Shown here: positions 1-64,000 of the stretch, piece after piece
Layout of the letters: each line of letters starts with the position of its first letter
Position numbering within the stretch: position 1 is the first letter of the stretch
From: Pseudomonadota bacterium
GTDB taxonomy: Bacteria; Pseudomonadota; Gammaproteobacteria; Burkholderiales; Casimicrobiaceae
NCBI GenBank assembly: GCA_018241785.1
Contig: JAFEDF010000252.1
Coordinates: 1 to 64,000, forward strand
Length of the DNA: 64,000 nucleotides
Direction: 5' to 3'
The notes under the pieces: generated by a model
Seen by the model: only the letters and a program-made list of their open reading frames with translations
What the model was told of the DNA's origin: nothing
Database searches by the model: none
Made by a program: the position numbers and the translations under genes

Positions 1-4
1 CGAT

Positions 5-293
5 TAGGGAAGCTCCGCGAAACGGGAACGGACCCTGTTTCAGCGATCGGCCGCGCTGGGGAGCGCAGCGCTGGGAAGCGGTGGGGATGCTCCGGCGCGC
101 GAGTTCGACCGCGAAGGCCGGGGGAGCGGGGTACCGTGACGGGCCCAGACACCGGCCGCGTTCCGCAGCCGAACTCGCGCGTCACGGTACCCCGCTCCCC
201 CGGCCTCCGCGGTCGGTGTAGAGCGCGCCGGAGCATCCCCGCCGCTTCCGATCGCTGAAACAGGGTCCGTTCCCATTTCGCGGAGCTTCCCTA
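5..293. repeat. Long palindromic element, copy 1
   Basis: A 289-bp near-palindrome. The outer arms 5-50 and 248-293 are complementary at 45 of 46 positions, starting TAGGGAAGCTC and ending with its complement. Inner arms follow, interrupted by about 25 extra bases on the left (near 51-75), then a central loop of about 40 nt that itself contains a GC-rich hairpin. The right-hand CTA (291-293) is the TAG stop codon of hemY on the minus strand. The left-hand TAG (5-7) may end an unseen plus-strand gene. There is no T-run, so it is not a classical intrinsic terminator. Related copies lie at 56430-56574 and 63105-63403. Confidence 0.93.
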
Positions 294-1478
294 CTCGCCG
301 AGCTCGGCAAGCGCGAGCTGCAGCGCGGCGGCGAGGTGCGGATCGGCCTCGTCGTGGCGGCCGAGCTTCGCCAGCAGCTCACCCAGCGCGACTTGCGCGC
401 GCCAATGGTTGTCGAGCGCGAGGCTCGCCTCGAGGTAGGTCTGCGCCTTGCCCCACAGCTCCTGGCGCTCGCACAGCTTCCCGAGCACGTAGAGGAGCGT
501 CGCATCGCCGTTGTGGCGCGTCAGCCAGCGTTCGGCCGTCTCGAGCTGGCGCGTCGGGTCGGGGCCGCGGCACTGCGCATAGAGCAGCACGAGCCCGGCG
601 TCCCAGTTGCGGTCGAGCGCGCGCACGATCGCTTCGAGAGCATCGCGGTCGGCGTTGACGGCGAGAAACGACTGCGCCGCCGCGCGCGCCACCAGCGGCT
701 GCACGCGGTCGGCCTCGCCGACGCGCGCCCAGCAGGCGCGCAGACCGGCCGGATCGTGGGTGAGGCCTTGCAGCGTCTGCGCGTGTGCTGCGCCGCGGAT
801 CGCCGCGCCTTGCGCCGCATCGTAGACCTTGCGCTTCACGAGCTTGTCGACCAGAGCCGGAACGTCGCCCGTTCTCCCGGCCGCGGTGAGCGCGCGCAGC
901 TCGAGGCGCTGCGCCGCCGTGTGCAAGCCCGCTTCGTTCTTCAGCTCGGCGAGCCGAGCGAGCGCTTCTGTCGGCTGGCCGCGCTCGAGAGCGAGCTCGG
1001 CTTCGAGCATCAGCCGCGGAACCGCGAGCGGGGTCACCTGCGCATCGGGTCGATCGAGCATCGCCTTCGCGCCGTCGAAATCGTGCGTTTCGAGCGCCGC
1101 ACGGGCGCCGATCAGCGCAGGCATCGCAGGAGCACCCGGAATCGCGAGCGCTTCCTCCGCGTATTGCCGCGCCTTGCCGTGCCGGCCTTCGATCAGCGCG
1201 ACGACTGCCGAGTCGATGCGCCCGCGCAGCCGCTCGTCGCGCCGGCGAATGCGCGCCGCACGGACCTCGCCGGGAAGCCGCGCGAGCCTGACCACCGCGC
1301 GCACCGCCGCGTACAGCGCGAGGAACGCGAGCACCGCGAGAACGATGAACGCGTTCTGCGACAGCTCGACCCGGTACGGCGGCGAGACGAGCATCACGTA
1401 ACCGTCACCCACGCGAAACAGCAGCGCAAGCGCGACGGCCGCGGCGCAGAGCAGCAGGAAAGCGACGAGCGCGCGCAC
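291..1478 (-). CDS. hemY: HemY, tetrapyrrole-biosynthesis-associated TPR membrane protein
   Basis: A 395-aa protein matching the proteobacterial HemY family, an inner-membrane protein genetically linked to heme synthesis and not a protoporphyrinogen oxidase. There are two N-terminal transmembrane segments (about residues 1-22 and 42-63) separated by a short periplasmic stretch containing the HemY_N signature, then a basic segment and a long TPR-like helical repeat domain to the C-terminus. It lies 7 bp downstream of hemX, so the two are surely co-transcribed. Its TAG stop codon is the terminal trinucleotide of the long palindrome at 5-293. Exact biochemical function in this family is unsettled. 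Confidence 0.92.
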   Translation of the reverse strand: MRALVAFLLLCAAAVALALLFRVGDGYVMLVSPPYRVELSQNAFIVLAVLAFLALYAAVRAVVRLARLPGEVRAARIRRRDERLRGRIDSAVVALIEGRHGKARQYAEEALAIPGAPAMPALIGARAALETHDFDGAKAMLDRPDAQVTPLAVPRLMLEAELALERGQPTEALARLAELKNEAGLHTAAQRLELRALTAAGRTGDVPALVDKLVKRKVYDAAQGAAIRGAAHAQTLQGLTHDPAGLRACWARVGEADRVQPLVARAAAQSFLAVNADRDALEAIVRALDRNWDAGLVLLYAQCRGPDPTRQLETAERWLTRHNGDATLLYVLGKLCERQELWGKAQTYLEASLALDNHWRAQVALGELLAKLGRHDEADPHLAAALQLALAELGE

Positions 1479-1485
1479 GGCAGGA

Positions 1486-2610
1486 CTACTTCACCCGCGG
1501 CGCCGACGGATCGCCGCCGCGATCGTCGCCGCGCTCGGCCGCCGAGCGCAGTGCGCGCACGGCATCGAGGCTGCCGGCGAGCGTCGGCATCTCGTGCGGC
1601 ATCGTGAACTGCGCCTGCAGCGCGAGCGTCGCGAGCGCCGACTGGACCGGACGCGCCGTGACGTCGAAATACTGCTTCAGCCACGCGATCGCGTCGCGCA
1701 GGTCGGCCTTGAAGCTGCGGTCGTCGTGCGACAGGAGTCCGATGCGCGCCGACAGCAGGCGCAGGCGCAGGTTCTCGCGCAGGAAGAACGCCTGCGACGG
1801 CGTCAGGAGCGGTGCCGCGGGCTGGTTGGTCACCTCGATGCGCACGACGTCGTGCACCTGCGCCCAGAGGCCGGACAGCAGCCGCCGCCACGCCGGCTCG
1901 GCCGCCGGAGCCGGAGGCGGCTGCGGCCCCGCAATGCGCTGATCGCGTGCGAGCGGCAGCGTGTCGACCGTGGCGATGATCTGGTCGAGCCTGATGGCGA
2001 TGCCGGTGACGTCGATATACGGGACCGCCTTCAGCGCGTCGATGTCCTTGGCGAGCGCGCGGCGCAGCGTGCCGAACTGCGGTCGATCGAGCTGCGCGAG
2101 CTTGGCGTCGGCGACCTGCAGCGCGGTGAGCGCCGCCTGGACGTTGCCGGCGAGGCTAAGCTGCTGGCTCGCGAGCACGAGAATCTGCTCGATTTCGGTC
2201 AGCGCGAGCTCGTCTCGCGACGGCGCGAGGTCGCGGTAGAGCGCATCGAGCGACGCCTGCTGCGCCTGGAAAGCCCCGACGCGCGCATCGAGCGCGGCGA
2301 TGTTCGCCTGCGCCGTGCGCAGCTGATTGGCGAGATCGGCTTCGACGCCGTGCATCTGCGACGCGGCGGCGTCGGCGGCGGCGAGCCGCTCGGCCGTCGC
2401 GCGCTGCAACGCGACCGAGGCGCGGTGCGCATCGATCAGGCCCCACGCGCCCGCAGCGATCGCAATCAGCACGACCGTCCACAGGAGACGGTTGCCCGCG
2501 CCGCGCCCGCCGCTTCGCCCCGGCGAATCGACCGCGGGCACCGGCGCGTCCCCCGTGGGAGCTGGCGCCGCGGGGCGATCGCTGTCGGTGCCGGGGGAGC
2601 TTCGCATCAT
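1486..2610 (-). CDS. hemX: HemX, uroporphyrinogen-III C-methyltransferase-like membrane protein
   Basis: A 374-aa protein of the proteobacterial HemX family. It has a Pro/Ala/Gly-rich cytoplasmic N-terminus, one transmembrane helix (about residues 42-62), then a long predicted coiled coil rich in Ala/Leu/Gln (about 65-135) and an alpha-helical periplasmic domain. The family has no methyltransferase motif despite its traditional name. It usually sits in hemCDXY operons, and here hemX-hemY is separated from hemC-hemD by about 2.5 kb of other genes. The ATG at 2610 gives the usual family length. The divergent gene at 2730 leaves a short promoter region between them. Confidence 0.9.
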   Translation of the reverse strand: MMRSSPGTDSDRPAAPAPTGDAPVPAVDSPGRSGGRGAGNRLLWTVVLIAIAAGAWGLIDAHRASVALQRATAERLAAADAAASQMHGVEADLANQLRTAQANIAALDARVGAFQAQQASLDALYRDLAPSRDELALTEIEQILVLASQQLSLAGNVQAALTALQVADAKLAQLDRPQFGTLRRALAKDIDALKAVPYIDVTGIAIRLDQIIATVDTLPLARDQRIAGPQPPPAPAAEPAWRRLLSGLWAQVHDVVRIEVTNQPAAPLLTPSQAFFLRENLRLRLLSARIGLLSHDDRSFKADLRDAIAWLKQYFDVTARPVQSALATLALQAQFTMPHEMPTLAGSLDAVRALRSAAERGDDRGGDPSAPRVK

Positions 2611-2729
2611 TCGCTCGCTCGCGCGATTCTAGCAGTCGCGGGCCTGCGCTCCCGATGACGCGGGCAGCCCCGCGCGCATACAATCGGCGTCGCCCGCGCA
2701 CCGCCGTGCCGACTGCCGCCGATCACTCT

Positions 2730-3251
2730 GTGAACCCGCTTGCCCTCGTCGTGGTGATCGCCGTCGTGGCCGTCGTGGCGGCCGTCGCCTTCCGCGCTGG
2801 GGCTGCGCGCGGGCCGCGCGACGCCCCGCAGGCGCCGCGGCCTTCGGCTCCGCAAGGGCCCGCGCGAGCGGGCGAATCGCCTCTGTCCTCGCAGCTCGCC
2901 GATTTCTCCGCCGAACGCCATCGGCTGTTCGGCGAGCTTGCCGAGGCTCGCGCCGAAACGGCGCGCTATCGCCAGATCATCGTCGATCTCGAGCGCGACG
3001 CGCCGCCGCCGCTGCTCGGCGCGCCGACCGCGCCCGATGATCTCAAGCTCATCGTCGGCGTCGGGCCGGTGCTGGAGCGTATGCTGCAGCAGCTCGGCAT
3101 CTTCACCTACCGCCAGATCGCGCACTGGAGCGAGCGCGACGTCGACGCATTCGAGGCGAGGCTCCCCGAATTTCCCGGCCGCATCCGGCGCGATGCCTGG
3201 GTGACCCAGGCGCGCGCGCTCCACCAGAGCAAGTACGGGGAGCGGCCCTGA
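2730..3251 (+). CDS. Membrane-anchored helix-hairpin-helix protein
   Basis: The most likely start is GTG 2730, giving 173 aa that begin directly with a transmembrane helix (about residues 3-22). The frame is open back to ATG 2655, but that extension is Arg-rich and unconvincing. After a Pro/Ala-rich linker and a short coiled coil comes a C-terminal domain of about 70 residues reading LKLIVGVGPVLERMLQQLGI and onward. This resembles the helix-hairpin-helix module (IxGIGPxxExxLxxxGI, followed by WS and aromatic positions) found in nuclease-like and NADH-dehydrogenase-associated proteins. DNA or protein binding is plausible and not shown. It is followed by an overlapping EamA transporter gene. 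Confidence 0.72.
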   Translation: MNPLALVVVIAVVAVVAAVAFRAGAARGPRDAPQAPRPSAPQGPARAGESPLSSQLADFSAERHRLFGELAEARAETARYRQIIVDLERDAPPPLLGAPTAPDDLKLIVGVGPVLERMLQQLGIFTYRQIAHWSERDVDAFEARLPEFPGRIRRDAWVTQARALHQSKYGERP

Positions 3252-4147
3252 CCCCGCGAACGTTCCTGCTCGTCGTCACGCTGACGCTGCTCTGGGGCTG
3301 CAACTGGCCGGTGATGAAGATCGGCGTCTCGGAGCTCGCGCCCTTGACGTTTCGTGCGCTCACGCTTCCGTTCGCCGGTGCCGCGCTTCTCGGCATCGCA
3401 CTCGCGCAGCGCCAGCCGATCCGCGTGCCGCGCACACTGTGGCGGCCCCTCGCATGGCTCGCGCTGTTCAACATCACCGGCTGGAACGGCTTCGTGCTGT
3501 TCGGGGTGCAGCACCTCCCCGCCGGGCGCAGCGCGATCCTCGGCTACACGATGCCGCTGTGGGCGACGCTCTGCGCGGTCGTCGTGGTCGGCGAGCGCCT
3601 CACCGCGCGCCGCGCGATCGGGCTCGCCCTCGGCATGGCGGGCATGCTGCTCCTGATCGGCGACGAGCTGCACACGCTGCGCGGCGCCGGCTTCGGCGTG
3701 ACGATGATCCTGATCGCCGCATTCAGCTGGGGCCTCGGCACCGCGCTCCTGCGGCGCTGGCCGCTGCCGATGTCGCCGGTGGCGCTGACCGGCTGGATGA
3801 TCGTACTGGGCTGGATCCCGATCGCGCTCCTCGTCCCGGTGTTCGATCCGACGCCGCTTCCCGCCGAACTCGCGCGGCTCACGTGGCGCGGCTGGTTCGC
3901 GCTCGCCTACAACGTCCTGCCGGGGGGACTGCTCGCCAACTGGGCGTGGTTCTCGCTCGCGCGCACGCTGCCGGTCAGCCTGTCGTCGCTCCTGTCGCTG
4001 CCGATCCCGGTCGCCGGCGTATTCGCCGGCATGATCATCCTCGGCGAGCGCCCGGGTCCGAGCGAGTGGGCGGCACTCGCGCTCGTCGTCCTCGCCCTCT
4101 TCATCGTCATGTTCCGGCGTGACGGCGCTGCGCAGCCGACGCGCTGA
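3248..4147 (+). CDS. EamA/DMT-family transporter, probable CTG start
   Basis: A ten-helix drug/metabolite transporter of the EamA family, with two repeats of five helices. The first ATG/GTG codons (GTG 3311, ATG 3314) would delete the conserved first helix. The in-frame region upstream encodes TPRTFLLVVTLTLLWGCNWP, the family hallmark helix ending in WGxNWP. The only start candidate giving that helix is CTG 3248, which overlaps the TGA of the preceding gene (CTGA) and is preceded by GGGGAG at 3237-3242, 5 nt away. The resulting length of 299 aa is normal for the family. Substrate is unknown. The stop abuts the convergent dehydrogenase gene directly. Confidence 0.85.
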   Translation: MTPRTFLLVVTLTLLWGCNWPVMKIGVSELAPLTFRALTLPFAGAALLGIALAQRQPIRVPRTLWRPLAWLALFNITGWNGFVLFGVQHLPAGRSAILGYTMPLWATLCAVVVVGERLTARRAIGLALGMAGMLLLIGDELHTLRGAGFGVTMILIAAFSWGLGTALLRRWPLPMSPVALTGWMIVLGWIPIALLVPVFDPTPLPAELARLTWRGWFALAYNVLPGGLLANWAWFSLARTLPVSLSSLLSLPIPVAGVFAGMIILGERPGPSEWAALALVVLALFIVMFRRDGAAQPTR

Positions 4148-5095
4148 TCAGCCGAGCTCGGCGACGAGGGTCAGCACGCGGCCGCTGTCGAACCAGGCAT
4201 CGAGGTTCGCCTTGCAGAGGTCGGCCATCGCCTTGCGCGTCTCGCGCGTCGCGCTGCCGACGTGAGGCAGCAGCACGACGTTGTCCATCGAAAGGAGCGG
4301 CGGCGGAACACGCGGCTCGTCGGCGTACACGTCGAGCCCGGCAGCCTTGATCGTGCCGTCGGCGAGTGCCCGTACGAGCGCGTCCTCATCAACGATCGAT
4401 CCGCGCGCGATGTTGACGAGCACCCCTTCGGGACCGAGCGCGGCGAGCACCTTCGCGTCGACCAGGTGGCGCGTCGCCGGCCCGCCGGGACACGCGACGA
4501 CGAGCACGTCGGACTCGCGCGCGAGCTCGGCGAGATCGGCGACGTAGCGCCATGGGGTGTCGCGTGGCTTGCGTCCCGTCCACGCGACCTTCATGCCGAT
4601 CGCCTCGACGCGGCGGGCGATCGCGGTGCCGATCCGGCCGAGGCCGAGGATGCCGGCGGTGCGTCCGGCAAGTCGCGTCGTCAGCGGCGGGCTTCCGGCG
4701 AGCCAGCGTCCCTCGCGCACGAAACGGTCGAGCCGAACGAGCTCGCGGACGCTCATCAGGACGAGCGCGAGCCCGAGGTCGGCGACATCGTCGGTCAGCA
4801 CGTCGGGTGTGTGCGTGACGCGGATCCCGCGCCCGCGGCAGTAGTCGACCGGCACGCCGTCGTAGCCGACGCCGAACACCGAGATCAGCTCGAGGGCGGG
4901 CAGGCTGTCGAGGAACGCCGGGGGCGTCACGGTCCACCCTCCCTGCGCGAGGCCGCGAATGCGCGCGGCGGCCGCCATGTCCAGCGCGCCCCCGGCATCG
5001 CCGCCGGCGTGATCGTGACAGCGGTAATTCTCGTGCAGCGCATCGCGAAGAGGCTGCGGCAATGACCCCCTGATCAGGATGTCGACGTCGTGCAT
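4148..5095 (-). CDS. D-isomer-specific 2-hydroxyacid dehydrogenase (GhrB/hydroxypyruvate reductase-like)
   Basis: A 315-aa NAD(P)-dependent reductase of 2-oxoacids such as glyoxylate or hydroxypyruvate. Visible features are the Rossmann motif GLGRIGTAIARR (about residue 150), the catalytic Arg in NIARGSIVDE, the Glu in ADEPRVPP and the His in LLPHVGSAT near the C-terminus. The start is ATG 5095, preceded by GGGAG at about 7-nt spacing. The longer open frame reaching 5272 is an unconvincing Arg-rich extension. Substrate preference cannot be read from the sequence. It lies between the hemC-hemD and hemX-hemY pairs on the same strand. Confidence 0.9.
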   Translation of the reverse strand: MHDVDILIRGSLPQPLRDALHENYRCHDHAGGDAGGALDMAAAARIRGLAQGGWTVTPPAFLDSLPALELISVFGVGYDGVPVDYCRGRGIRVTHTPDVLTDDVADLGLALVLMSVRELVRLDRFVREGRWLAGSPPLTTRLAGRTAGILGLGRIGTAIARRVEAIGMKVAWTGRKPRDTPWRYVADLAELARESDVLVVACPGGPATRHLVDAKVLAALGPEGVLVNIARGSIVDEDALVRALADGTIKAAGLDVYADEPRVPPPLLSMDNVVLLPHVGSATRETRKAMADLCKANLDAWFDSGRVLTLVAELG

Positions 5096-5157
5096 CACGT
5101 GCTCCCTTGGATGGCAATCGAAGCACGAAGCGACAGCATCGTACCTGCAGTCGGTCG

Positions 5158-5985
5158 TCAGGCTGCGGATGCGGCACCGGCGCCCGCACCAGGATGCGTG
5201 CGGAACCATTCGAGAAGCCCGGCGAGAAGGCCGGCATCCCCTCCGGTCGCCTCCACCGCGCGAAGGCCGCACTCGCGCGCACGCTCAGCGATCCGCGGGT
5301 GACCGGCGAAGACCGGGATGCGGGCGAGCATTGCGCGGCCTTCGGCCGGCAGCGCGGCGACGAGGTTGTCGAGGCCCTCGGCCGAGGTGAGGGTGAGCGC
5401 GTTCGCCGCGCCGCTTCGCAGCGCCTCGACGAGCCCCTCGGTGCCCGCCGTCGGAGCGACGCGGCGATAACAGGCGACGTGGTCGACGACGGCGCCGCGT
5501 GCGCGGAGTGCGTTGCCGAGGAACTCGCGCCCGCCCTCGCCGCGGAACACGACCACGCGTTTGCCGGCGAGCTCGGCGAGCTCGGGAAGCTGCAGCAGGC
5601 CCTCGCTGTCGTGCGTGGTCGTGGGTACCCTCGCGCCGAAGATGCCGACGCCGGCGAGCGCCTCGGCGGTTGCCGGGCCGGGAGCGAAGGCAATCAGGCG
5701 GGCCGGCCAGGCACGCGGCGGCGGCGCGCCGTACTCGACCGCGTTGGCCGACACGAACACGGCGATGTCGTAGGAGGCGAGTGCAGCATGAGCGCGCTCG
5801 AGCGGCGCCGTGTCGGGCGGCGGAACGATGACGATGGCCGGCCAGATGAGCGGCGCCGCGCCGAGTGCCGCGATGCGCGTCGCGAATGCGGCCGCCTGCC
5901 GCTGCGGCCGCGTGACGATCACCCCGATGCCCGCGAGCGGCCCCGACGGCGGCTGCAGCGGAGCGAGGGGATTCGAATCGGCCAT
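5158..5985 (-). CDS. hemD: Uroporphyrinogen-III synthase
   Basis: A 275-aa HemD, which cyclises hydroxymethylbilane to uroporphyrinogen III in the cytoplasm with inversion of ring D. The sequence is divergent, as usual for HemD. It shows the two-domain Rossmann-like layout, with VIVTRPQRQ near the N-terminus, FVSANAVEY about one third in, and TLTSAEGLDNL in the second domain. It starts 3 bp after the hemC stop, so hemC-hemD are translationally linked and supply consecutive steps of the pathway. Confidence 0.9.
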   Translation of the reverse strand: MADSNPLAPLQPPSGPLAGIGVIVTRPQRQAAAFATRIAALGAAPLIWPAIVIVPPPDTAPLERAHAALASYDIAVFVSANAVEYGAPPPRAWPARLIAFAPGPATAEALAGVGIFGARVPTTTHDSEGLLQLPELAELAGKRVVVFRGEGGREFLGNALRARGAVVDHVACYRRVAPTAGTEGLVEALRSGAANALTLTSAEGLDNLVAALPAEGRAMLARIPVFAGHPRIAERARECGLRAVEATGGDAGLLAGLLEWFRTHPGAGAGAASAA

Positions 5986-5988
5986 CGA

Positions 5989-6930
5989 TCAGCCGGCCGA
6001 TGCGAACCGCTGCGCGCCCTGGGCCATGAAGCGGCCGGCGAGCGTCTGCCCGAGCGACTCGGCGGCCGCTCTTTGGTCGACCTCGCCGTCGATCTCCCCG
6101 CGCAGCACGTCGCGGCCATCGCGGCTCGCGATGAGGCCGCGCAGCCAGAGCCGCCCTTCCTCCCATTCCGCATACGCGGCAAGCGGCGTGCGGCAACTGC
6201 CGCCGAGCGCGCGCGAGAACGCCCGCTCGGCCGCGGTGGCGAGGGTCGCGGCCACGTCGGCGAGCGGCGCGAGCGCGGCGATCACGTCGTCGCGGTCGGC
6301 GCGGCACTCGAGCGCGAGCGCGCCCTGGCCCGGAGCCGGCAGGCTCGCCGCGGGCTCGAGGAGCGCGCGGATGCGCACGCCGAGGCCGAGGCGCTTCAGC
6401 CCCGCGGCCGCGAGCACGATCGCGTCGTACGCGCCTTCGTCGAGCTTGCGCAGCCGCGTGTGCACGTTGCCGCGCAGCGGAACGACCGAGAACCCCGGGT
6501 GCCTGGCGCGAAGCTGCGCCTCGCGGCGCAGGCTCGACGTGCCGACGACGGCCTCCGCAGGCATCGAGTCGAGGTTCTCGTAGCGGTTGGACACGAGCGC
6601 ATCGCGCGGATCGTCGCGGGCGGTGATCGCGGCGAGCGCGAAGCCCGGCGGGAGATCCATCGGGACGTCCTTCAGCGAATGAACGGCGAGGTCCGCGCGC
6701 CCCTCGTCGAGCGCCGTCTCGAGCTCCTTCACGAACAGTCCCTTGCCGCCGACCGCGGCGAGCGGCCGGTCGACGATGCGGTCACCCTGCGTCGTGATGC
6801 CGACGAGCTCGACGGTGGTGCCGGGATACTGGGCGGTGAGCCGCGCGCGGACGTGCTCGGCCTGCCACAGGGCGAGTGCGGATTCGCGCGTTGCGATGGT
6901 GAGCCGGCGCGGCGCGTTCGGTCCGGTCAT
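5989..6930 (-). CDS. hemC: Hydroxymethylbilane synthase (porphobilinogen deaminase)
   Basis: A 313-aa HemC, which polymerises four porphobilinogens into hydroxymethylbilane. Recognisable blocks are [17 protein letters not shown] at the N-terminus, [11 protein letters not shown], the active-site Asp region [36 protein letters not shown], and the dipyrromethane-cofactor Cys in GGSCRTP. ATG 6930 gives standard length; the frame is open much further upstream but only as an antisense shadow of the next gene. It diverges from the denD-like gene with only 24 bp between starts, so at least one promoter must lie inside the other gene. Confidence 0.96.
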
Positions 6931-6954
6931 GTCGCGCGAGTATATGATGAGCCC

Positions 6955-7938
6955 GTGCGCATCGTCATCACCGGTGCAAGCGGCTTCCTCGGCGCGCGGC
7001 TCGCGCGCGAGCTCGCCGCACGTGCGGCGCTCGTCGACGCGCAGGGGACCCGGCGTGCCATCCGCGAGATCGTCGGGGTCGACTCGGTCGCGGCGGGGGG
7101 TGACGCGGGTGCCGGGCCGCCGATCACCCGCGTCATCGGCGATCTCGCCGATCCCGCGACGATCGAGCGCGTGCTCGCGCCGGGCGCCGACACGGTGTTC
7201 CACCTCGCCGCGGCCGTGAGCGGCGCCGCCGAAGCCGATTTCGGCCTCGGCATGCGCGTCAACCTCGATGCGACGCGAAGGCTGCTCGACGCCTGCCGCG
7301 CGCTCGCGCGGCCGCCGAAGTTCGTCTTCGCGAGCTCGCTCGCGGTCTTCGGCGGGGCGCTCCCCGACCCGGTGCCCGACGATGCGCCGCTCCGCCCGCA
7401 GACGTCGTACGGCACGCAGAAGGCGATCGGCGAACTCCTCGTCGACGACATGACACGCAAGGGCTACATCGACGGGCGCAGCCTGCGGCTGCCGACGGTG
7501 ACCGTTCGTCCCGGCAGACCGAACCGCGCTGCATCGTCGTTCGCGAGCGGCATCGTTCGCGAGCCCCTGTCCGGCGTCGACGCCGAGTGCCCGGTGACGC
7601 CCGGGACGCGCATGTGGGTGATTTCGCCGCGCGCGGTCATCGACAATTTGATTATCGCGCACGACGCCGCCGGAGCCGCCTTCGGCGACACGCGCGCGGT
7701 CAACGTCCCCGGGCTCTGCGTCGGCGTCGGCGAGATGGTCGACGCGCTGCGCGAGGTCGCCGGCGAAGCCGTCGCCGCGCGGGTGCACTGGCGGCCCGAT
7801 CCGGTGATCGAGCGGATGGTCTCGACCTGGCCCGCCAATTTCGCGCCGGTCAAGGGCCTTGCACTCGGCATGCGCGGCGATTCCGATTTTGCGGCGATCG
7901 TGCGCGCCTACGTGGCCGACGATCTGCCCCGCGGCTGA
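6955..7938 (+). CDS. denD: D-erythronate dehydrogenase-like NAD-dependent epimerase/dehydratase
   Basis: A 327-aa extended SDR. It has the N-terminal NAD-binding motif [12 protein letters not shown], a [12 protein letters not shown] segment, [10 protein letters not shown], and the catalytic Tyr in [10 protein letters not shown] (YxxxK). The stretch [20 protein letters not shown] is characteristic of DenD-type D-erythronate dehydrogenases, which oxidise the C4 acid at C2. No other erythronate-pathway gene (denE-, otnK- or denI-like) is visible nearby, so the physiological role is inferred from family resemblance only. The start is GTG 6955. It converges with dusA. Confidence 0.82.
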
Positions 7939-8015
7939 AGATCGCGGCCGGCTGGCGGCATCAGGCCGACGACGCAATCCGACTGGCGACGCAATCCAAC
8001 TGACGGGGAAGCTCG

Positions 8016-9056
8016 TCAGGCGACCGAATCGGTGCGCTCGCGCGCGTCGTCCGCCTCGCCTGCGGTGTGCTCGACCGCACGCAGCGCTTCGTCGATCAGC
8101 GTCGCATCGCCGCCGGCGAGCTTCGCGGCGTCGGACAGGATGCGGCGAAAGTGTCGTCCACCCGGCGTGGCGTGGTAGAGCCCGAGCGCGTGGCGGGTGA
8201 TCGCGCGAAGCGGTGTCCCGCGGCGCGCTTCGCGCCGCGCGTAGTCGGCGAGACTGCGGGCGATCGCGGCGCGCGTGGGTACGGGCGCAGCGTCGCCGAA
8301 GATCCGCCGGTCGGCTTCGGCGAGGAAGTACGGATCGTGGTAGGCGACGCGGCCGAGCATCACGCCGTCAACGACGCCCAGCTCCTTCTCGATTGCATCC
8401 CAGCGCGTGAACCCGCCGTTGATGACGATCGTGAGCTCGGGAAAGTCGCGCTTGAGGCGCGCGACGACCTCGTAGCGAAGCGGCGGAATCTCGCGGTTCT
8501 CCTTCGGCGAGAGGCCCCTCAGCACGGCGTTGCGCGCGTGAACGATGAACACGCCGCAGCCCGCCTCGGCGACGGTGCCGACGAAGTCGCGCACGAAGGC
8601 GTAGCGCTCGTCGTGATCGAGTCCGATCCGATGCTTGACGGTGACCGGCACCGCGACCGCGTCGCGCATCGCCTTCACGCAAGCGGCGACGAGCGCCGGG
8701 TCGGCCATCAGGCACGCGCCGAAGCTTCCGGTCTGCACGCGCTCCGACGGGCAGCCGCAGTTGAGGTTGACCTCGTCGTAACCCCACTGCTCGCCGAGGT
8801 GCGCGGCGCGCGCGAGCTCGGCAGGGTCGCTGCCGCCGAGCTGCAGCGCGACCGGATGCTCGGCGGGGTCGAAATCGAGGTGGCGCGCCACGTCGCCGTG
8901 CATGAGGGCCGGCGCGGTGATCATCTCGGTGTAGAGGCGCACGCGCTTCGACACCTGCCGCAGGAAGTAGCGGCAATGCCGGTCGGTCCAGTCCATCATC
9001 GGCGCGACCGAAAGCGCCCAGCGATTGATGGAGTCCGGGCGCACGGTCACGTGCAA
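8016..9056 (-). CDS. dusA: tRNA-dihydrouridine synthase A
   Basis: A 346-aa flavoenzyme reducing uridines 20/20a in the tRNA D-loop. DusA hallmarks are [16 protein letters not shown] at the N-terminus, [35 protein letters not shown] containing the catalytic Cys, VKHRIGLD, and a C-terminal FMN-binding INGGF motif. The annotated start is TTG 9056. In-frame GTG codons at 9050 and 9044 are equally possible and no strong ribosome-binding site decides between them. Confidence 0.94.
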
Positions 9057-9118
9057 GCGTTCATCATCGGAGGCGTCACCCGGATTTCCCGGCGTTTAGG
9101 TCAGTGCTGGGTTCGCTC

Positions 9119-9782
9119 TCAATCTCGTTCGAATTGCGCGATCTCGTCGAGCATCGCCTGGGTACCGAGCACGCTTCGCCCGATGCTGCTCTGTTCGAGC
9201 CGCGCACGAAACGATCCGTGCCCGCTCATCCGCGGCCAGCGTAGCACACCGTACAGAATTCCGAGGCAGGCCGCGCCGCTCGCGACGAAGCTCCAAACAA
9301 TCGACGGATCTCCGAGCCACAGGTCGGCGCCGAGTTGCTGAAATCCGATCAGGACGAGCGGTATCCACATGAAACACCCGCCGATGCCGTGAATCAGCGC
9401 TTCCCGCAACCTCCAGGTACGAAGCTCGGCAATCCTGTGCTGCATCTCGAGAAGCGGCCGGCCATGGTCGAGCTGGCTTTGCAGATGGAGGTTGCGGGCT
9501 GCGGTGAGCAGCCATGACAGACCGTAAGCGTGCAGCAGCAAACCGTAGACCATCAGATGCGGCGCCCGCAGGTGCGCGAGCCAAAACGTTGCGGAGAGCG
9601 ATTTCAGCAGAGCTCCCGCGCAGATCTGGGTCATCTGACCCCATCGCAACGGCCGCAGACGCCGGCGGATTCGATCCAGCGCCCCGTTGCCGAAGCGCCT
9701 GCAGATCCAGCGCATGCTGTCGTTCGAGCTGCTGACCGAGAGCCTTCCAGGCCTGCTTCATGTCGTCCAGTTCCATGGTCAT
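9119..9782 (-). pseudogene. Frameshifted membrane protein of a sigma-factor pair
   Basis: The N-terminus starts at ATG 9782, overlapping the sigma factor stop as ATGA, and reads MELDDMKQAWKALGQQLE. This is the start of a membrane-protein family found directly downstream of small ECF sigma factors. Around 9695-9700 the reading frame shifts: the downstream frame continues RFGNGALDRIRRRLRP and encodes four hydrophobic helices to the stop at 9119. Removing one G from the CTGCAGGCGC context restores a single ORF of about 220 aa. The extra base therefore appears to be a true 1-nt insertion or a sequencing error. If real, the protein is lost. Confidence 0.75.
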
Positions 9783-10210
9783 GTTCCGGTGTCGACGTTG
9801 GTCATGTGACTGCGCAGCCTGCGCTTGCTCCGACTGATCTTGGTTGCGACGCTCGTCTCGCTCAGGCCGGCAATGGCGGCGATCTCCGAATAGATGCGCT
9901 CGTCGAGATACAGCATGATCACCGCACGATTCAGCGGTTCGAGCCGCCGGAGGTCGTCCTGATAGGCGCGGCGCACCTGCGAGATCGCGACGTTCAGGGC
10001 CACCCGGTACATCCAGGTGGAGAAACTGCGCGCCGAGTCATCGCCGGGAAACGAGCGCCAGAGTTGCAGGCAGATCTCCTGTGCCAGGTCGTCCCGATCC
10101 GAACTGGCCCGGCTATAGCTGTAGGCTACGTTGTGGATGATTCCCCGATGCGCGTGCAACAACTGCTCGTACCGTTGCTTGCGGTCAACCGCGGCCATGT
10201 CCCGATTCAT
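9779..10210 (-). CDS. Short ECF-type sigma-70 factor, internally shortened
   Basis: A 143-aa protein with sigma region 2 (DDLAQEICLQLWRSF and STWMYRVALNVAIS) and region 4 (RAVIMLYLDERIYSEIAAIA, then a helix-turn-helix ending in ATKISRSKRRL). Only about 17 residues separate the two regions, whereas relatives have roughly 50, so an in-frame deletion of the linker has probably occurred. Its partner gene at 9119-9782 is frameshifted. Together these suggest a regulatory pair in decay. It could still bind DNA, but activity is doubtful. Confidence 0.8.
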   Translation of the reverse strand: MNRDMAAVDRKQRYEQLLHAHRGIIHNVAYSYSRASSDRDDLAQEICLQLWRSFPGDDSARSFSTWMYRVALNVAISQVRRAYQDDLRRLEPLNRAVIMLYLDERIYSEIAAIAGLSETSVATKISRSKRRLRSHMTNVDTGT

Positions 10211-10402
10211 GCCGCGCGATTGGCGAATCGCTGCCGAGAATCACACTCCGACCCGAAGCATCGACGACGCTAAGCATCAGATTGCGATACTAAAGTACTG
10301 ATTCCTAATGATATTCTCTTCGGGCATCCGGTCGGGGATCGAGCAGGATCCGGTCGACGCTGCGGAAACGGCCGGGAACGCGGGATCGATCGGCTGCATC
10401 CA

Positions 10403-11146
10403 ATGCGCGGTAACCAGGATGGCGATCGAAATTCCATGCCCATGACCTCCGCAGCCTTGCCGGCCGCCCTTCGTTCGGCCGATGAGAACGATCTCGCGAC
10501 GGCCGCAGCCGGCGGCAACACCGCCGCGTTCGAGAAGCTGATGCGCCGCTACAACCAGCGCCTCTTCCGGACCGCGCGCGCCATTCTGAAGGACGATGCG
10601 GCTGCCGAGGACGTCGCACAGGAGGCCTGGGTCGCCGCATGGCGCAACCTCGGGACGTTCCGCAAGGAGGCCGGGCTTGCGACCTGGCTCACGCGCATCG
10701 TCGTCAACCAGGCGCTGCAGACGCTGCGCCGGATGAAGCCCGAGCGCGTCGTCGTCCCCCTCGATGGACGCGACGACGAGGTCGACCTGCTCGAGTCGGT
10801 CGCAGATCCTGCGCCGCGGGCCATGCCGGAGAAGGCGATGCAAGCTGCTGAAATGCGACAGCTGATCGAGCGCAAGATCGACGAGCTGCCGGAGGCATTC
10901 CGTGCGGTCTTCATGCTGCGCGAGGTCGAGGAGCTCTCGGTCGAAGAGACTGCGGCGTGCCTCGACGTGCCCGAGGCGACGGTCAGGACGCGGCTCTATC
11001 GGGCCCGCGCGCGCCTGCGCGAATCGATCTCGCGCGAGATGGATACTGCCGTGCATGAAGCATTCGGCTTCGCCGGAGCGCGCTGCGACCGGATCGTGCG
11101 ATGCGTGCTCGAGCGGATCGCCGCGGAAGGTTCGGCACCGCCCTGA
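10403..11146 (+). CDS. ECF sigma factor (RpoE-like)
   Basis: A 247-aa sigma-70-family protein. Region 2 spans about residues 45-115 (FEKLMRRYNQRLFRTARAIL, AEDVAQEAWVAAWRNL, LATWLTRIVVNQAL). After an acidic linker, region 4 contains LPEAFRAVFMLREVEELSVE and the helix-turn-helix VPEATVRTRLYRARARLRE. The C-terminal tail of about 35 residues holds two Cys. Alternative starts are ATG 10436 and ATG 10442, with no clear ribosome-binding site for any. It lies directly upstream of a DUF4142 gene and a cupredoxin gene, its likely targets. No anti-sigma gene is visible nearby. Confidence 0.93.
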   Translation: MRGNQDGDRNSMPMTSAALPAALRSADENDLATAAAGGNTAAFEKLMRRYNQRLFRTARAILKDDAAAEDVAQEAWVAAWRNLGTFRKEAGLATWLTRIVVNQALQTLRRMKPERVVVPLDGRDDEVDLLESVADPAPRAMPEKAMQAAEMRQLIERKIDELPEAFRAVFMLREVEELSVEETAACLDVPEATVRTRLYRARARLRESISREMDTAVHEAFGFAGARCDRIVRCVLERIAAEGSAPP

Positions 11147-11282
11147 CTTTTCCTCATCGCCCGCCGCCGGGTCGCCACCGGCGCCGGGAGGCATCACCCC
11201 GACATGTGCACGCGTGCAGCGATCGGATGCCGATCGCCGCGCTCGCACGTTGCAACCACTCGAACCACTGAAGGAGATTCAC

Positions 11283-11810
11283 ATGAAACCCGTCCAGCTC
11301 GCCTCCATTGCCCTTCTCGCCGCCGTTCCCTTTGCCGTCCAGGCCCAGGGTTCCGGCCCCAACGATGCGCAGATCGCCGCCATCGTCGTGACCGCCAACC
11401 AGGTCGACATCGACGCCGGCAAGCTCGCCGAGGCACGCTCGCACGACAAGGACGTGCGCGCGTTCGGCAAGATGATGGTTACCGACCACACCGGGGTCAA
11501 CAAGGCCGCCGTCGAGCTCGTCTCCAAGCTCCACGTGAAGCCCGAGGACAGCCCGACCGCCGAGAGCCTGAAGAAGGGCGGCGAGGAGAACGTTGCTCAC
11601 CTGAAGACGCTCAAGGGGCACGGGTTCGACACCGCCTACATCGACCATGAAGTGGCCTATCACCAGTCGGTGATCGACGCGATGGACAAGACGCTGATTC
11701 CCGACGCGCAGAACGCCGAGCTGAAGGCGCTGCTCGTCAAGGTGCGCCCCGCGTTCGTCGCGCACCTCGACCATGCGAAGGAGCTGCAGGCGAAGCTCGG
11801 GAAGAAGTGA
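11283..11810 (+). CDS. DUF4142 periplasmic protein
   Basis: A 175-aa protein with a clear Sec signal peptide (MKPVQLASIALLAAVPFAVQ, cleavage after AQA) and a DUF4142 four-helix, ferritin-like domain. Visible family motifs are ANQVDIDAGKLAE, AFGKMMVTDHTGVN and IDHEVAYHQSVIDAMD. His and Asp/Glu residues are conserved in these helices and could bind metal, but function is unknown. AAGGAG lies about 8 nt before ATG 11283. The stop overlaps the start of the cupredoxin gene (TGATG), so the two are translationally coupled. This suggests one envelope stress module with the upstream ECF sigma factor. Confidence 0.9.
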   Translation: MKPVQLASIALLAAVPFAVQAQGSGPNDAQIAAIVVTANQVDIDAGKLAEARSHDKDVRAFGKMMVTDHTGVNKAAVELVSKLHVKPEDSPTAESLKKGGEENVAHLKTLKGHGFDTAYIDHEVAYHQSVIDAMDKTLIPDAQNAELKALLVKVRPAFVAHLDHAKELQAKLGKK

Positions 11811-12166
11811 TGGAAGGGATTCGAGTCATCGACGGCAGCCGTCGCCGCTTCCTGACGGCGGCGGCTTCGCTCGCGGCGGTCGTGGGCATCATGCGCGCGC
11901 CGCGAGCGCTCGCGAAGCCGGAAGTCCACACCGTCGTGATCGACGGCTTTGCCTTCAAGCCGGCCGAGCTCACCGTCGAGCGCGGCGACACCGTCGTCTG
12001 GCGCAACACCGATCCGGTGCCGCACACGGCGACCGCCAAGGACGCGTTCGACTCGGGCTCGATCGCCGCCGGAGCGTCGTGGAAGTACGTCGCGACGAAG
12101 CCGGGTCGCTACGATTACCTCTGCACGTTCCACCCGATCATGAAAGGCACGCTGGTCGTTCGCTGA
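11810..12166 (+). CDS. Tat-exported cupredoxin (plastocyanin-like)
   Basis: A 118-aa small blue-copper-type protein. The N-terminus carries a twin-arginine signal (SRRRFLTAAASLAAVV) followed by ARALAK. The mature part is a single cupredoxin domain. Type-1 copper ligands are recognisable as His in PVPHTATAKD and Cys-His-Met in YLCTFHPIMKG near the C-terminus. It is predicted to transfer electrons or bind copper in the periplasm. The ATG overlaps the upstream stop. Its own stop lies at the start of three 11-bp direct repeats (12163-12195, units beginning CTGATC). Confidence 0.92.
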   Translation: MEGIRVIDGSRRRFLTAAASLAAVVGIMRAPRALAKPEVHTVVIDGFAFKPAELTVERGDTVVWRNTDPVPHTATAKDAFDSGSIAAGASWKYVATKPGRYDYLCTFHPIMKGTLVVR

Positions 12167-12195
12167 TCATTGGCTGATCGTTGGCTGATCGTCCG
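12163..12195. repeat. Three tandem 11-bp repeats
   Basis: Three consecutive 11-bp units beginning CTGATC (CTGATCATTGG, CTGATCGTTGG, CTGATCGTCCG). The first contains the stop codon of the cupredoxin gene. It is a probable slippage product at a gene end; no function is evident. Confidence 0.7.
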
Positions 12196-12266
12196 CAAGG
12201 CCGCCCGCGAGCGATCACCTCCGGTCATCGCGGCTCGAGCGCCCTCGCGCAGAGATCGGCGCGCGC

Positions 12267-13469
12267 TCACAGGCGATGCGTGAGATCGGTCACCGCGAGG
12301 CCCTTCCACGAATGCGGCTCGGGTGCCAAGAGCATCACCTTGAAGAGCTCGCCCATCTCGGCAGGTGACAGGAGCTTCTGCACCGCGGCCGCCTCGCGCA
12401 GGTAGCCGCGCGAGTCCGGCGCACCGGCTGCGGCGAGGCGATCGAGAATCCCGCATCCCAGCAGGAACGCGGCCTGCGTCGAGTAGCCCGCGACGGCGAG
12501 CCCGGCCGCTTCGGCGGCCTCGGCGATGGCGGTGAAATCGACGTGCGCGGTGAGATCCGAGAGCCCCGGCCACAGGAACGGATCGGTGTGCACGCGGTGC
12601 CGGTAATGCCCGACGAGCGTTCCGTCGCTGCGCTGCGGGTGGTAGTACTCGGCGCGCGGGAACCCGTAATCGGCGATCAGAATCGCGCCGCGACGCAGCC
12701 GGCGCGCGAGCGTCGCCACGAGCGCTTCGGCTGCGGGGTTGATCTCGCTCGTGTAGTCGCCCTCGGCGGGAAAGCGTGCGCGGACGAGCGCCTGCATCCG
12801 CGCATCGTCGAGCGGACGCTCGGCCCACACGAGCGCCGCGCCGTCCCACGCGACGCCGCGCTCGAGCCACGCGCCGTCGCGGCGCGCGATCACCCGGGGC
12901 GGCAACGCGTCCAATACCTCGTTCAGCACGACGACGCCGTCGATCTCGCGCGGCAACGTTTCGAGCCAATGCAGGCCGGCTGCCTCTCTCGGCGCACGCG
13001 CTTCGGCGGCGTGCTTTGCCGTTGCGGGCGGTTGCGCGCGCTCCTGCTGGAGCCTCGCGAGCGCCTGCTCCTGTCTCGCACGAAGCTCGGGGCTCACTTC
13101 GAGGATCGAGTAGCGCACGGGTGAGTGCTCGAGCGCGCCGAGGATCGCGTGCGCCAGCGCCCCGCTGCCCGCCCCCAGCTCGACGATGTCGCGGGCGCCG
13201 GTCGCGTCGAGGATCGCATCGATCTGCCGCGCGAGCGCCGCGCCGTAGAGCGGCGTCATCTCGGGGCCGGTGACGAAGTCGCCGTCCGCTCCGAGCTTGC
13301 GCGCGCCCGCGACGTAATAGCCAAGACCCGGTGCGTAGAGCGCGGTCTGCATGTACTGCTCGAAGCCGATGAAGCCGCCGCTGTCGGCGATCTCGCCGCG
13401 AATGCGCTCGACGACGCGTGCGCTGTGCGCGCGCGCCGCCGTGTCCGGGGGCGGAAGGTCGCTCGTCAT
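12267..13469 (-). CDS. SAM-dependent methyltransferase of the MidA/NDUFAF7 family (DUF185)
   Basis: A 400-aa protein of the family whose mitochondrial member methylates an arginine of respiratory complex I. Recognisable features are GGFIGFEQYMQTALYAPGLG near the N-terminus, GDFVTGPEMTPLYG, the SAM-binding motif VELGAGSGALAHAIL, NEVLDALPPRVI and IADYGFPRAEYYHP. It is transcribed divergently from the pteridine reductase-like SDR, an arrangement common in betaproteobacteria. The bacterial substrate is unproven. Confidence 0.9.
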   Translation of the reverse strand: MTSDLPPPDTAARAHSARVVERIRGEIADSGGFIGFEQYMQTALYAPGLGYYVAGARKLGADGDFVTGPEMTPLYGAALARQIDAILDATGARDIVELGAGSGALAHAILGALEHSPVRYSILEVSPELRARQEQALARLQQERAQPPATAKHAAEARAPREAAGLHWLETLPREIDGVVVLNEVLDALPPRVIARRDGAWLERGVAWDGAALVWAERPLDDARMQALVRARFPAEGDYTSEINPAAEALVATLARRLRRGAILIADYGFPRAEYYHPQRSDGTLVGHYRHRVHTDPFLWPGLSDLTAHVDFTAIAEAAEAAGLAVAGYSTQAAFLLGCGILDRLAAAGAPDSRGYLREAAAVQKLLSPAEMGELFKVMLLAPEPHSWKGLAVTDLTHRL

Positions 13470-13558
13470 CGGTGAGATCGCACGGATCGGCTTTTCGTCG
13501 CGGCGAAGCGAGTGTGCTAGATTGGCAGGCAGTCTCGTGGAGCGGCAGGAAGACCGGC

Positions 13559-14296
13559 ATGCAGGACAAGGTCGTGCTGATCACCGGCGGCGCCAAGCGC
13601 GTCGGCGCCGCGATCTGCCGCCGGCTGCACCGTGCCGGGGCTTCGCTGATGCTGCACTACCGCAGTTCGGCGGGCGAGGCGAGGCTGCTGCAAGTCGAGC
13701 TCAATCATCTTCGCCCCAACTCGGTCGCGCTGATCCAGGCCGATCTCCTCGACGTCGGCAAGCTGCCGTCGCTGATCGAGCAGACCGTGCAGACCTACGG
13801 CCGCCTCGACGGGCTCGTCAACAACGCGTCGGCGTTCTATCCGACCGCAATGGGCGAGATCACCGCGGCCGACTGGAACGATCTCATCGGCACCAACCTC
13901 GCGGCGCCGCTCTTCCTCGCCCAGGCGGCCGCACCGGCGCTGCGCAAGACGCAGGGTTCGATCGTCAACATCACCGACATCCACGCCGAGCGCCCGCTCA
14001 AGACCTACGTCGTCTACTCGACCGCCAAGGCCGGGCTCGCCGGGCTCACCCGCTCGCTCGCACGCGAGCTCGCGCCCGAAGTCCGCGTCAACGCCGTCGC
14101 ACCGGGGCCGATCCTGTGGCCGGAGCGCGAAGTGTTCGACGACCTCGCGCGCCAGCGCATCATTTCGCACACGCCGCTGCGCCGCGAAGGCACGCCCGAC
14201 GACATCGCGAAAGCGGTGCACTTCCTCCTCGCCGAGGCGCCCTACGTGACCGGCGAGATGATCAACGTCGACGGCGGCCGCCACATCGCGATCTGA
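13559..14296 (+). CDS. Pteridine reductase-like short-chain dehydrogenase (FolM type)
   Basis: A 245-aa SDR. The cofactor motif is TGGAKRVGAAICRRL, where KRVG replaces the usual xGIG, as in pteridine reductases and FolM (dihydromonapterin reductase). Also present are LVNNASAFYPT, the catalytic Ser in NITDIHAERP and YxxxK in YVVYSTAKAGLAG, and a VTGEMINVDGG C-terminus. It probably makes tetrahydro-pterins with NADPH. ATG 13559 gives the standard length; an extension upstream in frame is unlikely. Confidence 0.87.
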   Translation: MQDKVVLITGGAKRVGAAICRRLHRAGASLMLHYRSSAGEARLLQVELNHLRPNSVALIQADLLDVGKLPSLIEQTVQTYGRLDGLVNNASAFYPTAMGEITAADWNDLIGTNLAAPLFLAQAAAPALRKTQGSIVNITDIHAERPLKTYVVYSTAKAGLAGLTRSLARELAPEVRVNAVAPGPILWPEREVFDDLARQRIISHTPLRREGTPDDIAKAVHFLLAEAPYVTGEMINVDGGRHIAI

Positions 14297-14305
14297 CGCA
14301 CGCAT

Positions 14306-14962
14306 TCAGCGCAACGCCGCGACGCGCGACGCCAGCGCTTCGAGGTAAGGGTCGATGACTCCGTGCGTCACCAGCGCGACGCGCGTGCGTTCGAGGTAAT
14401 CGGCCGACGAGCCGAACGCGCCGGCAGCCGCCGCGATGATGCGCGCCTGCTCGTCCACCGCGAGCCTGCCTGCGTACTGGCGGTGGCTGCGCCGCACGAC
14501 GAAGCCGATCGCGGTGATCGTGCGGCCTTCGCAGTCGAGGCGGAGCCAGCGCGGCGAGTACGCGCCGGTGACCATCTCGCGCCGCCAGAGAAGCCGCAGC
14601 TCGCCGAGCGCCAGCGATGCCGGCAGACGGTACGCGACTCCGCGGCAGCAGCCGCCGCGATCGAGCCCGAGGACGAGCCCAGGGGCGTCGGGTCGCCCGC
14701 GCGACGCAAGCGACCACAGGCAGAAGCTCCGATGCAGGCCGCGCAGCCGCGCGGGCTTCGCTTCGACGAACGGGAACAGCGGATTCCACAGGAGCGACCC
14801 GTAGCCGAACACCCACCATCCGGCCCGCTTCGGCTTTGCAGCGAGCGTCGCCGCGAGCGACGCCGACAGCTCCTCGTCGGTCAGTGTCACGTCGTCGGCG
14901 AGCGCCTCGACGTAGACCGCGCGCATCCGGTTCTGCTCGAGGTCGCTGCGCGAGAGCGTCAT
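14306..14962 (-). CDS. ChaC-like gamma-glutamylcyclotransferase
   Basis: A 218-aa ChaC-family enzyme that cleaves glutathione to 5-oxoproline and Cys-Gly. The substrate-loop motif VFGYGSLLWNP occurs at about residue 51. The sequence also has LRGLHRSFCLWS, RGRPDAPGLVLGLD and a conserved Glu after the LLWRREM segment. It starts with a 4-bp ATGA overlap to the small upstream gene and converges with the pteridine reductase gene 9 bp away. It forms an operon with hemW. Confidence 0.9.
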   Translation of the reverse strand: MTLSRSDLEQNRMRAVYVEALADDVTLTDEELSASLAATLAAKPKRAGWWVFGYGSLLWNPLFPFVEAKPARLRGLHRSFCLWSLASRGRPDAPGLVLGLDRGGCCRGVAYRLPASLALGELRLLWRREMVTGAYSPRWLRLDCEGRTITAIGFVVRRSHRQYAGRLAVDEQARIIAAAAGAFGSSADYLERTRVALVTHGVIDPYLEALASRVAALR

Positions 14963-15174
14963 TGCGCCTCGTCGTCGACCGCGAGCTTCGAGAGCTCCAT
15001 CCGCGCGCGGCGGCGCAGCGCGCCCTGCGACTTGCCGTGCGCGCCCCCCTTGCCGAGAAGCGGCGAGCGCGCAACCGGATTGCGCCGCTTCGGCAGCGGC
15101 ACGAAGATCGTATCCGGGCCCGCGGCCGGCCGCGCGGCCGGCGCCGTGCGGTGCTTGCGGCGGGCGCGCTTCAC
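14959..15174 (-). CDS. Small basic protein between hemW and chaC
   Basis: A 71-aa ORF starting at GTG 15174, which overlaps the hemW TGA as GTGA, and ending with a 4-bp overlap to the chaC-like start. Both junctions are typical of translational coupling and support a real gene. The protein is very basic and ends in RNPVARSPLLGKGGAHGKSQ followed by an Arg-rich helix and an acidic tail. I recognise similar short basic proteins in betaproteobacteria but no functional name. RNA or ribosome contact is a guess from the charge. Confidence 0.62.
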   Translation of the reverse strand: MKRARRKHRTAPAARPAAGPDTIFVPLPKRRNPVARSPLLGKGGAHGKSQGALRRRARMELSKLAVDDEAQ

Positions 15175-16424
15175 GGCAGGAACATCTGCTGCAGATCGTT
15201 GAGGAAGCGCCGGCCGAGCGCAGTGGGCTTCAGCAGCGTGGGGCCGGGTTCCATCAGCCCCCGCTCGGCGGCGGCACCGATCGTCCGTGCGACGCTTGCG
15301 AGCGGCAGCCCGGTGCGCTCGGCGAAGAGCGCTGCCGGCACGCCGTCGGCGAGGCGCAGCGCGTTCAGCATGAACTCGAACGCGAGGGTCGCCCGCTCGA
15401 CCGCGACGTCCTCCTGCAATGGCACCCCTGCGGCGACCTGCTCGAGATAGCGCCGCGGCTGCTTCCAGCGGAGCTGCCGGCGCACTTCGCCTGGAAACGA
15501 GAGCTTCGAATGCGCACCCGCGCCGATACCGAGGTAGTCGCCGAAGCGCCAGTAGTTGAGATTGTGCTGGCAGACGTGGCCTCGCCTGGCATGCGCCGAA
15601 GTCTCGTAGTGAAGATAATCCGCATCGGACAGCGCGCCGACGATCGCCTCCTCGATGTCGGCCGCGGTGTCGTCGTCGGGGAGCGCGGGCGGTCGATGGT
15701 GAAAGAGCGTGTTCGGCTCGATCGTCAGATGATAGAAAGACAGGTGCGGCGGCGCGAATGCAAGCGCCGCACGGACATCGTCGAGCGCAGCCGCTACCGT
15801 CTGGCCGGGGAGCGCGAACATCAGGTCGAGGTTGACGTTGCCGAAGATCATCATCGCCGCCTCGGCCGCGCGCAACGCTTCCGCAGCGCCGTGCACGCGT
15901 CCGAGTGCCACGAGACTGGCGTCGTCGAAGCTCTGCACGCCGAGCGACAGCCGATTGACTCCTGCGGCGTAGTAGCCGGCGAAGCGCGCGCGCTCGAAGG
16001 TCCCGGGGTTCGCTTCGAGCGTCACTTCGGCGCCGGGGGCGACGGGCAGCCGGGCGCGCACCGCGGCGAGCAGGCGGTCGATCGCAGCCGGCGAGAACAG
16101 GCTCGGCGTGCCTCCGCCGATGAAGATCGTTTCGACGCGTCGGCCCCACACTGCCGGCAGCGCCGTCTCGAGATCGGCGACGAGCGCGTCGACGTAGGCC
16201 TGCTCGGGAACGCTGTCCGCCGAGTCGCCCGGCACCGCGTGCGAGTTGAAGTCGCAGTACGGGCATTTCTTCAGGCACCACGGGACGTGCACGTACAGCG
16301 ACAGCGGCGGCAGCGCACGAAAGTGCGGCCGGCCCGGTGCAGCGATCGGTACGGCGACCGGCACGTGCGCGGTTCCGGCATCCCCGGCCGGCGGGCGGTC
16401 GCTGCCGAACGATTCAGCGCGCAT
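15171..16424 (-). CDS. hemW: Radical SAM heme chaperone HemW
   Basis: HemW-like radical SAM protein (417 aa from ATG 16424). It has the cluster motif CLKKCPYCDF (CxxxCxxC), SAM-binding FIGGGTPSLF, LEANPGTFE, GVNRLSLGVQSF and the HemW C-terminal winged-helix region. It lacks the extra Cys and motifs of true coproporphyrinogen dehydrogenase HemN. The family transfers heme to membrane respiratory proteins. The frame is open to ATG 16472, which would overlap rdgB by 59 nt; ATG 16424 overlaps by 11 nt and is preferred. The first gene downstream is the small 14959-15174 ORF. Confidence 0.9.
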   Translation of the reverse strand: MRAESFGSDRPPAGDAGTAHVPVAVPIAAPGRPHFRALPPLSLYVHVPWCLKKCPYCDFNSHAVPGDSADSVPEQAYVDALVADLETALPAVWGRRVETIFIGGGTPSLFSPAAIDRLLAAVRARLPVAPGAEVTLEANPGTFERARFAGYYAAGVNRLSLGVQSFDDASLVALGRVHGAAEALRAAEAAMMIFGNVNLDLMFALPGQTVAAALDDVRAALAFAPPHLSFYHLTIEPNTLFHHRPPALPDDDTAADIEEAIVGALSDADYLHYETSAHARRGHVCQHNLNYWRFGDYLGIGAGAHSKLSFPGEVRRQLRWKQPRRYLEQVAAGVPLQEDVAVERATLAFEFMLNALRLADGVPAALFAERTGLPLASVARTIGAAAERGLMEPGPTLLKPTALGRRFLNDLQQMFLP

Positions 16425-17154
16425 TCCGCACATCCGCATCGATCGCGCGTGACGCATCGATACCTGTCGCACCCCCCGCTTCCCGCCCGAGGCGCGCGAT
16501 CAGCGAGCGCATCGCCTTGCCGCGGTGCGAGAGCTCGTTCTTGCGCTCGAGCGGAAGCTCGGCTCCGGTGAGCCCCGTTTCGGGGTCCTCGAAATGCGGG
16601 TCGTAGCCGAATCCGCGTGCGCCGCGGGGAGCGTCGACGATGCGCCCGTGCCAGGCGCCTTCGGCGATGACCGGTTCGGGGTCGGCGGCGTGGCGCGTGA
16701 GGACCAGCACGCAGTAGTAGTGGGCGCGGCGGTCGGCAATGCCCGCGAGCGCAGCAACCAGTGCCGCGTTGTTGCGTACGTCCGTGTCGCCTCGAGGCCC
16801 GGCCGCCGCGGTGCCCGGCGGATTCGCGATGCCAACGCGACCGGCGGTGCGGGCGGCGCAGCCGTCGGCTCGATCGGCGGCGCAGTCGTCGGCGTAGCGC
16901 GCACTGCGTACGCCCGGCGCGCCGCCCAGCGCATCGACGCAGAGACCCGAATCGTCGGCCAGAGCGGGAAGACCGGTGGCGGCACTCGCATGCCGCGCCT
17001 TGGCGAGCGCATTCTCCACGAAAGTTACGTGCGGCTCGTCGGCCGCGGCGATGCCGAGTTCCGCCTGCGCGACGACGTCGAACCCGAGCGGGGCGAGCAG
17101 GCGCCGGAACTCGACGAGCTTGCCGGGATTGCCCGACGCGAGAACGAGCCGCAC
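16414..17154 (-). CDS. rdgB: XTP/dITP pyrophosphatase with an internal insertion
   Basis: RdgB/HAM1 house-cleaning NTPase removing ITP and XTP. Family motifs are LASGNPGKLVEFRRLL, TFVENALAKARHA, LADDSGLCVDALGG, GVRSARYA, RGFGYDP and the C-terminal LSHRGKAMRSL. The length of 246 aa exceeds the usual 200 or so. An insertion of about 34 residues at 89-122 (positions 16789-16890, Ala/Gly/Arg/Pro-rich) separates SARYA from NNAALVAAL, and the C-terminus is about 20 residues longer than usual. The start is GTG 17154. It sits 13 bp after rph, a common pairing. Confidence 0.93.
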   Translation of the reverse strand: MRLVLASGNPGKLVEFRRLLAPLGFDVVAQAELGIAAADEPHVTFVENALAKARHASAATGLPALADDSGLCVDALGGAPGVRSARYADDCAADRADGCAARTAGRVGIANPPGTAAAGPRGDTDVRNNAALVAALAGIADRRAHYYCVLVLTRHAADPEPVIAEGAWHGRIVDAPRGARGFGYDPHFEDPETGLTGAELPLERKNELSHRGKAMRSLIARLGREAGGATGIDASRAIDADVRNAR

Positions 17155-17167
17155 GGCGAAACGCCGC

Positions 17168-17887
17168 CTACGCGAGGGCCGCGCGCTGCGCTTCGTGCAG
17201 CCGCGTGATGCCGCGCCTTGCAAGCTCGAGCAAGAGGCCAAGCTCGGCCTGCGTGAACGGCACGCCTTCGGCGGTCCCCTGCACCTCGACGAAGCCGCCA
17301 TTGCCCGTCATGACGACGTTCATGTCGGTGTCGCAGCCCGAATCCTCGGCGTAATCGAGGTCGAGTGCCGGAACGCCTCCGACGAGCCCGACCGATACCG
17401 CGGCGACCTGGTCGCGAATCGGCTCGCCGGTCACGAGATTGCGCGCGCGGCACCACGCGACGGCATCGCTCAGGGCCACCCACGCTCCGGTGATCGACGC
17501 GCAGCGCGTGCCGCCGTCGGCCTGAAGCACGTCGCAGTCGATGCGGATCGTGCGTTCGCCGAGTGCCGCGAGGTCGGCTACGGCGCGAAGCGACCGCCCG
17601 ATCAGCCGCTGGATCTCCTGCGTTCTCCCCGACTGGCGGCCCTCCGCGGCCTCGCGCCGCGTGCGCGTGGTCGTCGCACGCGGCAGCATCCCGTACTCGG
17701 CGGTGATCCAGCCGCGGCCCTTGCCTTTCAGGAACGGGGGCACGCCCTCCTCGACGCTCGCCGTGCAGACGACGCGCGTGTCGCCCGCCTCGATCAGCAC
17801 CGATCCTTCGGCGTGCTTCGTGTAGGCGCGCGTGATCGCGAGCGGACGCAGCGCATCGGCCGCGCGGCCATGCGAGCGTGCGCTCAT
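17168..17887 (-). CDS. rph: Ribonuclease PH
   Basis: A 239-aa phosphorolytic 3'-5' exoribonuclease trimming tRNA 3' ends. Motifs are [40 protein letters not shown], the phosphate-site [35 protein letters not shown] and [15 protein letters not shown]. It is full length with all catalytic segments present. It is upstream of rdgB and hemW in what looks like one transcription unit. Confidence 0.96.
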
Positions 17888-17900
17888 CGCAACGTTTCCG

Positions 17901-18968
17901 TCATGCCGGCGATTGTACGCGGCGCAGGCCGGCCACCATCGCAGGATCGATCGCGAACGGGCGCGGACGCCAGCCGGTCCACGCGATGAACGAAGCGGCG
18001 TCGGCTTCGAGCGAATCCGTCAGCCGCGCGATGGTCCCCGCACGGTTGGTCGCCGCGCCGATGATGCGCAGCAGCGCAACGGGAACGGGAACGAGGCGGG
18101 GGCCGACGCCGAGTGCCGCGGCGATCGCGCGCACGAGCTGCGGCGTCGACACCGAATCGGCGTCGGCGACGAGGTGCACCTGTCGCGCCGAAGCGGATCG
18201 AGCCTCGGCGCCGGCGGAGTCCGATGGCGGAGCAGCCGGGGCGTCGAGAGCGGCATCGATCGCGTCCATCAGGTTCGCAAGCGAGAGGAGCGAACGCCGG
18301 TTGTCGATGCCCGCGAGCGGCAGCCACCGCCCCGCCGCCACCGCATCGGCGAGGCGGCGGAAATTTCCCTTCGCGCCGGGTCCATACACCATCGGGAGGC
18401 GCAGGATGACGGGTTCCATTGGCGCGCGTCCGGCGGCGGCGATCAATGCGGCCTCGGCCGCCGCCTTGCTCCTCGCATAGGCGTCCTGCGGAGCCGGCCG
18501 GTCGTCGGGACGAAACGGACGCCCGCGCGCAGTGACCTCGCCGTGGACCTTGATCGAGCTCGCGTAGACGAAGCGCGCCACGCCCGCCTCGGCCGCCGCA
18601 CGGGCGAGCCGCGCAGTCGCTTCGACATTGGCAGCGTGCATCCTTGCATCCTGCGAGGAGGCGCCGCCGTCGTCGCGATGCGCGCGACCGGCAAGATGCA
18701 CGACCGCTCGGGCGCCCGCGAGCGCCGCGACGAGCGCGTCGTGCGAAGCGGTTTCGAGGTCGATCGCGAGGGGCCCGTCGCGCGGCGAGGACGTCTGCGC
18801 CGCCCGCACCGGCTCGAGCGCCCGCGCGTCGCGCGCGCGCACCCACGTGCGCAGCGGCCGGCCCGCCGCGCGCGCGTGGGCGCACCACGCGCTGCCGATG
18901 AATCCCCCCGCTCCCGTCACCACGATCGCTCCCCGACCGCCTTCGCGTGCCGGTGCACCGTTCGTCAC
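17901..18968 (-). CDS. NAD-dependent epimerase/dehydratase (nucleotide-sugar type)
   Basis: A 355-aa extended SDR. It has [20 protein letters not shown] at the N-terminus, [20 protein letters not shown], the catalytic Tyr in [13 protein letters not shown] and [14 protein letters not shown]. It resembles UDP-sugar 4-epimerase/dehydrogenase-like enzymes of O-antigen loci. The start is GTG 18968, overlapping the glycosyltransferase stop as GTGA, so the two are coupled and probably modify or attach one sugar of a surface polysaccharide. The substrate is unknown. Confidence 0.85.
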
Positions 18969-19810
18969 AGCCACTTCCAGCCGTGCTTCCGGTAGAAGCG
19001 CCAGCCGCTCGCGACGTACCGGAAGAGATGAGTGAGCCCCTTGCGCGCGGCCCCGCCCCCGTGGTGAACGATCCGTACCTGCGGTACCCACGCATTCTTC
19101 ATCACCTCGCCGAGACGCAGGCTCCAGTCGAAATCCTCGAAATAGAGAAAGAAGCGCGGATCGAAGCCGCCGGTGCGGTCGATCGCCTCGCGCCGCACCA
19201 GCATGAACGCACCCGACATCAGCGGGATGCCGATCGTGTCGCGCGCCGGGTCGGCGTCGACAATGTCGCGCATCTCGTAGCGGGCGAGGCGGCGCGCGAA
19301 CAGCCTGCGCAGAAGGCGCGGCGCATAACCACGCAGCACGAGGTCGAGGACCGCTGGGTAGCGCTTGCACAGGTACTGGGTGCGCCCGGCGGCATCGGTG
19401 ACCGATGGGGCGAGCGCGCCCGTGTCGGGGTGCGCGTCGAGCCAGCGGATCGCCGCGGCGAGCGCATCGGGAGCGAGTTCGGCGTCGGGGTTCAGCACCA
19501 GGTGGTAGTTGGCGCCGGTTCCGTGCAGCGCCAGGTTGTGCGCGGCGCCGTACCCGAGGTTGGTGTGCGCGTGCACGCAGGCGACGTGCACGCGCGTTCC
19601 GGCGAAGCGCGCACGCCCGAGTGCGCTCACCGCGCCGGCGACGCCCGCGTCTTCGCTGTTGTCGACGAGCGCGAGATGGACGGTCCCGAGGACGTTCGCT
19701 TCCTGCGCCGCGCGGATCGCGACCGCGAGGCCGTCGAGCGTGCGCTCGAAAAGCGCCCGGTCCGGGTGCCAGGTGACGATGCTGACCTGCAGCGACGCCG
19801 GGAGCGGCAC
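18965..19810 (-). CDS. Family 2 glycosyltransferase (rhamnosyltransferase-like)
   Basis: A 281-aa GT-A fold enzyme. It has a VSIVTWHPD start, VDNSEDAG, NLGYGAAHNLAL, the metal-binding region LVLNPDAEL (DxD-like), and the acceptor region GIPLMSGAFMLVRREA and GGFDPRFFLYFEDFDWSLRL. These features match the WbbL-type rhamnosyltransferase branch of GT2, which is cytoplasmic or membrane-associated. It is coupled to the downstream epimerase gene. Confidence 0.88.
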   Translation of the reverse strand: MPLPASLQVSIVTWHPDRALFERTLDGLAVAIRAAQEANVLGTVHLALVDNSEDAGVAGAVSALGRARFAGTRVHVACVHAHTNLGYGAAHNLALHGTGANYHLVLNPDAELAPDALAAAIRWLDAHPDTGALAPSVTDAAGRTQYLCKRYPAVLDLVLRGYAPRLLRRLFARRLARYEMRDIVDADPARDTIGIPLMSGAFMLVRREAIDRTGGFDPRFFLYFEDFDWSLRLGEVMKNAWVPQVRIVHHGGGAARKGLTHLFRYVASGWRFYRKHGWKWL

Positions 19811-19811
19811 G

Positions 19812-21665
19812 TCACTCGGCGCGCACCGTCGTCGGGGCGACCTTGGCGAGCGCCTTCTTCGGATTGATCAGGTTGCGCCGCCCGTCGGGCGTGGTGTCGG
19901 CCGTGTCGCGGATGACCGCGATGATCTCGCGCGGCGTGAGCTCCGGATCGACGGCGAGCATCTTGGCGGCGAGGTTCGCCACCTGCGGCGACGCCATCGA
20001 GGTTCCCGATTCGGCGAGCTTCTCGCCGCCGGGGATCACGCTCTCGACCTGGTAGCCGTTCGCATCGACGACGACGGTGGGGCCGTAGCTCGTGAACGAC
20101 GCCTCGTCGCCGGCCTGGTCGACCGCGCCGACGGTGACGAGGTTGGGCAGCGCGATGTCGGCCGGGATGTCCTCGGCGAACGACGCGTTCTGGTTGCTGT
20201 TGCCGGCCGCGGCGACGAACAGAATCCCCGGGGCGCTCTCGAACGCGCGCGTCAGCGCGCTCTTCTGGATGTCGAAGAGATCGCGCGCGATCTTCTTGCG
20301 CTCGGCGGGATCCTTGCCGATGTGGCACATCTCGAGGGCCTCCTCGACTCCCTTGACGCTCCCGCCCCAGCTCATGTTGACGACGCGCACGTGGTGGCGC
20401 TTGAAGAAGTCGACGTAGGCCATCGCGTTCTTCGCGTCCCGCTCGGCAAGCTCGCGGCTCGGACACGGATCGGGCAGGAGGTGCCAGTCGAACTCGATGC
20501 GCCCGACGACGATGCGCGCGTAGGGATTGCCGGCCGTCGCGATTCCTGCGACGTGGGTGCCGTGCATCCAGTTCCCGGCGAGCCCGAGGCTTTCGACGGC
20601 GCTCTTGTACTCGTCGGGCTTCAGCGTCGACAGGTATTGCTTCACTTCGGTCGCTTCGGGACTGTCGATGTTCGACTGCAGGTCGGAGAAGCCCTTGAGC
20701 CGCGCCTTCAGTTGCGGGATGCGGCTAAGCAGGTCGGCGGGAATCGGCTGCAGATCGCCCTTCGCGGGCTCGGAGTAGCGGTCGAACGCGATCACCGCCG
20801 GCTTGCCCGATCGATCGTCGACGACGCGGCCCGGGAAGAGCGCGAGATCGACTCCGCTGTCCCAGATTGCCACGTTGACCGGATGGTAGGCCTTGCCTGG
20901 GGGCAGCGACACGTCGCGCGCCGCCCAGATGTCGGGCTTCTCGACGTGGTGCGCGGCGAGGTAGCGCTCGAGGCTCTTCGCGCCGACGTCCTTGATCGGC
21001 AGGATCGCGGCGAGCCGGTAGCGCGCACCGATCAGCGCCGGTGCGAGGTCCGAGCTCAGCATCCCGCCCGACTGATCGATCGTCGGCTGCACGACGCTGG
21101 TGATGTATCCGAGCGTCAACGCCTCGCTCGCGACCTCGAAGGATGCCTTCAGCTCCTTCACCTCGTTTTGCACGACGTCGTAGGGAAGGCGTGCGAGCGC
21201 GGCGTCGAGAAGGCGTCCGACCTCGCCGCGCCCGGCCGGCGACGCCGCGCTGCCGGTCTTCGCGTCGGCTTCGATCAGCGTGCGCATCACCAGCCCCGAC
21301 ATCAGCTTCTCGGCCGGCTTGTCCTGCAGCGCCTTGATGCGCGCAAGGCGCGCCAGCGCGTCGTCGCGCCGGCCCTGGAGGTAGTCGATCAGCGCGAGCT
21401 CGCCTTCGAGCTGGCGCAGCGTCGCGTGGTCGTCGATCTCGTAGCCGGCGAGCACCGATTCGACGTCGCGCTGCACGGCGGCGGCGAACGGCGCGAACTT
21501 CGCCGGGTCGCGCACGACGTCTTCGGCCTTGCCGTCGATGCGGTAGGTGAAGCGCGGGAGGTCGGCGGCCTTGTCGATGCGCGGCTTCGCGTCGGCGAGA
21601 CCTGGAGCGGCGCCGAGAACGAGCGCCAGGAGCGAAACGAGGAAGCGGGAGGAGCGGGTCGACAC
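19812..21665 (-). CDS. Secreted S8 (subtilisin-like) serine protease with a long N-terminal domain
   Basis: A 617-aa protein. GTG 21665 is preferred because GGAGG lies about 8 nt upstream and it gives a clean signal peptide (SRFLVSLLALVLGAAPGLAD). An ATG at 21680 adds five residues. The catalytic triad is Asp in AIWDSGVDL (about residue 268), His in HGTHVAGIA (about 369) and Ser in SGTSMASPQ (about 554), with the oxyanion Asn in AAAGNSNQ. About 250 residues of helical sequence precede the protease domain. The Asp-His spacing is longer than in subtilisin. Exported; target unknown. Confidence 0.9.
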   Translation of the reverse strand: MSTRSSRFLVSLLALVLGAAPGLADAKPRIDKAADLPRFTYRIDGKAEDVVRDPAKFAPFAAAVQRDVESVLAGYEIDDHATLRQLEGELALIDYLQGRRDDALARLARIKALQDKPAEKLMSGLVMRTLIEADAKTGSAASPAGRGEVGRLLDAALARLPYDVVQNEVKELKASFEVASEALTLGYITSVVQPTIDQSGGMLSSDLAPALIGARYRLAAILPIKDVGAKSLERYLAAHHVEKPDIWAARDVSLPPGKAYHPVNVAIWDSGVDLALFPGRVVDDRSGKPAVIAFDRYSEPAKGDLQPIPADLLSRIPQLKARLKGFSDLQSNIDSPEATEVKQYLSTLKPDEYKSAVESLGLAGNWMHGTHVAGIATAGNPYARIVVGRIEFDWHLLPDPCPSRELAERDAKNAMAYVDFFKRHHVRVVNMSWGGSVKGVEEALEMCHIGKDPAERKKIARDLFDIQKSALTRAFESAPGILFVAAAGNSNQNASFAEDIPADIALPNLVTVGAVDQAGDEASFTSYGPTVVVDANGYQVESVIPGGEKLAESGTSMASPQVANLAAKMLAVDPELTPREIIAVIRDTADTTPDGRRNLINPKKALAKVAPTTVRAE

Positions 21666-21765
21666 GTGCAGGACCTCCATGCGAAGCATCCGCGCAGGTG
21701 CCGGTGCGCGAACGGGAAGCGGATTGTAGCCGGGCGCCCGACTGCCCAGCGTCTCAAGCCGTCGC

Positions 21766-22653
21766 TCACGCGGGTGTTGCGGTGCCCTGAGTTCGATGCC
21801 GGCCCGCCGCAACGCGCGCGATCCCGGCGAGATCGCGCGCCGCGGTGAAGTCGCCGAGTCCCGCGGCGCTGAAGAGCGCGCGGACCGCACGCGCCTGGTC
21901 GTAGCCGTGCTCGACGACGAGCCAGCCGCCGGGAACGAGATGCGCCGGCGCGCCCGCGACGATCGCGCGCAGCGCATCGAGCCCATCGACTCCTGCGGCG
22001 AGCGCGCGGCGCGGCTCGAAGCGCAGGTCGCCTTGCGCGAGGTGCGGATCGAGTTCGGCGACGTAGGGCGGGTTGCTGACGATGACGTCGAACGTGCGCG
22101 GGGCCGTGACGGCGGACCCCGCGCGAGCCTTTGCCCGACGCATGGCGTGGCGCCTCGCGCGAAGCGCCGCATACCAGTCGCCGTATGCAAAGTCGACGTT
22201 GGCAAGGCCGAGCCGCCCGGCGTTGAGGCGCGCAACGTCGATGGCCGCGCGCGAGCGGTCGGTCGCGAGCACCTGCGCGAGCGGGCGAGCATGCGCGAGC
22301 GCGAGCGCGACCGCCCCCGATCCGGTGCCGAGATCGAGCACCCGCGTCGCGCGGTCGGCCGGCAGCCTCGCGAGCGCGAACTCGACCAGCGTCTCCGTCT
22401 CGGGGCGCGGGATCAGCACCGCCGGATCGACAGCGATCGCGAGGCCGTGGAACTCGCGCCGGCCGGTCAGGTAGGCGACCGGCTCGCCCTTGCGGCGGCG
22501 GGCGACGAGGCCGGCGAACTCGGCATCGAGCGGTTCGGGCAACGGGTCGTCCGCATGGGCGATCAGCCATGCGCGATTGCGCCCGACCACGTGCGCGAGC
22601 AGCACCTCGGCATCGACGCGCGCGAGGCCGCAGCCGCCGAGCGCCGCCTTCAC
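21766..22653 (-). CDS. prmC: Release factor glutamine methyltransferase
   Basis: PrmC/HemK methylates the Gln of the GGQ motif in RF1/RF2. Motifs are RVDAEVLLAHVVGR, PVAYLTGRREFHGL, LIPRPETETLVEFAL, the SAM site VLDLGTGSGAVALAL and the catalytic VSNPPYVAE. A short extra basic segment (RARRHAMRRAKARAG) precedes NPPY. GTG 22653 gives 295 aa and a normal N-terminus; the frame remains open upstream. Its substrate gene prfA is two genes upstream in the same direction. Confidence 0.92.
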   Translation of the reverse strand: MKAALGGCGLARVDAEVLLAHVVGRNRAWLIAHADDPLPEPLDAEFAGLVARRRKGEPVAYLTGRREFHGLAIAVDPAVLIPRPETETLVEFALARLPADRATRVLDLGTGSGAVALALAHARPLAQVLATDRSRAAIDVARLNAGRLGLANVDFAYGDWYAALRARRHAMRRAKARAGSAVTAPRTFDVIVSNPPYVAELDPHLAQGDLRFEPRRALAAGVDGLDALRAIVAGAPAHLVPGGWLVVEHGYDQARAVRALFSAAGLGDFTAARDLAGIARVAAGRHRTQGTATPA

Positions 22654-22741
22654 GCTCGCCGGCCGGCCCGCCCGTGCGGCGCTCCGGTCGCGGCCGTGGA
22701 GAGCCGCGGCGGCATCGTCGGGCGGCGCGGCGTGTGCGGCC

Positions 22742-23293
22742 CTATCGCGCAGGATCGCTCTCCCACGACGGTTGCCACGCCGCGTCGCGCACCGCCTCGA
22801 ACACCCGCACCGGCCGGTCGTAGAAGTGACCCCAGCCGATGTCGGCAAGCCCCACCTTCGCGAGCACGCGCTGCGACGCGAGGTTGCCGGGGTGGGTGAC
22901 GCCGACGATGCGGTAGAGGCCGAGCTCGTCGAAGCCGTATTCGACGAGCGAGCGCGCACCCTCCGTCGCATACCCGCGCCCCCACGCCGCATGGCGCAGC
23001 CGGTAGCCGACCTCGACGACGCTCGTGCGTGGAATGTACTTGAGCGCGAACCAGCCGACGAAGTCGCCGTTGTCGCGCCGCGTCGCTCGCCAGGTCCCGA
23101 GGCCCGGATAGAGTCCGTACGCGCGCGGAACGCGGCGCATCACCGCGTCGATCTCGGCACGCGTCGCGGGGCGGCCGTGGCCGACGTAGCGCATCACACG
23201 CGGATCCGAGTCGAGCTCGTGCAGCTCGTTGGCGTGCTCCTCGCCGATCTCCGACAGCGCAAGGCGGCGCGTCGTGCGCCACGGACGCTTCAT
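22742..23293 (-). CDS. GNAT family N-acetyltransferase (RimJ/RimL-like)
   Basis: A 183-aa acetyltransferase. It contains TTRRLALSEIGEEHANEL and MRYVGHGRPATRAEID at the N-terminus, and the acetyl-CoA motif RHAAWGRGYATEGARSLVEY, followed by LYRIVGVTHPGNLASQRVLA and a FYDRPVRVFE end. This layout is typical of the RimJ/RimL subfamily acetylating protein N-termini or small amines. It lies between prfA and prmC in the same orientation. The substrate cannot be predicted. Confidence 0.88.
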   Translation of the reverse strand: MKRPWRTTRRLALSEIGEEHANELHELDSDPRVMRYVGHGRPATRAEIDAVMRRVPRAYGLYPGLGTWRATRRDNGDFVGWFALKYIPRTSVVEVGYRLRHAAWGRGYATEGARSLVEYGFDELGLYRIVGVTHPGNLASQRVLAKVGLADIGWGHFYDRPVRVFEAVRDAAWQPSWESDPAR

Positions 23294-23306
23294 GCCGGCC
23301 TCGGCG

Positions 23307-24389
23307 TCACGTCTCGCCCCCGAGCGCCGCGAGCTGCTCGGCCTGGAACTCCTGCGCGAGGGCGTCGATCAGCTCGTCGAGGTCGCCATCCATGATCGCG
23401 TCGATCCGGTAGAGCGTGAGGTTGATCCGGTGGTCGGTGACGCGGCCCTGGGGAAAGTTGTAGGTGCGGATCCGCTCGCTGCGATCGCCCGATCCGATCA
23501 GGCTCTTGCGCTGCGCCGCCTCCTTCTGCTCGCGCTCGCGCCGCTCGCGGTCGACGAGCCTCGAGGCGAGCACCGCCATCGCCTGCGCTCGGTTGCGGTG
23601 CTGCGAGCGGTCGTCCTGGCACTCGACGACGATGCCGGTCGGCAGGTGCGTGATGCGCACGGCGGAATCGGTCTTGTTGATGTGCTGCCCCCCCGCGCCC
23701 GACGCGCGAAAGGTGTCGATGCGAAGCTCGGCGGGATTGATCGCGATGTCGGCCACCGGATCGGCCTCGGGCAGCACCGCCACCGTGCACGCCGACGTGT
23801 GGATGCGGCCCTGGGCTTCGGTCTGCGGCACGCGCTGCACGCGATGCCCGCCCGACTCGAACTTGAGCCGCGCGTGGACGTGGTCCCCGCTCAGGTGGGC
23901 GATGATCTCGCGGTAGCCGCCGAGATCCGACGCGGATTCCGACACGACATCGACCCTCCAGCGCCTGCGCTCGGCGTAGCGCGTGTACATCCGGAACAGA
24001 TCGGCGGCGAACAAGGCCGACTCGTCGCCTCCGGTCCCGGCGCGAATTTCGAGGAAGACGTTACGCGCATCGTCGGGGTCCTTCGGGAGCAGCATCGTCT
24101 GCAGGTCGGCCTCGATCGCCTCGAGCCGCCGTGCCGCGTCGTGACGCTCCTCGGCGGCGAAGGCCCGCATCGCCGGGTCCTGCGCGAGCTCGTCGGCGGC
24201 AGCGAGATCGGCTTCCGTGCGGCGATACGCTTCGTAGCGCGCCGCGACCGCTTCGATCTCGGCGCGCTCCTTGCCCCACGCGCGGAAGCGCTCGAGGTCG
24301 CGCGTCGCATCCTCGGACGCGAGCAGCGCGTCGAGCTCGGCGAGCCGGGCGCTGATCTGGTCGAGGCGAACGCGTAGCGAGGTCTTCAT
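23307..24389 (-). CDS. prfA: Peptide chain release factor 1
   Basis: A 360-aa RF1 terminating translation at UAA and UAG. The catalytic GGQ appears in [18 protein letters not shown] (about residue 230). The codon-recognition PxT-type region [21 protein letters not shown] identifies RF1 and not RF2. The N-terminal helical domain and C-terminal [20 protein letters not shown] are complete. The order hemA-prfA-prmC is classical in proteobacteria. Confidence 0.97.
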
Positions 24390-24491
24390 CGGGGAGTCGC
24401 CCGGCCCTTGCGACGCCTCGCGCCGCGCCCGGCGTCTGCCGGGTCATGCGCGCGACGACGGAGCGGCTCGGGCTCCGTGTGCGCGCGGGAA

Positions 24492-25760
24492 CTAGGCTTC
24501 GCGATCGCCGGCGGATCCCGGCAGGCCGTAGACGCGCTCGAACAGCGCGGTCATCTCGGCGCGCTCGGCGTCGCCGGCGGCGTTCAATGCCGCGAGCGGC
24601 GCATGCAGGAGCTTGCCCGACAGCGCGCGTGCGAGCGCCTCGAGCACCGCATCGGGCTCGGCGCCGGCGGCGAGCTGGCGGCGCGCACGGTCGAGCTCGG
24701 CGCGGCGCAGCGCGTCGTGGTGCCGCGAGAGCGCTGCGATCGTCGGAACCACCGAACGCCCCTGCAGCCACTGGATGAAATGCGCGGCCTGCGCGGCGAC
24801 CATCTCTTCGGCCTGCGAAACGGCTTCCCGGCGGATCTGCAGGTTGCCCTGGACGATCTCGGAGAGGTCGTCGATGCTGTACAGGAACACGTCGTCGAGC
24901 CTGGCGGCCTCGGCCTCGACGTCACGCGGAACGCCGAGGTCGACGATCGCCACCGGTGCATGCCGGCGCAGGTGCACGACGCGCTCCAGCGTGCCCTTCC
25001 CGATGATCGGCAGCGTGCTCGCCGTGCACGTCACGATGATGTCGAAGTGCGCAAGCCGGCTCGCGAGCTCGGCGAGCGTGATCGCCTCGGCGCCGAAGCG
25101 CTGGGCGAGCTTCTGGCCACGCTCGAGCGTGCGGTTCGCGACGGTGATCGACCGCGGACGGCGCGCAGCGAAGTGCGTCGCCGTGAGTTCGATCATCTCG
25201 CCCGCGCCGACGAGCAGCAGCCGCTGATCGGCGAGCGACGGGAAGATGCGCTCGGTCAGCTTGACCGCGGCCGCCGCCATCGAGATCGACGCGCTGCCGA
25301 TGTCGGTCTGCGTGCGGACATCCTTGGCGACGGCGAAACTGCGCTGGAACAGGCGGTTGAGGATGAGGCCGAGCGAGCCCGCCGCCTCCGCCGAGCGAAC
25401 CGCCTGCTTCATCTGGCCGAGGATCTGCGGCTCGCCCAGCACCATCGAATCGAGGCCGCTCGCGACGCGGAAGGCGTGCGTCACCGCCCGGTCGCCGGGC
25501 AGCGTATAGGTGTAGGGGTCGAGCGTCGCCGGTGGAATGCCGCGCGCGTCCTCGAGCCAGCGCGCGACCTCGCGCGGCTCGCCGCCGTCGAAGTACACCT
25601 CGGTGCGGTTGCACGTCGAGAGGATGGCCGCTTCGCGCACCATGCGGCGCGACGTGATCTCGCGCAGCGCGTCGGTGACCGCCTCGGGCGCGAACGCGAC
25701 CCGCTCGCGGACGTCGAGCGGTGCCGTCGTGTGGCTGAGTCCGAGGGTGTAGAGCGCCAT
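24492..25760 (-). CDS. hemA: Glutamyl-tRNA reductase
   Basis: A 422-aa HemA making glutamate-1-semialdehyde, the committed step of C5-pathway heme synthesis. Motifs are LGLSHTTAPLDVRERVAF, the catalytic Cys in AILSTCNRTEVYFD, SGLDSMVLGEPQILGQMK, GSASISMAAAAVKL, NADPH-binding LLVGAGEMIELTA and VAIVDLGVPRDVE. ATG 25760 is the standard start. It is the first gene of the hemA-prfA-GNAT-prmC run; the gap of 102 bp to prfA holds no recognised gene. Confidence 0.97.
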   Translation of the reverse strand: MALYTLGLSHTTAPLDVRERVAFAPEAVTDALREITSRRMVREAAILSTCNRTEVYFDGGEPREVARWLEDARGIPPATLDPYTYTLPGDRAVTHAFRVASGLDSMVLGEPQILGQMKQAVRSAEAAGSLGLILNRLFQRSFAVAKDVRTQTDIGSASISMAAAAVKLTERIFPSLADQRLLLVGAGEMIELTATHFAARRPRSITVANRTLERGQKLAQRFGAEAITLAELASRLAHFDIIVTCTASTLPIIGKGTLERVVHLRRHAPVAIVDLGVPRDVEAEAARLDDVFLYSIDDLSEIVQGNLQIRREAVSQAEEMVAAQAAHFIQWLQGRSVVPTIAALSRHHDALRRAELDRARRQLAAGAEPDAVLEALARALSGKLLHAPLAALNAAGDAERAEMTALFERVYGLPGSAGDREA

Positions 25761-25898
25761 GTCTGGGTCGCGCTGCTTCGTCGTGGTCGGCGCCCGCAAC
25801 GCGGCTGCGGGCGCCTGCAGCCGTGAAGACCACGATGCGCGTCGCGGCATTGTAGCGCAGGAGCATGCGCGCACTCGGCGGCAAGTACCTGATTTCGG

Positions 25899-26489
25899 TC
25901 AAGGAACCGCGACGCTCCGGGCGGCGCCCGACAGGGCGGGCACCGAAGCCCGCACCGGCACGGGAGCCCGCACCGGCACGGGAGCCCGCACCGGCACGGG
26001 AGCCCGCGCGGGCAGGGGAGCCCGCGCTTGCAGGGGATCGTGCGCCGGTATCGAAACCCGCGCCGGTGCGCCCAGCCAGGCGCTGTCCCAGAAGGGATAG
26101 TCGGCGAGGCGCTCGACCAGCTCCGCGCGAAGCGGCTTTTGCAGGAGCATCCGCGAAAGCGCTTCTGCCTGCCCTTCCTCGTAGAGCGGCCTCCAGGCGA
26201 AGCGATCGGCCCACACCGGCCGGGGGTCGTTCGTGGAGTGCGCGACGCGCGCGGCGGCGCGGGCCAGAAAGCGCGGCACCGTGTCGCCGAGCGCGCCGCG
26301 AAGCGGTGCGATCACCACGTCGAGCCGGCAGGGAAGCAGGACCCAGACGAGCACGTCCCACAATCCGGCCACGCGCATCAGCGCGAGTTCGCAACCGACG
26401 GCGGCCCCTGCCGCAAAGTGTGCGAAGGTCGGCCGCCCGCCTTGCGTAACGGTTGCGACGTGCCACGGCTGCGATCGATCGGAGAGCAT
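25899..26489 (-). CDS. Catalytically dead RAYT-like (REP-associated tyrosine transposase) protein with a repeat tail
   Basis: A 196-aa ORF from ATG 26489. It follows the Y1/RAYT transposase layout: PWHVATVTQGGRPTFAHF, then WDVLVWVLLPCRLDVVI where family members have MPDHxHWL, PVWADRFAWRP where members have PVWQxGFxDH, and SRMLLQKPLRAELVERLADY where members have ARYxxxNPxRAGLVxxxxDY. It ends with the family-typical YPFWDSAWL. Both HUH histidines and the catalytic Tyr are replaced, so strand transfer should be impossible, yet the frame is intact. The C-terminus is an added tail of (RAPVPV) hexapeptides encoded by 18-bp tandem repeats. Confidence 0.7.
   Translation of the reverse strand: MLSDRSQPWHVATVTQGGRPTFAHFAAGAAVGCELALMRVAGLWDVLVWVLLPCRLDVVIAPLRGALGDTVPRFLARAAARVAHSTNDPRPVWADRFAWRPLYEEGQAEALSRMLLQKPLRAELVERLADYPFWDSAWLGAPARVSIPAHDPLQARAPLPARAPVPVRAPVPVRAPVPVRASVPALSGAARSVAVP
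25945..26034. repeat. Five 18-bp tandem repeats
   Basis: Five in-register 18-bp units of the form GGAGCCCGCACCGGCACG, the first three nearly identical and the last two diverging, with a sixth degenerate unit after them. They lie inside the RAYT-like gene and encode an RAPVPV hexapeptide array on the minus strand. Unit length is a multiple of three, so copy-number change would keep the frame. Confidence 0.92.
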
Positions 26490-26655
26490 GGCCGAGCCTC
26501 GCGATGGGTTGCCCCATGCTGGACGCGGCGCGCCGCACGCGAAATCAGACCTTCGGCTGACGCCTGCTGCACCTCTCCCCCGCGAGCACCTTGCGACCGC
26601 TGCACGCCCCCCTCCGCGATCGGCACGGGGACCCGCGCGAATCGCGCGGCCGGCG

Positions 26656-28782
26656 CTAGGCCTTGATGAACTCCTGCCGGCCGCCGAGCCAGCGGTCGAG
26701 GTGGCGCGCCGCCGCCGCCGGCGCCGACTGCAGGAGCTCGGCCGCGGCGTCACGCGCTCGCTCGATCAGTTCGACGTCGTGCTCGAGGTCGGCGAAGCGC
26801 AGGAGCGGGACGCCCGACTGGCGCGCCCCGAGGAATTCGCCGGGGCCACGGATCGCGAGGTCCTGGCGCGCGATCTCGAAGCCGTCGTTCGACTCGTAGA
26901 CGACCTTGAGCCGCGCCTTCGCCGTGGCGGTCAACGGATCCTCGAACAGGAGCACGCAGGTGCTCTGCGCGGCACCGCGCCCGACGCGTCCGCGGAGCTG
27001 GTGGAGCTGTGCGAGCCCGAAGCGCTCGGCGTGCTCGATCACCATGATCGATGCGTTCGGCACGTCGACGCCGACTTCGATCACCGTCGTCGCCACCAGC
27101 ACCGACGTCTCCCCGCGCGCGAACGCGTCCATCGCCGCGGCCTTGTCGTCGGGCTTCATCCGGCCGTGCACGAGGCCGACAGTGATCGGCGTTCCGGCTC
27201 GGGCGGGGCCGCCGGCTCCCGCGGCCCCCGCGGCCCCCGCGGCCCCGGCGGCGCTGTCGCTCCAGGTCGCGACGAGCTCGGCGTGCAGCGCGACCGCCGT
27301 CTGCAACTCGAGCTTCTCCGACTCCTCGATCAGCGGGCACACCCAGTACGCCTGCCGCCCTTCGCGGCACATCCGTCCGACCCATTCGATGATCTCGCCG
27401 CGGCGCTTCTCGCTCACGAGGCGCGTTGCGACCGGCGTGCGGCCGGGAGGCATCTCGTCCAGCACCGATACGTCGAGGTCGGCGTAGAAGGTCATCGCGA
27501 GCGTGCGCGGAATCGGCGTCGCGCTCATCATCAGCTGGTGCGCGTCGGCGAGCCCGCGATCGCGGAGCGCCAGGCGCTGCGCGACACCGAAGCGGTGCTG
27601 CTCGTCGATGATCGCAAGGCCGAGCCCGGGCATCGCCACACCCTCCTGGAACAGAGCGTGCGTTCCGATCGCAAAGCGCACTGCGCCGCTCGCGAGCCCT
27701 TCGCGCGCCTTGCGGCGTGCCTTCGCGGGAAGCGAGCCCGAGAGCCACGCGATCTCGACGCCGACGCCGGCAAGCCACGCAGCGAGCTTGCGGTAGTGCT
27801 GCTCGGCCAGGATCTCGGTCGGGGCCATGAACGCCACCTGGCGCCCGCTCTCGATCGCCTGCAGCGCGGCGAGTGCCGCGATCACCGTCTTGCCCGACCC
27901 GACGTCACCCTGCAGCAGGCGCTGCATCGGCACCGAGCGCCTGAGATCGGCGGCGATTTCACGCCACACCCGCTCCTGCGCCGCGGTGAGCCGGAAGCCG
28001 ACGCGCTCGAGGAGCGCACGCGAGAGCGCGCCCGTACCGGTCAGGACCGGTGCGCGCCGCGCTGCGCGCGCCTTGCGGTGCGCCTTCAGCGAGAGCTGCT
28101 GCGCGAGGAGCTCGTCGAACTTGATCCGCGTCCACGCCGGGTGCGTGCGCTCGACGAGCGCGCGCGCGGCCGCCGGTGCCAACCGCGGCGGCGGCGCGTG
28201 CAGGAACGCGATCGCGTCGCGAAAGGCCACGAGGCCGCTCCTGCGCAGGAAGGCCTCGGGCAGGACCTCGGCGGTCCGCGCGGGATCGCTTGCGATCGCC
28301 CGCGCCACCGCCTTGCGCAGCCGGTCCTGCGCGAGCCCCGCGGTCGTCGGGTACACGGGAGTGAGCCGATCGGGAAGCGGTGCGTCGTCGCCGACTGCAT
28401 GGAACTGCGGGTGCACGATCTCGGGACCGTACGGACCGTCGCGCACGTCGCCGTACACGCGCACTCGCGTGCCCGGCACCAGCGCCTTCTGATGGCTCGG
28501 ATAGAACGAGAAGAAGCGCAGCGCGAGCGTGGCGTCGCCGCCGTCGGGCGCACGCAGCAGGCACACGAGCTGTCGCCGCGGGCGGTACTGGATCTGCGCG
28601 CTGGCGACGACGCCCTCGGTCTGCGCCGTCGCACCCGCGCGAACGGCGCCGAGGGGGACGATCCGCGTGTGATCCTCGTAGCGCAGCGGCAGGTGCAGCA
28701 CGAGGTCTTCGTCGCGCAGCACTCCGATGCGCGCGAGCTTGTCCGCGAGCGCGTCACCGCGCTTCGCGCGATCGGCGCTCAC
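26656..28782 (-). CDS. recG: ATP-dependent DNA helicase RecG
   Basis: A 708-aa RecG remodelling stalled replication forks and Holliday junctions. The N-terminal wedge domain is recognisable (DLVLHLPLRYEDHT, YPTTAGLAQDRLRKAV). Helicase motifs are I LLQGDVGSGKTVIAALAAL, the DEQH box IIDEQHRFGVAQR, III MMSATPIPRTLAMT, and VI region QLRGRVGRGAAQ. A small repeat of Gly-Ala-Ala units (about 27216-27252) expands a loop in helicase domain 2. GTG 28782 overlaps the RidA stop (GTGA). C-terminal GPGEFLGARQSG is conserved. Confidence 0.95.
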   Translation of the reverse strand: MSADRAKRGDALADKLARIGVLRDEDLVLHLPLRYEDHTRIVPLGAVRAGATAQTEGVVASAQIQYRPRRQLVCLLRAPDGGDATLALRFFSFYPSHQKALVPGTRVRVYGDVRDGPYGPEIVHPQFHAVGDDAPLPDRLTPVYPTTAGLAQDRLRKAVARAIASDPARTAEVLPEAFLRRSGLVAFRDAIAFLHAPPPRLAPAAARALVERTHPAWTRIKFDELLAQQLSLKAHRKARAARRAPVLTGTGALSRALLERVGFRLTAAQERVWREIAADLRRSVPMQRLLQGDVGSGKTVIAALAALQAIESGRQVAFMAPTEILAEQHYRKLAAWLAGVGVEIAWLSGSLPAKARRKAREGLASGAVRFAIGTHALFQEGVAMPGLGLAIIDEQHRFGVAQRLALRDRGLADAHQLMMSATPIPRTLAMTFYADLDVSVLDEMPPGRTPVATRLVSEKRRGEIIEWVGRMCREGRQAYWVCPLIEESEKLELQTAVALHAELVATWSDSAAGAAGAAGAAGAGGPARAGTPITVGLVHGRMKPDDKAAAMDAFARGETSVLVATTVIEVGVDVPNASIMVIEHAERFGLAQLHQLRGRVGRGAAQSTCVLLFEDPLTATAKARLKVVYESNDGFEIARQDLAIRGPGEFLGARQSGVPLLRFADLEHDVELIERARDAAAELLQSAPAAAARHLDRWLGGRQEFIKA

Positions 28783-29228
28783 GCGCCTTTGGTCTGATCG
28801 AAGGCTTCGTTCCAACCGGTCTGCTGCGACACCTCGGGCGGGTCGATCTTCGGCAGCGCGACGATCGCGTCGACCTCGATCCTCGAGCCGCGCGGAAGCG
28901 CCGCGACCTGGTAGGTCGCGCGAGCCGGGTACGGCGGCTCGAAGTACGCGGCCATGATCTCGTTCACCTTCGCGAAATCGGCGAGGTCGGCGAGGAGGAT
29001 CGTGAGCTTGACGCTGTCGTTCAGCGTGGCGCCCGCCGCCGCCGCGACCGCGCGCAGGTTGCGGAACACCTGGTGCGCCTGCGCATCGATGCCGTCGACG
29101 AGCTGCATCGTCTTCGGGTCGAGCGGGATCTGGCCCGAGAGGTAGAGCACGCCGCCGGCGCGGATTGCCTGCGAGTACGGCCCGATCGCCGCCGGCGCGT
29201 CGGGGCTCTGGATGGCTTGCCGGGTCAT
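28779..29228 (-). CDS. RidA family enamine/imine deaminase
   Basis: A 149-aa RidA/YjgF/UK114 protein, which hydrolyses reactive 2-aminoacrylate-type enamines. The sequence has APAAIGPYSQAIRAGGVLYLSGQIP, a VFRNLRAVAAAAG central helix, and the substrate-binding Arg in PPYPARATYQVAALPRGSRI followed by VDAIVAL. It carries a C-terminal extension of about 25 residues beyond the usual end. AGGAG precedes ATG 29228 at good spacing, and a TACACT -10-like sequence lies upstream on the minus strand near 29305. It is coupled to recG. Confidence 0.92.
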   Translation of the reverse strand: MTRQAIQSPDAPAAIGPYSQAIRAGGVLYLSGQIPLDPKTMQLVDGIDAQAHQVFRNLRAVAAAAGATLNDSVKLTILLADLADFAKVNEIMAAYFEPPYPARATYQVAALPRGSRIEVDAIVALPKIDPPEVSQQTGWNEAFDQTKGA

Positions 29229-29474
29229 GGATCGCTCCTGTCTTACGCCCGAGGCCCGTCCGCGTCGCTGCCGGGCGGGGTGCTGCGGTCGCTGGCGGCT
29301 CAGTGTAGCAGGCGCAGCGTGGGACACGCGGGCGCATAATCACGCGTCGGAAGCGATGCCGCCCCGCGGATCCGCGCCGCGAGCCGGGTCGACGTCACGA
29401 GCACCCGCCACCGCACGAGTACCTTCCACGTCGCAATGGCACTACACTCCACGACGCCCCTCCATCCGGCGACG

Positions 29475-30617
29475 ATGACCACGATCACCAACATCGAGGA
29501 CCTGCGCCGGCTCGCGCAGAAGCGCGTGCCGCGGATGTTCTACGACTACGCCGACTCGGGCTCGTGGACGGAGAGCACCTACCGCGCGAACGAGGCCGAC
29601 TTCGAGCGTATCCGCCTGCGGCAGCGCGTCGCCGTCAACATCGCGAATCGCTCGCTCGCGACGACGATGATCGGCGAGGACGTCGCGATGCCGGTCGCGA
29701 TCGCGCCGACCGGATTGACCGGCATGCAGCATGCCGACGGCGAGATCCTCGCCGCGCGCGCCGCCGAGAAGTTCGGCATCCCGTTCACGCTCTCGACGAT
29801 GAGCATCTGCTCGATCGAGGACATCGCCGCCAGCACGACGCGGCCGTTCTGGTTCCAGCTCTACGTGATGAAGAACCGCGGCTTCATCGAGCGCCTGATC
29901 GACCGCGCGAAGGCCGCGCGCTGCTCGGCGCTGATGCTGACCCTCGACCTGCAGATCCTCGGCCAGCGCCACAAGGACATCAAGAACGGCCTCTCGGCGC
30001 CGCCGAAGCCGACGTTCGGGAACCTCGTCAACCTCGCGACCAAGCCGCGCTGGTGCCTCGGCATGCTCGGCACGAAGCGGCGCCAGTTCGGCAACATCGT
30101 CGGCCACGTCGAGGGCGTCACCGACATGAGCTCGCTCGGCGCGTGGACGCAGCAGCAGTTCGACCCGTCGCTCGACTGGAACGACGTCGAATGGATCAAG
30201 AAGCGCTGGGGCGGCAAGCTGATCCTCAAGGGGATTCTCGATGCCGAAGATGCCCGCCACGCGGTCGACACCGGCGCCGATGCGCTCGTCGTATCGAATC
30301 ACGGCGGACGCCAGCTCGACGGCGCGCCGTCGACGATCGAAGCGCTGCCGGCGATCGCCGAGGCGGCCGGATCGGCGATCGAGGTGTGGATGGACAGCGG
30401 CATCCGCTCGGGCCAGGACGTGCTGAAGGCGATCGCGCGCGGCGCGAAGGCGACGCTGATCGGGCGCGCCTTCCTCTATGGACTCGGCGCGATGGGCGAG
30501 GCGGGTGTCACCAAATGCCTGGAGCTCATCAGGAACGAGCTCGACCTCACGATGGCATTCTGCGGACGCACGCGGATCGGCGACGTCGACGCGAGCGTGC
30601 TGCTGCCGCCGGGGTGA
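29475..30617 (+). CDS. FMN-dependent alpha-hydroxy acid dehydrogenase (LldD-like)
   Basis: A 380-aa flavoenzyme oxidising L-2-hydroxy acids such as L-lactate. It has the N-terminal RVPRMFYDYADSGSWTE, IAPTGLTGMQHADGE, WFQLYVMKNRGF, LTLDLQILGQRHKD, the catalytic His in VVSNHGGRQLDGAPST, and DSGIRSGQDVLKAIARGAKA. A membrane-association loop (about residues 175-215) is present, as in LldD and not in soluble oxidases. ATG 29475 is preferred over ATG 29436. Substrate specificity (lactate, mandelate, glycolate) is not decided. It converges with the cytochrome gene. Confidence 0.9.
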   Translation: MTTITNIEDLRRLAQKRVPRMFYDYADSGSWTESTYRANEADFERIRLRQRVAVNIANRSLATTMIGEDVAMPVAIAPTGLTGMQHADGEILAARAAEKFGIPFTLSTMSICSIEDIAASTTRPFWFQLYVMKNRGFIERLIDRAKAARCSALMLTLDLQILGQRHKDIKNGLSAPPKPTFGNLVNLATKPRWCLGMLGTKRRQFGNIVGHVEGVTDMSSLGAWTQQQFDPSLDWNDVEWIKKRWGGKLILKGILDAEDARHAVDTGADALVVSNHGGRQLDGAPSTIEALPAIAEAAGSAIEVWMDSGIRSGQDVLKAIARGAKATLIGRAFLYGLGAMGEAGVTKCLELIRNELDLTMAFCGRTRIGDVDASVLLPPG

Positions 30618-30665
30618 GGCTCCCTGGAGCCCGCGGGAGCCGCTTCGCCGGGCCCCGCCCACGAG

Positions 30666-32144
30666 CTACAGCGCGCGCAGAAATGCGACGAGGTCGTCCT
30701 TCTCCTGCTGCGTGAAGCCGATGCCGAAGCGCTTGTCGTAGAAATCGACGACCGCACCGAGATTCGGCGCCGAGCCGTTGTGGAAGTACGGAGCGCGCGT
30801 CGCGAGCGCGCGCAGCGTCGGGCCCTTGAAGCGCCCGATGTCCTTCCACTTGCCGGTGATCAGCGCGCGGCCGGGATCGGTCGTCTGCACGATCTCGTAG
30901 GGCGCCGCGTCGTGCCGCAGCGTGTAGAGCGGCAGGTCGGGCGTGCGCCGCGAAGCGTCCGAGATGCCGATGTCGAGCGGAGCCGGAATCGAATGGCTGC
31001 CGGCGTTCGGCGAGTCGTGGCAGGTCGAGCAGGTACCCTGGATCACCGGCATTCCGAGCGCGTCGTTAAGACCCGAAACCCCGGTGATCGCGATCGGCTT
31101 CGAGTTGAATAGCGTCTCGCCGCGCGCGACCGCGGCGCGCGCCGCGCTGCGGTCGAGCCAGTCGCCGGGGTCGGGCGCGTGGTGCCCGGCGTCGTCCCAC
31201 GACGCGTAGAGCGTGAACACGCTGGGGTCGAACGGCGCACCGCTGCGGTAGTCACCTGCCACGGCGTCGTTGATGCCGAAGTAGAACGGCATGCCGGCGA
31301 GCGCGATCGGCCCCCCCAGCGCGCCGCGCGCGGTGAGGCTCCCTGCGGCCGCGTCGAACACCTGCGCCGTATAGAGGCTTGCTTCGAACGCGACGATCGC
31401 ATCCTGCTGGGCCCGGGTCAGCGGCTGTGCCGCCTGCGCGTGCCCGGTCGTCGCCCCGTTCGCCTGATCGGCGAGGTCGAAGTGAATCGACGCGAAGCAC
31501 GTCGTCGTCCCCATGATGCAGTCGGTCGACGCGGGGTCGACGAAGGTCTCGCGCCCGTCGTGCATCACCGTGCTGATGAAGCCGAGGTTGGCCGACGGCA
31601 GCGGCCTGCGGAAGAGCGAGAGTTCCTTGGCACTCGCGTAGCCGTAGGGATCGTCGACGGCAATCAGCGTGAACTCGGCGCTGGCGGGAATGCCGATGCC
31701 GACGCGGATCAGCCCCTTCGTGAGCAGCATATTGTAGGCGACAAGCCGCGCGGCGAGCGTCGCCACGTCGGCGTTCGGCGAGACCGACCCATCGTTGGTG
31801 CGGAAGATCGGATCGGTGCCGCGAGTGACGATGAAGCGCAGGCGCAGGCTCGCCGGGGTGACCGTCCAGCCGGTCGCGGGGGCGTGGCACGTCGCGCAGG
31901 AACGCCCGTTGGTGCCGAATACCTGGAAGAACGGATTCGCGAGGTCGATCGGCCCTTGGGTCGAATAGGTGGCTGCAGCGCCACTGGCATCGGGAACGAC
32001 CAAGTACGCCGGGAGTCTTCCGCGGCCGTTCGTTGCTGCGGACGCGTCGGCTGCGGGACGGGCGCCGGTCGCTTCGTGAACGCCGGTCGCGGCGACGAGC
32101 GTCGCCGCGATGACGGCGCGGGAGATGCGGCGAAGTCCGCGCAT
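30666..32144 (-). CDS. Di-heme c-type cytochrome (cytochrome c peroxidase-related)
   Basis: A 492-aa periplasmic protein with an N-terminal signal sequence and two heme-attachment motifs, CATCH (about residue 83) and CSTCH (about 370). Fold features of the CcpA/MauG superfamily are visible: the region after the second heme reads RTPDLPLYTLRHDAAPYEIV, then KWKDIGRFKGPTLRALATRA, PYFHNGSAPNLGAVVDFYDK and a helical end. This order resembles large oxidases and peroxidases of the family. It probably reduces peroxide or oxidises a substrate with electrons from a small cytochrome. No specific partner is seen. Confidence 0.85.
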   Translation of the reverse strand: MRGLRRISRAVIAATLVAATGVHEATGARPAADASAATNGRGRLPAYLVVPDASGAAATYSTQGPIDLANPFFQVFGTNGRSCATCHAPATGWTVTPASLRLRFIVTRGTDPIFRTNDGSVSPNADVATLAARLVAYNMLLTKGLIRVGIGIPASAEFTLIAVDDPYGYASAKELSLFRRPLPSANLGFISTVMHDGRETFVDPASTDCIMGTTTCFASIHFDLADQANGATTGHAQAAQPLTRAQQDAIVAFEASLYTAQVFDAAAGSLTARGALGGPIALAGMPFYFGINDAVAGDYRSGAPFDPSVFTLYASWDDAGHHAPDPGDWLDRSAARAAVARGETLFNSKPIAITGVSGLNDALGMPVIQGTCSTCHDSPNAGSHSIPAPLDIGISDASRRTPDLPLYTLRHDAAPYEIVQTTDPGRALITGKWKDIGRFKGPTLRALATRAPYFHNGSAPNLGAVVDFYDKRFGIGFTQQEKDDLVAFLRAL

Positions 32145-32294
32145 GGGCTCTCCGACGGTACGGCCGGCGCAATCCGGCCCTCATCCGCGTAATCGCAATC
32201 GGGGCGCCGCATCCGCCATCGGGCCGACGAACGGAAGCGCCCCGGCGGGAGCCGTGCCCGCGGACCGCGTCGGCTGCCATGGCCGTGCGCGGCG

Positions 32295-35066
32295 TCAGCC
32301 CGACGGCAGGACCGTGGCCGGGACCCGCGCAGCGAGCTCGCGGGCGAGACGGGTGTCGGGAAGATCGGCGCCGGCAGACGCCTGGAGTTGCGCGACCGCC
32401 GTTACGAACGCGCGTTTCGCCGCGGCCGCATCGCCGCGCGCGAACTCGGCGCGCCCGAGCACCAGCCAGGCGCGTCCGGCGTGGAGCGACGCGCGCCCGG
32501 GCGGAAGGCCTGGCTCGAGTATCGCGAGCGCACGCCGCGCATCGGCTTCGGCGCGTGCAGGATTGCCGCGGCCGGTCTCGAGTCCGGCGCGTCGCGTCAG
32601 CACGATCGGCAACGCGAAGCCGCCGTGCGGATCGGCTGCGGCGAGATCGACCGCCCGGTCCGCAAGGCGCTGTGCAGCAGGAAGATCATCGCGCGCCGCG
32701 GCGAGCATCGAACGCTCCGAGGCGACCATCGCGAACGCGAAGTGCCCCGGCGGCAGCATCCGCTGCAGCCGCGGCTCGACTTCGTCGAGAACCGCTTCGG
32801 CTCCGGCGAGATCACCGCCGGCGAGCAGGATTTCGGCACGCATGACGAGCGCCATGTTCGTCGCGACCTCGTCGCCATGCGCGCGCGCTTCGCTCCACGC
32901 GCGATCGACGGTGCGCTTCGCCTCGGCGTCGCGGCCGAGCTGGTGCAGCGCCCGCGCTTCGTTGGCGAGGAGGACCGGCGACACGCCGGCGTCGCCCGGT
33001 CCCGAGCGGCTCAACTCGATCGCGTGACGAAGGAGCGGCTCGGCTTCGAGGGGCTCGCCCATCTGCACGAGCGCGATGCCCCAGTTGTTGAGGAGCGTTC
33101 CTGCCGCCTGCGTGTCGTCGCGGCCGAGCTCCTTCGTCCGCGCCCACGCGACCGCGAACGCGGCGTCGGCGCCGGCGAAATCGCCGGCGACACGGCGCGA
33201 CTCGGCGACGCCCTCCCACACCGATTCCTCGATCTGCGGCGCGGGAAACGGAAGATGCACGGCAACGTCGCGCGCCGCCTCGGCATCGCGCACCCCTGCC
33301 GCCGCGTCACCCATTCGCCGCGCTGCGCTCGCTGCGGTCTGCAGGCAATGCACGCGATCGAGCGCGTAGCGCGGGCTGTCGGGCAGCCGGCCGAGGGCGT
33401 CGGTGAACTTCCTTGCCGCGTCCTCACGCGCACCCGAATCGGCGAGCATCTCGGCCCATGCGCACTCGGCCCGGGCGCGCAGGATCGGATCGCCTTGCCG
33501 GAGCGAGGCGTCGAGCGCTTGCCGAAGCACCCGCCGCGCGTCGGTGTAATCGTCGAGGCCGACGTAATTGCCGCCGATCGAGAGCAGGAGATCGGTGCGG
33601 GCCGGGCCATCCGCCGCCGATTCGACGATGCGCTCGGCGCGCGTCAGGAGCTCGGTCCCCGTGAAGCTCTTCCCCGAGGGCGCAGCGTTGTAGAGGAGGA
33701 AGTTGTCGAGATCGCCGACGGCCGTTGCGCGCGCAAGCTGCTTCAGCGCGAAGTCGCGCTCGGCCGTTGCACGCTGCGCCTGCAGCGTCGTTCCGGCGAG
33801 GCCGGCAATCGCCGCGACCGCCGCGACCGATGAGAGTGCGACGACGACACGGTTGCGGCGCACGAACTTGACCGCGCGGTAGCGCAGCGCGTCGGGGCGC
33901 GCGAGCACCGGGCGGTTCGCGAGGTGGCGGGAGAGGTCGTCGGCGAACGCCGTCGCCGACGCGTAGCGGCGTGCGGGATCCTTCTCGAGCGCCTTGGCGA
34001 CGATGCTGTCGAGATCGCCGCGAAGGCGCTGCCGAAGCGCCGGCGGCGCGAGCCCGCGACGCAATGCGCTCTCTGCTGCGTCGCCGGATGCGTCGCCGCG
34101 CGCGGGTGTCACCGCATCCGACGCGCGCTCGGCGGGCTCGTCGACGATCGATCGCACGATCTCGGCCGGCGGACGCGCGGCCAGGCCCGCCGGATGGCGT
34201 CCGACGAGCAGGGCGTAGAGCAGCACGCCGAGCGAATAGAGGTCGGTCGCCACCGTCACCGGCTGTCCGGTCAGCTGCTCGGGGGCTGCGTACTCGGGCG
34301 TGAGGACCCGATCGCCCTCGCGGGTCAGCGCCGCCTTCCCGGTGACGTCGAAGTCGCCGTCGAGGAGCTTCGCGATGCCGAAATCGAGGAGCTTCACGAC
34401 GCCGTCGCGCGTCACCAGCACGTTGGCCGGCTTGATGTCGCGGTGGATGACGAGGTTGGCGTGCGCGTGCTCGACCGCAGCGAGCACGTCGAGGAAGAGG
34501 CGCAGCCGGGCCTCGACCCCGAGCTTTCGCGCATCGCACCAGTCGTCGATCGGCTCGCCGTCGATCGGCTCGAGCACGAGGTAGGGCTGCCCGTCCGACG
34601 TCACTCCGGCGTCGAAGAGACGCGTGATGTGCGGATGCGAAAGGCGCGCGAGCACCTCGCCCTCGCGGCGGAAGCGAAGCTCGGCCGCCCTGCCGATCAG
34701 CGCGGCGTTGAGGAACTTGATTGCGACCTTCGCGTCGTACCGCCCGTCGCTTCGATGCGCGAGCCACACGGCACCCATGCCGCCGTGGCCAAGCGCGCGC
34801 TCGAGTGTGTAGGCGCTGACGACGCGACCGTCGTGCACGTCGCTTGGTGCGGCGTCCGTCCCGGGTGCAGCGGGGCGTGCAGCGCCGTTCTCGAGGAAGC
34901 CGCCGCGCACGATGTCGTCGCCCTCGCGAAGCATTGCCTCGACGTCGCTGGCTGCCGCCGGGTCCGCCGCACGAAGCTCGGCGAGCCAGGCGTCACGCTC
35001 GGGCGGCGGGAGATCGACCGCGCGATCGAGGAGCGCCGAGAGCGTCGTCCAGCGTGCGGCGTCCAT
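32295..35066 (-). CDS. Membrane serine/threonine protein kinase with a TPR-like sensor region
   Basis: A 923-aa Hanks-type kinase. Domain order: N-terminal about 65 residues, kinase domain (about 70-350) with LGHGGMGAVWLA, the catalytic Lys in KVAIKFLN, HRDIKPANVLV and LDFGIAKLLDG; a transmembrane helix (VVVALSSVAAVAAIAGLAG, about 405-425); then a long TPR-like helical region to the end, probably extracytoplasmic. The start codon directly follows the ECF sigma stop, so kinase and sigma factor form one operon. Phosphorylation of the sigma factor or its regulators is inferred from this arrangement. Confidence 0.93.
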   Translation of the reverse strand: MDAARWTTLSALLDRAVDLPPPERDAWLAELRAADPAAASDVEAMLREGDDIVRGGFLENGAARPAAPGTDAAPSDVHDGRVVSAYTLERALGHGGMGAVWLAHRSDGRYDAKVAIKFLNAALIGRAAELRFRREGEVLARLSHPHITRLFDAGVTSDGQPYLVLEPIDGEPIDDWCDARKLGVEARLRLFLDVLAAVEHAHANLVIHRDIKPANVLVTRDGVVKLLDFGIAKLLDGDFDVTGKAALTREGDRVLTPEYAAPEQLTGQPVTVATDLYSLGVLLYALLVGRHPAGLAARPPAEIVRSIVDEPAERASDAVTPARGDASGDAAESALRRGLAPPALRQRLRGDLDSIVAKALEKDPARRYASATAFADDLSRHLANRPVLARPDALRYRAVKFVRRNRVVVALSSVAAVAAIAGLAGTTLQAQRATAERDFALKQLARATAVGDLDNFLLYNAAPSGKSFTGTELLTRAERIVESAADGPARTDLLLSIGGNYVGLDDYTDARRVLRQALDASLRQGDPILRARAECAWAEMLADSGAREDAARKFTDALGRLPDSPRYALDRVHCLQTAASAARRMGDAAAGVRDAEAARDVAVHLPFPAPQIEESVWEGVAESRRVAGDFAGADAAFAVAWARTKELGRDDTQAAGTLLNNWGIALVQMGEPLEAEPLLRHAIELSRSGPGDAGVSPVLLANEARALHQLGRDAEAKRTVDRAWSEARAHGDEVATNMALVMRAEILLAGGDLAGAEAVLDEVEPRLQRMLPPGHFAFAMVASERSMLAAARDDLPAAQRLADRAVDLAAADPHGGFALPIVLTRRAGLETGRGNPARAEADARRALAILEPGLPPGRASLHAGRAWLVLGRAEFARGDAAAAKRAFVTAVAQLQASAGADLPDTRLARELAARVPATVLPSG

Positions 35067-35642
35067 TCAGCGCATGTCCTCGGCGAGGATGCGGCGAAGG
35101 AAGATACGCGCCTTCAGCCAGTCGCGCTCGATCGTGCGCACCGACACGTTGCGAAGCGCGGCCATCTCCGCGAGCGTGAGTCCGCCGAAGAACTTGAGGT
35201 CGACGATCTCGGCCAACATCGGATCGGCCACGGCGAGGGCATCGACGGCCGCGCCGATGCGAGCGAGCGCCGCGGCGTCGGCGACCGACGTGTCGGCGGC
35301 GAGTCCATCGCCGGCTTCGGTGTCGAGCGTGACGAGGTGAAACGCGCCGCCGCGCTTGTGCGCGTGCCGGCGCCGAGCGTAGTCGATGACGATGCCACGC
35401 ATCGCGCGGGCGGCGTAGGCCATGAAGCGCGCGCGGTCGGGGAAATGCGCGGGATCCCGCCCGTGCAGGTCGAGATAGGCTTCGTGGAGCAGCGTCGTCG
35501 CCGAGAGGGTCGCACCGGGGCTCCTGCGCAACTGGCTCTGCGCGAGGCGATGGAGTTCGGCGTAGAGCGCCTCGAACAGGCGCCCCGAGCCGTCCGGGAC
35601 CGACGGCGCGGTACCTGCTGGAGCTGACGACGTCGATTCCAC
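35067..35642 (-). CDS. ECF sigma factor of the TIGR02999 (kinase-linked) type
   Basis: GTG 35642 gives 191 aa, typical of this family; the frame is open to ATG 35720. Region 2 shows LFEALYAELHRLAQSQLRR, SATTLLHEAYLDLHG and FMAYAARAMRGIVIDYARRR. Region 4 shows EIVDLKFFGGLTLAEMAALR and VSVRTIERDWLKARIFLRRI. Such ECF groups lack anti-sigma factors and are usually encoded beside Ser/Thr kinases, as here. The adjoining kinase is the probable activator. Confidence 0.9.
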   Translation of the reverse strand: MESTSSAPAGTAPSVPDGSGRLFEALYAELHRLAQSQLRRSPGATLSATTLLHEAYLDLHGRDPAHFPDRARFMAYAARAMRGIVIDYARRRHAHKRGGAFHLVTLDTEAGDGLAADTSVADAAALARIGAAVDALAVADPMLAEIVDLKFFGGLTLAEMAALRNVSVRTIERDWLKARIFLRRILAEDMR

Positions 35643-35956
35643 GTTAGCGATCGACAACCCGGACTCGCGACATCGATGCACCAGGTATCGATGCTCCGCT
35701 GCGCGACCAGCAGGCGGCAAGCCTCCCTGCGCGAGTGTAACCCCGGATTGGTGCCGATTGCCGCACCGGCGATATCCTCCGCGGCGCTCGCGCGGGTGTC
35801 CTGCGTCGCGCGGAGCGAAGCCTCAACCCGCGCGGGTGCCGACGGTCAGCAGGAGCTCGTTCGGACCCGTCCAGCCGGTACCGGTGTCGAAGCGCCGCAG
35901 CCGGCTCTCGATGTCCGCGCACGCGTCGCCGGCGGGGCGCGGCGGTGCCGGTTGGC

Positions 35957-35962
35957 TATACT
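35957..35962 (+). promoter_or_regulatory. -10 element of tRNA-Ala
   Basis: TATACT lies 11 nt before the first base of the tRNA, the usual position for a stable-RNA promoter. No good -35 hexamer is visible at 16-18 bp upstream in this GC-rich stretch. The upstream sequence from the sigma factor gene (35643-35956) holds no other recognised feature. Confidence 0.6.
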
Positions 35963-35973
35963 ATGCGCACCGT

Positions 35974-36049
<76 letters not shown>

Positions 36050-36062
36050 CTAACACGCCAGG

Positions 36063-36092
36063 GCCCTGATTCATCAGGGCTTTTTGTTTTTA
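36063..36092 (+). terminator. Rho-independent terminator after tRNA-Ala
   Basis: A perfect 7-bp stem GCCCTGA/TCAGGGC with loop TTCA (36063-36080) followed by TTTTTGTTTTT. It is correctly placed 13 nt after the tRNA 3' end. It is the only clear stem plus T-run terminator I found in the window. Confidence 0.93.
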
Positions 36093-36224
36093 CTTCGATC
36101 GCAGCCTCGATGGACTCCAGCGAGAGACTCCAAGACTGCGACCGCGCCATCGGCGCACGCCGAACCGTCAGCTCCGCAGAGCGCCCCAGCGCGGCGCGAA
36201 TGTGGCGTGCCTCGGCCCGACTGA

Positions 36225-37757
36225 TCAGGGCGAGGCTCCATCGTTTCGCTTGCCGATTGCCGCGCTCACGGCAAAGAGCATCTGCAGCACCACCAACGCG
36301 ATGCACAGCAGCATGAACGCAAGGCTGATCGGCCGCTCGAAGAACACGCCGAGGTCGCCGCGCGACAGCAGCAGCGCGCGGCGGAAGTTCTCCTCGGCGA
36401 GCGGACCGAGGACGTAGCCGAGGAGGATCGGCGCGAGCGCGAAGTCGAGCGCCATGAAGATGGCACCGGCGATGCCGAACACGAGCACCTCGCCGACCTC
36501 GAACAGGCTGTTGTTGGTGCTGTAGACCCCGACGGCGATGAAGAACATCGCACACGGAAACATCAGGCGGTACGGCACCCGAAGCACCTTGAGCCAAACG
36601 CCGATCAGCGGCACGTTGAGGATCACAAGCAGCACGTTGCCGATCCAGAAGCTCGCGATCAACCCCCAGAAGAGGTCGGCGTGCTCGGTGATGAGCTGCG
36701 GTCCCGGCGCGATGCCCTGGATCATCAGGGCACCGAGCAGGAGCGCCATCACCGCATCGCCGGGAATGCCGAGGCTCATCGTCGGGATGAAGTCGACCTG
36801 CGTCTTCGAATGCGATGCGGCCTCGGGCGCGGCGACTCCTTCGAGCGCGCCGCGGCCGAAGCGCTGCGGTGAGCGCGAAATGCGCCGCTCGAGCGCGTAC
36901 GCGATGAACGAGGTGATCGTCGGTCCGGTGCCGGGCATCGCGCCGAACACCGTGCCGACCAGCGTGCCGCGGAGCATCGGGGGGAACGCCTGCTTGAGCT
37001 CGGCCATGGAGGGCCGCATGTCGCGCAGCCGCAACCGCGTCTCGGTGCCGATGAATTTCAGCCGGTTCACCGAGCGCAGGAAATCGGCGACACCGAAGAG
37101 GCCCAGCGCAAGCGCCACGAGATCGATCCGGTCGGACAATTCCGGCAGGCCGAACGAGAAGCGGATGACGCCGCTGTTGACGTCGGTGCCGACGGCCCCG
37201 ACGAGGAGCCCGACGATCGTCATGGCGACCCCCTTGAGCGGGGATCCGCGCGCCATCGTGCCGCCCGCGACGAGGCCGAGCAGCATGATCGAGAAGATCT
37301 CGGCCGGTCCGAAGGCGAGCGCGGCCTTCACGAGCAATGGCGAGGCGAACACCATCACCGTGATGCCGAAGGAAGCGGCGAAGAACGACGCGATCATCGT
37401 GATGCCGAGCGCGACGCCGCCCCTGCCCTGGCGCGTCATCGGGTAGCCGTCGAGGCAGGTCACCGCGTGCGGCGGGTGCGACGGCAGGTTGAGGAGAATC
37501 GCGCCGATCGCACCGCCGTACATCGCCCCGTAGAAGATGCCCGCCAGCATCAGGAAGGCGGGAACCGCGTGCATCGTGTAGGTGAGCGGAAGCAGGATGG
37601 AGATCGCCGAGAGCGAGCCCATCCCGGGGAGCACGCCGATCAGGTTGCCGACGAGCACGCCGACGAACGACCACATCAGGTTGTGCGGCTCGACCGCGAT
37701 GCCGAAGCCGTACCAGAGGTCGACCAGCGCCTGGTGCACGCTCAGCGTCCTCCCCAC
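36225..37757 (-). CDS. tctA: Tripartite tricarboxylate transporter permease TctA
   Basis: TctA family (510 aa from GTG 37757), the large 12-helix subunit of binding-protein-dependent secondary carriers. Signature stretches are GVLVGNLIGVLPGMGSLSAI, ILLNLPSHPPHAVTCLDGYP, GTVFGAMPGTGPTITSFIAY and VDFIPTMSLGIPGDAVMALL. GTG 37757 overlaps tctB by 16 bp. GTG 37739, preceded by GGGAGG at about 10 nt, gives a more typical N-terminus and may be the true start. It is the last gene of the minus-strand LacI-controlled operon. Confidence 0.94.
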   Translation of the reverse strand: MGRTLSVHQALVDLWYGFGIAVEPHNLMWSFVGVLVGNLIGVLPGMGSLSAISILLPLTYTMHAVPAFLMLAGIFYGAMYGGAIGAILLNLPSHPPHAVTCLDGYPMTRQGRGGVALGITMIASFFAASFGITVMVFASPLLVKAALAFGPAEIFSIMLLGLVAGGTMARGSPLKGVAMTIVGLLVGAVGTDVNSGVIRFSFGLPELSDRIDLVALALGLFGVADFLRSVNRLKFIGTETRLRLRDMRPSMAELKQAFPPMLRGTLVGTVFGAMPGTGPTITSFIAYALERRISRSPQRFGRGALEGVAAPEAASHSKTQVDFIPTMSLGIPGDAVMALLLGALMIQGIAPGPQLITEHADLFWGLIASFWIGNVLLVILNVPLIGVWLKVLRVPYRLMFPCAMFFIAVGVYSTNNSLFEVGEVLVFGIAGAIFMALDFALAPILLGYVLGPLAEENFRRALLLSRGDLGVFFERPISLAFMLLCIALVVLQMLFAVSAAIGKRNDGASP

Positions 37758-38215
37758 TGGAACAGCGGGAACTGGAGCGCGAGGCCCCAGTGGAACACGG
37801 CGACGGCGATGACCACGCAGCCGGCGGCGAGCATCGCGGCATCGAGCGGACGATTGTCGCGGTCACCGAGCGCCGAAATGAAGGCGATCGCGAAGGTTGC
37901 GGGAACGAGCCCGCCGTACGTGCCGAGCACGGCGAAGGCGACGATCGCGAGCGTGAGACAGATCCAGCCGCGCCACTCCGGTGCCTTCGCTTCGACGGGC
38001 TCGTCGCCGTCGCGCGCGAACCGCGCAGCGGAGGCGATTGCGAGCCCGATCAGCGCGAGCAGAATGCCGAGCGCCGTCGGGAAGAAGCCGGGACCCATCG
38101 CGCGCAGGCTGCCGATCGAGTACGCCGCCCCCTGCAGCGCCGCGCCGAGGCCGAGCGCGATCATCAGGACGCCGCCTGCGTAATCGCGGCGCCGTTCGTT
38201 CACCAGCCAGTGCAT
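37742..38215 (-). CDS. tctB: Tripartite tricarboxylate transporter small permease TctB
   Basis: A 157-aa membrane protein with four hydrophobic segments and the TctB-family motif SIGSLRAMGPGFFPTALGIL near the N-terminus. It is the small subunit of the Tct carrier, between the binding protein and TctA. The linker between helices 2 and 3 is charged (FARDGDEPVEAKAPEW). The intercistronic gap to tctC upstream contains strong GC hairpins. Confidence 0.9.
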   Translation of the reverse strand: MHWLVNERRRDYAGGVLMIALGLGAALQGAAYSIGSLRAMGPGFFPTALGILLALIGLAIASAARFARDGDEPVEAKAPEWRGWICLTLAIVAFAVLGTYGGLVPATFAIAFISALGDRDNRPLDAAMLAAGCVVIAVAVFHWGLALQFPLFQWGGR

Positions 38216-38236
38216 TGCGATGCCCGGCGCTTTGCC

Positions 38237-38276
38237 CGGGCAGGGCCTGCCCGATCGGACAGCCGGCGACGCCGGC
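38237..38276 (-). other. Intercistronic GC hairpins downstream of tctC
   Basis: Two perfect stem-loops between tctC and tctB: CGGGCAGG-G-CCTGCCCG at 38237-38253 and GCCGGCG-A-CGCCGGC at 38262-38276. There is no T-run. They could block 3'-5' decay or reduce read-through, raising tctC message relative to the permease genes, as is common for binding-protein genes. Confidence 0.6.
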
Positions 38277-38300
38277 AGGATCGCCGATCGCCCATCGAAC

Positions 38301-39272
38301 CTACTTCAGCATACCCGCCGATTTCAGCAATTTGCCGGTCTGCTGGTATTGGCTCAGCACGAACGCGGTGAACTCCTTGCTGCCCATGTACGCCTGCGGC
38401 ATGCGCTGGTTCTTCAGGCGTGCGACATAACTGCCCGACGAGGTCGCGGTCCTGCAGGCGCTCTCGAGCTTCTCGACGACCGGCTCCGGGGTGTCCTTCG
38501 GCACCGCGAGGCCACCCCAGACCGTGGCGTTCACCGGATAGCCTGCCTCGGCGAAGGTCGGGAGATTCGGGTATTCGGGCATCCGCTTGGGCGCCATGAC
38601 GGCGATCGCGCGCAGGCTGTCGGGGTTGCTCTCGACGAACGCCGGATGCGCGACCATCGAATCCACGAACCCGCCAAGCAGGTTGGTCAGGATGTTCGCC
38701 TCGCCCTGATAGGGCACGTGAACGAGGTTGATCCCGGCATCGGCGGCGAATTCGACCATGCCCAGATGCGGAATCGTGCCGGCGCCGGTGGTGGCGAAAG
38801 TCAGTTTTCCGGGGTGCTCCCTGGCGTAGTCGACGACCTGCTTCACCGTCTCGAACGGCGAGTTCTTCCGCACGACGAGCGCCTGGGGGTCCGAGTAGAC
38901 GAGGCACACGTACTTGAACGACTCGGGCGAGTAGCTCAGGTGCTGGATGTAGGGTTGGCTCGTCAGCGGGCCCACCGGCAGCATGCCAACCGTGTAGCCG
39001 TCGGGGCGCGCCTTGGCGACCCGTGCAGTTCCCACCGCCCCTGCCGCGCCGGTCCAGTTGACGACGACGAAGCTCGCATGCATCGCCGCACCCATCGCGT
39101 CGGTCAGCGCTCGCGTGATGAGATCGGTCGTGCCGCCCGCAGTGAACGGGACCGCGATCGTAATGGGGTGGTCGGGATAGCTCTCGGCACGGACCGGCAG
39201 AGCCGCCGCCAGCCCCACCAGCGAGACGACGGCGAATGCCACAACGCGTTTCGGGTGCACCATGGTGTTCAT
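38301..39272 (-). CDS. tctC: Bug/TctC family periplasmic solute-binding protein
   Basis: A 323-aa Tct receptor. A signal peptide (VVAFAVVSLVGLAAALPVRA) is followed by ESYPDHPITIAVPFTAGGTTD, the hallmark start of Bug proteins. It also has TFATTGAGTIPHLGMVEF and VHVPYQGEANILTNLLGG, which form the ligand pocket. Typical ligands are carboxylates. ATG 39272 is immediately after GGAGGAG; ATG 39263 has better spacing and may be used. It carries hairpins on both sides in the operon message. Confidence 0.92.
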   Translation of the reverse strand: MNTMVHPKRVVAFAVVSLVGLAAALPVRAESYPDHPITIAVPFTAGGTTDLITRALTDAMGAAMHASFVVVNWTGAAGAVGTARVAKARPDGYTVGMLPVGPLTSQPYIQHLSYSPESFKYVCLVYSDPQALVVRKNSPFETVKQVVDYAREHPGKLTFATTGAGTIPHLGMVEFAADAGINLVHVPYQGEANILTNLLGGFVDSMVAHPAFVESNPDSLRAIAVMAPKRMPEYPNLPTFAEAGYPVNATVWGGLAVPKDTPEPVVEKLESACRTATSSGSYVARLKNQRMPQAYMGSKEFTAFVLSQYQQTGKLLKSAGMLK

Positions 39273-39313
39273 CTCCTCCTCCAGAAGACTGCCGGCGCTC
39301 GCGCAGCCTCGGC

Positions 39314-39329
39314 GCCCGCCGCGGCGGGC
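39314..39329 (-). other. Intercistronic hairpin upstream of tctC
   Basis: A perfect palindrome, GCCCGCCGCGGCGGGC, between the SDR stop and the tctC start in the minus-strand operon. It lacks a T-run. With the hairpins at 38237-38276 it brackets the tctC message. Confidence 0.55.
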
Positions 39330-39361
39330 GGCGGCCTTTGCGCCGGATCTGCGTCCGCGTG

Positions 39362-40084
39362 TCAGTTCATCCACGTCCCCCCGTTGACGTCGAGGACGTG
39401 TCCGGTCACGTAGGACGCCTCGGGAGAGCACAGGAACGCGCAAGCATCGGCGATCTCGCCGGGCCGACCCAGCCTCCCGAGCGGTACCTTCGCCGCGATC
39501 TCGGGCCAGCGATCCCTCGGAATCATCTCGCCCTCGATCGAGCCGGGTGCGACGCAGTTCACGCGCACGCCCGCGCCGGCGAGCTCGATCGCGAGCGACC
39601 GGGTGAGCGAGATCACGCCGGCCTTCGACGCGCAGTAGTGGGCCTTGGTCCCTTTCGCCGACGGATCGAGCGCGGCGTAGCCGACGCGGGCCGCGCGCGA
39701 GGCGATCAGCACCGCAGCGCCGCGCGCCGCGCGCAGGGCGTCGATTGTCGAGCGCATGACGTTGAAGGCGCCCGTCAGGTTGACCCCGACGATCCGCTCC
39801 CAGTCATGCGGATCCATCTCGCGCACCGGCACCGCGGGGGCGGTGATCGCCGCCGAATGGATGACCACGTCGACCATCCCTTGCGCGGCCCCCGCCGCAG
39901 CGAGCTGCTCGCAGGCGGCGTAGTTGCGCACGTCGGTCCTGATCCATTCCATCGTCGGCGCCATCGCGGCCGACGGCGCGACGAGATCGGCGATCAGCAC
40001 CCGGTGCGTCGACGCGAAGCGCGATGCGATCGCCCAGCCGATGTTGCGGCTTCCACCGGTCACGATCGCGACCCGCGCAGGCAC
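39362..40084 (-). CDS. Short-chain dehydrogenase/reductase of the catabolic operon
   Basis: A 240-aa SDR. NAD(P) motif TGGSRNIGWAIASRF, HSAAITAPAV in place of NNAG, the catalytic Ser in VLIASRAARVGY and YxxxK in HYCASKAGVISL, and a VTGHVLDVNGGTWMN end. It starts 11 bp after the TPP-dependent enzyme stop and is therefore co-transcribed with it. It probably oxidises or reduces a hydroxyl/keto intermediate of the pathway fed by TctCBA. The substrate is unknown. Confidence 0.9.
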   Translation of the reverse strand: MPARVAIVTGGSRNIGWAIASRFASTHRVLIADLVAPSAAMAPTMEWIRTDVRNYAACEQLAAAGAAQGMVDVVIHSAAITAPAVPVREMDPHDWERIVGVNLTGAFNVMRSTIDALRAARGAAVLIASRAARVGYAALDPSAKGTKAHYCASKAGVISLTRSLAIELAGAGVRVNCVAPGSIEGEMIPRDRWPEIAAKVPLGRLGRPGEIADACAFLCSPEASYVTGHVLDVNGGTWMN

Positions 40085-40095
40085 GATGCGCCTCC

Positions 40096-41778
40096 CTAGT
40101 AGTTGGATGCCGGAACGTGGCTCGCCGTCGGGTCGATGGCGACATCGATCACCGTCGGGCGCGTCTCCCCGCGCGCCTCGATCATCGCGTCGAGAAGCGC
40201 CCCCCTGTAGTCGACGCGCACGCCGCGGCAGCCCATGCCTTCGGCGACGCGGGCGAAGTCGACGTGCGCGAAATCCGAGGCGACGACCCTGCCCTTCTGG
40301 TTGTCGCGCACCATGCCGAGGCCGTCGTTGTTCGCCACGACGACGGTGATCGGAAGGTTCTGCTGCACGCAGGTGGTGAGCGCCGCCATCGTCATCGCCA
40401 TGCCGCCGTCACCGATGAGGCTCACCACGTTCTTGCCTGGATGAACGAGCTTGGCCGCTGCGGCTGCGGGCAGGCCCCAGCCCATGCCACCGATTCCCCC
40501 CGGGACCACCAGTTGACCGGGCGTGCGCACGCGCAGCGCGTTGGTCACCCAGATCCGGTTCGTTCCCGCGTCGAGCGTCAGCATGTCGTCGCGCGTGAGA
40601 AAGCGATCGAGGGCGCGGACGACGTCGGAGTAGTGCATCGTGCCGGGAACCGCCTGCGTTGCGGGCAGGACGCCGTACCCCGATGTGGCGTTGCGCAAGC
40701 TGATGCCTTCGAGACGCTCGGCGCGCCGGTCGGCGCCGAGACCGTGCGCGTCGAGGGCTTCGAGCATATCGGCGGCATCGGCGCTCACCGCAAGGTCGAC
40801 CGGCACGACCCAGCCGGCATTGCGCGCATCGACGTCGACCTGCACGATGCGCTGGTCTCCGGGGCGCAGCCACTGCGGGTTGCGAAAGCCGGTGTAGTCG
40901 GGCCCGAGGCTCGCGCCGAGCACGAGCACGAAGTCCGCCGCAGCGAGCGACGCGTTGGCCGCCTGACAACCCCACGTGCCGAGCATGCCGACCGAAGGTG
41001 GCGAGGTCTCGTCGATCGCACCCTTCCCGTTGTAGCTCGTTGCAACCGCGATGCCCGCGCGCTCGGCGACGCGCGCGAGCATCGCGCGCCCGCGCTCGTT
41101 CTGTACGCCGTTGCCGGCGACGATGATCGGCGCACGCGCCGCAGCGAGCCACTGCGCGCAGGTCGCGACCGCTTCGGGGTCCGGTCGGGCCGGAACCGAA
41201 GAGAGGTAGCCAGCCGTCGGATACAGCCGCGCACGCGGCGACTCCGGGATCTCACGCCGGATGATCGGCGTCTTCAGGACGACCGCCGCCGGGCCCTGGC
41301 GCGGCAGGCTCGCATGCTTGTAGGCGAGCTGCAGTCCGTAGACCGCTTCCTCGGGCTCCGTGGCGTAGGTGACGAACTTGGTCATCGTACGCAGGACCGT
41401 GCGCACGTCGGCCGCGCCGTAATCGCCGGTCATCGCCTGGTAGACGCCGTACTGCCCGAAGCCGTCGTAGCACGACGTTTCGGTCAGCACGACCATCGGC
41501 GATCCGCAGAAGTACGCCTCGAGGATGCCGAACCCCCCGGTCGTGCTGATCCACGGCCCCTGGCCCATGAGGATTCCGGGGCGACCGGTCAGCTTGCCGT
41601 AGACCTGCGCCATCACCGAGGCGATCTGCTCGCTGCGCGTCAGGACGAGCCGGAACTCGTCCTTGCGTGCGAAGAATTCGTCGAGCATCCAGGTCACGCC
41701 GAGCCCAGGCAGAGTGAATGCGGTCGTCGCACCGCAGTCGAGCAGCGTTTGCACGAGCGCTCGCTTTACCGTCGTCAT
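40096..41778 (-). CDS. Thiamine pyrophosphate-dependent enzyme (acetolactate synthase-like)
   Basis: A 560-aa three-domain TPP enzyme. The N-terminal Pyr domain has the activating Glu in LTRSEQIASVMAQVYG. A central domain (VAGNGVQNERGRAMLARVA) follows. The C-terminal PP domain holds the TPP/Mg motif LIGDGGMAMTMAALTTCVQQ with NN 29 residues later. It is related to acetolactate synthases and 2-oxoacid decarboxylases but lacks features assigning either. The promoter is shared with the divergent SDR and contains a LacI-type operator. It is probably the key C-C lyase or decarboxylase of an uncharacterised pathway. Confidence 0.87.
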   Translation of the reverse strand: MTTVKRALVQTLLDCGATTAFTLPGLGVTWMLDEFFARKDEFRLVLTRSEQIASVMAQVYGKLTGRPGILMGQGPWISTTGGFGILEAYFCGSPMVVLTETSCYDGFGQYGVYQAMTGDYGAADVRTVLRTMTKFVTYATEPEEAVYGLQLAYKHASLPRQGPAAVVLKTPIIRREIPESPRARLYPTAGYLSSVPARPDPEAVATCAQWLAAARAPIIVAGNGVQNERGRAMLARVAERAGIAVATSYNGKGAIDETSPPSVGMLGTWGCQAANASLAAADFVLVLGASLGPDYTGFRNPQWLRPGDQRIVQVDVDARNAGWVVPVDLAVSADAADMLEALDAHGLGADRRAERLEGISLRNATSGYGVLPATQAVPGTMHYSDVVRALDRFLTRDDMLTLDAGTNRIWVTNALRVRTPGQLVVPGGIGGMGWGLPAAAAAKLVHPGKNVVSLIGDGGMAMTMAALTTCVQQNLPITVVVANNDGLGMVRDNQKGRVVASDFAHVDFARVAEGMGCRGVRVDYRGALLDAMIEARGETRPTVIDVAIDPTASHVPASNY

Positions 41779-41842
41779 CGCCGCATCCCCGGTCGATTGG
41801 CCCGGATCCCTTCTTCGGGCTCGGATCGTGTTCGAGCGGAGA

Positions 41843-41886
41843 AGTCTATGCAACCGCTTGCATGGTGTCAACGGCGCAGGTATATT
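41843..41886. promoter_or_regulatory. Divergent promoters with a shared LacI-family operator (O1)
   Basis: The operator ATGCAACCGCTTGCAT at 41848-41863 fits the LacI/GalR pattern ATGNAANCGNTTNCAT. On the minus strand, TTGACA (41866-41871) and TAGACT (41843-41848) with a 17-bp spacer put the operator between the hexamers. On the plus strand, TTGCAT (41858-41863) and TATATT (41881-41886), also 17 bp apart, make the operator overlap the -35. A bound repressor would block both the TPP-enzyme/Tct operon and the SDR gene. Confidence 0.85.
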
Positions 41887-41961
41887 CGGGCCGCTTGAGA
41901 TCGCACCCGTCGGGTCCCGGACACTGTCGATCGCGATGCCTGTGCTTGGCGAGCATTGAAG

Positions 41962-42735
41962 ATGCGGCGATTCGACCAGCGCGTCGCGCTCGTCACCGCC
42001 GCGGCATCGGGCCTCGGCAAAGGCGTTGCGCTGAGGCTCGCCGCAGAGGGTGCCCATTCGATCATCTGGGATCGCGACGAGGCGGCGATCGGCGCGGCTC
42101 GCGACGAGGCCCGGGCTCTCGGAGGCCGGATCGAAATCCACGCGGTCGACATGATGGACCGCGCGCAGATCGAGGCCGCCGTCGCGGCCCTCGTCGAGCG
42201 CCACGGCCGCATCGACGTGCTGGTGAACAACATCGGCGGGTCGCTCCACACGCCTTTTCACCTGCTCGAACTCTCGGACGGCGACTGGGAACGCGTGATG
42301 GCCGTCAACGTCATGGCCTGCGTTCGCGTCACCCGCGCGGTCCTTCCCCACATGCAGCGTGCCGGCTATGGGCGGATCGTCAACATGGGCTCGAAAGCCG
42401 GCCGCTACGGCTCGCTGTTCACCGGCGCCAACTACGTGGCGGCGAAAGGTGCGATGCAGGCGTTCACGCTGCAGATCGCGCACGAGTTCGGACCGTTCGG
42501 GATCACCTGCAACACGGTCGCACCCGGCGCGATCCTGACCCCTCGCGTCGAGCGTCTGCTGAACGAGCGCCAGAGTCCTGCCGAGCGCGCCCGCATCGTC
42601 GCCTCGATACCGGTGCGCCGCCAGGGAACCGTCGACGACGTCGCCGCGGCGATCGCGTACCTCGCCTCTGAGGAGGCCGGGTTCGTCACCGGCGCGACAC
42701 TCGACGTCAACGGCGGCCAGGCGATGTCGATCTGA
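41962..42735 (+). CDS. Short-chain dehydrogenase/reductase (FabG-like)
   Basis: A 257-aa SDR. TAAASGLGKGVALRLAAEG is the NAD(P) motif, LVNNIGGSLHTPF is the NNxG block, Ser is in VNMGSKAGRYGS and YxxxK is in NYVAAKGAMQAF. It has a VTGATLDVNGG end. ATG 41962 is chosen, with TTG 41956 also possible. It is transcribed from the operator O1 promoter, divergent from the TPP-enzyme operon. The gap to the next gene carries a second promoter/operator. Confidence 0.9.
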   Translation: MRRFDQRVALVTAAASGLGKGVALRLAAEGAHSIIWDRDEAAIGAARDEARALGGRIEIHAVDMMDRAQIEAAVAALVERHGRIDVLVNNIGGSLHTPFHLLELSDGDWERVMAVNVMACVRVTRAVLPHMQRAGYGRIVNMGSKAGRYGSLFTGANYVAAKGAMQAFTLQIAHEFGPFGITCNTVAPGAILTPRVERLLNERQSPAERARIVASIPVRRQGTVDDVAAAIAYLASEEAGFVTGATLDVNGGQAMSI

Positions 42736-42741
42736 CCGCGA

Positions 42742-42770
42742 TTGACACTATGCAAGCGCTTCCATACTAT
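42742..42770 (+). promoter_or_regulatory. Promoter with an embedded LacI-family operator (O2)
   Basis: TTGACA at 42742-42747 and TACTAT at 42765-42770 are separated by exactly 17 bp. The operator ATGCAAGCGCTTCCAT (42750-42765) fills the spacer and matches ATGNAANCGNTTNCAT. It drives the ABC importer, lacI and SMP-30 genes. AGGAGG lies before ATG 42809. It has the same half-sites as O1, so both are probably bound by the LacI protein encoded at 45521-46636. Confidence 0.87.
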
Positions 42771-42808
42771 CGATTCGCCACCGTACCCGGTCCAGGAGGT
42801 AGCAGACG

Positions 42809-43849
42809 ATGAACAAGCTGAACGTCAACGGCATCACATCGGTTCTCGCGCTGATCGGCCTGATCGCGGCGACCGGCGCCCATGGCGCAGCTTCGGGCCC
42901 GTCGTCCGCGGCGGCCTCCGCACCGGCGCCATTGACCCTCAACGTCGGATACACGAAGGGCGGCAGCGCGTTGAAGTGGTTCGTTGCCCAGGAGAAGGGC
43001 TTCTTCACCGAACGCGGTCTGCACGTCAACGCGATCGGCTTCACGGGCGGGATCGCTGCGGCGACCGCCCTCAAGGCGGGCTCGGTCGACATCAATCTCA
43101 CCGCAGCGACCGGTGTTGCGACGGCGCTGAGTGCCGGGGTCGACATCAAGACCTTCTACGCGAGCTACGACGAGTCGGCCGCCGATTGGCTGGTCGCACG
43201 CAAGGACAGCTCGATCACCGGCATTCAGAATCTCAAGGGCGCGACGATTGGCACGAGCCGCGGGAGCACCGCGTGGGTCTGCGTGATGTCGATGCTCAAG
43301 GCCGAGGGTCTCGTCGGAAAGGTCGACGTCAAGGACATCAAGGCGCAGGCGTGGGTCGCGGCGATGGAGAGCCGAAGCCTCGACGCCATTCAGGGCTGGC
43401 CGCCCGCCGCACAGCAGATCGTCCAGTCGCTGGGAGGGCGCAAGATCGCCGACTGCAGCTCGTATGCGCGGGAAACGATCATCTGGGAGGCTCCGGCAGA
43501 GGTGCTGACGGCGAAGAAGCACGCGGTGCTCGTCTGGATCGCGGCAATGGAGAAGGCCGGGAAGTGGATCAGCGAGAATCCATCGGAAGCTGCGGCGATC
43601 TGGTCGAAGTATTCGGGGGTGCCGGCAAAGGACGCTGCGAGCGCGCTTCCGTACATCGAGTGGCTCAGCGTCAAGGACATGCTCGATCCGAAGCATCCGT
43701 CGAACATGGTAAATCCGGATGGTCTGGCGAAGCAGTACGCGACCTACCGTTCGATCCTCGACGAGGGCAAGATCTTCCCTGCGGCGCTGCCGGATCTCGC
43801 GAGATCGATCGACCCGTCCCTGATCAGCGAGTATCAGGGTCACCGATAG
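42809..43849 (+). CDS. ABC transporter substrate-binding protein (NMT1/TauA/SsuA type)
   Basis: A 346-aa periplasmic receptor with a signal peptide (SVLALIGLIAATGAHGAA) and the family pattern LNVGYTKGGSALKWFVAQEK followed by GFFTERGL, GGIAAATALKAGSVDI and LKGATIGTSRGSTAWV. Family ligands include sulfonates, nitrate, pyrimidine precursors and aromatic acids. The ligand is not predictable here. It is the first gene of an importer operon behind O2. Confidence 0.9.
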   Translation: MNKLNVNGITSVLALIGLIAATGAHGAASGPSSAAASAPAPLTLNVGYTKGGSALKWFVAQEKGFFTERGLHVNAIGFTGGIAAATALKAGSVDINLTAATGVATALSAGVDIKTFYASYDESAADWLVARKDSSITGIQNLKGATIGTSRGSTAWVCVMSMLKAEGLVGKVDVKDIKAQAWVAAMESRSLDAIQGWPPAAQQIVQSLGGRKIADCSSYARETIIWEAPAEVLTAKKHAVLVWIAAMEKAGKWISENPSEAAAIWSKYSGVPAKDAASALPYIEWLSVKDMLDPKHPSNMVNPDGLAKQYATYRSILDEGKIFPAALPDLARSIDPSLISEYQGHR

Positions 43850-43886
43850 GGGGTCGTGAACGCCGGCCCCGGAAGGAGAGGAAGCG

Positions 43887-44675
43887 GTGGCCGCCGAAAG
43901 GACGCGTAGCGCGCAGATGCTTCGATGGCTTCGACGCGGCTCGGGACTCGGCGGCTGCCTAGCGCTCTGGTGCATCCTGTCCTATGGAGGCATCGTGTCT
44001 CCGGGATTCCTGCCCAGTCCGAGCGGGATCGTCGAGCGGTTCATCGAGCTGGCGGAGAACGGGTACGCCAATTCGAGCCTGTGGCAGCACATCTTCGACA
44101 GCGTTTACCGGACGCTGGCCGGGTTCGTTCTGGGTGTCGCGGCAGGAACTCCGACGGGCCTGCTGCTCGGATACTGCCGACGATTCGATGAGAGTGTCGG
44201 TCCCATCTTCAGCTTCCTGCGGCCGATCCCTCCCATTGCCTATACGCCGCTGTTCGTCCTGTATCTCGGCATCGGAGACGCATCGAAGATCGTCCTGATC
44301 TTCATCGGCGCTTTCCTGTACATGCTGCTCAGCGCCCAGGCAGGCGTTCGCAATGTCCCCGAAGTGCTGGTCCGCGCCGGCAGGAACGCCGGCCTCGGCG
44401 GCGCCGGGTTGTTCGTCAGGGTGATCGTCCCCGGCTCGTTGCCTGGAATCATGACGGGTGCCCGCACGGCACTGTCGGTCTCGTGGGCGCTGGTGGTCGC
44501 CGCCGAGCTCATCGCCGCCCAGGCCGGCCTCGGTTACATGGTGTCGAGTGCAGGGGTGTTCTTCGACATCCGGACCCTTTTCGTCGGCATCATCCTGATC
44601 GGCATCGTCGGGCTGATCCTGGACCGCACGATCTTGATGATCGAGCGAAAGCTGCTGCACTGGCAGGGGCGCTGA
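43887..44675 (+). CDS. ABC transporter permease (TauC/SsuC type)
   Basis: A 262-aa permease with about six helices and the BPD_transp_1 fold. The EAA-like coupling loop reads VLVRAGRNAGLGGAGLFVRV. LRPIPPIAYTPLFVLYLGIG is the conserved first half. GTG 43887 follows an AGGAGAGGAAG ribosome-binding region. It is the partner of the receptor upstream and the ATPase downstream. Confidence 0.9.
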   Translation: MAAERTRSAQMLRWLRRGSGLGGCLALWCILSYGGIVSPGFLPSPSGIVERFIELAENGYANSSLWQHIFDSVYRTLAGFVLGVAAGTPTGLLLGYCRRFDESVGPIFSFLRPIPPIAYTPLFVLYLGIGDASKIVLIFIGAFLYMLLSAQAGVRNVPEVLVRAGRNAGLGGAGLFVRVIVPGSLPGIMTGARTALSVSWALVVAAELIAAQAGLGYMVSSAGVFFDIRTLFVGIILIGIVGLILDRTILMIERKLLHWQGR

Positions 44676-44747
44676 CCGAAGTGCCGCGCAGGCCCGATCG
44701 ACGACGGCGCATCCCCGTGCAGGCGGCGGCCGCGTGATCTGCGATCC

Positions 44748-45524
44748 ATGCTGATGACGGCCGCGAACGCGATGGGCGGCAGCGCCACGCCTCCGGTGAT
44801 CGACATCGCCGGCGTGCAGAAGCGATATGGGCACGTCGTGGCGCTCGCAGACGTCTCGTTCTCGGTCGCCCGATCGGAAGTCGTGGCCATCGTCGGTCCG
44901 AGCGGCTGCGGCAAGTCGACGCTCCTCAACATCATTGCCGGCTTCGACGAGCCCACCGATGGCACTGTCCTGGTTCACGGCGCCCCGATCGTCGCCCCGG
45001 GCCCCGAGCGCAGCGTGGTATTCCAGCAGCCCGCGCTTTTCCCGTGGCTGAACGTGAGGCGGAACATCGTATTCGGCTTCAGCAGAGCCCGGGCCGCCAG
45101 GCAGAGCGCGCGAGTCGACGAGTTCATCGACATCATGGGGCTGCGCGGTTTCGAGGCATCGTATCCGTATCAGCTGTCCGGGGGCATGATGCAGCGGGTG
45201 TCCATCGCGAGAGCCCTGATTCGCGACCCCGAGGTCCTGCTGATGGACGAGCCCTTCGGCGCGCTGGATGCGCAGACGCGATTGACGATGCAGGAGCTGC
45301 TTCACGATGTCTGGGCGCGTTACGCTCCCACCATCGTATTCATCACCCATGACGTCGACGAGGCGGTGTTCGTCTCGGATCGGATCCTGGTGATGTCGGC
45401 GAGGCCCGGGCTCATCAGGGATGTCGTGGAAGTTCCGCTGAAGCGGCCGAGGAGCTACGAGCTGATCATGAGCGAGGCGTTTGTCGACATCAAGCGGCGC
45501 GTGCTCGCCGAGCTGCACGCATGA
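44748..45524 (+). CDS. ABC transporter ATP-binding protein (TauB/SsuB type)
   Basis: A 258-aa nucleotide-binding subunit. Walker A GPSGCGKSTLLNIIAG, Q-loop FQQPALFPWL, signature LSGGMMQRVSIARAL, Walker B VLLMDEPFGALD and H-loop ITHDVDEAVFVSD are all present. It ends with a 4-bp ATGA overlap into the lacI-type regulator gene, linking transporter and regulator in one message. Confidence 0.94.
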   Translation: MLMTAANAMGGSATPPVIDIAGVQKRYGHVVALADVSFSVARSEVVAIVGPSGCGKSTLLNIIAGFDEPTDGTVLVHGAPIVAPGPERSVVFQQPALFPWLNVRRNIVFGFSRARAARQSARVDEFIDIMGLRGFEASYPYQLSGGMMQRVSIARALIRDPEVLLMDEPFGALDAQTRLTMQELLHDVWARYAPTIVFITHDVDEAVFVSDRILVMSARPGLIRDVVEVPLKRPRSYELIMSEAFVDIKRRVLAELHA

Positions 45525-46636
45525 AGACACATCCGCAGGCCGTGCGCGGGAGGGCCGTATCGCTGCTCGATGTCGCGCACCTCGCCGGCGTTTCCACGTC
45601 GACCGTTTCGCGTGCGCTGGCGCGATCGGAGTTGATCAGCGACGCCACCCGCGCGCGCGTACGCGCAGCGGCGGAGCGCCTGGGATATGTCGCAAACGGA
45701 TCGGCCCGCGCACTGGCCATGCGCCGAACGCTCACGATCGGAGCGATTGTTCCGCGCTACGGCACTTCGTCGTTTCCCACGATGATCCAGGCACTCGAGA
45801 CCACGCTCGCCGCAAACGGGTACACGCTGCTGCTGTCTGCGCCGGTGCACGAATCGGCGCGCGAGCCGGGGATTCTGCGGATTCTCCTTGAACGCGGCGT
45901 CGACGGCGTGGCGCTGCTTGGCGCCGACCAGACGCCTCACACGTTCACCACCCTCGCGACGCATCACATTCCGTTCGTGATGATGTGGGCTCTGGGGAGC
46001 GCCGCAGGCGACTGTGTCGGCTTCGACGAGACCGCCGCGGCCGCACTCGTAATCGATCATCTGGCGGAGCTTGGACATCGTTCGATCGGATTCATAGGCG
46101 GGCATACGGCCGACAACGAGCGTGCGCGCAGCCGCTACCGCGGGATCCTGGAGGCGCTGACTCGCCGCGGGATGGTTCTGCGCCCCGAAGCCCACATCAG
46201 GACCACCTACGGCCTGCGCCAGGGCTGCGAGGCGATGCAGCAGATCCTTCAAGCGAAGGCGCCGGTGAGCGCCATTGTCTGCGGCAATGACTATCTCGCT
46301 GCAGGGGCCCTGTCGGCGCTGAACCAGGCTGGAATCAGGGTTCCGGGCGAACTGTCGGTTGCGAGCTTCAACGACAACGAGTTCGCAGCGTATCTGCATC
46401 CCAAGCTCACCACCGTGCGCCTGCCCATCGCGGAGATCGGCGAGCGCGCGGGGCTCATGCTGGTCGCACGCCTGCGCGGGACGGCGCTTCCCGGATCCAA
46501 TACGCTGTCGGCGAGCCTGATCGTGCGGGAAAGCACCGGTCCGGCGGCGCCGGGCCCGAGCCGCAACCCGAGGACGCCGAACTCCAGGCGCCCGTCGGTG
46601 AATCCGCCGCCACGCCGTGATCGCAGCAGATCATGA
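45521..46636 (+). CDS. LacI/GalR family transcriptional regulator
   Basis: A 371-aa regulator. The N-terminal helix-turn-helix and hinge read SLLDVAHLAGVSTSTVSRAL and RARVRAAAERLGYVANGSAR, classic LacI. The sugar-binding-protein-like core ends at about residue 340 and is followed by a Pro/Arg-rich tail of about 28 residues. The visible operators O1 and O2 match the family consensus. It lies inside the operon controlled by O2, so negative autoregulation is likely. The effector is presumably the imported substrate or an intermediate. Confidence 0.93.
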   Translation: MKTHPQAVRGRAVSLLDVAHLAGVSTSTVSRALARSELISDATRARVRAAAERLGYVANGSARALAMRRTLTIGAIVPRYGTSSFPTMIQALETTLAANGYTLLLSAPVHESAREPGILRILLERGVDGVALLGADQTPHTFTTLATHHIPFVMMWALGSAAGDCVGFDETAAAALVIDHLAELGHRSIGFIGGHTADNERARSRYRGILEALTRRGMVLRPEAHIRTTYGLRQGCEAMQQILQAKAPVSAIVCGNDYLAAGALSALNQAGIRVPGELSVASFNDNEFAAYLHPKLTTVRLPIAEIGERAGLMLVARLRGTALPGSNTLSASLIVRESTGPAAPGPSRNPRTPNSRRPSVNPPPRRDRSRS

Positions 46637-47568
46637 GGATTCGTGAAATTGCCGCTGGCCTGCAGTTCCCCGAGGGGCCGGTCGCGTTGCCCGACGGATC
46701 CGTGCTGGTCGTCGAGATCGCGCGCGGCACCTTGAGCCGCGTCACGCCCGACGGCCGCATTCACGTCGTGTGCGAACTCGGCGGCGGACCCAACGGTGCT
46801 GCAATCGGCCCCGATGGCGCCGTCTACGTGTGCAACAACGGCGGCTTCCGCTGGACGCGCGAGCCCGATGGCTGTCAGCGTCCTGCCGGCCAGGCCGGCG
46901 ACTACAGCGGGGGGCGCATCGAGCGCGTCGATCTCTCGACGGGCCGTGCGGAACGTCTGTATGACCGGGTTGACGGCCATCCGCTGAGCGGCCCGAACGA
47001 CATCGTCTTCGACGCCCACGGCGGCTTCTATTTCACCGACCTCGGCAAGGCACGCGACCATGACATGGATCGCGGCGGAGTCTTCTATGCGCACGCTGAC
47101 GGCGGCCACATCGGGGCGATCGCGTATCCGGCGACGACACCCAACGGGATCGGGCTGTCTCCGGACGGACGAACGCTCTACTACGCGGAGACCGAAGGTG
47201 CGCGCCTGTGGTCCTTTCGAATTCTTGCGCCGGGGTGCGCCGCGCATGATCCGTGGCCGTCGCCGAATGGAGGACGAATGGTCGTCGCGTCTCCCGGCGG
47301 GACGTACCAGCGGTTCGATTCGCTTGCGCTCGACGCCGCAGGCAACGTGCATGTCGCGACGCTGATCCACGGTGGAATCACCACCGTATCCCCCGATGGC
47401 GCGTCGTGGCATCACACGCCGCTGCCCGACCGCTTCACGACCAACCTCTGCTTCGCGGGAAGGGATATGCGAACGCTCTACGTCACGCTGTCCGGAAGCG
47501 GACGGCTCATCGCACTCGACGGCTGGCCGAGCGCGGGCCTGAGGTTGAACTACCAGGCGCTGCCGTAG
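46633..47568 (+). CDS. SMP-30/gluconolactonase family protein
   Basis: A 311-aa beta-propeller lactonase. Metal-site Glu is in AAGLQFPEGPVALPDGS, followed by PNGAAIGPDGAVYVCNN, LSGPNDIVFDAHGGFYFTD, and TTPNGIGLSPDGRTLYYAE containing the catalytic Asn/Asp. Members hydrolyse sugar-acid or other lactones. It overlaps the lacI stop (ATGA), so it belongs to the regulon and suggests a lactone intermediate. No signal peptide is seen. Confidence 0.9.
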   Translation: MRIREIAAGLQFPEGPVALPDGSVLVVEIARGTLSRVTPDGRIHVVCELGGGPNGAAIGPDGAVYVCNNGGFRWTREPDGCQRPAGQAGDYSGGRIERVDLSTGRAERLYDRVDGHPLSGPNDIVFDAHGGFYFTDLGKARDHDMDRGGVFYAHADGGHIGAIAYPATTPNGIGLSPDGRTLYYAETEGARLWSFRILAPGCAAHDPWPSPNGGRMVVASPGGTYQRFDSLALDAAGNVHVATLIHGGITTVSPDGASWHHTPLPDRFTTNLCFAGRDMRTLYVTLSGSGRLIALDGWPSAGLRLNYQALP

Positions 47569-47694
47569 GCAGGAAGGCCGGCCCGGACGACATCGAGGAC
47601 GCAGGCGACACGCCCGCTCGTGTAACATCTGGCGCACCGCGAGGATTGATCGTCGTCCGATCGAGACAATCGTGCGCAAAGGGAGGATTCGCCA

Positions 47695-48702
47695 ATGCTG
47701 AAACGACTTGCAGTCGGGGCCGCGCTCGGACTGGCGGCGTGGTTTTGCAGCGCGCCGTCATGGGCGCAAACGGTCATCTGCTACAACTGCCCGACCGAAT
47801 GGGCGGACTGGGGCACCCAGGTACACAAGATCAAGGCCGCGCTCGGCATCACGGTGCCGAACGACAACAAGAATTCCGGGCAATCGCTCGCACAGATCGT
47901 CGCCGAGAAGGGAAGCCCGGTCGCGGACATCGTCTACCTCGGGGTGACGTTCGGCATCGAGGCGAGGAAGCTCGGTGTCACGCAGCCCTACAAGCCCAGG
48001 CGCTGGGATGAAATTCCGGCGGGACTCAAGGATCCTGACGGCTACTGGTTCTCGATCCACTCGGGGACGCTCGGCTTCTTCGTCAACGTCGCCGCGCTCC
48101 ACGGCAAGCCGGTGCCGCAGTCGTGGAAGGACCTGCTGAAGCCCGAGTACGACGGCCTCGTCGGCTATCTCGATCCGTCGAGCGCCGCAGTCGGCTATGT
48201 CGGGCTCGTCGCGGCGAACCTCGCGGAAGGCGGCACCCTCGACGATTTCTCGAAGGGCATCGCCTATTTCAAGTCACTGCAGAAGAATCATCCGATCGTG
48301 CCGAAGCAGACGTCCTACGCCCGCGTGCTGTCCGGAGAGATCCCGATCCTGATCGATTTCGACTTCAACGCGTACCGCGGCAAGTACAAGGACCACTGCG
48401 ACTGCGCATTCGTGATCCCGCAGGAAGGCAGCGTGGTGATGCCTTACGTCATGTCGCTGGTGAAGAGCGACCCGCATCCCGCCGACGCGAAGAAGGTGCT
48501 CGACTACCTGCTCTCCGACGCAGGGCAGCAGGTCTGGGCGAACGCTTTCCTGCGCCCCGTGTTCGCTGCTGCAATGCCGAAGGACGTGGCGGCAAAGTTC
48601 CTGCCCGACAAGGACTACGCCCGCGCGCACACCGTCGATTACGAGAAGATGGCGGCAGTGCAGAAGGCGGCGCTCGACCGCTACCTGAACGAGGTCCATT
48701 GA
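47695..48702 (+). CDS. ABC transporter substrate-binding protein (iron/phosphonate/spermidine-type, family 1)
   Basis: A 335-aa receptor with signal peptide VGAALGLAAWFCSAPSWA. The start of the mature protein, QTVICYNCPTEWADWG, has two Cys. Then follow SLAQIVAEKGSPVADIVYLG, GTLGFFVNVAAL and YDGLVGYLDPSSAAVGYVG, the type-II fold used by AfuA/FbpA, 2-aminoethylphosphonate and polyamine receptors. It is the first gene of a five-gene operon ending in a phosphodiesterase. A good AAAGGGAGG ribosome-binding region precedes ATG 47695. No LacI-type operator is visible upstream. Confidence 0.88.
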   Translation: MLKRLAVGAALGLAAWFCSAPSWAQTVICYNCPTEWADWGTQVHKIKAALGITVPNDNKNSGQSLAQIVAEKGSPVADIVYLGVTFGIEARKLGVTQPYKPRRWDEIPAGLKDPDGYWFSIHSGTLGFFVNVAALHGKPVPQSWKDLLKPEYDGLVGYLDPSSAAVGYVGLVAANLAEGGTLDDFSKGIAYFKSLQKNHPIVPKQTSYARVLSGEIPILIDFDFNAYRGKYKDHCDCAFVIPQEGSVVMPYVMSLVKSDPHPADAKKVLDYLLSDAGQQVWANAFLRPVFAAAMPKDVAAKFLPDKDYARAHTVDYEKMAAVQKAALDRYLNEVH

Positions 48703-48727
48703 CGACGGCGATTCCCGCATCGCCGGC

Positions 48728-49546
48728 ATGAATCGGCACGCGCGACGGCTGGCGTTGCTGATTGCGCCGGCTGCGGCCGTGTTCTGCGCGTTCTGGCTCC
48801 TGCCGATGGTGCGAATCGCCGTGCTGGGCGCGACCGGGCCGCGCGGCCTCGCCGCATACAGCGCGATTGTCACCGATCGGCGCTATTTCGACGCCCTCGT
48901 GTCGACGGTCGCGCTGTCTGTCGCGGTGACCGTTGCGACGGTCATTGTCTCCGGGATCGCGGGGCTGTTTCTCGCGCGCAACCGGTTCCCCGGGCGCGGC
49001 CTGCTGACCGCGATGCTGACGCTGCCGCTCGCTTTCCCCGGCGTGGTGATCGGCTTCATGGTCATCATGCTCGGCGGACGGCAGGGCCTGATCGGCGATT
49101 TGTCGCAGCACCTGTTCGGGCTGCGCATCGTGTTCGCCTACTCGATCGGCGGCCTCTTCGCCGGCTACCTCTACTTCTCGATCCCCCGCGTCATCCTGAC
49201 GATGATCGCGGCGATGGAGAAACTCGATCCGGCGCTGGAGGAGGCCGCACGCTCGCTCGGGGCCGGCCCGTGGCGCGTGCTGCGCGACGTGGTGATCCCG
49301 GCTCTGAAGCCCGCGATCATTTCGAGCGGCGCGATCTGCTTCGCCACGTCGATGGGTGCGTTCGGAACCGCGTTCACGCTGGCGACGCGCATCGACGTCC
49401 TGCCGCTCGTCATCTACACCGACTTCACCTACAGCGCGAATTTCGCGATGGCCGCGGCGCTGTCGATCGTGCTGGGCGTGATCACCTGGCTGGTGCTGGG
49501 CCTCGCACGCACGCTGGCAGGGGCCTCGGCGGCGGCGGCGGGATGA
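48728..49546 (+). CDS. ABC transporter permease 1
   Basis: A 272-aa BPD_transp_1 permease with six predicted helices. The coupling motif is LDPALEEAARSLGAGPWRVL (EAAxxxG). It starts 25 bp after the receptor gene and overlaps the next permease by 4 bp (ATGA). It forms a heterodimer with the following permease. Confidence 0.9.
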   Translation: MNRHARRLALLIAPAAAVFCAFWLLPMVRIAVLGATGPRGLAAYSAIVTDRRYFDALVSTVALSVAVTVATVIVSGIAGLFLARNRFPGRGLLTAMLTLPLAFPGVVIGFMVIMLGGRQGLIGDLSQHLFGLRIVFAYSIGGLFAGYLYFSIPRVILTMIAAMEKLDPALEEAARSLGAGPWRVLRDVVIPALKPAIISSGAICFATSMGAFGTAFTLATRIDVLPLVIYTDFTYSANFAMAAALSIVLGVITWLVLGLARTLAGASAAAAG

Positions 49547-50394
49547 GCACGCTCGCGCAACGGCTGCGCTTCGGGCCGCGGCTGCGCTTCGGCCTGCAGC
49601 TCTTCGTGACGCTCGCGGCATGCGTCTTTCTGGTGGCGCCGGTGCTCATGTCCATCCTCGCCGGCGTGACCCGCAACTATTTCATCGGGATCCGCAGCGG
49701 CCTGACCCTGCAGTGGCTCGCGCAGGTCTGGGAGCTCTATCGCCAGACCATCTATCTTTCGCTGCAGGTCGCGCTGACCTGCGTCGCAGTCACGCTCGTC
49801 ATCGGCGTGCCCGCAGCGTACGTTCTCGCGAAGAGCCGGAGCCGCCTGACGCGGCTCGTCGAGGAGCTGCTGGTGTTGCCGATCGCGGTCCCCGGGCTCG
49901 CCACGGGCCTTGCGCTCATCCTGACCTACGGCGGCTTGCGCGAGTTCCGCGCGAGCTGGCTGTTCATTCTCGTCGGACACGTCCTGTTCACGCTGCCGTT
50001 CATGGTGCGCTCGGTGCTGGCGGTGATGACGACGATCGACCTGAACACGCTGGAGGAAGGGGCGGCGAGTCTCGGCGCCTCGTTCCGGCAGCGGCTGTTC
50101 GGGGTCATCGTGCCCAACGTGCGCTCCGGGATCCTGGCGGGGGCACTGATGGTCGTGACGCTCTCGATCGGTGAATTCAACATCACCTGGATGCTGCACA
50201 CACCCCTCACCCAGACGATTCCGGTCGGACTGGCGGACACCTACGCTTCGATGCGCCTCGAGATCGGCAGCGCCTACACGATCGTGTTCTTCGTCATGAT
50301 CATTCCGCTGCTGATCGCCATGCAGATGATCTCCGGGCGCCGACGCCCCGCACGAATCGTCGAGACCGCCGATGCCGGCGCCGCCCGGGAATAG
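49543..50394 (+). CDS. ABC transporter permease 2
   Basis: A 283-aa permease with six helices and the coupling motif NTLEEGAASLGASFRQRLF. The frame is open upstream of ATG 49543, but the ATGA overlap and hydrophobic N-terminus (LQLFVTLAACVFLVAPVLMS) mark the start. It overlaps the ATPase gene by 23 bp. Confidence 0.9.
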   Translation: MSTLAQRLRFGPRLRFGLQLFVTLAACVFLVAPVLMSILAGVTRNYFIGIRSGLTLQWLAQVWELYRQTIYLSLQVALTCVAVTLVIGVPAAYVLAKSRSRLTRLVEELLVLPIAVPGLATGLALILTYGGLREFRASWLFILVGHVLFTLPFMVRSVLAVMTTIDLNTLEEGAASLGASFRQRLFGVIVPNVRSGILAGALMVVTLSIGEFNITWMLHTPLTQTIPVGLADTYASMRLEIGSAYTIVFFVMIIPLLIAMQMISGRRRPARIVETADAGAARE

Positions 50395-51427
50395 CGCGGT
50401 CAGCATCCGCCTCGACGGCTGCGGCAAGACATTCGCCGACGGCACGCGCGCGCTCGAACCCCTGACGCTCGACGTTCGCGCCGGCGAGACGATCGTCTTC
50501 CTCGGACCCTCCGGCTGCGGCAAGACGACCACGCTGCGGCTGATCGCGGGTCTCGAGGCGCCCGACGCCGGCGGACACGTGTGGTTCGGCGGTGAAGACG
50601 TGACGGCGCTTCCGATCGAGAAACGCAACGTCGGGATGGTGTTCCAGAGCTACGCACTGTTCCCGAACATGAGCGTCGCGGAAAATATCGCCTACGGCCT
50701 CAAGGTGCGGCGCGTGGCGACGCCAATGCGCGCCGCGCGGGTCTCGGAAATGCTGTCGCTGATGCACCTGAACGAGTTCGCGAGCCGGCGCATCGACCAG
50801 CTCTCCGGAGGCCAGAGGCAGCGCGTTGCGCTCGCGCGCGCGCTGATCGTCAAGCCGCGCGTGCTGCTGCTCGACGAACCGCTCACCGCGCTCGATGCCA
50901 AGCTGCGTGAATCGCTGCGGATCGAGATCGATCGGCTGCTGCGGGAGCTGGAGATTACGACCGTTTACGTCACCCACGACCAGGCGGAGGCCATGTCGCT
51001 GGGCGACCGGATCGTCGTGATGGAGCGCGGCCGCGTCGCGCAGATCGGTACGCCGCAGGAGATCTACTATCACCCGGCAAACCGCTTCGTGGCCGACTTC
51101 ATCGGCACGATGAACCGGTTGCACGGAACGGTGCGCGGCGGCCACCTGGAAGTGGCCGGAGGCCGCGTTCCCTGCGATGCCCCGGATGGCGAGGCGGCCG
51201 AGCTCGGGTTTCGCCCCGAAGATGCGCGCGTCGTCGAGGCCGAGGCGTCCGGCGATCTCGCCGGGACGGTTGCGGCGGTGTTCTTCCTCGGTGACCGCAC
51301 CCGGGTCATCGTCGAAGGCGCCGCCGACGGGCTGATCGTGGTGGAATCCTCCGGGCGGCGACCCTTCACGAAGGGTGACGAGGTTCGAATTGCACTCCGG
51401 CGCGAAACGCTCCTGCGCCTGAAGTGA
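50372..51427 (+). CDS. ABC transporter ATP-binding protein (PotA/FbpC-like)
   Basis: A 351-aa ATPase with Walker A LGPSGCGKTTTLRLIAGLE, Q-loop VFQSYALFPNMSV, signature LSGGQRQRVALARAL, Walker B VLLLDEPLTALD and H-loop VTHDQAEAMSLGD. The C-terminal about 100 residues form a TOBE regulatory domain (LGFRPEDARVVEAE), as in polyamine, iron and phosphonate importers. GTGA links it to the phosphodiesterase gene. Confidence 0.94.
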   Translation: MPAPPGNSAVSIRLDGCGKTFADGTRALEPLTLDVRAGETIVFLGPSGCGKTTTLRLIAGLEAPDAGGHVWFGGEDVTALPIEKRNVGMVFQSYALFPNMSVAENIAYGLKVRRVATPMRAARVSEMLSLMHLNEFASRRIDQLSGGQRQRVALARALIVKPRVLLLDEPLTALDAKLRESLRIEIDRLLRELEITTVYVTHDQAEAMSLGDRIVVMERGRVAQIGTPQEIYYHPANRFVADFIGTMNRLHGTVRGGHLEVAGGRVPCDAPDGEAAELGFRPEDARVVEAEASGDLAGTVAAVFFLGDRTRVIVEGAADGLIVVESSGRRPFTKGDEVRIALRRETLLRLK

Positions 51428-52251
51428 CGGGATCGACGATGCTGATTGCGCAGATCACGGATTTTCACATCAAGCTTCCCGGCAGGCTCGCCTATCGCGT
51501 CGTCGACACCAGCGCGTGTCTCGAGCACTGCGTCGCGCAGCTGATGAAGCTCGATCCGCTGCCCGACCTCGTACTCGCTACCGGAGACCTGACCGATTTC
51601 GGAAGGCCGGAGGAGTACCGTCACCTGCGCGAGCTGCTCGCGCCGCTCACGATGCCGGTCTACTCGATACCGGGCAACCATGACGAGCGCGAGGCGTTCA
51701 AGGCAGCCTTTTCCGACTGCGCCTGGCTTCCGGGCGGCGAGTTCGTGCAGTACGTCGTCGACGGCTATCCGCTGCGGCTGATCGGACTCGATACCGTCGT
51801 GCCGCTGCAAAGCGGCGGGGCACTGTGCGAAGATCGCCTCGACTGGCTCGACCGGCGCCTGGCGGAGGCGCCCGATCGTCCGACCGTCATCTTCATGCAT
51901 CACGCGCCATTCACGACCGGCATCGCGCATATGGACCGCATCGGCCTCGCCAATGCAGACGGGTTCGGCAGGGTCGTCTCGCGGCATCCGCAGATCGAGA
52001 AGATCGTCTGCGGCCACCTGCACCGCGCCATCGACACGCGCTGGTGCGGCAACGCGGTGTCGACCTGTCCCAGCCCCGCTCACCAGGTCGCGCTCGACCT
52101 GCGCCCCGACGGACCGAGCGCGTTCATGATGGAGCCGCCTGGGTATCAGCTTCACTGGTGGAACGGCTCGCAGCTCGTCACGCACACCGCGTTCATTGGG
52201 TCGTTCGACGGACCGTACCCGTTCTTCCATGGCAAGGAGCTGATCGACTGA
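51424..52251 (+). CDS. Metallophosphoesterase (GpdQ/CpdA-like phosphodiesterase)
   Basis: A 275-aa calcineurin-like enzyme from GTG 51424, or 270 aa from ATG 51439, whose product begins MLIAQITDFHI. Dimetal motifs are ITDFH, VLATGDLTDF (GDxxD), IPGNHDERE (GNHD), FMHHAPF and CGHLHRAID (GHxH). It is similar to class III cyclic-nucleotide and glycerophosphodiester phosphodiesterases. It has no signal peptide, so it acts in the cytoplasm. Its operon position suggests it hydrolyses the imported compound, for example a phosphodiester. That is inference. Confidence 0.9.
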   Translation: MTGSTMLIAQITDFHIKLPGRLAYRVVDTSACLEHCVAQLMKLDPLPDLVLATGDLTDFGRPEEYRHLRELLAPLTMPVYSIPGNHDEREAFKAAFSDCAWLPGGEFVQYVVDGYPLRLIGLDTVVPLQSGGALCEDRLDWLDRRLAEAPDRPTVIFMHHAPFTTGIAHMDRIGLANADGFGRVVSRHPQIEKIVCGHLHRAIDTRWCGNAVSTCPSPAHQVALDLRPDGPSAFMMEPPGYQLHWWNGSQLVTHTAFIGSFDGPYPFFHGKELID

Positions 52252-52518
52252 GCGCTGTCATCCTGGCCGACGCAGAGATCGAGGAGCTCGATCGTTTCCT
52301 TCTCGATGCCGAGGGCACCGACGAATCGATGGATGTTTCGATGCTGGACGGATGTTTCGATGCTGGACGGCTGCTTCGCCGCGCTGATGTCGGGGCCGGC
52401 GACGATCCTCCGCGGTGAATGGATGCGCTGGGTATGGGACCTCGAGAAAGGCGAGGACAGTCCGGTCTTTGCAAACCACCAGCAGGCCGAGCGGATCATC
52501 GGCCTGATGACCGGGTGA
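52248..52518 (+). pseudogene. YecA/UPF0149-type gene remnant broken by a tandem duplication
   Basis: Frame one reads AVILADAEIEELDRFLLDAE and then DESMDVSMLDG, the N-terminus of the UPF0149 family. A 19-bp tandem duplication (52332-52369) shifts the frame, and the continuation GCFAALMSGPATILRGEWMR and QAERIIGLMTG is read in the next frame to TGA 52518. Deleting one repeat copy rejoins them. The remnant ends at about 90 codons without the later domain or C-terminal SEC-C-type zinc motif. The probable original start is CTG 52248, which overlaps the upstream TGA and lies behind AAGGAG. Confidence 0.8.
52332..52369. repeat. 19-bp tandem duplication
   Basis: Two perfect adjacent copies of GATGTTTCGATGCTGGACG (52332-52350 and 52351-52369). 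Because 19 is not a multiple of three, it causes the frameshift in the yecA-type remnant. It looks recent because the copies are identical. Confidence 0.95.
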
Positions 52519-52536
52519 GCCGCCTGCGCGGCACCG

Positions 52537-53295
52537 ATGGCCATGCGATCGCCGTACCGTCGTGGTGCTGCGCCGCGGACGGCGATGTCCGCTGACGCGC
52601 TCGCGGCCGCCGCCGTCGCCGTCGCCGTTGCCGGCTTCGTCCAGGGGACGACGGGCATGGGCTTCGCGCTCATCCTCGCGCCGATCCTCGCCTTCGTCGC
52701 CCCGCAGCTCGTTCCGGTCGGGCTGCTCGTGCTGATGATTCCACTCAACGTATACGTCGCCTGGCGCGAGCGCGCCGCACTCGATCGGCTCGGCGCCGGA
52801 TGGATCACCGCCGGGCGCGTCCTGGGGACGTTCGGCGGAGTGTGGATTCTCGCCGTACTTTCGGTTCGGCATCTCGATCTGCTGATCGGACTGTCGACGA
52901 TCCTCGCCGCGTTCGCCTCGCTCGCCGCTCCGCGCTTCACGCCGGCGCGCAATGCGTACGTCGCCGCGGGCATCGTGACCGGCGTCACCGAGACTGCCAC
53001 GGGCATCGGCGGGCCGCCGCTCGCACTCGTGTTGCAGCACGCCGATCCACCGGCGCTTCGCTCGACGATCGCTTTCTGCTTTCTCGTCGGCGAGATCGTC
53101 TCGCTCGCGTTCCTCGCAGCATCCGCGCAGGCGACGGCAGCGCAGTTCGAAGCTGCCGCAGTCCTGCTTCCGGCGCTTGCGGCAGGCGCGTTCCTCAGCC
53201 ACCGCGTCCACGCGCGCGTGAATGGGCGCCTGCTACGCAGGTTCGTCCTCGGCTTCGCGATCGTGTCGGGAATCGTGCTGCTGTGGCGTCACTGA
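52537..53295 (+). CDS. TSUP (TauE/SafE) family membrane permease
   Basis: A 252-aa protein with about eight hydrophobic segments and the two TSUP half-repeats, each starting with a glycine-rich stretch: VAGFVQGTTGMGFALILAPI and VTGVTETATGIGGPPLALVL. Members export sulfite, sulfoacetate or other organic anions. ATG 52585 removes a basic 16-residue leader and is a good alternative start. It is close to the DadA-like gene downstream. Confidence 0.87.
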   Translation: MAMRSPYRRGAAPRTAMSADALAAAAVAVAVAGFVQGTTGMGFALILAPILAFVAPQLVPVGLLVLMIPLNVYVAWRERAALDRLGAGWITAGRVLGTFGGVWILAVLSVRHLDLLIGLSTILAAFASLAAPRFTPARNAYVAAGIVTGVTETATGIGGPPLALVLQHADPPALRSTIAFCFLVGEIVSLAFLAASAQATAAQFEAAAVLLPALAAGAFLSHRVHARVNGRLLRRFVLGFAIVSGIVLLWRH

Positions 53296-53303
53296 GCGAG
53301 CGC

Positions 53304-54536
53304 ATGCACGCGATGCAGATTGCGGTGATCGGCGCCGGGATCGTCGGCGCCACGATCGCCTTCGAGCTTCGCAAGCGCGGGCACGCGGTCACCCTCGTCG
53401 ACCGCGACCTGCCGGGGTGCGGCTGCAGCTTCGGCAACTCGGGCGCCATCAGCGAGGCCTCGGTCGCGCCGCTCGCGATGCCGGGCGTGCTCGCGAGCGT
53501 GCCGCGGATGCTGCTCGACCGCGAGAGCCCTTTGCGCGTTCCCCTCGCCTACGCACCGCGCGCGTTGCCCTGGCTCGTCCGCTTCGTCGCGTCGGCAACG
53601 CCGTCGCGCGTCGAGACGAGCGCACGCGAGCTCGCAGCGCTCCACGCGGGCGCGGTTGCCCGCCACCTGGCCCTCGCGCGCGAGGTCGGCGCATCGGAAC
53701 TCGTGCTCGAGCGTGGGCACCTCTACCTCTACGCCGATCGCGCGGCACTCGAGAAGGATTCCGCCGCGTGGGAGCTTCGCCGCAGATACGGCCACGCCGG
53801 CGAAGTGCTCGATCGCACCGGCATCCTTGCACTCGAGCCGGCCGTGCACAGCCGCTACACGGTGGCAATGTTCCTGCGCGGCCACGCGACCGTGCGCAAC
53901 CCGTTGCGCTACGTCGAGGCGATCGCGAAGGCGTTCGTCTCGCGCGGCGGCACGCTGCGCCGCGCCGAGGCCACTGCGCTCGCGCGAACCGCTTCCGGCT
54001 GGACGGTCGCGACGACGGAAGATCCTCTGCGCACCGACGCAGTCGTCGTCGCGGCGGGAGCATGGTCGCGCCGCCTCCTCGATCCGCAGGGCCTCGCGCT
54101 GCCGCTCGAGACCCAGCGCGGCTACCACGTCGAGTTCGACGGTGCTGCACCGGTCTCGCGCTCGGTCGTGCTCACCGACCGCAAGGTCTTCGTCACGCCG
54201 ATGGAAACGGGGCTGCGCGTCGGCGGAACCGTCGAGATTGCCGGGCTCACGGCACCCCCCGACTGGCGCCGCGCGGATGCGCTCGTCGCCGCGGTACGTG
54301 CGGCGTTTCGCGATCTCGACGCGTCACCGGTGCGCCGCTGGATGGGCCACCGCCCGTGCCTGCCCGCCTCGGTGCCGTACATCGGCGCCGTTCCCGGTCG
54401 CAGCGGCCTCTACGCCGCTGTCGGCCACGGGCACCTTGGACTCACCGACGCTCCGGCGACCGCCGAGCGCATTGCCGGCCTCGTCGCCTCCGACCTCGCC
54501 GTCCCCGGTAAGCGCGTGCCGCGCACCACCTCCTGA
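53304..54536 (+). CDS. FAD-dependent oxidoreductase (DadA-like D-amino acid dehydrogenase family)
   Basis: A 410-aa DAO-fold flavoprotein. The FAD motif is IAVIGAGIVGATIAFELRKR at the N-terminus, followed by CSFGNSGAISEASVAPLAMP, a DadA-typical region. Also present are VVVAAGAWSRRLL, TQRGYHVEF and RWMGHRPCLPASVPYIGAV, with GHGHLGLTDAPATA near the end. It starts at ATG 53304 (or ATG 53313), 8 bp after the permease gene. Amino or imino acid substrates are likely; specificity is not clear. Confidence 0.88.
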   Translation: MHAMQIAVIGAGIVGATIAFELRKRGHAVTLVDRDLPGCGCSFGNSGAISEASVAPLAMPGVLASVPRMLLDRESPLRVPLAYAPRALPWLVRFVASATPSRVETSARELAALHAGAVARHLALAREVGASELVLERGHLYLYADRAALEKDSAAWELRRRYGHAGEVLDRTGILALEPAVHSRYTVAMFLRGHATVRNPLRYVEAIAKAFVSRGGTLRRAEATALARTASGWTVATTEDPLRTDAVVVAAGAWSRRLLDPQGLALPLETQRGYHVEFDGAAPVSRSVVLTDRKVFVTPMETGLRVGGTVEIAGLTAPPDWRRADALVAAVRAAFRDLDASPVRRWMGHRPCLPASVPYIGAVPGRSGLYAAVGHGHLGLTDAPATAERIAGLVASDLAVPGKRVPRTTS

Positions 54537-54565
54537 GGGCGAGCGCGCGACAGGGACGCGCTTCG

Positions 54566-55141
54566 CTAACCGATACCCGCGATCTCGCCGCCGACGATCG
54601 CCAGGACGCCCATGGCGAGATAGATGACGGCAGCGGCCGCGTGCACGGCGCGCGGGTGGACCCGCCGCGCGATCCGTTCGCCGAACAGCACCGCCGGAAC
54701 GTCGGCGAGCAGCATGCCTGCCGTCGTGCCGCCGACGACTGCGTAGAGGTCGTGAAAGCGCGCAGCGAGCGCGACGGTCGCGATCTGCGTCTTGTCGCCC
54801 ATCTCGGCAAGGAAGAACGTGACGAGCGTGGTGGCGAAGACCCCGGCATGTCCGCGCGTCGCGCGCGCCGGATCGACCTTGTCGGGAACGAGCAGCCACG
54901 CGGCAAGGGCCAGGAACGAGAGCCCCAGGATCCAGCGCAGCGCCGCCGGCCCGAGCACCGACGCGAGCCACGTGCCGACGATCCCGGCGATCGCATGGTT
55001 GACGAGGGTCGCCGCCGCGATCGCGGCGATGACCGGGAGCGGGCGCCTGAACCGCGCCGCAAGCACGAGAGCGACGAGCTGGGTCTTGTCGCCGATTTCG
55101 GCGAGGGCGACGACGCCGGCCGAGACGAGAAAGGCTTCCAT
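54566..55141 (-). CDS. TMEM165/GDT1 family cation (Mn2+) exporter
   Basis: A 191-aa membrane protein with six helices in two repeats, each carrying the signature ExGDK(T/S): VVALAEIGDKTQLVALVLAA and FFLAEMGDKTQIATVALAA. These acidic motifs bind Mn2+/Ca2+. ATG 55141 is the real start; the longer open frame to 55282 runs through the riboswitch. The yybP-ykoY leader upstream supports a manganese-export role, as with MntP and other Mn2+ exporters. Confidence 0.92.
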   Translation of the reverse strand: MEAFLVSAGVVALAEIGDKTQLVALVLAARFRRPLPVIAAIAAATLVNHAIAGIVGTWLASVLGPAALRWILGLSFLALAAWLLVPDKVDPARATRGHAGVFATTLVTFFLAEMGDKTQIATVALAARFHDLYAVVGGTTAGMLLADVPAVLFGERIARRVHPRAVHAAAAVIYLAMGVLAIVGGEIAGIG

Positions 55142-55214
55142 CGGGCACCAGTCTGGTCGGGCGGCTTCGAAAACCGATGGCAGGGGCACACTCCGCCCGA
55201 CCGTGAGCGGCGTG

Positions 55215-55330
55215 CCGCGCCAAAGGTCTCGTCGAACACGCGCGATGCCGTGCCGGCTGCGCCATGGTCGAACCGCGACCAAGTGTGTTGACGCAGCCCC
55301 GCCGGAACCCGGCGGTGACTACTCCCCGAT
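55215..55330 (-). promoter_or_regulatory. yybP-ykoY manganese riboswitch
   Basis: On the minus strand the leader begins with GGGGAGTAG (55319-55327), the conserved 5' box, and ends with GACGAGACCTTTGGC (55219-55233), the conserved 3' box. About 85 nt of paired GC-rich sequence lies between. This is the four-way-junction yybP-ykoY motif that senses Mn2+. The start codon of the GDT1-type exporter is about 75 nt downstream. A TATACT -10 lies just upstream at 55342-55347. Regulation could be at translation, since no T-run terminator is seen. Confidence 0.88.
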
Positions 55331-55341
55331 GAGCGGGCCGG

Positions 55342-55347
55342 AGTATA
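55342..55347 (-). promoter_or_regulatory. -10 element upstream of the yybP-ykoY leader
   Basis: TATACT on the minus strand, 14 nt before the conserved GGGGAGTAG box. No convincing -35 is present. The spacing fits transcription starting just ahead of the aptamer. Confidence 0.5.
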
Positions 55348-55385
55348 ACGCAGTGTCCCGCCGCTCGCGGTAACGGAGAATGCAC

Positions 55386-56477
55386 ATGCCCTACCCGACG
55401 ATCAAGGTTGCCGCGGCGCACGCGGCACCGGTCTATCTCGACCGCGCGGCGACCGTGCAGAAGGCGCTGTCGATCATCGACGAGGCTGCCCGGAACGGCG
55501 CCCAGCTCGTCGTGTTCCCCGAGTCGTTCATTCCCGGTTTTCCGCTCTGGGCGGCGCTGTGGGCGCCGATCGACAACCACGACTGGTTCAAGCGGATGGT
55601 TGCGAGCAGCATCCTCGTCGACGGACCCGAGATGGCCGAGCTTCGCGCCTCGTCGCGGCGCAACGGCGTATTCGTCTCGATCGGCATCAGCGAGTCGACG
55701 CGCGCGAGCGTGGGCTGCATCTGGAACAGCAACGTGCTGATCGGCGACGACGGCGCGGTGCTCAACCACCACCGCAAGCTCGTGCCGACGTTCTTCGAGA
55801 AGATGGTGTGGGCGGCGGGCGACGGCCACGGCCTCAGGGTCAGCGATACGCGAATCGGACGGATCGGCGCGCTCATCTGCGGCGAGAACACCAATCCCCT
55901 CGCGCGCTTCGCCCTCGCCGCGCAGGGTGAGCAGGTGCACATCTCGACCTGGCCCGCGGTGTGGCCGACGCGCAGGCCCGGCTCGCAGACGGGCCGGAAC
56001 TTCGACAACCTCGCAGCGAACCGGCTGCGCGCCGGCGCGCACTGCATCGAGGCGAAGGTGTTCGGCATCGTCAGCGCGGGCTTCATCGATCGCGCGATGC
56101 AGGACGCGCTCCTCGACGGGGCCGACGGCGAGGCCGCAACCGTGCTGCGGACCACGCCGCGCGCCGCCACCGAGTTCCTCGACCCGACCGGTGCTTCGAT
56201 CGGCGAGACGCTGCGCGGTGACGAAGGCATTGCCTACGCGACATTCGACCTCGACCTTTGCGTCGAGCCCAAGCAGTTCCACGACATCGCGGGCTACTAC
56301 AACCGCTTCGACGTCTTTCGCGTCGAGGTCGATCGCCGCCGGCTGTCCCCGGCGAAGTTCGTCGACGACGAGCCGGTCAGCGGCGCGCGCGACGATCGGA
56401 AGCGCTGCGAATCGAACGAGAGCCGCGGCGGCGGGGATGCCGCGGCGCGCTCTGCACCGACCGCGGGGGCCGAGTGA
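55386..56477 (+). CDS. Nitrilase / carbon-nitrogen hydrolase
   Basis: A 363-aa nitrilase-superfamily enzyme from ATG 55386, which has CGGAGA about 7 nt upstream; ATG 55380 is less well spaced. The catalytic triad is Glu in LVVFPESFIPGFP, Lys in LNHHRKLVPTFFEK and Cys in ALICGENTNPLARF. HISTWPAVWP follows, as in true nitrilases (branch 1). The last 15 or so residues (rich in Gly, Ala and Pro) are encoded by the palindrome core that begins near 56430, so the native C-terminus has probably been replaced. Nitrile substrate unknown. Confidence 0.9.
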   Translation: MPYPTIKVAAAHAAPVYLDRAATVQKALSIIDEAARNGAQLVVFPESFIPGFPLWAALWAPIDNHDWFKRMVASSILVDGPEMAELRASSRRNGVFVSIGISESTRASVGCIWNSNVLIGDDGAVLNHHRKLVPTFFEKMVWAAGDGHGLRVSDTRIGRIGALICGENTNPLARFALAAQGEQVHISTWPAVWPTRRPGSQTGRNFDNLAANRLRAGAHCIEAKVFGIVSAGFIDRAMQDALLDGADGEAATVLRTTPRAATEFLDPTGASIGETLRGDEGIAYATFDLDLCVEPKQFHDIAGYYNRFDVFRVEVDRRRLSPAKFVDDEPVSGARDDRKRCESNESRGGGDAAARSAPTAGAE

Positions 56478-56574
56478 GCGGGGCACGGTGACGCGCGAGT
56501 TCGGCTGCGGAACGCAGCCGGTGTTTGAGCCCGTCACCGTACCCCGCTTCCTCGGCCTTCGCGGTCGAACTCGC
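56430..56574. repeat. Long palindromic element, copy 2 (core only)
   Basis: A 145-bp match to the inner arms and loop of copies 1 and 3, in the orientation of copy 3. It includes the stem around 56475-56545 and the nested hairpin GGCTGCG-GAA-CGCAGCC. The outer 46-bp arms with terminal TAG/CTA are missing or unrecognisable. It encodes the nitrilase tail and stop (TGA 56475-56477) on the left and abuts a histone deacetylase gene remnant on the right. The intact genes on both sides (nitrilase and beta-CASP RNase) converge. Confidence 0.88.
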
Positions 56575-56743
56575 CGAGCGCGACCGCCTCGTCTTCGAAG
56601 CGGCGAAGCGCCTCGGGCTTCCGGTCGCGTGGAACCTCGCGGGAGATTGCCAGGAGCCGCTCGCGAAGGTCCTCGAGATCCACGACAACACGATGCGTGC
56701 CTGCGCGGCCGCGTATCGGCGAGCGGTCACCCGGTCAGCGTGA
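56564..56743 (+). pseudogene. Histone deacetylase-like gene, 3' remnant
   Basis: About 60 codons reading VELAERDRLVFEAAKRLGLP, then VAWNLAGDCQEPLAKVLEIH and DNTMRAC. This is the C-terminal end of class II histone deacetylase-like/acetoin utilisation proteins (VAWNLAGGYQ...VLEIHxNT). Everything upstream is absent and replaced by the palindrome core. The surviving frame runs in from the repeat (TTG 56525) but has no proper gene start. The remnant overlaps the end of the convergent RNase gene. Confidence 0.82.
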
Positions 56744-58174
56744 TGCGGTCGCGCTGCGGGAACGCACGCCGAGGTGCAGCGCCGCGAGGTCGAAGGCCGC
56801 GTTGCGCATCGGCAACGCAACCCTGTGTCCGCGCGCGGCGAGCGCCGCGGCGAGCGCCTGCATGCCGCGCGCAGGCTCGCCGTGGACGAGGAACGTCGTC
56901 GAGGGTGTGCCGCTCGCCTCGTGCCAGGCGATCAATTCGTGCTGGTCCGCATGCGCGGAGAAGCCGTTGATCGTGTGGATGCGCGCACGGACGCGCACGG
57001 TGTCGCCGACGATGCGGATCTCCTTCGCGCCGTCGATGATTCGCCGCGCGGGCGTGCCCTCGGCCGCGAAGCCGACGAAGATCACCGAGGACGCCTCGCG
57101 CCACAGATGATTGCGCAGGTGATAACGCACGCGCCCGCCGGTACACATCCCCGATCCGGCGATGATCACCGCTCCCCCGGTGATGCGGTCGAGCGCCTTC
57201 GAATCCGCGGTTTCGCGCGTGTAGCGAAGACCGGGCAGCTCGAACGGGTCTCCCTTCGTCAACGCGCGACGGGTGTCCTCGTCGTAGCACTCGGGATGGC
57301 GGCGCATGATCTCGGTCGCCGAGATCGCCATCGGCGAGTCGAGGAACACCGGAAGGGTGCGCGGCAGGCGGCCGCGTTCGATCCCCTCGCGCAGGAAGTA
57401 GAGGATCTCCTGGGTGCGCTCGAGCGCAAACGTCGGAATGATGCTGCAGCCGCCCGCCTTCAGCGTCGCAGCGACGGCGGACCACAGCTCGTCGACCGAG
57501 TCGTCGAGGCTGCGGTGCGCGCGATCGCCGTATGTCGACTCCATGACGACGAAATCGGCGCGCGGGGGTGGGGCCGGATCGCGCACGATCGGATGGCCGA
57601 CACCGCCGAGGTCTCCCGAGAACACGATCCGGCAAGCGCGCGTCCCCTCGTGCACGTCGACGGTGAGCGCCGCGGAGCCGAGGATGTGCCCCGCGTCGGC
57701 GAACGTCGCGGCGAGCCCGTCGGCGAGTTCGAGGCGCTCGCCGTAGGTGGCGATGCGCCCGAAGCGATCGAAGGACCACAGGGCATCGGCGACCGTGTAC
57801 AGCGGGCCCGGCGAACGCTGGCCGGGCCGCCGCACGCGCTTCTCCGCCGCACGCGCGTCCTCCTCCTGCAAACGCGCCGCATCGACGAGCACGAGCCGCG
57901 CGAGCTCCCGCGTCGCCGCCGTGGCGATGATCTCGCCGCGGAAGCCTTCGCGGACGAGCAGCGGAATGCGCCCGCAGTGGTCGAGATGAGCGTGGGTGAG
58001 GAGCAGCCAGTCGATGCTTCCCGGATCGAAGCCGAACGGCTCGCGGTTCTCGTCGGCGATCTCGCGTGACCCCTGGTAGAGCCCGCAATCGACGAGGATG
58101 CGCCGTCCGGCGGCCGCGAGCATGAAGCACGAGCCGGTGACGCCGCCGGCCGCGCCGTGGAACGAGAGGATCAA
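56735..58174 (-). CDS. MBL-fold beta-CASP ribonuclease (CPSF/Ysh1-like)
   Basis: A 479-aa metallo-beta-lactamase-fold RNase. Zn motifs are LLLTHAHLDHCGRIP (HxHxDH), FADAGHILGSA, and FSGDLGGVGHPI. The beta-CASP domain has VVMESTYGDRAH, IIPTFALERTQEILYFL, and MAISATEIMRRHP. The C-terminal RMMBL motif is HTINGFSAHADQHELIAW. TTG 58174 overlaps the LOG-gene stop as TTGA. Family members are endo/exoribonucleases. It is the last gene of the FNR-box operon with usp, ackA and the LOG gene. Confidence 0.92.
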   Translation of the reverse strand: MILSFHGAAGGVTGSCFMLAAAGRRILVDCGLYQGSREIADENREPFGFDPGSIDWLLLTHAHLDHCGRIPLLVREGFRGEIIATAATRELARLVLVDAARLQEEDARAAEKRVRRPGQRSPGPLYTVADALWSFDRFGRIATYGERLELADGLAATFADAGHILGSAALTVDVHEGTRACRIVFSGDLGGVGHPIVRDPAPPPRADFVVMESTYGDRAHRSLDDSVDELWSAVAATLKAGGCSIIPTFALERTQEILYFLREGIERGRLPRTLPVFLDSPMAISATEIMRRHPECYDEDTRRALTKGDPFELPGLRYTRETADSKALDRITGGAVIIAGSGMCTGGRVRYHLRNHLWREASSVIFVGFAAEGTPARRIIDGAKEIRIVGDTVRVRARIHTINGFSAHADQHELIAWHEASGTPSTTFLVHGEPARGMQALAAALAARGHRVALPMRNAAFDLAALHLGVRSRSATASR

Positions 58175-59163
58175 GGTGCGACCGAGCTGATGTTCGCGAT
58201 CGGCTCCGGCGGACGGTCGGGGTGCGCATGCCACGCCCGGATGCCGTCCCAGATCTCCTGCGCGGTTTCCGCGTACCAGAACAGCGCGAGGTCCTCGGGA
58301 TCGATCGTCCCTTCGTCGACGAGGAACTCGAAGTCGATCGCGCGCTTCCAGTAGTGCTCGCCGACCAGCACGATCGGTACCGGGGCGATCGTCCTCGTCT
58401 GTACGAGTGCCAGCGCCTCGAAGAGCTCGTCCAGCGTGCCGTACCCCCCGGGGAACACGACGAGCGCACGCGCGCGCTGGACGAAGTGCAGCTTGCGGAC
58501 GGCGAAGTAATGAAAGCGAAAGCAGAGGTCGGGAGTCAGGTACGGATTCGGATACTGCGGATGCGGAAGCTTGACGTTGAGTCCGATCGAGTCCGCACCG
58601 GTCTCGAACGCCCCGCGGTTGGCGGCCTCCATGATGCCCGGGCCGGCACCGGTCATCACGACGAGGTCGTGCGGATCGCCGCCGCGGCACGCTTCGCCGA
58701 CCATGCGCCCGAGATCGCGCGCGACTTCGTAGTAGGTGCTCTTCGCGGCGATTCGCCCCGCAATCGCCGCTTCGCGCCGCGCATCGGGATCGTCCGGCGC
58801 TTCGGCGAGGCGCGCGCGCGCGTCGCGCAGCCGCCGCTGCGCCGCCGCGGACTCGGCGATGCGCGTGCTGCCGAACACGACGATCGTCCGGCGGATCCCG
58901 TGCCGCTCGAGCAGGCGCTCGGCCTTCGCATAGTCGAGATCGAGCCTGACGCCGCGCATCTCGGGAAGCTGCAGCAGCGCAGGATCCTCGTCGGCCTGGC
59001 GGTAGCTCGGGCTCTCGAGCAGGCGGCGCACGCGCTCGGGCGCATCGGCGTCGTCCTCGCCCGATTTCGGGTGGTGCCACGGCAGCGGGCGCATCCGATC
59101 GCGTGCCGGCGGGCAGGGCACTGCGCGTGTGCGGGACCCTGTACTGCGCGGATCGGCGCTCAT
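58171..59163 (-). CDS. LOG family protein (TIGR00730-like Rossmann fold)
   Basis: A 330-aa protein. The nucleotide-binding core has TIVVFGSTRIAESAA, VVMTGAGPGIMEAANRGAFE, SIGLNVKLPHPQYPNPYL and the LOG catalytic PGGYGTLDELFEALALVQ. LOG enzymes hydrolyse nucleoside 5'-monophosphates to the base (cytokinin-type ribohydrolase). An N-terminal extension of about 95 residues contains a charged segment. ATGA overlap links it to ackA. The role in this operon is unknown; AMP or nucleotide salvage is possible. Confidence 0.9.
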   Translation of the reverse strand: MSADPRSTGSRTRAVPCPPARDRMRPLPWHHPKSGEDDADAPERVRRLLESPSYRQADEDPALLQLPEMRGVRLDLDYAKAERLLERHGIRRTIVVFGSTRIAESAAAQRRLRDARARLAEAPDDPDARREAAIAGRIAAKSTYYEVARDLGRMVGEACRGGDPHDLVVMTGAGPGIMEAANRGAFETGADSIGLNVKLPHPQYPNPYLTPDLCFRFHYFAVRKLHFVQRARALVVFPGGYGTLDELFEALALVQTRTIAPVPIVLVGEHYWKRAIDFEFLVDEGTIDPEDLALFWYAETAQEIWDGIRAWHAHPDRPPEPIANISSVAP

Positions 59164-60377
59164 GCTTCGGCTCCTCCAACCTGTGCCAGCACGCTCTGCG
59201 TGTGCCTGGCAATCACCGTGTTCTCGTCGCTCGGGATCACCCACGCCGACACCGGATTGCCTTCGCGCGAGATCTTCGCGCCGCCGCGCGCGTTGGCGTC
59301 GTCGTCGACCGACAGGCCGAGCCAGCGCGCGTCGCGCAGCACGCGGGCGCGGATCGGGGCAGCATTCTCTCCGATGCCGCCGGTGAAGACGAGCGCATCG
59401 AGGCCGCCGAGTGCGGCGGCGAGCGAACCCAGAGCGCGGCCGATCCGGTAGACGAAGAGATCGATGGCCTCGCGCGCGGACCCTGCGTCGCTCGCAAGGA
59501 GCACGCGCATGTCCGACGAGACGCCCGACACGCCGAGGAGACCCGACCGCTCGTAGAGGAGCATTTCGAGCGCGTCGGCGTCGCTCGCCTCGTGCCGCAG
59601 GAGGTGCAGGACGAGGCCGGGATCGAGCGCACCGCAGCGCGAGCCCATCGGCAATCCGTCGAGGGCGGTGAAGCCCATCGTCGTGGCGACGCTCCTTCCG
59701 GCGTCGATCGCGCACATGCTGGCGCCGTTGCCGAGGTGGGCAACGACGACGCGGCCGCGCGCGCACGCGGGAGCGATTGCGGGCATCGCGGCGACGATCG
59801 ACTCGTACGACAGCCCGTGGAAGCCGTAGGCGCGATAGCCCTTCGCCGAGAGTTCCTGCGGCAGCGCATAGGCGCGCGCGACGGCGGGTTCGTCGCGGTG
59901 AAACGCGGTGTCGAAGCACGCAACCTGCGTGAGGCCGGGCGCGATCCGGCCGACGGCGTGGATCGCGGCGAGCTGCTGCGGCTGGTGCACTGGCGCGAGC
60001 GGGACCAGCGCTTCGAGGTCCGCGAGCACCGCGGGACCGAGTGCAATCGGATCGGCGTAGCGCATGCCGCCGTGCACGATCCGGTGCCCGATCGCGCCCC
60101 ACGACCGCGCGCCGGCGCCATGCGCTTCGAGCCAGCCGTGGATCGCCTCGACCGCGGCAGCGTAGCCGGGTGCCGCCACCGGTGCATCGGCGAGGCGTGT
60201 GCCACCGGCGTCGACAACGCGAAGTCGCGCCGCGCGCCCGACCGAATCGACCTCGCCGTGCAGCCGGCCGGCGAGACCGCCGCCTGCGGCGGCGTCGAAG
60301 ACCGAGAACTTGACGCTCGACGAGCCGGCGTTGAGGACGAGGACGGGCGATGCCTCCGATGCCGCGGCCCGGCTCAA
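59160..60377 (-). CDS. ackA: Acetate kinase
   Basis: A 405-aa ASKHA-fold kinase interconverting acetyl phosphate and acetate with ADP/ATP. It has VLVLNAGSSSVKFSVFD, GHRIVHGGMRYADP, CFDTAFHRDEPAVARAYALP, GFHGLSYESI, VVVAHLGNGASMCAI, TTMGFTALDGLPMGSRCG and FTGGIGENAAPIRARV. It is downstream of a universal stress protein gene (13-bp gap). No phosphotransacetylase gene is in the window. With the FNR-type box upstream of the operon, fermentative ATP generation under low oxygen is likely. Confidence 0.95.
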   Translation of the reverse strand: MSRAAASEASPVLVLNAGSSSVKFSVFDAAAGGGLAGRLHGEVDSVGRAARLRVVDAGGTRLADAPVAAPGYAAAVEAIHGWLEAHGAGARSWGAIGHRIVHGGMRYADPIALGPAVLADLEALVPLAPVHQPQQLAAIHAVGRIAPGLTQVACFDTAFHRDEPAVARAYALPQELSAKGYRAYGFHGLSYESIVAAMPAIAPACARGRVVVAHLGNGASMCAIDAGRSVATTMGFTALDGLPMGSRCGALDPGLVLHLLRHEASDADALEMLLYERSGLLGVSGVSSDMRVLLASDAGSAREAIDLFVYRIGRALGSLAAALGGLDALVFTGGIGENAAPIRARVLRDARWLGLSVDDDANARGGAKISREGNPVSAWVIPSDENTVIARHTQSVLAQVGGAEA

Positions 60378-60390
60378 TCGCGTCGGACCT

Positions 60391-60936
60391 CTATGCGCCG
60401 GCGCGCGCCGATGCGGACTTCGTCGCCTTCGCAGCCGGCGCGGCGCGCTTCTTCGGCTTGCCCGTCGCGCTCTTTGCGCGCCCGGCGCTTCGAACGAGCA
60501 GCACCGGCATCGTCGCCTCGCGCACGACCTGCTCGGCGTCGCTGCCCATCAGCACGCGAGACAGTCCGCGCCTGCCGTGGGTGCCGATCACGATCAGGTC
60601 GGCCTTCGCCTTGCGCGCGGCACGCAGGATCGCGCGCGCGACCGGCTCGCCGCGGCTGTCGACGAGCATCGGCTCCGCGCGGACATGGACGGACTGCGCC
60701 GCGGCCGTGGCCTTGGCGAGGGTCGCTTCGCCGCTCTTCCTCAACCCGGCGTAAAGCGTCTCGGTATAGCTCGGAGGCACGTACCCGCCCTCGAATCCGA
60801 CGACCGCCGCGGAACTGTCGATCACGTGCAGCACGATCAGCCGAGCGTCCTGATCGCCGGCGAGTGCCAGGGCCGATTTGAATCCGGCGTTCGACGGTGC
60901 GCTCCCGTCGACCGCCACCAGGATCGATTTGAACAT
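60391..60936 (-). CDS. Universal stress protein (UspA family)
   Basis: A 181-aa single-domain USP from ATG 60936, with GGAGG 6 nt upstream. FKSILVAVDGSAPSNAGFKS begins the domain. The ATP-binding motif is VIGTHGRRGLSRVLMGSDAE (GxHGxxGxxxxxxGS), followed by MPVLLVRSA. A Lys/Ala-rich tail of about 30 residues follows, unusual for the family and nucleoid-like in composition. It is the first gene of the operon with ackA, LOG and the RNase, behind an FNR-type box. Confidence 0.93.
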   Translation of the reverse strand: MFKSILVAVDGSAPSNAGFKSALALAGDQDARLIVLHVIDSSAAVVGFEGGYVPPSYTETLYAGLRKSGEATLAKATAAAQSVHVRAEPMLVDSRGEPVARAILRAARKAKADLIVIGTHGRRGLSRVLMGSDAEQVVREATMPVLLVRSAGRAKSATGKPKKRAAPAAKATKSASARAGA

Positions 60937-61019
60937 GCAAACCTCCAGTCTCACGCGGGCCGGATCCGATGCCGGCCGAACATCGACTTCGATCAGACCA
61001 CGACAGCATGTCGGCCGTG

Positions 61020-61033
61020 TTGACGCCCGTCAA
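61020..61033. promoter_or_regulatory. FNR/Anr-type box 1
   Basis: TTGACGCCCGTCAA is a perfect palindrome of the form TTGAY-N4-RTCAA recognised by FNR/Anr/Dnr regulators. Its 3' edge on the minus strand lies about 85 nt upstream of the usp start, so it can serve the usp-ackA-LOG-RNase operon. Confidence 0.7.
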
Positions 61034-61083
61034 GGGCCGGCCTGACTCCTGCTCGCCTGCGCACCCGCCCGGATCGCACCGCC

Positions 61084-61097
61084 GTTGATTCCGGTCA
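61084..61097. promoter_or_regulatory. FNR/Anr-type box 2
   Basis: TTGATTCCGGTCAA matches TTGAT-N4-RTCAA. On the plus strand a CAGAAT -10-like hexamer (61119-61124) is placed as expected for a class II FNR promoter with the box near -41.5, driving hsp20 (ATG 61234). The rest of the 60937-61233 gap has no gene. Confidence 0.72.
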
Positions 61098-61233
61098 AGA
61101 CATCGATCCCCGATGCTCCCAGAATGAAAATCGCCGGGATCGCGATGGGCGCTGGGCGCTTCAGCCCGCGCATCGGCGTGTCCGCGGCGATGCCAGGCCC
61201 TCATCGCGCCTGCAACCCATCGAGAGGTGAATC

Positions 61234-61674
61234 ATGGCCAATCTTGCACGCTTCAATCCCTTCGCGGAGCTGACGCGCTTCGATCCTTTCCGCGACTTCG
61301 ACGACATGTTCAGGTTTCCGCAGGCGTTCGTGCGCAACGTCCCCGAGGAGCCGCAGATCAGGATGGACGTCTCCGAGGACGACAGGGCTTTCGTCGTCAA
61401 GGCGGAGATCCCCGGCGTCCGGAAGGACGACATCAAGGTCTCGATCGACGGCAACCGGGTCTCGATCACCGCCGAGCTGAAGAAGGAGAAGGAGGAGAAG
61501 AAGGGCGAAACGGTGATCCGCAGCGAGCGTTACTACGGCAGGCAATTCCGTGGCTTCACGCTGCACCAGGACGTCGATGCCTCGAAGGCCGAGGCGAGCT
61601 ACGAGAACGGCGTGCTCGCGCTGACGCTGCCGAAGAAGGAGCCCGCGAGCGTGAAGGAGATCGCGGTACGCTGA
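61234..61674 (+). CDS. Hsp20/alpha-crystallin small heat shock protein
   Basis: A 146-aa ATP-independent holdase chaperone. A short N-terminal arm (FNPFAELTRFDPFRDFDD) is followed by an alpha-crystallin domain with RMDVSEDDRAFVVKAEIPGV, DDIKVSIDGNRVSITAEL, a Lys/Glu-rich loop, ERYYGRQFRGFTLHQDVD, and the conserved end YENGVLALTLPKKE. The C-terminal I-x-I is degenerate. GAGAGGTGA precedes ATG 61234. It is divergent from usp-ackA and behind FNR-type box 2. Confidence 0.95.
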   Translation: MANLARFNPFAELTRFDPFRDFDDMFRFPQAFVRNVPEEPQIRMDVSEDDRAFVVKAEIPGVRKDDIKVSIDGNRVSITAELKKEKEEKKGETVIRSERYYGRQFRGFTLHQDVDASKAEASYENGVLALTLPKKEPASVKEIAVR

Positions 61675-61703
61675 CCGACCGCGCGACGCCGACGTAAGCG
61701 GCG

Positions 61704-64000: not shown

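Follow-up and report, generated by a model that had tools for sequence, protein, structure and literature searches.

The repeated palindrome described here is probably an IS5-type MITE, whose arms are most likely kept matched by template switching during replication and whose surviving copies usually lie at the 3′ ends of genes, where they keep the stop codon. The covariation between its arms, which the first-pass annotation had reported, is real; the identity of the element at stop codons and the inflation of an R-scape signal by fold-back copies had been overlooked there. The analysis is based on one draft genome and few relatives, with palindromes assembled from short reads.

The Element and Its Copies in the Window

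The window, that is, the whole stretch of 64,000 nucleotides analysed, is contig C169 of the draft genome G000, a Burkholderiales-related MAG (3.49 Mb, 262 contigs), and the copies in it and their parts are as follows.

5–293, core orientation +: copy 1, complete element; the terminal TAG/CTA is part of the target duplication
5–50, +: left outer arm of copy 1, 46 nt
95–226, +: inner core palindrome of copy 1, with arms of ~50 bp and the asymmetric internal loops GAGTTCG and GGTGTAGAG
248–293, −: right outer arm of copy 1; 291–293 is the TAG stop of a minus-strand gene reading into the element
56428–56574, −: copy 2, a core remnant without outer arms, inside which the carbon-nitrogen hydrolase ORF 55380–56477 (+) terminates
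63104–63107, +: left CTAG target duplication of copy 3; TAG at 63105–63107 is the stop of ORF 61704–63107 (+)
63105–63403, core orientation −: copy 3, complete element
63401–63404, −: right CTAG target duplication of copy 3, which doubles as the stop of ORF 63401–63886 (−)

The element is about 284 bp long (mostly 264–302 bp), non-coding and nearly all palindromic, with two arms of about 80 bp each in addition to the inner arms, and its hairpin is extremely stable. Its ends are the inverted terminal repeats GGAAGCTCTGC. About 70 places in the genome contain it, and the copy number is estimated at roughly 50–70, since two contig ends may each show half of one copy. That is to say, it is short, non-coding, multi-copy and bounded by terminal inverted repeats, as is characteristic of a MITE.

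The remnant at 56428–56574 is presumably what the first-pass annotation called copy 2. Its left part supplies the 3′ end of the hydrolase gene, and on its 3′ side lies the 3′ end of a putative deacetylase-like gene (judged by eye, without Pfam confirmation), which suggests a deletion at the element. The window also contains a manganese (yybP-ykoY) riboswitch at 55234–55341 (−) and a tRNA gene at 35974–36046 (+), both of them Rfam matches.

Covariation between the Arms

In the outer arm, copies 1 and 3 differ at positions 12, 32 and 34, with the partner arm changed to match in every case: when the right arm is reverse complemented, both arms of copy 1 carry C12, T32 and T34, and both arms of copy 3 carry T, G and C. 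Copy 1 has a single mismatch, at position 19 (C/T), and copy 3 has none. Sequence comparison agrees with the first-pass annotation on the variable positions, their matching and the numbers of mismatches. The C at position 12 of copy 1 also occurs in other copies, so this difference is in part inherited and did not arise anew in both arms.

Of the 27 complete copies, eight (L002, L003, L012, L014, L019, L021, L022 and L025) are flanked by sequences that are reverse complementary to each other; all eight lie at contig ends, and they were left out of the covariation counts. Such inverted flanks at the contig ends of this genome, for example L002 1–50 and L012 1–88, can imitate palindromes. They are an artefact of fold-back, in the assembly or in the library; the outermost arms of the eight may be artefactual and are not independent, and a naive R-scape run would inflate the signal because of them.

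In the 18 copies without fold-back flanks, paired and unpaired variants at arm positions 4–40 are equally frequent, with 18 of each. The 16 copies without such flanks whose arms are equal in length hold 17 paired variants against 2.3 expected under arm independence, the independent events being fewer than these counts because some paired variants are common to several copies (T35G in four). The same 16 copies have 16 arm mismatches, whereas 20,000 shuffles in which the right arms were re-dealt among copies gave a mean of 44.9 and a minimum of 28. When the count was extended to the full hairpin and to ten further, divergent copies, 2919 cells paired, whereas shuffling gave a mean of 2721 (SD 8). 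The first-pass annotation had held that many unpaired differences in other copies would speak against its pattern, and this came half true, with as many unpaired as paired differences. With dozens of copies, the genome offers a natural tally of copied and uncopied arm mutations, at about 1:1.

How the Arms Stay Matched

For the matching changes, the first-pass annotation had offered selection for pairing (RNA or cruciform) and arm-to-arm conversion. The covariation is best explained by the latter, here in the form of template switching within the element, because the arms share deletions, double changes are clustered and mostly transversions, inner segments are inverted and G-U mismatches are not in excess over A-C. 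We infer the following course of copying: during replication, the nascent strand would fold back so that one arm serves as template for its partner, and a mutation in a single arm would then be erased or transferred to the other arm, where it would look like a compensatory substitution.

First of all, an identical 10-bp deletion is present in both arms of L007, and an identical 1-bp deletion in both arms of L011. Clustered rather than isolated changes had been proposed as a sign of conversion, and paired changes do lie 2–8 nt apart in five copies, which fits copying; a two-base cluster confined to one arm of L005 is apparently a copying intermediate. Moreover, the orientation of the core relative to the outer arms is reversed between copies 1 and 3, and the outer loop is flipped in L075 and L151. 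Polymerase template switching has been described as homogenising arms and inverting spacers (PMC8604942, PMC8794818); a caveat for the present copies is that the assembly of palindromes from short reads could account for some of the arm identity or of the inner inversions, even inside contigs.

Selection for the pairing of a transcribed RNA hairpin, such as a bidirectional terminator or 3′-end stabiliser between convergent genes, would suit the many copies that sit between convergent genes, the extreme stability of the hairpin, the almost invariant internal-loop side AACTCGCGCG and the core mismatches, among which G-U outnumber A-C (29 to 17, P = 0.10); weak pairing selection may act in the core. 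In the outer arms, however, single mismatches are G-U in 28 cases and A-C in 27 (P = 1.0), with no sign of the preference for G-U intermediates by which a structured RNA is recognised, and double changes are mainly transversions (64 vs 48). RNA-level selection in the outer arms is not supported. Entire deletions common to both arms, genes that read away from the element at some copies and Rfam matches that all fall below the gathering score, all of them to long-hairpin miRNA models, also make such an RNA unlikely. A pure convergent-gene terminator was rejected as well, since at many copies the element's edge is the stop of exactly one gene, and at some a gene is directed away from the element.

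RecA-dependent gene conversion or inversion, either between the inverted arms or between copies, could also even out the arms, and has a small chance of being the cause. It agrees with the many near-identical copies, with the differing relative orientations of core and outer arms and with the indels common to both arms, but the arms are more alike within a copy than across copies, which exchange between copies would not favour, and by an argument from the literature short tracts would suit template switching better. That arm identity is nothing but an assembly or library fold-back artefact is very improbable. The eight contig-end copies and the position of copy 1, which begins 4 bp from the contig start and so has 4 bp of left context, point that way; against it, strong covariation persists in copies with unrelated flanks, copy 3 is internal to the contig with flanks unrelated to each other, and the position-19 mismatch of copy 1 and a 15-bp insertion in one of its arms speak against plain fold-back. 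Perfect compensatory changes in long palindromes therefore need not signal a functional RNA, as copying in replication or fold-back in assembly can mimic them.

The cores of all copies, L075 and L151 included, have two asymmetric internal loops in which the motifs GAGTTCG and CTCTACACC face each other; the two motifs are sometimes swapped, and they are kept in two species. These heterologous loops remain while the other arm sequence of the hairpin is homogenised. Non-consensus bases make up 0.4% of the inner 3′ loop AACTCGCGCG and about 6.5% of the arm next to it; the loop's figure is somewhat biased, the alignment having been anchored on part of it. The element could conceivably be a domesticated bidirectional 3′-end barrier, which carries the stop codon together with a self-repairing hairpin and whose conserved loops bind a host or transposase protein; we regard this as quite unlikely, and if it were true, the survival of the element would hinge on its niche at gene ends.

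Stop Codons and the Scarcity of CTAG

The stop codon of a neighbouring gene is often part of the element itself. Among the 85 ends with enough flank to be tested, a coding-like frame reads into the element at 43 and stops exactly at its first three bases (offset 0); at 18 the stop lies at most 60 bases before the element, at 12 a gene reads away, and the others are unclear or of another kind, all genes being called from their reading frame and from GC content by codon position, not from annotation. An offset-0 stop was also found at three of four elements tested in the congener G019. Of five further MITEs that share the terminal repeat, L193, L210, L215 and L218 in G019 and L211 in G306, four have a gene stop exactly at the edge.

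The high share of ends that supply the stop codon is probably due to the scarcity of CTAG and its frequent location at TAG stops. The 64-kb window contains 8 CTAG against 177 expected, two of the 8 being at copy 3, and three of the six outside copy 3 are TAG stops; where CTAG does occur in this GC-rich genome, it often consists of the final C of a codon and the TAG stop behind it. At the vacant locus of G017 that is orthologous to L018, the gene concerned likewise ends at the junction, and in at least one congener (G012) the stop at the L108 locus lies within about one codon of the junction. Insertions within genes would be removed, and the survivors would be those at gene 3′ ends that retain the stop codon. 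Target preference together with the loss of intragenic insertions is the simplest account of the stop-codon positions. This suggests that base composition may steer a transposon: with CTAG depleted, insertions are largely restricted to stop codons, a position in which they are almost harmless. The open-access literature searched yielded no earlier account that ties CTAG-targeting transposons to stop codons.

Target Site and Search for a Parent

CTAG stands at 45 of 87 element ends, and the other ends include TTAG, TTAA and CTAA, which fits a 4-bp YTAR target duplication. Several copies have CTAG or TTAA on both sides, and a copy in G017, a related Burkholderiales MAG (JAICXH01) with the same core, is flanked on both sides by the 4-bp TTAA. 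The vacant G017 locus has TTAA at the junction, so that target-site duplication is joined by an empty site, as expected of a MITE, this being the one clear case. In pattern scans, the terminal repeat gave no match in the reference genomes, and the core motif matched only the G017 MAG, with none in viral contigs.

The same terminal repeat bounds elements of 99–252 bp in G019, which belongs to the same genus, and in G391, G306, G264 and G272, which belong to other families of the order; the reversed control pattern has zero matches there. Two of those in other genomes, L197 and L205 (99 and 148 bp), are surrounded by direct TTAG repeats and so fit the 4-bp YTAR duplication.

We infer that the element was moved by an IS5-type transposase. 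The target duplication of the IS5 family is YTAR (PMC10359306), and MITEPsy1, with the terminal repeat GGAAGGTCTGAAAAAGCC and the target CTAG or YTAA, probably derives from ISPsy2 of this family (PMC3189936). The terminal repeat of the element resembles that of MITEPsy1 and also GGAAGGTCTGAAG, which lies beside a PF01609 gene in G405.

A resident parent transposase is not strictly required of a MITE. None was matched in the genome by the PF01609 and PF05598 profiles, and the draft MAG may lack such a gene; nor was an autonomous IS with the terminal repeat GGAAGCTCTGC found. Several candidate parents were rejected: IS5 elements in seven genomes that carry the same terminal repeat or are related gave no terminal match, and IS5-like DUF772 elements in congeners have different ends, some of them likewise lying at CTAG. 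At L159 1369–2538, an IS630-like element with PF13358, about 1.17 kb long, is inserted in CTAG; its ends, those of the one clear IS630 of the genome, are TGTCGTGAGTTA and not those of the element, and an IS630 parent or IS630-type MITE was rejected accordingly. A REP/BIME origin with RAYT was rejected too, the genome having no match to the Y1 transposase (PF01797).

Comparison with Known Systems

In form, the element resembles MITEPsy1/ISPsy2 of Pseudomonas syringae (PMC3189936): the repeat begins with GGAAG, a TCTG block is common to both, the 4-bp duplication is CTAG or YTAA, coding capacity is absent and the parent is thought to be of the IS5 family. However, MITEPsy1 is 100 nt long with 18-nt repeats, whereas the present element has about 284 nt and a core with asymmetric loops, and no parent was found for it. 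With the IS5 insertion sequences themselves it shares the 4-bp YTAR duplication (PMC10359306), and L219, an IS with PF01609 in G306, likewise has CTAG on both sides; unlike them, it has no transposase gene, and its terminal repeat is identical to that of no full IS found here. Correia-type and IS630-type MITEs also use TA-containing targets, and the IS630 of this genome also lies in CTAG, but its repeat is TGTCGTGAGTTA, and the TTAG and TTAA cases of the element suit a 4-bp duplication better than TA.

As for the arms, the homogenisation of quasipalindromes by template switching (PMC8604942, PMC8794818) shows the same features, namely homogenised arms, multi-base clustered compensatory changes and inverted spacers. 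The cases described there are short repeats in yeast genes and RNA stems, whereas the present arms measure about 80 bp and belong to a dispersed transposon family.
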